Assembly (NCBI GenBank): GCA_947165805.1
Contig: CAMVBT010000019.1
Coordinates: 1 to 16,674, forward strand
Direction: 5' to 3'
DNA length: 16,674 nt
From: an uncultured Clostridia bacterium
GTDB taxonomy: Bacteria; Bacillota; Clostridia; Oscillospirales; Ruminococcaceae
Shown piece after piece: positions 1-16,674 of the stretch. The notes under the pieces were generated by a model that was not told where the DNA came from, did not search any database, and saw nothing but the letters and a program-made list of their open reading frames with translations. Every line of letters begins with the position of its first letter. Within the stretch, counting starts at the first letter, position 1. The translations under genes were made by a program, and so were the position numbers.

Positions 1-220
1 CCTCGGTCGTGTCGTAGAAAACGTGGAAAGCGTAGTGATCCTTGTACTCGGGATATATCCCGTACCCCGCGAAGCCGCCTCCCAAGCCGTTTGAGCGGTC
101 GTGCATATACGAAATGCTCCTGACTATGTCCGACCCGCTCACGCGTGTGCCGTCGCGGTTTATGAAACCTGAAATTGCGCAGCCTGCAGGAATACGGACT
201 TCTCCTTCTTTATAGTTCAT
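1..220 (-). CDS. Glutamate-synthase-type class II glutamine amidotransferase, N-terminal part (runs off the left edge)
   Basis: Only about the first 73 residues are inside the window. They read MNYKEGEVRIPAGCAISGFI, then an NRDG step, then a MHDRSNGLGGGFAGYGIYPE-type stretch. This matches the amidotransferase (GltB N-terminal/GlxB-like) domain of stand-alone glutamate synthase subunits in Clostridia and Archaea. The Cys in the GCAISG motif at residue 14 is the expected nucleophile after removal of a short propeptide; this comes from the family and is not shown here. The domain releases ammonia from glutamine for a partner synthase. The start is supported by GGAGG at 230-234, nine bases upstream, and by a consensus-like promoter at 260-288. 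Nothing can be said of the C-terminal end or of downstream partners. Confidence 0.8.
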   Translation of the reverse strand, partial: MNYKEGEVRIPAGCAISGFINRDGTRVSGSDIVRSISYMHDRSNGLGGGFAGYGIYPEYKDHYAFHVFYDTTE

Positions 221-259
221 AGCGTAAAACCTCCGGATACCGTTTGTTTCAATGAAGTA

Positions 260-288
260 ATAATATCACGATTTAAAGTCCGAGTCAA
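260..288 (-). promoter_or_regulatory. Sigma-A promoter for the leftward amidotransferase gene
   Basis: On the minus strand the -35 box TTGACT (283-288) and -10 box TATTAT (260-265) are 17 bp apart. The -10 box lies about 40 bases upstream of the ATG at 218-220. No other leftward gene start is near. Confidence 0.75.
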
Positions 289-549
289 CACTTTTTGCAA
301 GATTTATTTTTATTTCCTGCATTATTTGTAGACCTGCCAAACAATTAACCGCCGCGCGGAGCGTTTTTGCATATATTTTACAATAATAATTCAAATCCGC
401 GAGGTACCGATAGCCGACGGACTGCCCGCAAACTATTAGTACAGGCACATTTAGGCAATTCCGGACGCGCTTTAAAAGCAAAAACAATATGCAGGATATA
501 TTATTTACAATTGCAGAAAATACCTTTATAATACAGCCCGCAAAACGAC
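289..549. other. AT-rich gap between the amidotransferase promoter and the ZIP gene terminator
   Basis: I see no credible gene here. A 73-codon leftward open frame covers 266-487, but it has no ribosome site, overlaps the promoter, and its translation resembles nothing I recognise. The only structured item is a rightward promoter-like pair at 504-532. Confidence 0.5.
504..532 (+). promoter_or_regulatory. Promoter-like pair with no obvious gene downstream
   Basis: TTTACA (504-509) and a perfect TATAAT (527-532) are separated by 17 bp. Transcription would run into the hairpin at 557-586 and then antisense to the 3' end of the ZIP gene. The match is good, but AT-rich gaps produce such pairs by chance, and no coding frame follows. 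Confidence 0.35.
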
Positions 550-586
550 AAAAAAAGCCGGCGAAGGTGCAGCCACCCCCGCCGGC
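550..586 (-). terminator. Rho-independent terminator of the ZIP gene
   Basis: GCCGGCG (557-563) pairs with CGCCGGC (580-586). Inside this, GGTG (566-569) pairs with CACC (574-577) around a CAGC loop. On the minus strand the stem is followed by seven U (plus-strand A at 550-556). It starts about 15 bases after the leftward ZIP stop codon. Confidence 0.85.
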
Positions 587-601
587 ACAGTAAGCCGCGC
601 T

Positions 602-1381
602 TTATCCGAGCGCGACATCGAGTATCATCATCGCCGTAAATCCCGCTGCGAACGCTATCGTGCCGATATTCGAGTGCTCGCCCGCGGACATTTCGGGGAT
701 AAGCTCCTCGACCACGACATAGATCATCGCGCCCGCCGCGAAGCTGAGCAGATACGGCATCGCGGGGACTATCAGACCCGCGGCCGCGACGGTAAGCAGC
801 GCCCCGAGAGGCTCCACAGCGCCGGATATCACGCCCGCCGTGAATGCCCTGCCCTTGCTCATTCCCTCGGCTTTGAGCGGCATCGAGATTATCGCGCCCT
901 CGGGAAAATTCTGTATCGCGATGCCGATAGCGAGCGCGAGAGCCGCCGAAGACGACATTCCGCCGCCGTACAGCATACCCGCATATACAACGCCGACCGC
1001 CATTCCTTCGGGAATGTTGTGAAGAGTCACGGCCAGCAGCATCATTATGTTTTTCGGGAGCTTTGACTGCAATCCCTCGGCTTTGTCGCTGTTCAGGTGC
1101 AGATGCGGGATCAGCTTATCGAGCAGAAGCAGGAACGCAATACCGAGAAGAAATCCGATCGCAGCGGGCAGGAACGCGAGTTTACCCATAGTCTCGCCGC
1201 TCTGCTCTATCGCGGGGATAAGCAGGCTCCAGACGCTCGCCGCAGTCATAACGCCCGCCGCGAAGCCCGTTAAAATGCGCTGCACGGTCACGCCGAGCTG
1301 CTCCTTCATCGGGAACACGCACGCCGCCCCGAGTGATGTACCGAGAAACGGTATCAGAACGCCGTTTATAAGTTCTGTCAT
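602..1381 (-). CDS. ZIP-family divalent metal transporter (ZupT/GufA-like)
   Basis: This 259-residue integral membrane protein of the ZIP family takes up Zn, Fe or Mn; the metal cannot be told from sequence. The two ZIP metal-site signatures are intact: HNIPEG at residues 121-126 (TM4) and QNFPEG at 157-162 (TM5). A later acidic VEELIPE segment lies at 224-230. The loop between TM3 and TM4 carries HLHLN (about 93-97), a short version of the usual His-rich loop. Length fits the bacterial ZupT/GufA group of about 260 residues with eight helices. The start at 1381 follows an AAGGA-type site at about 1390-1395. The longer open frame back to 1498 is rejected because it would begin inside the promoter. 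A perfect TTAGC-N4-GCTAA palindrome just downstream of the -10 box indicates repression, probably by a metal-sensing regulator. A good terminator follows. Confidence 0.88.
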   Translation of the reverse strand: MTELINGVLIPFLGTSLGAACVFPMKEQLGVTVQRILTGFAAGVMTAASVWSLLIPAIEQSGETMGKLAFLPAAIGFLLGIAFLLLLDKLIPHLHLNSDKAEGLQSKLPKNIMMLLAVTLHNIPEGMAVGVVYAGMLYGGGMSSSAALALAIGIAIQNFPEGAIISMPLKAEGMSKGRAFTAGVISGAVEPLGALLTVAAAGLIVPAMPYLLSFAAGAMIYVVVEELIPEMSAGEHSNIGTIAFAAGFTAMMILDVALG

Positions 1382-1454
1382 ATCGACACTTCCTTTTTGA
1401 TAGCTTTTCAGCGCCGTCCCCGCGGGCTGTGGGGAACATATTTCAGCCCACAGA

Positions 1455-1468
1455 TTAGCTTTTGCTAA
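1455..1468. promoter_or_regulatory. Operator palindrome at the ZIP transcription start
   Basis: TTAGC-TTTT-GCTAA is a perfect 5-4-5 inverted repeat directly downstream of the ZIP -10 box (1470-1475), so a bound protein would cover +1. The same 14-bp pattern occurs twice in front of the pacL-like gene (1554-1567 and 1581-1594). The shape resembles DtxR/IdeR/MntR half-sites (TTAGG/CCTAA type), but the regulator's identity is inferred. Confidence 0.7.
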
Positions 1469-1469
1469 C

Positions 1470-1498
1470 ATTATACCACGAACTCCGCCGTAAATCAA
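1470..1498 (-). promoter_or_regulatory. Promoter of the ZIP gene
   Basis: Minus-strand TTGATT (1493-1498) and a perfect TATAAT (1470-1475) are 17 bp apart. They leave a leader of about 85 bases that begins with the operator palindrome. Confidence 0.8.
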
Positions 1499-1516
1499 GA
1501 TATTTTGAAAAATCTA

Positions 1517-1545
1517 TTGACTTTTCCGGGAAACAGTGGTATATT
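1517..1545 (+). promoter_or_regulatory. Promoter of the pacL-like/P-type ATPase operon
   Basis: TTGACT (1517-1522) and TATATT (1540-1545) are 17 bp apart. The spacer carries TTCCGGGAA (1524-1532), a 9-mer that recurs in both araC/MATE promoter spacers. Confidence 0.75.
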
Positions 1546-1552
1546 ATATGAG

Positions 1553-1594
1553 GTTAGGCAGAGCTAACACTATGCAGCGGTTAGCAAACGCTAA
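1553..1594. promoter_or_regulatory. Tandem operator palindromes upstream of the pacL-like gene
   Basis: The first site is TTAGG-CAGA-GCTAA (1554-1567, within a wider GTTAG-N6-CTAAC at 1553-1568). The second is the perfect TTAGC-AAAC-GCTAA (1581-1594). Their centres are 27 bp apart, and both lie just after the -10 box, in the 5' leader. They match the single site at the divergent ZIP promoter, so both transcription units probably answer to one repressor. Confidence 0.7.
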
Positions 1595-1623
1595 TATTTG
1601 TATGCCGAAAGGAAGAATGAAAA

Positions 1624-1908
1624 ATGAGTGCGTTAAAGAACATAGCCCTGCTGGCGGGTGGCTTTCTGATCGGGACAGCCGGAGTGAAGATACTTTCGTC
1701 GAAGGAGGCAAGGACGGTATATGCCCACACGACAGCCGCCGTTATCCGCGCGAAGGACTGCGTAATGACACAGGCGACAAAGGTGCGCGAGGGCTGCGGC
1801 GATATCCTCGCGGAAGCCCGTGATATCAACGCGGCGCGTGAAGCGGACGCGGAAAACGACGGGATCATCGGGGACGAGAGCGAAGAGACTCCCGCTGACG
1901 AAGCATGA
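1624..1908 (+). CDS. Small PacL-like/DUF6110-like membrane protein paired with the P-type ATPase
   Basis: The 94-residue protein has an N-terminal hydrophobic helix (about residues 5-24, ALLAGGFLIGTAGVKIL region). A charged middle helix follows with RAKDCVM and REGCGDILAEARDIN (about 43-70). The tail is strongly acidic (about 72-94, rich in Asp and Glu). This architecture matches small Firmicutes proteins (DUF6110) encoded before heavy-metal ATPases. It also resembles mycobacterial PacL1 (DUF1490), a metal-binding scaffold for the CtpC ATPase, which has the same one-helix, DxLAEA and metal-binding tail order. Here the tail has Asp/Glu but no His. Its two Cys (about 46 and 58) are possible ligands. 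The start follows AAGGAA at 1609-1614. The stop overlaps the ATPase start (ATGA at 1905-1908), implying coupled translation. Function by analogy: stabilise the pump and hand over metal. Confidence 0.7.
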   Translation: MSALKNIALLAGGFLIGTAGVKILSSKEARTVYAHTTAAVIRAKDCVMTQATKVREGCGDILAEARDINAAREADAENDGIIGDESEETPADEA

Positions 1909-4007
1909 AGTGCCGGATACTGCATGAATCGCAGGGGCGCATAAGGGTACATATCATCGGCAGATCAATGTCGTTCCGGCAGGCCGATATCCTCGAGATA
2001 TACCTGCGCGCGAAGCCGTTCGTAACCGCCGTCAAGGTGTTCGACAGGACGGGCGACGCGGCGATAGAATACAGCGGAAAGCGCTCCGAAGTTATCACTG
2101 CACTCGCCAAGTTCTCGTACAGCGATGAAACCGCGAACGCTCTTGTACCCGAACGTTCGAGCCGCGAGCTTGACCGCCGGTTCGAGAACAAGCTGATATT
2201 CGAGATATCGAAAAGATATGTGAGCAAGCTGCTGATACCCGCGCCTGTGCGTTTCGCGCTCGCGGTCATAAAGGCGCTCAAATACGTCCGTGAAGCGCTC
2301 CGCTGTATCGCGAGACAAAAGATCGAAGTAGCAATACTTGACGCGACTGCAATTGTTGTTTCGCTGATACGCCGTGATACAAAGACTGCGTCATCAGTGA
2401 TGTTCCTGCTGAAAGTCGGCGAGCTGCTCGAAGAATGGACGCACAAGCGCTCGGTGGACGATCTCGCGCGCACGATGTCGCTCGGCGTTGACAAGGTGTG
2501 GCTGAAAACATCGGACACGGAAGTGCTCGTGCCGATAAACACGGTCTCGGCGGGCGACGAGATGATCGTGCGCACCGGCGGCATGATACCGCTCGACGGC
2601 AAGGTGATACACGGCGAGGCGGAAGTAAATCAGGCGTCGATGACGGGCGAAGCAATGCCCGTCCACAAGAAGCCCGGCAGCTACGTCTACGCGGGAACGG
2701 TGGTCGAGGACGGCAGCGTGATAATAAGCGTTGACAAGACCTCCGGCAGCGGCAAATACGACCGCATCGTGAAGATGATCGAGGAGTCGGAAAAGATGAA
2801 GTCCGAGGCGGAGAGCAAGGCCGCGCACATAGCGGACAGGCTCGTTCCGTACAGCCTCGGCGGAACGATGCTGACATATCTTCTGACACGAAACGCGACC
2901 AAAGCGCTGTCGATACTTATGGTGGATTTTTCCTGCGCGCTGAAACTCGCTATGCCCGTTTCGGTGATCTCCGCGATGCGCGAGAGCAGCACACACGGCA
3001 TGACAGTCAAAGGCGGGCGCTTCCTCGAAGCCGTCGCGGAAGCTGACACGATAGTTTTCGACAAGACCGGCACTCTGACCCGCGCGGAGCCGAGAGTTGC
3101 GAAGATAGTGACATTCGGCGGCTGTGACGAAAGCGAATGTTTACGATTAGCGGCGTGCCTTGAAGAGCACTACCCGCACTCGATAGCGAACGCGGTAGTG
3201 AACGAAGCCGAAAAGCGCGGACTGCTCCATGAGGAGAAGCATTCGGCGGTGCAGTATGTCGTCGCGCACGGGATATCGAGCTCGATAGACGGCAGAAAAG
3301 CTGTGATCGGCAGCTACCATTTCGTGTTCGAGGACGAGGGCGTGCAAGTTCCGGACAGCGAGGAAAACAAGCTGAACGAACTGCCCTCCGAATACTCGCC
3401 CCTGTACCTTGCGGTCGGCGGGAAACTCGCCGCCGTTATCTGCATAGAGGACCCCCTGCGCCCCGAAGCCGCCGATGTTATCACCGGACTGAAAAAGTTA
3501 GGAATATCAAAAGTCGTGATGATGACCGGCGACAGCAGACGCACTGCCGAATCGGTCGCGGCGAAGGTCGGGGTCGATGAGTTCTACTGCGAGGTGTTGC
3601 CCGAGGACAAAGCGGTGTTCGTGAAGAAGGAACACGCCGCGGGACGCAGAGTCATAATGATAGGCGACGGCGTGAACGACTCCCCTGCCCTGTCCGAAGC
3701 CGACGCGGGCATAGCGATAAGCACCGGCGCGGCGATAGCGCGCGAGATCGCGGATATAACAATTTCAGCGGACGATCTGTACTGTCTGCTGACATTACGG
3801 AAAATAAGCGCGGAGCTGATGAAGCGCATACACTGGAATTACCGCGCGATAATCGGTTTCAATCTCGGTCTGATTATTCTCGGAGTTGCCGGAATTTTGC
3901 CGCCAGCGACATCGGCATTCCTGCACAATTCTTCAACGATTGCGATAGGCGTTGCGAGCATGAGAAACTATCTTAAAGATGATAAAAAGAGTGAAATATC
4001 ACACTAA
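1905..4007 (+). CDS. P1B-type heavy-metal-transporting ATPase (CtpC-like)
   Basis: This 700-residue ATP-driven metal pump has all the core P-type elements. The actuator loop has TGEA at 247-250. The phosphorylated Asp is D386 in DKTGT (386-390). The nucleotide domain has a YPHS version of the His-Pro motif at 423-426. The hinge has MTGDS at 540-544 and GDGVNDSPA at 587-595. The metal-site helix reads SCALKLAMP (343-351), a lone Cys in place of the classic CPC. That form is seen in CtpC-like pumps assigned to Mn or Zn. Residues 1-75 form a degenerate HMA-like domain without CxxC. Few hydrophobic segments precede the actuator, fewer than in Cu or Zn/Cd pumps. It is coupled to the PacL-like gene by a 4-base overlap and followed after 26 bases by a PEP-synthase-like gene. 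The metal and direction (likely export) are inferred. Confidence 0.88.
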   Translation: MKCRILHESQGRIRVHIIGRSMSFRQADILEIYLRAKPFVTAVKVFDRTGDAAIEYSGKRSEVITALAKFSYSDETANALVPERSSRELDRRFENKLIFEISKRYVSKLLIPAPVRFALAVIKALKYVREALRCIARQKIEVAILDATAIVVSLIRRDTKTASSVMFLLKVGELLEEWTHKRSVDDLARTMSLGVDKVWLKTSDTEVLVPINTVSAGDEMIVRTGGMIPLDGKVIHGEAEVNQASMTGEAMPVHKKPGSYVYAGTVVEDGSVIISVDKTSGSGKYDRIVKMIEESEKMKSEAESKAAHIADRLVPYSLGGTMLTYLLTRNATKALSILMVDFSCALKLAMPVSVISAMRESSTHGMTVKGGRFLEAVAEADTIVFDKTGTLTRAEPRVAKIVTFGGCDESECLRLAACLEEHYPHSIANAVVNEAEKRGLLHEEKHSAVQYVVAHGISSSIDGRKAVIGSYHFVFEDEGVQVPDSEENKLNELPSEYSPLYLAVGGKLAAVICIEDPLRPEAADVITGLKKLGISKVVMMTGDSRRTAESVAAKVGVDEFYCEVLPEDKAVFVKKEHAAGRRVIMIGDGVNDSPALSEADAGIAISTGAAIAREIADITISADDLYCLLTLRKISAELMKRIHWNYRAIIGFNLGLIILGVAGILPPATSAFLHNSSTIAIGVASMRNYLKDDKKSEISH

Positions 4008-4033
4008 AAAACATAAAAGGTCGGGTGTGGAAA

Positions 4034-4739
4034 ATGAGTGAAAATGTGTATGTAAAACGCTTTGCGGAGATCGGGAAGAACGATGTCCCGACCGCGGGTG
4101 GAAAGGGCGCAAATCTCGGTGAAATGACTTCTGCGGGACTTGCAGTTCCGACGGGCTTTGTCGTTACATCGGACGTGTACCGCGCATTTATAGCGGAAAA
4201 CGGGCTTGCGGGATTTATCACCGATGAGCTGCAAAATGCCGGTGACGATGAAGCAAAACTGTTAAGTGCAGCAGCAAAATTCCGCGAGCGTATAACAGCC
4301 GGAAATCTCCCCGAAAGTGTGTGGAATGCAGTTCTTGCGGAATACGAAAAGCTCGGCGAAAACGTGAGAGTAGCAGTGCGTTCGTCTGCGACCGCCGAGG
4401 ACTTGCCGGACGCGAGCTTCGCGGGACAGCAGGAAACGTATCTGAATGTCAGAGGTTTGGAACAAGTCAAAGCCCGTATTCTCGATTGTTACGCGTCGCT
4501 GTGGGGCGGCAGAGCCGTTGTTTACCGGCAGAAGCAGGGCTACGGGCAGAGCGGTATCGCACTCGCGGTTGTCGTTCAGGAAATGGTCGAAAGCGAGACC
4601 GCGGGAGTAATCTTCACAGCAGACCCCGTAAGCGGAGACCGCGGCATGATGCAGATAAACGCGTCTTACGGGCTGGGCGAGAGCGTAGTTTCAGGACGCG
4701 TCACGGCAGATACATACACCTGCACCAAAGACGGATACC
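4034..4739 (+). pseudogene. PEP synthase-like gene, 5' fragment cut by the CDF element
   Basis: The first roughly 235 residues of a pyruvate,water dikinase/PEP-synthase family enzyme are present. GGKGANLGEM (near residue 22) marks the N-terminal ATP-grasp region. VRSSATAEDLPDASFAGQQE, ASLWGGRAVVYR, QEMVESETAGVIFTADPVSG and GLGESVVSGRVTADTY follow in the right order. A full enzyme is about 800-870 residues with a phospho-His domain and a PEP-binding barrel; these are absent. Homology stops at about 4739, inside the left terminal repeat of the inserted element, and the frame then runs to a chance stop at 4802-4804. The ATG at 4034 fits homologue starts; an in-frame GTG at 4025 is an alternative and sits closer to AAAAGG at 4015-4020. 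It was probably the third gene of the ATPase operon. It cannot make active enzyme. Confidence 0.8.
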
Positions 4740-4753
4740 CATATAGAAGCTTT
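4734..4753 (+). repeat. Left terminal inverted repeat of the CDF element
   Basis: GATACCCATATAGAAGCTTT pairs with the right end at 6080-6099, with two mismatches. Confidence 0.75.
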
Positions 4754-4791
4754 GCCCCCAAGCGTTTAAGTGCTCAGGGGCATTCTGTTTT
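4753..4791 (+). terminator. Inward-facing terminator-like hairpin at the left end of the element
   Basis: TGCCCC (4753-4758) pairs with GGGGCA (4777-4782), with AGCG/TGCT inside. The T-rich run TTCTGTTTT (4783-4791) follows on the plus strand. The U-rich side is correct only for transcription entering from the disrupted host gene, not for the leftward CDF gene. Confidence 0.5.
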
Positions 4792-4824
4792 ATACGGTTG
4801 CTAAGATAAATCAGAATTTGTTTA

Positions 4825-5961
4825 TCAATCCGAAACATCCACATCCGGTGCAATCTGTATATCATACTCCGGATAAGCTGCCTTAATTTCATCATATATG
4901 ATTTGAATTCCTTCTTTTGGTTTGATATCGAAGTTCATGACAACATCAAACGTCATCTCCTTTGTTTCTGTATCCACATAGAACCCATGGAACTGAATCG
5001 CCCAGTTATGTTTCATAACACGGTCACGGACTTCTTCCTGCATATCGGCAGCTTCATCGTTGCTGGTATTATAGGAATACAGTCCGACGCCGGCAAGAAC
5101 AACACCAGTTTCCTTATAGACTTTTCTTTCCAGCCTTCTTGTTAGCTTATCAAATTCCCTTGTCGTCATCGTGTCAGGTACTTCAAGATGAACAGAAGCA
5201 AAATCCTTATCAGGACCGTAATTATACATGACCAGATCATAGGCCCCTCTGACCTCCGGCTCTTCGGAAAGCAGTTCTTTGATCTTGTCCGTTTTCTCTT
5301 TATCTGCTCTGACTCCCAATATTTCATTCAGTGTTTCCATCATCATTTCGATTCCCGCCTTGATGATGAAGCCGGCTATCACAACACCTACATATGCTTC
5401 TAGTGAAAGACCACTCATCATAAAAATAATTGCAGAAACCAGAACAGAGCCCGATAGAATGGCATCAAACATCGCATCAGAGCCGGATGCAACCAAAGAC
5501 CCTGAATTTACCTGTTCGCCTTTTGCCTTCACATATCTTCCGAGAATGATTTTGACAATGACAGCTACTGCAATAATAACGAGGGAAATGATGCTGTAGT
5601 TCGGCTTTTCGGGATGGATGATCTTTTTGACCGATTCCACAGCAGCCGTGATACCTGCATAGAGAACAATGCCTGAAACGATCATTGCACTTAGATATTC
5701 GATTCTGCCATATCCGAGTGGATGCTTCTTGTCAGGAAGTTTCCCGGCAAGTTTTGTCCCCACGATCGTAATGATTGAGGACAGGGCATCCGACAAATTA
5801 TTAACGGCATCCAAAGTAACAGCGATGGAGTTGGATATAATCCCGATCACCGCCTTGAAAGCTGTCAACAAAACATTTGTCAGGATTCCTATGATACTGG
5901 TACGAATAATAACCTTGTCACGATTTTGTTCCGAATTTACAGGTATTGCCTTTTGCTTCAT
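4825..5961 (-). CDS. Cation diffusion facilitator (CDF) family metal efflux transporter
   Basis: This 378-residue carrier exchanges a divalent cation (Zn, Fe, Mn or Cd; not resolved) for protons. The membrane domain spans about residues 20-215. The TM2 site reads D51-x2-N54-x3-D58, followed by the KHPLGYGRIEY loop (79-89). The TM5 site is D162-x3-D166 (SDAMFD). A cytoplasmic C-terminal domain (about 220-300, VRGAYDLVMYNYGP) has the usual ferredoxin-like fold of the family. A further extension reaches residue 378, making the protein longer than the common 290-310 and typical of a gut-Firmicutes subgroup. The start is supported by GAGGAG at 5970-5975, eight bases upstream, and by a fully consensus promoter at 6003-6031. 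It is the only gene of the terminal-repeat element and is intact. Its AT-rich codon use contrasts with its neighbours. Confidence 0.9.
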   Translation of the reverse strand: MKQKAIPVNSEQNRDKVIIRTSIIGILTNVLLTAFKAVIGIISNSIAVTLDAVNNLSDALSSIITIVGTKLAGKLPDKKHPLGYGRIEYLSAMIVSGIVLYAGITAAVESVKKIIHPEKPNYSIISLVIIAVAVIVKIILGRYVKAKGEQVNSGSLVASGSDAMFDAILSGSVLVSAIIFMMSGLSLEAYVGVVIAGFIIKAGIEMMMETLNEILGVRADKEKTDKIKELLSEEPEVRGAYDLVMYNYGPDKDFASVHLEVPDTMTTREFDKLTRRLERKVYKETGVVLAGVGLYSYNTSNDEAADMQEEVRDRVMKHNWAIQFHGFYVDTETKEMTFDVVMNFDIKPKEGIQIIYDEIKAAYPEYDIQIAPDVDVSD

Positions 5962-6002
5962 TTCTATTACTCCTCTACAAATTCCGATTTATATTCGTAA
6001 CA

Positions 6003-6031
6003 ATTATAGCATAACATTGCTGCATTGTCAA
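6003..6031 (-). promoter_or_regulatory. Perfect-consensus promoter of the CDF gene
   Basis: Minus-strand TTGACA (6026-6031) and TATAAT (6003-6008) are 17 bp apart, so every position matches the sigma-A consensus. No operator palindrome like that of the neighbouring metal genes is present, which suggests strong constitutive expression. Confidence 0.9.
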
Positions 6032-6032
6032 T

Positions 6033-6077
6033 AAAAACGCCATAGTACTTCTGACTGCAGATCAGAAATACTATGGC
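6033..6077 (-). terminator. Terminator hairpin upstream of the CDF promoter, facing inward
   Basis: GCCATAGTA (6039-6047) pairs with TACTATGGC (6069-6077), and TTCTGA (6049-6054) with TCAGAA (6062-6067), with a single mismatch and a CTGCAGA loop. On the minus strand a GTTTTT run follows (plus-strand A at 6033-6037) and abuts the -35 box at 6026-6031. It would stop leftward transcription entering from outside the element. Confidence 0.7.
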
Positions 6078-6079
6078 TT

Positions 6080-6099
6080 AAAACTTCTATATGAGTATC
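6080..6099 (-). repeat. Right terminal inverted repeat of the CDF element
   Basis: Read on the minus strand it is GATACTCATATAGAAGTTTT, matching 18 of 20 positions of the left repeat. Confidence 0.75.
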
Positions 6100-6465
6100 T
6101 TTCTTAAAAGCGGCGGGGTAAAGAATGTCGTCATAGGCTCAAAGGCGACGGAGATAGTCTACGCGGACGACGGGACTGCCGAAGCGAAGGTCAGCGCAGA
6201 GCGCCGCGCTTCCCGCGCGCTCGATGATTCGCAGATAAAGACGCTCTGCGCGGAGGCGATAACCGGCGATCCCGCGCTCCGCCGCGATGTCGAGGGCGGA
6301 ATGGCGTATGAGGAGATCCGCGTGAAATATCCGTCAATGGCGCAGATGTTCGACAAGTTCATGGAGAACAACGGCTACAAGCTCGATTTCAACTGCTGCT
6401 GCATTTATTCGCGTTCTTTCATCGAGGCTCCGCAGCGGCTCATGGGTATAATCAGACCGCTCATC
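6100..6465 (+). pseudogene. PEP synthase-like gene, continuation fragment to the right of the element
   Basis: The reading frame IFLKSGGVKNVVIGSKATE, then IVYADDG and LDDSQIKTLCAEA, is what follows GLGESVVSG in PEP synthases and rifampicin-phosphotransferase-like relatives (compare the IGSK, YA and LTDEQ pattern). The normally following HYG-x-P-x-D-x-E-W and LQAR part is absent. The frame passes directly to ITGDPALRRDVEGG and to a KYPSMAQMFDKFMENNGY region that looks like the domain after it, which suggests an internal deletion. At about 6460-6490 the frame enters a MATE sequence. An ATG at 6091 lies inside the terminal repeat but has no ribosome site, so expression is doubtful. Assignment of the 6270-6465 part to this family is less certain than the first 170 bases. 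Confidence 0.62.
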
Positions 6466-6489
6466 GGAGCGGAAGAAACGCCGGACGAC

Positions 6490-7366
6490 GGAGCGGAAAA
6501 GACCGCCTCGCTCGGCGTGTTCCTTGCCGCCGCCGCAGGCGTTCTTCTTGCTGTGATCTCGGTCATTTTCGTGCAGCCGTTCTCGGAGCTCCTCGGCGGC
6601 AGCGCGTCGGAAGAGCTGCTTGACAGCACAGTTTCATATATGACCGTCATCTGCGTCGGCATACCGTTCCAGATGCTCTCGACCACAGTTTACAATCAGC
6701 TCCGGCTCTGCGGCAACATAAAGGACGGCATGATCGGAATGGGCGTGGGAATGTTCGGGAACCTGTTCCTCGACCCGGTGTTCATTCTCGGCTTTGATAT
6801 GGGGATAACGGGCGCGGGTATCGCGTCAACGATCGGACAGATCGCTTCGTGCATCGTGCTGTACATCATCTCCGCGAAGCACGGGAATATCCCGATGCGC
6901 TTCTTCTCGTTCGACCTGAAAAACAGGCGGCTGTATCATATCCTGCTCGGCGGAGCTCCGAATTTCTCGCGACAAAGTATTACGAGCATCGCGTCTGTAC
7001 TGCTCAACAACGCGGCTGTGCCTTACGGAGCGTCGCTCATCGCCGCGATGACGGTATCCTCGCGCGTCTCGGCGGCGGCATATCTGATGATGATAGGCTT
7101 CGGGCAGGGATTTCAGCCGATATGCGCGATAAACTACGGCGCGAAGCAGTATGCCCGCGTGAAAGCCGCGTTCCGTATGACCGTCACCATAGGCACGGTA
7201 TTCCTGACGCTTGCGGGAGCTCTGCTCGCTGTGTTCGCGGAGCCGCTGACAGCTGCGTTCTCGTCGAGTGACCACGCAGTGACCGAAAAAGCCGCTCTCA
7301 TGGTAAGGCTTCAATGTATCTCTTTCCCGTTTATGCCGTTTTACGCGGTGTCGGGAATGTATATTC
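6490..7366 (+). pseudogene. MATE-family efflux pump fragment lacking both ends
   Basis: About 290 residues of a MATE transporter are present, starting in TM3/TM4 (EKTASLGVFLAAAAG). They continue through the family signatures IPFQMLSTTVYNQLRLCGN, a DPVFILGFDMGITGAGIAS stretch and FGQGFQPICAINYGAKQ. The first roughly 100 residues (TM1-TM3) are missing, replaced in frame by PEP-synthase-like sequence. The C-terminus stops after SGMY, where a leftward DUF4143 fragment begins; the final ILSL and stop at 7375-7377 come from that antisense sequence. The frame is still open for 428 codons from 6091, so a chimeric protein is formally possible, but without the first half-domain it should not transport. 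It is not a copy of the intact MATE at 7850-9235, from which it differs clearly. Confidence 0.75.
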
Positions 7367-7684
7367 TCAGTCTTTAAGAGCTGTTATCGGAACGACATAA
7401 ACCCCGTCCTCACGCTGGTAAGCGGCATTTGACAGTCCGCTTATTACACATAAGAGTTTAGGCGGCTTACCGTCTTCTTCCGAAGAGATGGCCTTTTGTA
7501 TTTTAAGGAGATTTGCGGCTGCCTGATCTATCTGATTGGCTCCGAGCTTTATTTCAAAAGCGTACCAATCACCGTTCTCGTCTTCGATGACAGCGTCTAT
7601 CTCATTTCCCCTGTAATCCTGGTTCAGCTCATTTTTTGTGTGTTTGCCATTTTTGAAGCGATTCGATTGTTTCAGAGCGGGTTT
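7367..7684 (-). pseudogene. C-terminal remnant of a DUF4143-type AAA+ ATPase
   Basis: Leftward frame 7684-7367 ends with YRGNEIDAVIEDENGDWYAF, then EIKLGANQIDQAAANLLKIQ, then LLCVISGLSNAAYQREDGVY and VVPITALKD before the stop. This is the hallmark C-terminal nuclease-like DUF4143 domain of the widespread AAA+ plus DUF4143 proteins (EIDAV, EIKLG, and the VYVVPI-A-LK end). The P-loop ATPase domain (about 300 residues) is absent; a stop (7685-7687) lies directly upstream in frame. The fragment butts against the truncated MATE, so the two broken genes share a rearrangement junction at about 7363-7369. Confidence 0.65.
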
Positions 7685-7700
7685 TTAGAGGTTGCCTTAA

Positions 7701-7835
7701 CTAAAGGATCTGCTCACGCAGGTCCTTTATGAATTGCGGCGTCTCGAAGCCGTAACGCCTGATAACGATGAGCTGATTTTGCTGACAGACCGGATAAACA
7801 CCACCCTGTATGGGTTTAAAAACAACTGATATACC
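7701..7835 (-). pseudogene. Unidentified C-terminal gene fragment
   Basis: A leftward frame ends with GISVVFKPIQGGVYPVCQQN, then QLIVIRRYGFETPQFIKDLR, then EQIL and a stop at 7701-7703. The composition looks like real protein, and the frame has no start or ribosome site of its own. It begins just beyond the stop of the MATE gene at 7850. I do not recognise the family. The last codons form a hairpin at 7702-7729 (TAAAGGA/TCCTTTA plus CTGC/GCAG), which could also act as a structure at the end of the leftward MATE transcript, although no U-tract follows. Confidence 0.35.
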
Positions 7836-7849
7836 CGCTTCCCGTCCGT

Positions 7850-9235
7850 TCACACCGCGTTCCTTTCGGAAACACGCCTGCTGCCGAGTATGCCGTGCTC
7901 GGCCTCCGCTTTCCTGATGAATACGGCATAGTCTATCAGCACGATGACTGCGCAGACAGTCCATATAGCGGGCTCAAGTATGCAGATGCCGAAGTAGCCC
8001 AGCTGAGGCGCCACCACCGCAGCGGCTATGACTTTCATTATCAGCTCTATGCCGCTGCCGCATACGGGGACGAGCTTTCTGCCCACGCCCTGAAGGCTGC
8101 TGCGGAGGACGAGCAGGATTCCGAGAACGAAATAGAATGAGATGTTGATAATGATGTACTGTGAAGCCGTTTCAATGACAGTCTCGTCTGCGGTGCCGGT
8201 AAGCGCCGATATCAGCGGCACACGGAACAGCACCGCGCACAGCACAGAGAACGCGCTCCAGCCGAAGGCGAGAAATATGCTGTACCTTATGCCGGTCTTC
8301 ACACGGTCGATGTTTCCCGCGCCGTAGTTCTGGCTTGCGAAGGTGGAGGAAGCCATTGAGATAGTACCGAGAGTTATCATGAATATGTCGTCTATCTTCC
8401 TTGCGGCTGTATGAGCCGTTATCGTTGCGGTTCCGAGGGAATTCACGGCTCCCTGTAAAATGACCGAACCGACAGAAACTATGGCATACATCAGCCCCAT
8501 TGAAAGTCCCGTCATGCTCAGGTCTGCGAGAAGGTTCCTGTTCATCTCGAAATATGAACGGTCAAAGACCAGGAATCCGCACTTCTTCACGGCATAGACA
8601 AAGCATAAGCAGACCGAAACTGCCTGCGAAATAACGGTAGCGTACGCGGCACCCGCCACACCCATTCCGAAGCCGCTGACGAACAGGAAGTCAAGCGCAA
8701 TATTCACGAACACGGATATTATCAGGAAGTACAGCGGGGCTCTCGTATTGCCCACAGCCCTCATCATTCCCGCAAGCATATTGTACGCAATAGTCACGCA
8801 TGAGAACAGCAGGATCACGCTCATATAACTCTCCGTGTCCGCGATTATCTCGTCCGGAGTCTGAAGCGCCGCCATAAGCGGGTGCAGGGTCAGAAGGCTT
8901 ATGACTGTCAGCACAAGCGCGATGACCGCAGACAGCACATAGGTCAGCGCAACTGCCTTTTTCAGCCGCTCCGTATCATTCGCCCCGAAGAATCGCGCGA
9001 TTATCACCGCAAAGCCGTTTGTAAGCCCTCCCGCGAATCCTATAATCAGTCCGGAAACGGGAGCCGCTGCCCCGACTGCCGCAAATGCCCTGTCACCGAG
9101 GATATTGCCGATTATCGCGGTGTCGGCGACGTTGTAGAGCTGCTGGAATATATTTCCTATAAGTATCGGGACAGCGAACATTATAAGGTTTCTCAATATG
9201 CTGCCCTCTGTCATTTTCAGTGTAGATGATCTCAT
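7850..9235 (-). CDS. MATE-family multidrug/cation efflux pump, intact
   Basis: The 461-residue inner-membrane protein of about twelve helices exchanges Na+ or H+ for drugs or metabolites; the substrate is unknown. The N-terminal half opens with the family signature FAVPILIGNIFQQLYNVADT, with the conserved P, Q and D. It continues with RFFGAND and MLAGMMRAVGNTRAPL at about 155-170. The second half repeats the pattern with ASSTFASQNYGAGNIDRVK and LRSSLQGVGRK. Length is normal for MATE (450-460). The ATG at 9233-9235 is preferred over the in-frame ATG at 9239-9241 because AAGGA then sits six bases upstream instead of touching the codon. It is divergent from an AraC-family gene across a 131-bp region with matching operators, so it is probably the regulator's target. 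Confidence 0.92.
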   Translation of the reverse strand: MRSSTLKMTEGSILRNLIMFAVPILIGNIFQQLYNVADTAIIGNILGDRAFAAVGAAAPVSGLIIGFAGGLTNGFAVIIARFFGANDTERLKKAVALTYVLSAVIALVLTVISLLTLHPLMAALQTPDEIIADTESYMSVILLFSCVTIAYNMLAGMMRAVGNTRAPLYFLIISVFVNIALDFLFVSGFGMGVAGAAYATVISQAVSVCLCFVYAVKKCGFLVFDRSYFEMNRNLLADLSMTGLSMGLMYAIVSVGSVILQGAVNSLGTATITAHTAARKIDDIFMITLGTISMASSTFASQNYGAGNIDRVKTGIRYSIFLAFGWSAFSVLCAVLFRVPLISALTGTADETVIETASQYIIINISFYFVLGILLVLRSSLQGVGRKLVPVCGSGIELIMKVIAAAVVAPQLGYFGICILEPAIWTVCAVIVLIDYAVFIRKAEAEHGILGSRRVSERNAV

Positions 9236-9258
9236 GAACATTCCTTCTTTCAGGGTAT

Positions 9259-9347
9259 TATAATAGCACTATTCCGGGAATATGTACAGTATTTTTATTG
9301 CTTTTCCGGCATAATTATTGACTGAATTCCGGGAATGTGCTATTATA
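9259..9347. promoter_or_regulatory. Mirror-symmetric divergent operator region of MATE and araC-type genes
   Basis: The left arm is TATAATAGCAC (9259-9269) followed by ATTCCGGGAAT (9271-9281). The right arm is ATTCCGGGAAT (9326-9336) followed by GTGCTATTATA (9337-9347). Each operator lies in the spacer of one promoter, so a bound dimer would block both genes or, with an inducer, reset both. Leftward promoter: TGTACA 9283-9288 and TATTAT 9260-9265. Rightward promoter: TTGACT 9318-9323 and TATTAT 9341-9346. Both have 17-bp spacing. Confidence 0.7.
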
Positions 9348-9366
9348 AGGTAAGAGGTGAGTCAGA

Positions 9367-10110
9367 ATGAAGGATTCAATGGACAAGAGGATAGTCTACC
9401 GCGAATATATGAACCGCGAGAACAACTTCCACCACCACCGTTACGATGATGATATGCGGCAGTTTGAGTATCTGCGCAGCGGCGACCTGCGTTCTCTTGA
9501 AGCCACAAAGAAGATAATGGATTCCGGCGAAGTGGGACATCTGTCCGACGACCCGGTCAGGAATATGCTGTATCTCAATATCTGCCATGCCACCCTGTGC
9601 ACGCGTGCGGCGATAGAAGGCGGCATGGAAGCCGAGAAAGCATACAATGCCAGCGATCTTTTCATACAGCGCTGTGATAGGGCGCAGACCTATGAGGAAC
9701 TGTACGATCTGCACCTTGAAATGACCGAGTACTTTACAAAGCAGGTAGCCGCCGCCCGTAAGACGGCTCTTTACTCCAGAAACATAAGCCGCTGCATAGA
9801 GTACATACACAATCATCTGAATGAGAAAATAACAGTGCGGGAGCTTGCCGGTTCGGTGAAGCTGAACGAGTCCTATCTCTCGGTGCTTTTCAGGCGTGAA
9901 ACGGGTCTAAGCATCTCGGAGTATGTGATAACCAAGCGCATCGAGACCGCGCGGAATATGCTGGAATCATCGGATCTGACGCTTTCCGCGATATCCGACA
10001 TTCTCCACTTTTCCAGTTACAGCCACTTTGCGAGAACGTTCCGGAAATACTGCGGAGTAAGCCCGAAGGAGTACAGGGACAAAAGCGTGAACCGGAAATA
10101 TCTGCCATAG
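9367..10110 (+). CDS. AraC-family transcriptional regulator
   Basis: This 247-residue protein has the AraC/XylS DNA-binding domain at its C-terminus (about residues 140-237). The first HTH is around ITVRELAGSVKLNESYLSVL. The second is around TLSAISDILHFSSYSHFART, followed by the closing GVSPKEYR motif (230-237). The N-terminal roughly 130 residues are helical and Cys/His-containing (FHHHRYDDD at 21-29, NICHATLCTRAA at 71-82). They are not a cupin, so the sensed signal is not evident. The start has GAGGTGA at 9354-9360 and a good promoter at 9318-9346. Position and the shared operators suggest control of the divergent MATE gene and of itself. Confidence 0.9.
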   Translation: MKDSMDKRIVYREYMNRENNFHHHRYDDDMRQFEYLRSGDLRSLEATKKIMDSGEVGHLSDDPVRNMLYLNICHATLCTRAAIEGGMEAEKAYNASDLFIQRCDRAQTYEELYDLHLEMTEYFTKQVAAARKTALYSRNISRCIEYIHNHLNEKITVRELAGSVKLNESYLSVLFRRETGLSISEYVITKRIETARNMLESSDLTLSAISDILHFSSYSHFARTFRKYCGVSPKEYRDKSVNRKYLP

Positions 10111-10600
10111 TTCCGGAAAATACGGTTACCGGATTTGAATTGACCTTTGCGCTTATCGCGTTTTATAGCACATTCAAATGTCTGAACAGGCAGCGTATTA
10201 TTGTCGAAAACTCATGCAATTCCCGTTGAAATGTGCTAAAATATCATTGAAGTTTTGATAGCTGTCACAGCGGGTATAGCAAGGTGGATTTTCAAAATGG
10301 ATTGGCGAACAGTTCATCCAACCAGTGCAGACAAAAATAAAAACGCGCGCTGAGCCACGTTTGATACAGTCATAGGGTAATATCATTACCCATGTATTTT
10401 TAGGCGTCTTACAGCGAGAAAAATGCTGTTTTTCTTCCCGGCTCCGCCTGTTTTTTTGCTGAGTATGACTGCGCCTGAAACTACTATTTTTACCGATCAT
10501 CGCTATCTGTATTTTTTCGGCGAGTTTTATCGTATGACCGTGAGAAGTTTCCTGTCACAGCTTGACTAAAGCTGAAATTTATACTACATATATAGTATAA
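10111..10600. other. Non-coding stretch with hairpins, no gene supported
   Basis: More AT-rich than its surroundings. It holds a promoter-like TTGACC/TTATAG pair (from about 10139) without a gene, and GGGTAAT-ATC-ATTACCC (10375-10391) followed by ATGTATTTTT. It also holds AGAAAAA/TTTTTCT around 10418-10437, and TTATACTA-CATATA-TAGTATAA (10579-10600) touching the Uma2 fragment. A 100-codon leftward frame (10198-10500) has no ribosome site or recognisable similarity and is not called. Confidence 0.45.
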
Positions 10601-11014
10601 ACAGCTCAAAAACTGCGGAGGAACTATTTCTATGAAAACAACGGAAAATGCAGGGTCGTTCCGGGTCCCTCCGATGTAAAGCTGAATGACAGGGATACCG
10701 TACAGCCCGATGTGTTTGTGGTATGCGACCCGGACAAGTTTGACGAGCACGGCTGCGTAGGCGCTCCGGATTGGGTGATAGAGATACTTTCGCCAAACAA
10801 TATCGACCACGATATGGTCGCAAAGCTCGAGCTGTATATGAAAGCCGGGGTGCGCCAATACCGGATAGTCGATCCCAAGAACAAGAGAGTGCTCGTGTAT
10901 CCGTTTGAGAAGGCAAAGATCACAGGCATCTTTACCTTCGACGACGAGATCACCGCGGGGATATACAGAAATAACGACGTTCCGCTGACTATATGTATAA
11001 ACAGGATCATATAA
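10601..11014 (+). pseudogene. Uma2-family (DUF820) endonuclease, N-terminally truncated
   Basis: The open frame begins right after a stop (10598-10600) and gives 137 residues. These include NYFYENNGKCRVVPGPSDVK, the nuclease Asp region VQPDVFVVCDPDKFDEHGC, and GAPDWVIEILSP. KLELYMKAGVRQYRIVDPKN follows. This matches the PD-(D/E)XK-like Uma2 proteins (about 180-190 residues), which start with a substrate-entry helix region (YELIDG, HQ) that is missing here. There is no good start codon with a ribosome site; the first internal start candidate (10712) would lose the catalytic Asp region. The break coincides with an 8-bp-arm palindrome at 10579-10600, so an insertion or deletion event there is likely. 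Function of Uma2 proteins is poorly known. Confidence 0.7.
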
Positions 11015-11034
11015 TGCGCTTGACAAAGTGAGGG

Positions 11035-11234
11035 TCAACAACCGAAGAATGAGGTCGTTGAGGACACATTAATTAATGTCTGCTCATCCCACACAGGGCG
11101 GAATGAGCTTGACATCAAGGAATGTGTCCGCCTTAAAAAGGCGCTGAAAGCGTATTTTAAGGCTTTCCAAAGTCCTCTTTGAGGACTTTGGAACAATAAC
11201 TGCCGAAAGGCAGTTATTGAGGACACATTAATTA
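11035..11234. repeat. Hairpin-plus-GGACACATTAATTA repeat modules
   Basis: TTGAGGACACATTAATTA occurs at 11058-11075 and 11217-11234, each directly after a hairpin ending in TTGA or ATTGA. One is TCAAC-x-ACC/GGT-x-GTTGA at 11035-11061; the other is CAATAACTGCC-GAAA-GGCAGTTATTG at 11194-11219. Between them lie TTCCAAAGTCCTC-TTT-GAGGACTTTGGAA (11165-11193) and a CCTTAAAA/TTTTAAGG stem enclosing CGCT-GAA-AGCG (11131-11162). GGACACATT (11062-11070) also pairs with AATGTGTCC (11121-11129). No coding frame crosses these structures. Confidence 0.7.
11111..11165 (+). repeat. Left copy of a 55-bp perfect inverted repeat
   Basis: Base for base the reverse complement of 16620-16674, at the window's right edge. 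The two copies enclose the whole nucleoside ABC operon, about 5.5 kb. A diverged third copy of its first part lies inverted at 11400-11425 (GCGGACACATTTCTTGCTGT and following bases). Confidence 0.9.
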
Positions 11235-11289
11235 TATTCGTGACGGCGGCTTCGCTCCTGCGCGTTCTTGACAGTTATAAAATACTAAA

Positions 11290-11334
11290 CAGTCCGGTTA
11301 TATGAGATTCCATACAGCCGGACTGCCTTTTGTT
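11290..11334 (+). terminator. Rho-independent terminator-like hairpin
   Basis: CAGTCCGG (11290-11297) pairs with CCGGACTG (11318-11325), with TATG/CATA inside, followed by CCTTTTGTT. No intact gene ends just upstream, so it may be a relic of a lost gene or part of the repeat cluster. Confidence 0.5.
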
Positions 11335-11368
11335 ATCGGTCAATATTATATCTCACTTCGTTCGGGAA

Positions 11369-11401
11369 GCGAAAATCCTCTCGTTATTTATGGATTTTCG
11401 C
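11369..11401. repeat. Inverted repeat, 10-bp arms
   Basis: GCGAAAATCC (11369-11378) pairs with GGATTTTCGC (11392-11401). It adjoins the diverged copy of the dispersed repeat at 11400-11425. Confidence 0.6.
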
Positions 11402-11452
11402 GGACACATTTCTTGCTGTCAGCTCATTTCTCGCTGACGCTCGAACCAAAAT

Positions 11453-11496
11453 TGCAAGGATAATTATTTATTCCGCATATTATCCTTGCATTTTTG
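11453..11496. terminator. Terminator-like hairpin, 12-bp perfect arms
   Basis: TGCAAGGATAAT (11453-11464) and ATTATCCTTGCA (11479-11490) are followed by TTTTTG. A short A run lies on the left, so it could act in both directions. Confidence 0.6.
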
Positions 11497-11503
11497 CCAA
11501 TTA

Positions 11504-11538
11504 AAAATCGGCTTTTTCATCTGTTTTAAGCCGATTTT
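11504..11538. terminator. Terminator-like hairpin, 11-bp perfect arms
   Basis: AAAATCGGCTT (11504-11514) pairs with AAGCCGATTTT (11528-11538). The A and T runs at the stem ends make it a possible bidirectional terminator that isolates the nup promoter from upstream transcription. Confidence 0.55.
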
Positions 11539-11579
11539 CAATTGATGAGCAGACATTATCAATTGATGAGCAGACATTA
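11538..11579. repeat. Two exact tandem copies of a 21-bp unit
   Basis: TCAATTGATGAGCAGACATT plus A occurs at 11538-11558 and again, directly abutting, at 11559-11579. The GATGAGCAGACATTAAT part (11565-11581) is the exact reverse complement of 11072-11088. The array ends three bases before the -35 box of the nup operon (11584). Confidence 0.85.
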
Positions 11580-11583
11580 ATAA

Positions 11584-11612
11584 TTGACAATTCGGTGCAG
11601 ATATGGTATAAT
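11584..11612 (+). promoter_or_regulatory. Perfect-consensus promoter of the nucleoside ABC operon
   Basis: TTGACA (11584-11589) and TATAAT (11607-11612) are 17 bp apart. The predicted start near 11619 leaves a leader of about 80 bases. Confidence 0.92.
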
Positions 11613-11623
11613 ATCAACGTATA

Positions 11624-11674
11624 GTACCTTATAACGCAGCCGGATAAGAGTTCCGGGAATGCTTTGCGGGGTAC
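11624..11674 (+). promoter_or_regulatory. Structured 5' leader of the nup operon, class unknown
   Basis: Three nested helices can be drawn: GTACC/GGTAC (11624-11628 with 11670-11674), CGCA/TGCG (11635-11638 with 11665-11668) and CCGGA/TCCGG (11640-11644 with 11652-11656). They have unpaired TTATAA, TAAGAG(T) and GAATGCTT segments. The structure begins only a few bases after the predicted transcription start and ends ten bases before the ribosome site AAGGAGA (11684-11690). It does not fit the purine riboswitch consensus or another class I know, so riboswitch function is a guess. Confidence 0.4.
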
Positions 11675-11701
11675 ATAATAAAAAAGGAGAATTATAAAGA
11701 C

Positions 11702-12865
11702 ATGAAAAAAAGAATCATTTCAATGATCGCCTGTCTTGCAGCTGCTGCAATGCTCGCCGGCTGCGGAAACGGCGGACAGCAGACAACACAGAGCGCAAAC
11801 AACGGCACAGGAAGCTCCGAAAAGGCTCTCAAAATAGCTATAGTAAGCTCCTCGAGCGGTGTAGACGACGGTTCGTTCAATCAGGAAAACTATAACGGTA
11901 TCCTCGACTTCATCGCCGAGCACCCCTCTTCGTCCGTTACTCCGGTACAGGAGCCTACGGGAGATACCGCTGCCGCTATACAGGCTGTTCAGGATATAGT
12001 TGCGGACTATGACGCTATCGTGCTTGACGGTTTCCAGTTCGCGGGGATCACAGAGATCGCCAACGACAACCCCGGAAAGAAGTTCATACTTGTTGACTCA
12101 TTCCCGTCCGACTCAAGCGGCAACGAGACCACTCTCGACAATGTATACGCGATGCAGTTCAAGGAGCAGGAGGGCGGATTCCTTGCAGGAATGGCTGCCG
12201 CTCTTACCACCGTTACCAAAAAGGTAGCAGTTGTAAACGGCATAGCGTTCCCCTCGAACGTAAACTATCAGTACGGCTTTATGTCCGGTGTCAATTACGC
12301 AAACAAGCACTACGGCACAAAAGCCGAGATAGTTGAGCTCGCCTCCTACGCGGGAACAGATGTTACCGGCGCAAATGTCGGCGGCAACTACATCGGTTCC
12401 TTCGCCGATCCCGCAAACGGCAAGGTAGTCGGCGACGCGCTCATCAAGGAAGGCTGTGATGTCATATTCGTTGCGGCGGGCAGTTCCGGAAACGGCGTCT
12501 TCACCGCGGTAAAGGAAAGTGCGGCAAAGGATTATGTCATCGGCTGTGACACAGACCAGTATGATGACGGCGTCAACGGCAGCGAGAATGTGATCCTCAC
12601 ATCTGCGCTAAAGGTCATGGGAAAGAACGACAAGAGAGTGCTCGGAGATATTATTGCCGGCACATTCAAGGGCGGTAACTTTACTCTCGGCGCCGATACC
12701 GACTCCACAGGCTATGTAAGCGCAGAGGGCAGATGCCAGCTTTCGGCAGATGCGATCGAGAAGATAAACAAGGCTTATGAGCTCATAAAGAACGGAACTA
12801 TCGTTCCCGCTGCCAACTTCAACGGACTTACCCCCGATAACTTCACAGGCATAGACGCAGAATAA
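11702..12865 (+). CDS. nupN: Nucleoside ABC importer, substrate-binding lipoprotein (BMP/PnrA family)
   Basis: The 387-residue exported lipoprotein has a signal peptide MKKRIISMIACLAAAAMLAG with lipobox LAGC and lipidated Cys at residue 21. A Gly/Gln/Thr/Ser-rich linker follows. The mature part is a BMP (basic membrane protein) domain. KIAIVSSSSGVDDGSFNQ, with the Asp-Gly-Ser-Phe-Asn ligand loop, is at about 43-60. DYDAIVLDGFQFAG, KEQEGGFLAGMAAAL and VIFVAAGSSGNGVF follow as in PnrA, BmpA and NupN. Such proteins bind purine or pyrimidine nucleosides on the cell surface and deliver them to NupOPQ. The start has AAGGAGA (11684-11690) at 11 bases. It is first in a four-gene operon with a consensus promoter and is separated from the ATPase by a hairpin likely to thin out downstream transcript. 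Confidence 0.92.
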   Translation: MKKRIISMIACLAAAAMLAGCGNGGQQTTQSANNGTGSSEKALKIAIVSSSSGVDDGSFNQENYNGILDFIAEHPSSSVTPVQEPTGDTAAAIQAVQDIVADYDAIVLDGFQFAGITEIANDNPGKKFILVDSFPSDSSGNETTLDNVYAMQFKEQEGGFLAGMAAALTTVTKKVAVVNGIAFPSNVNYQYGFMSGVNYANKHYGTKAEIVELASYAGTDVTGANVGGNYIGSFADPANGKVVGDALIKEGCDVIFVAAGSSGNGVFTAVKESAAKDYVIGCDTDQYDDGVNGSENVILTSALKVMGKNDKRVLGDIIAGTFKGGNFTLGADTDSTGYVSAEGRCQLSADAIEKINKAYELIKNGTIVPAANFNGLTPDNFTGIDAE

Positions 12866-12882
12866 CGACCTATACACCCATA

Positions 12883-12922
12883 GGCGGCAGGCTTACCGAA
12901 GCCGCCGCCTTATCTTTATTAA
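12883..12922 (+). terminator. Intra-operon hairpin between nupN and nupO (partial terminator)
   Basis: GGCGGC plus GGCTT (12883-12888, 12890-12894, with one bulged A) pairs with AAGCC plus GCCGCC (12899-12909) around an ACCG loop. The T-rich TTATCTTTATT follows. Placement after the binding-protein gene suggests partial termination or 3' protection, giving more lipoprotein than transporter. Confidence 0.65.
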
Positions 12923-12936
12923 CAGGAGAACCGTAT

Positions 12937-14487
12937 ATGAGCAACTCCGGATACATAATTGAAATGAAACATATCACCAAGCGGTTCCCGGGACTTATCG
13001 CCAATAACGATGTGTCGCTCGGGATAAAAAAAGGCGAGATCTTCGCGCTGCTCGGCGAGAACGGAGCAGGAAAATCCACGCTGATGAGCGTGCTTTTCGG
13101 TATGTACGAACCCGATGAGGGCGAGATATTCATTCGCGGCGAAAAGGTTAGGATAACTTCACCGCGCCATGCCACACAGCTCGGTATCGGAATGGTCCAT
13201 CAGCATTTCCGTCTGGTGTCGGATTATACCGTGGCTGAGAATATCATTCTGGGCTCCGAGCCGAAAAAAAAGCTGCTCGGTCTTATACCTATGGTGGATA
13301 TAAAGAAAGCCAATGCCGATATAGCTGCACTTTCCGAAAAATACGGACTGAAGGTCGATCCGACTTCGGTGATAAGCGATCTGAATGTTTCGACACAGCA
13401 GAGGGTGGAGATACTCAAAATGCTGTACAGGGACGCCGAGATACTCATTTTCGATGAGCCTACCGCAGTGCTTACGCCGCAGGAGATCGAGTACCTTCTC
13501 GATATAATCCGCGGGCTGCGGGACGGCGGAAAAACAGTCATCATCATCACCCACAAGCTGGAGGAGATAAAGTCGGTGGCGGACAGGTGCGCTATCCTCA
13601 ACCGCGGAAAACTCATCGACATTCTTGATGTGGCCGGGACCTCCACCACGGAAATGGCACGGCTCATGGTGGGACACGAGGTCTCGTTCTCTTCGGGAAA
13701 GGCCGAGGCGGTACCCGGTGAGACGGTGCTCAAGGTCGAGGGGCTTACCGTAAAGGGCGAAATGGGGAATGACGCGGTAAAAGATGTGTCCTTTGAGATA
13801 CGCAGCGGAGAGATATTCGCGCTGGCGGGAGTCTCCGGGAACGGACAGAACGAGCTCGCAGACGCGATAGCGGGACTGAGGGACTGTGCCGCAGGCAGGA
13901 TAACCCTGAACGGTACCGATATTACAAATATGCCGATACGAAAGCGCATAGAGACCGGGGTGGCCTATATACCGGAGGATCGTCACAATGTGGGGCTTGT
14001 GCTGAATTTTTCTCTCAGTGACAATCTTGCGCTGAAACGGTACTACGACGCGACATTCTCAAAGCATCATATAATGAAGCGTGAAGTGTTCAACGAAAAC
14101 GGGAACCGTCTCATAAAAGAATACGATATACGCAGCAGCAAGGGAAATGCAACATCTACCCGCGCTATGTCCGGCGGCAATCAGCAGAAAGCCATAATCG
14201 CCCGTGAGATAGATCTGAGGACACCGCTGATAATCTTCATGCAGCCGACACGAGGGCTCGATATAGGCGCTATCTCAAATATCCACAAACAGATAATCGA
14301 GGAGCGTGACAGAGGTGCGGCGGTATTGCTGATATCGCTTGAGCTGGACGAAATAATGGACTGCGCCGACACTATCGGAGTGATATTCGACGGCAGGATA
14401 AACCGTATCGCGAAGGCGTCGGAGCTTACGGTCAACGAAGTAGGACGGTTCATGATGGGCGTCGGGGACAAGGGGGAGAGCGCATGA
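12937..14487 (+). CDS. nupO: Nucleoside ABC importer, ATP-binding protein with two NBDs
   Basis: The 516-residue cytoplasmic protein has two fused ABC domains of the sugar/nucleoside (RbsA/NupO) type. NBD1: Walker A GENGAGKST at 40-48, Q-loop at Q89, Walker B LIFDEP at 170-175, switch His206. NBD2: degenerate Walker A GVSGNGQNE at 298-306, good signature MSGGNQQK at 411-418. Its Walker B is LIIFMQPTRG (431-440), with the Gln in place of the acidic residue that is normal for this subfamily. The NBD1 signature is VSTQQ (151-155), where most relatives have VG-x-QQ, so its Gly is replaced by Ser. The start has AGGAGA at 12924-12929, seven bases upstream. The stop overlaps the next start (ATGA at 14484-14487). 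The protein powers uptake by NupP/NupQ with NupN. Confidence 0.93.
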   Translation: MSNSGYIIEMKHITKRFPGLIANNDVSLGIKKGEIFALLGENGAGKSTLMSVLFGMYEPDEGEIFIRGEKVRITSPRHATQLGIGMVHQHFRLVSDYTVAENIILGSEPKKKLLGLIPMVDIKKANADIAALSEKYGLKVDPTSVISDLNVSTQQRVEILKMLYRDAEILIFDEPTAVLTPQEIEYLLDIIRGLRDGGKTVIIITHKLEEIKSVADRCAILNRGKLIDILDVAGTSTTEMARLMVGHEVSFSSGKAEAVPGETVLKVEGLTVKGEMGNDAVKDVSFEIRSGEIFALAGVSGNGQNELADAIAGLRDCAAGRITLNGTDITNMPIRKRIETGVAYIPEDRHNVGLVLNFSLSDNLALKRYYDATFSKHHIMKREVFNENGNRLIKEYDIRSSKGNATSTRAMSGGNQQKAIIAREIDLRTPLIIFMQPTRGLDIGAISNIHKQIIEERDRGAAVLLISLELDEIMDCADTIGVIFDGRINRIAKASELTVNEVGRFMMGVGDKGESA

Positions 14488-15623
14488 AGAAACTTATAGT
14501 GAAGGTGATAGGCGGCGAAAAGCTGCAAATGGTGAGGATCTCGCTGGTCGCTATCCTCATAAGTCTGATAGTGGGTGCCGTGATACTTCTGGCGATAGGC
14601 AAGAACCCTTTTGCGGCATACGGAAACCTTCTGCAAGGTTCGGGACTTCTGCCGAAAGGCTCCTATGCGGGGCGGCAGAATATGTTCACCGATTTCATGA
14701 GCTTTCTGGACGCACTTACGCCGATGATATTCGCGTCGCTTTCGGTAGCTGTGGCTATGAAGGCGGGACTGTTCAACATAGGCGTGTCGGGTATGATGCT
14801 CGCGGCGGGCTTTACCGCTGCCATAACAGTCGGCTACTCCGATCTGGCGGCAGTTGCCGCAAAGCCGCTCGCTATCGTGATCGGCATGGCTGCGGGTGCG
14901 CTGGCGGGCGCATTGATAGGCTGGCTCAAATATAAGTTCAATATCAATGAGGTCGTTTCGTCGATCATGATAAACTACATACTCATGTATGTTTTCACAT
15001 TCTTCATCAACACTTATTTTGTGAATTCCGTATCCCGCCAGAGCAATCCGGTGAGCGATGCCGCGAGACTCACGATAACGAATGTTCAGGCATTTGACCT
15101 GAAATTCAATATACCGCTTGCATTCCCGCTTGCGATAATCTCCGCGATAATTATATGGTTCCTGATGAACCGCACGACTATGGGATTTGAGATAAAGGCG
15201 GTAGGTCAAAGCAGGCAGGCGGCAAGATACGCGGGTATCGGCATATCAAAAAGCATGATACTCTCGATGACCATATCGGGTGCGCTTGCGGGACTTGCGG
15301 GGATTACCTATTTCTGCGGCTACTACGGCTCCATACAGCCGGGCGTTGTTCCAAGCATGGGCTTCAACGCAATAGCGGTGGCGCTCCTCGGGAACTGTGA
15401 TCCCATAGGCTGCATATTCTCCTCGTTCCTTATCACGATAATCTCAAAGGGTTCTGTATATATGAGCTCTCAGCAAGGTGTGGAGAACGAGATCGCCGAC
15501 CTCGTTATGTCCGTGATACTGATATTTGCCGCCTGTGCGGAATTTATGAGAATGTACGCGGGCAGACTCGAAACGGAGCTTAAGGACAAGAAGGAGGTGC
15601 AGGCATCGCGACAGATACGATAA
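14484..15623 (+). CDS. nupP: Nucleoside ABC importer, permease subunit 1
   Basis: This 379-residue membrane protein is of the BPD_transp_2 (LivH/RbsC-type) family. An N-terminal helix (about 17-39, ISLVAILISLIVGAVILLAI) precedes an external loop and then helices with the family signature MKAGLFNIGVSGMMLAAG (about 92-109). The cytoplasmic coupling segment RTTMGFEIKAVGQSRQAARY-AGI lies at about 231-253. FNAIAVALLGNCDPIGC (about 290-306) and a final helix followed by a charged tail complete it. It forms the translocation pore with permease 2. Translation is coupled to nupO by a 4-base overlap, and its last 19 bases overlap the proposed start of nupQ; the AAGGAGG for nupQ lies inside this gene. 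Confidence 0.92.
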   Translation: MKKLIVKVIGGEKLQMVRISLVAILISLIVGAVILLAIGKNPFAAYGNLLQGSGLLPKGSYAGRQNMFTDFMSFLDALTPMIFASLSVAVAMKAGLFNIGVSGMMLAAGFTAAITVGYSDLAAVAAKPLAIVIGMAAGALAGALIGWLKYKFNINEVVSSIMINYILMYVFTFFINTYFVNSVSRQSNPVSDAARLTITNVQAFDLKFNIPLAFPLAIISAIIIWFLMNRTTMGFEIKAVGQSRQAARYAGIGISKSMILSMTISGALAGLAGITYFCGYYGSIQPGVVPSMGFNAIAVALLGNCDPIGCIFSSFLITIISKGSVYMSSQQGVENEIADLVMSVILIFAACAEFMRMYAGRLETELKDKKEVQASRQIR

Positions 15624-16570
15624 TCATAGACGGACGTGCCTTTGCTCTTCCCACGTTCATAATGGCGATAGGCGGTATTTTCAGCGAAAAGAGCGGTATA
15701 ACCAACCTTGCCCTTGAGGGTATGCAGGGCTTCGGAGCGTTTTCCGGAGCGCTTGTTGCAGTGCTGCTCATGCAGAACATGGACGGCACATCGCAGGTGC
15801 CGTATTATGTCTCCTTCCTGGCGGCTATGGCAGGCGGAATGCTTTTCTCATTCGTCCACATACTCCTGTGCATAAAATTCAAGGCAAATCAGGTTATAAG
15901 CGGCGTTGTCGTCAATATCCTCGCTGCCGCGCTCACCAGCTTTCTTACCAAGCGCCTGAACGAAAGCATCTTTTCACAGACCTCAAATAAGTTCGTACTG
16001 GGAACGAGCGTGCGTTTCACGGTGCCGGTGCTGTCGGATATTCCCGTTCTCGGCGCTGTGTTCACAAATCTCTATCCCTTTGAGGTGATGATAGTCGTCA
16101 TAGCGGTGATAATGTGGTTCGTGATGTACAAAACGCCGTTCGGTATGCACCTCAGAGCCTGCGGCGACAATCCGCACGCTGCCGATGCGGCGGGTATCGA
16201 TGTAAACCGCGTGAGAACTCTGGCAGTAGTTATCTCCGGCGGGCTTTCCGCGATAGCAGGCATGAGCTTCGCGTATTCCATATCCGCAAATTTCTCCCCC
16301 GACATCTACCTAGGCTACGGTTATCTTTCCATTGCCGCGCTGATATTCGGAAACTGGTCTGTGCTGCCTACTCTCGGAGCCTGTCTCATCTTCGGTTTTG
16401 CGAGGAGCGGAGGACAGACGCTCATACAACAGCTGGGCATGCCCTCTACATACAACGACCTTGTGCGTATCCTGCCTTATGTACTTACTCTGTTCCTGCT
16501 GATATTCTTCAGCAAGCACAACAAGGCTCCCCGCGCGCTAGGCGAGATCTACGACAAGGGCAAGAGATAA
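15605..16570 (+). CDS. nupQ: Nucleoside ABC importer, permease subunit 2, probable AUC start
   Basis: Second BPD_transp_2 permease, 321 residues if started at ATC 15605-15607. The family signature FSEKSGITNLALEGMQGFGA lies at about 26-45. The coupling segment PFGMHLRACGDNPHAADAAGI and the late YGYLSIAALIFGN motif follow. The only in-frame ATG before the signature, 15662, has no ribosome site and would remove residues such as GRAFALPTFI that belong to the first helix. In contrast AAGGAGG at 15591-15597 sits seven bases before the in-frame ATC at 15605. An in-frame stop at about 15579-15581 (within the GCTTAAGG run) limits the start to this interval, and there is no in-frame ATG, GTG or TTG between it and 15662. 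The length then matches NupQ relatives (about 305-320). A sequencing error at the codon is the main alternative. Confidence 0.88.
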   Translation: MATDTIIIDGRAFALPTFIMAIGGIFSEKSGITNLALEGMQGFGAFSGALVAVLLMQNMDGTSQVPYYVSFLAAMAGGMLFSFVHILLCIKFKANQVISGVVVNILAAALTSFLTKRLNESIFSQTSNKFVLGTSVRFTVPVLSDIPVLGAVFTNLYPFEVMIVVIAVIMWFVMYKTPFGMHLRACGDNPHAADAAGIDVNRVRTLAVVISGGLSAIAGMSFAYSISANFSPDIYLGYGYLSIAALIFGNWSVLPTLGACLIFGFARSGGQTLIQQLGMPSTYNDLVRILPYVLTLFLLIFFSKHNKAPRALGEIYDKGKR

Positions 16571-16596
16571 CGGGATAGCAGACAGGCGTGCGGCGG

Positions 16597-16615
16597 TACA
16601 TCGCTGCCCGATGTA
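16597..16615 (+). repeat. Short hairpin after nupQ
   Basis: TACATCG (16597-16603) pairs with CGATGTA (16609-16615) around CTGCC. No T-run follows, so it is at best a weak 3' structure. Confidence 0.35.
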
Positions 16616-16619
16616 TCGT

Positions 16620-16674
16620 AAGCCTTAAAATACGCTTTCAGCGCCTTTTTAAGGCGGACACATTCCTTGATGTC
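16620..16674 (-). repeat. Right copy of the 55-bp inverted repeat (continues past the window)
   Basis: Exact reverse complement of 11111-11165. It begins 50 bases after the nupQ stop, contains the CCTTAAAA/TTTTAAGG stem, and reaches the last base of the window, so its true end is unknown. Confidence 0.9.

Follow-up and report, generated by a model that had tools for sequence, protein, structure and literature searches.

The locus raises the question of whether a short AT-rich interval, lying inside a PEP-synthase gene and carrying a single gene of the CDF cation efflux family, is a mobile element and, if so, what it carries, where it inserts and what moves it. The original prediction placed it at 4734..6099 of the window (i.e. 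the whole stretch of 16,674 nucleotides that was analysed) and read it as a non-autonomous cargo transposon moving a metal-efflux gene. As a whole, the comparisons indicate that the window copy is probably a member of a non-autonomous transposon family found in its bacterial family (gut bacteria related to Ruminococcus and, judging from the R. albus plasmids, probably Ruminococcaceae), in the form of a portable expression unit; conserved ends, variable cargo, mobility and a preference for hairpins are well supported by sequence comparison.

Structure of the window copy

The predicted inverted match between the 20-bp ends was recovered, GATACCCATATAGAAGCTTT (4734-4753) being identical at 18 of 20 positions to the reverse complement of 6080-6099, GATACTCATATAGAAGTTTT, and a repeat search of the window lengthened it to 26 nt with 85% identity (4728-4753 and 6080-6105). 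Since near-alike ends flank other copies, this is not a chance match. The AT-richness relative to both flanks was likewise borne out, with a G+C content by windows of 41-44% in the element, 48-60% over 3001-4750 and 55-58% over 6251-7500, as was the presence of one intact CDF gene (4825-5961, minus strand) as the sole gene. The element is thus real, but its predicted span was too short: the family alignment puts the ends 7 and 6 nt further outward, at 4727-6105. Its parts are as follows.

4727..6105, minus strand: whole element, oriented from its promoter; nhmmer left module at 6103-5980 and right module at 4820-4728 (minus), extended to the model ends
6080..6105, minus strand: left outer terminal repeat (repeat search and left-module alignment)
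6039..6077, minus strand: 17-bp hairpin, then GTTTTTATT; resembles a terminator and reads inward, ahead of the promoter (terminator scan, fold and covariation)
6003..6031, minus strand: promoter TTGACA-17-TATAAT, 12/12 consensus bases, with TG preceding the second hexamer (promoter scan)
5979..5992, minus strand: left inner site ATAAATCGGAATTT, where similarity among most copies ends (alignment)
4825..5961, minus strand: cargo, CDF family cation efflux gene, 378 aa (Cation_efflux, E 1.4e-36)
4806..4819, minus strand: right inner site AAATTCTGATTTAT, inverse of the left inner site (sequence and right-module alignment)
4754..4781, minus strand: right GC-rich hairpin, GCCCCTGAGC..GCTTGGGGGC (sequence, right-module alignment and fold)
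4728..4753, minus strand: right outer terminal repeat (repeat search and right-module alignment)

A ribosome site lies on the minus strand between the left inner site and the CDF gene, whose predicted product we take, from what is known of the family, to be probably an exporter of divalent metal ions. Folded as single-stranded DNA, the left hairpin (6039-6077) has a z-score of -7.7. The scan of the window region gave promoter-like and terminator-like sites in numbers close to those of shuffled sequences (5 vs. 3.2 and 1 vs. 1.1, respectively), so that the weight of both calls lies in the perfect promoter match and in conservation across copies, the promoter hexamers being largely kept in the alignment of left modules. 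An Rfam search returned no match. The window genome is a draft (354 contigs, 80% complete) with one full copy and a second match of 39 nt.

The interrupted PEP-synthase gene

The interruption of a PEP-synthase frame at a definable point, also part of the original prediction, is confirmed by the following pieces.

4025..4733, plus strand: N-terminal part of PEP synthase, PPDK_N (domain scan and comparison with relatives)
6111..6470, end approximate, plus strand: downstream remnants of PEP synthase, between which a large part is lost, followed by the MATE fusion (comparison with relatives)

The frame halts after TCTKDG and picks up at GGVKNVVIGSK, i.e. at the position of the element, its continuation starting at about 6111. 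Uninterrupted genes were found, as anticipated, in two genomes of the same genus (L283 and L284), where PEP synthase forms a single open frame (844 and 828 codons from stop to stop, respectively) that crosses the insertion point and is followed by a MATE-like frame; the L283 frame has PPDK_N and PEP-utilizers domains. The gene is, however, more than split by the element, since large later parts are also missing in the window and the remainder runs into a MATE gene devoid of its N-terminus. The locus is decayed, and the insertion may have come before or after the other losses.

Two fixed modules and their distribution

The family consists of two fixed modules. The left one comprises the outer repeat, the hairpin terminator, the perfect TTGACA-17-TATAAT promoter and the site ATAAATCRGAATTT, the right one the inverse site, a GC hairpin and the outer repeat. 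The promoter end without a CDF gene was first found, by a search of a plasmid collection, in two plasmids of Ruminococcus albus 7, where it is accompanied by other genes; the R. albus 7 plasmid copy in L083 is partial and devoid of the left outer part.

With the left end as DNA query, matches were obtained in 32 of 297 genomes and 15 of 126 genera of the window's family, the window's own included, few candidates being scored per genome and part of the matches being weak or partial. Searches over the order and the phylum recovered the left module in 6 of 295 and 2 of 398 genomes, respectively, all within the window's family (again counting the window's own); at most the best 11 and 8 candidates per genome were considered, so that absence elsewhere is weakly indicated. 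A covariance model gave 116 matches at an E-value of 1e-3 or better in 16 genomes preselected for earlier matches, with 1 to 18 matches each, the weakest of which include right ends; 60 regions were fetched. In viral contigs, three exact patterns (promoter end and inner sites) had no match each. A phage record (H7/L135) showed a match of 48 nt.

Among 25 aligned left modules, identity per column is 77%. Five of the 15 pairs of the left hairpin changed on both sides in these copies, a number reached in 2 of 500 shuffles; the paired percentage and the covariation score were reached in none of the 500, in a control that ignores relatedness. The loci searched contained 92 non-duplicate left modules with a score of at least 40, with a right module following within 4 kb in 68 of them and missing in 24, several of which lie at contig ends. 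Boundary tests were made on 55 of the 68 paired copies; of the others, 12 had partial or weak ends, and one was the leading left module of a tandem pair (L124). The elements range from 173 to 2235 nt in length, with a median of 727 nt.

Cargo genes

An ORF of at least 40 aa is present in 51 of the 55 copies, and the longest one follows the direction of the promoter in 47 of these 51. The cargo ORF starts at a median of 17 nt past the left site and stops at a median of 3 nt inside the right module (n = 51). No reading frame stays open through the right site in 15 of 55 copies, compared with 4% in shuffles, and the cargo is AT-richer than the flanks in 52 of 55 (median G+C of 37% vs. 48%).

Forty-three of the 51 cargo ORFs were scanned, four on the other strand and four short or doubtful ones being left out. 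Among the matches listed, GNAT acetyltransferases account for 11, alpha/beta hydrolases for four, PNPOx for two and APH-like proteins for two, while CDF, dCTP deaminase-like, Imm42, DUF2716, isochorismatase, glycosyltransferase 2, CAAX protease and glyoxalase matches occur once each. No transposase is found among the 25 of 38 Pfam families listed for the cargo ORFs; scans of ten single cargo ORFs left three without a match.

In 121 pairs of left modules at least 85% alike, DNA-related cargo was found in two. The closest relatives of the window's CDF gene are located outside such elements, and among 80 CDF loci, many of which end at contig ends, no second CDF gene lies between such ends (scan at up to 4 mismatches in 20, single unpaired matches only). 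A MITE with a fixed CDF passenger is ruled out by this change of cargo from copy to copy. What holds of the original prediction is a terminal-repeat element that has a passenger but no transposase and lies in the PEP-synthase gene; the CDF gene is not the element's own, as other copies carry other genes.

Inner sites and exchange of cargo

How the cargo changes is the point on which two readings part. By eye, the inner site is a near-palindrome of 14-23 nt, one copy of which folds with a 2-nt bulge. Cargo could be exchanged, and sometimes stacked, at these short sites by a separate recombination, in the manner of integron cassettes. The family would then be a gene-capture platform, integron-like without an integrase or a long attC, in which inverse sites of about 14 bp swap or stack genes and a transposase scatters the platform into terminator loops, the leading hairpin restoring the terminator; we put this forward tentatively, as a possibility on the doubtful side. 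The other reading, whose chance we place only a little below even, is that of an ordinary transposon with long ends, in which cargo changes by deletion, homologous recombination or rare capture and the inner sites are transposase-binding repeats. It fits the inner sites, the left and right ones being inverted relative to one another and as conserved as the remainder of the ends, whereas the close joining of genes to these sites is less readily explained by it.

In locus L214 (genome G158), a single left and a single right module surround three ORFs (121, 304 and 177 aa) separated by copies of the inner site at 0-1 mismatch; a right-type site precedes the third ORF, and three mismatches are seen in the last right site. 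The third ORF shares 84-86% DNA identity with the single cargo of L110, from another genus, both being of the PRK family. Moreover, L214 and L239, two loci of the same genome, have in common a 100-bp unit (99% identity) with copies of AAATTCTGATTTA at its borders and different neighbours in each; in L239, the left module is reduced to its inner part, with no left outer repeat. Three ORFs with sites between them, and a site-bounded unit in two neighbourhoods, are not what an ordinary transposon would lead one to expect, although homologous recombination could explain the shared unit. Inner sites within cargo are also rare, as that reading would have it: nearly every element holds one gene, and of the eight inner sites inside elements (1.5 in shuffles), four are those of L214. 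No recombinase acting on them was identified, which fits this reading too. As for four g63 copies at one site, considered as an in-place swap of cargo, their interiors are partly shared and contain no clear gene, and this candidate was rejected.

Outside the family, the inner sites were sought in ten of the 80 CDF loci. Four CDF relatives (L002, L003, L004 and L034), on metagenome contigs named Clostridiales, Lachnospiraceae and Solobacterium, are 86-87% identical in DNA and have no outer ends, yet near-copies of the left site lie upstream of their CDF genes with 3, 1, 2 and 2 mismatches, respectively (reached in 1.5, 0.2, 0.5 and 0.5% of random 60-nt windows), which speaks against the ordinary transposon. 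Six other relatives (L005-L010) have 4-6 mismatches to the left site. In favour of the ordinary transposon, the right site is mostly absent downstream of the CDF relatives, L002 alone of the nine tested having a near-copy (3 mismatches, 0.8%). If cargo is indeed exchanged at the inner sites, a single pool of cassettes may circulate beyond the family and include the CDF genes that follow near-copies of the left site on the contigs named Clostridiales, Lachnospiraceae and Solobacterium. The CDF copies of G992 and L008 have a different upstream palindrome, so that the inner site is not present in every relative. At L004, the gene row reads CDF, HEAT, metallo-beta-lactamase fold and a second CDF.

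Insertion sites

The 30 nt to the left and right of the 55 copies pair with each other with a mean of -16.9 kcal/mol, vs. -10.1 (sd 0.44) with permuted partners. Hairpin arms in the flanks exceed the 5% level in 29 of 55 copies (2.8 expected) and the 1% level in 22 (0.55 expected); without the window copy and three of four copies at the same site, these 29 and 22 are retained among 51. The distance between element and stem in the 29 hairpin copies is 0-6 nt on the left side and 0-3 nt on the right. A T-rich octamer (at least 6 T) is found near the right end in 17 of them and an A-rich one (at least 6 A) on the left in 14, vs. 7% of control windows in each case, with a T or an A run in 22; 25 of the 29 have the end of an open frame of at least 80 codons no further than 150 nt away, compared with 39% of random points. 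About half of the complete copies thus appear, from their flanking sequences, to be inserted between the arms of a hairpin, mostly with terminator features. In the 26 copies without a significant hairpin, a T run, an A run and a frame end occur in 15, 10 and 20, respectively, and these near-equal terminator features indicate that they too tend toward gene ends. The window copy has no significant flank hairpin (-11.3) and sits inside a gene.

A target duplication was also anticipated, but none longer than 2 nt was found. The dinucleotides at the two ends are identical in 30 of 55 copies (15.5, sd 2.6, when permuted), at a repeat position that was chosen, before this test, as the best of 4608 combinations of offset and length; they are TA/TA in 22, AA/AA in 4 and TT/TT in 3. 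A 2-nt target duplication is thus no more than likely, given that TA is indistinguishable from inverted-repeat sequence. In an empty-site comparison for L175, the left flank was not conserved.

The TA found at both ends in 22 of 55 copies is what would be expected if a transposase of the IS630/Tc1-mariner type, with its TA target, mobilised the family and palindromes were favoured only as AT-rich, tolerated terminator loops. We consider this unlikely: the AA/AA and TT/TT copies break a strict TA rule, and stems starting so near the element are closer than tolerance alone needs. A transposase supplied in trans would rather favour the loops of palindromes, at an AT dinucleotide that is often TA.

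Mobility

Copies with closely similar ends were found at unrelated sites, as the original prediction had proposed. L114 (genome G113) and L200 (genome G071), from two genera, are 91% identical end to end, and their flanks of 0.5-1.2 kb are without a match; between L200 and a 19-kb region (L140), the match is similarly confined to the element, so that similarity stops at the ends. End-to-end identity with unrelated flanks in two genera means that the element moves. This excludes a vertically inherited repeat, and it is very improbable that the family is a vertical regulatory repeat or an artefact of draft-metagenome assembly: the draft state and single full copy of the window genome would suit such a view, but copies in the 2-contig genome G113 and in the R. 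albus 7 plasmid records contradict it.

Search for the enzymes

A full-length element encoding a transposase, as sought by the original prediction, was not found in a limited search. The outer end pattern, allowing up to 3 mismatches, gave known ends, a third type of end and other matches in five genomes, and no transposase with such ends in the three of ten regions whose ORFs were read. A fragment of a Mutator-type transposase (PF00872) in L235, 1.7 kb inward of a partnerless end-like match that is possibly coding sequence, is considered probably unrelated to the family and was not counted. A 15.6-kb insertion with such ends in G113, located in a hairpin, was considered as a candidate autonomous element, but no transposase was seen by eye among its ORFs of at least 110 aa; four of these ORFs and one from L241 were scanned, and the four had no transposase match. 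The IS1182-type transposase (PF13751) occurs in 6 of 21 genomes, at 10 loci of 1.6-3.2 kb, none of which has paired family ends; a single unpaired end-like match was seen at 4 mismatches. With respect to integrons, none of 25 genomes has an integrase over the TIGR02249 cut-off, which rules out a classical integron. Weaker tyrosine recombinase matches to TIGR02249 are found in 24 of these 25 and in all 14 control genomes. Group IIC introns and elements of the IS110 and IS200/605 kinds were borne in mind as further candidates.

Proposed functioning and significance

Taken as a non-autonomous transposon, the element would work as follows. The outer inverted repeats would serve movement. The left terminator-like hairpin would shield the unit from upstream transcription and replace the host terminator broken by insertion, the strong promoter would drive the cargo, in most cases a single gene preceded by a ribosome site of its own, and the closing site and hairpin would end the unit. 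A trans-acting DDE transposase is the likely mover, our best guess being an enzyme that behaves like those of IS1182/IS1272 or IS630.

Integrons are the standard platform for collecting and expressing promoterless genes. In the present case, up to about a dozen or more self-contained expression units, holding one gene each, are scattered over single genomes of one bacterial family; their cargo changes (acetyltransferases, hydrolases, kinase-like and efflux genes, an immunity protein), and they are frequently located at terminators, where harm should be small. This may be an unrecognised route by which these gut bacteria collect and express new genes; it would explain the entry of single accessory genes ready for expression, and the conserved ends provide a sequence tag. 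Two testable questions follow, namely which enzyme moves the unit and which agent joins genes at the inner sites.

Comparison with known systems

No description of this element family was found in the titles and abstract openings of the open-licence literature. Three known systems each share part of its features. TnSha1/IS1272 is reported to insert into hairpins without a sequence consensus, five of its seven sites being terminators confirmed by RNA-seq, to delete part of the hairpin and, as TnSha1, to bear a metabolic gene (PMC4923244, PMC5678879). Insertion into hairpins without a consensus is the likeness to this member of the IS1182 family of staphylococci, as judged here from 29 of 55 copies and their terminator features. 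IS1272/TnSha1 differs by its own transposase, partial deletion of the hairpin, lack of duplication and one cargo gene, while the present family keeps both arms, 0-6 nt away from the element, probably makes a 2-nt repeat, varies in cargo and has no transposase.

Mobile insertion cassettes (MICs) hold a passenger between IS ends and have no transposase. One such mic element is reported to contain qnrD (PMC3913671). Like MICs and MITEs, the present elements have inverted-repeat ends and a passenger gene and lack a transposase, but here the passenger is nearly always a different one and is set between a promoter, inner sites and hairpins; no IS partner with matching ends was found in the genomes and families tested.

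Integron cassettes are single promoterless genes with short repeat sites at their ends, which share a promoter and can be stacked. The likeness lies in promoterless single genes behind a shared promoter, an array being present in one element only (L214). The attC sites of the Treponema integron measure at least 63 nt (PMC3607928). In contrast, the sites described here span 14-23 nt, and the elements are dispersed, nearly always with one gene and each with its own promoter, in genomes with no integrase over the cut-off. The family is placed neither under IS1182 nor among the integrons, because a tested feature of each fails; by analogy, the element would work like a MIC, be targeted like IS1272 and be loaded like an integron.

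Metal-transport genes beside the element and CDF loci outside the family

Immediately upstream of the CDF-bearing element, the window carries genes for a ZIP transporter and a heavy-metal P-type ATPase (602-4007), an adjacency which is possibly due to chance, since the cargo is unrelated in the other copies. At 6111-7377, a MATE gene lacking its N-terminus is fused in frame with decayed PEP-synthase pieces.

As for the CDF relatives outside the element family, metagenome locus L004 (1-3029) holds, consecutively, a CDF gene, a HEAT-repeat gene, a metallo-beta-lactamase-fold gene and a second CDF gene, the two CDF genes being 85% similar; near-palindromic sites precede three of these four genes. 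In L002 (4513-8471), the consecutive small, unrelated genes are HIT-like, CDF, FMN reductase and CAT family, flanked by cmk/plsC and ispH (flanks identified by eye). The CAT gene has one site on each side, two in all, each with 3 mismatches to the inner site.

Composite arrangements and a third end module

At L143:8361-10077, two left modules lie in tandem, each with one gene, and a single right module is found at the end. A third end module is common to two genera, and an ABC transporter gene adjoins it in L241.

Third end module (at L241:1966-1990 and at L234:16934-16965), CAACTATTATGTAAAGACCTATACAGC and a hairpin with T run after the outer repeat
L235:16-663, Mutator-family transposase fragment, genome G113

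The L234 copy of the third end module lies in a 15.6-kb insertion of genome G113 (L234:1290-16965), which has the same outer ends as the element family, sited in a hairpin (GCCCGGCAGCT / AGCTGTCGGGC), and contains genes for metabolism and transport (four were scanned, the remainder identified by eye). In the same genome, an end-like match lies 1.7 kb away from the transposase fragment.
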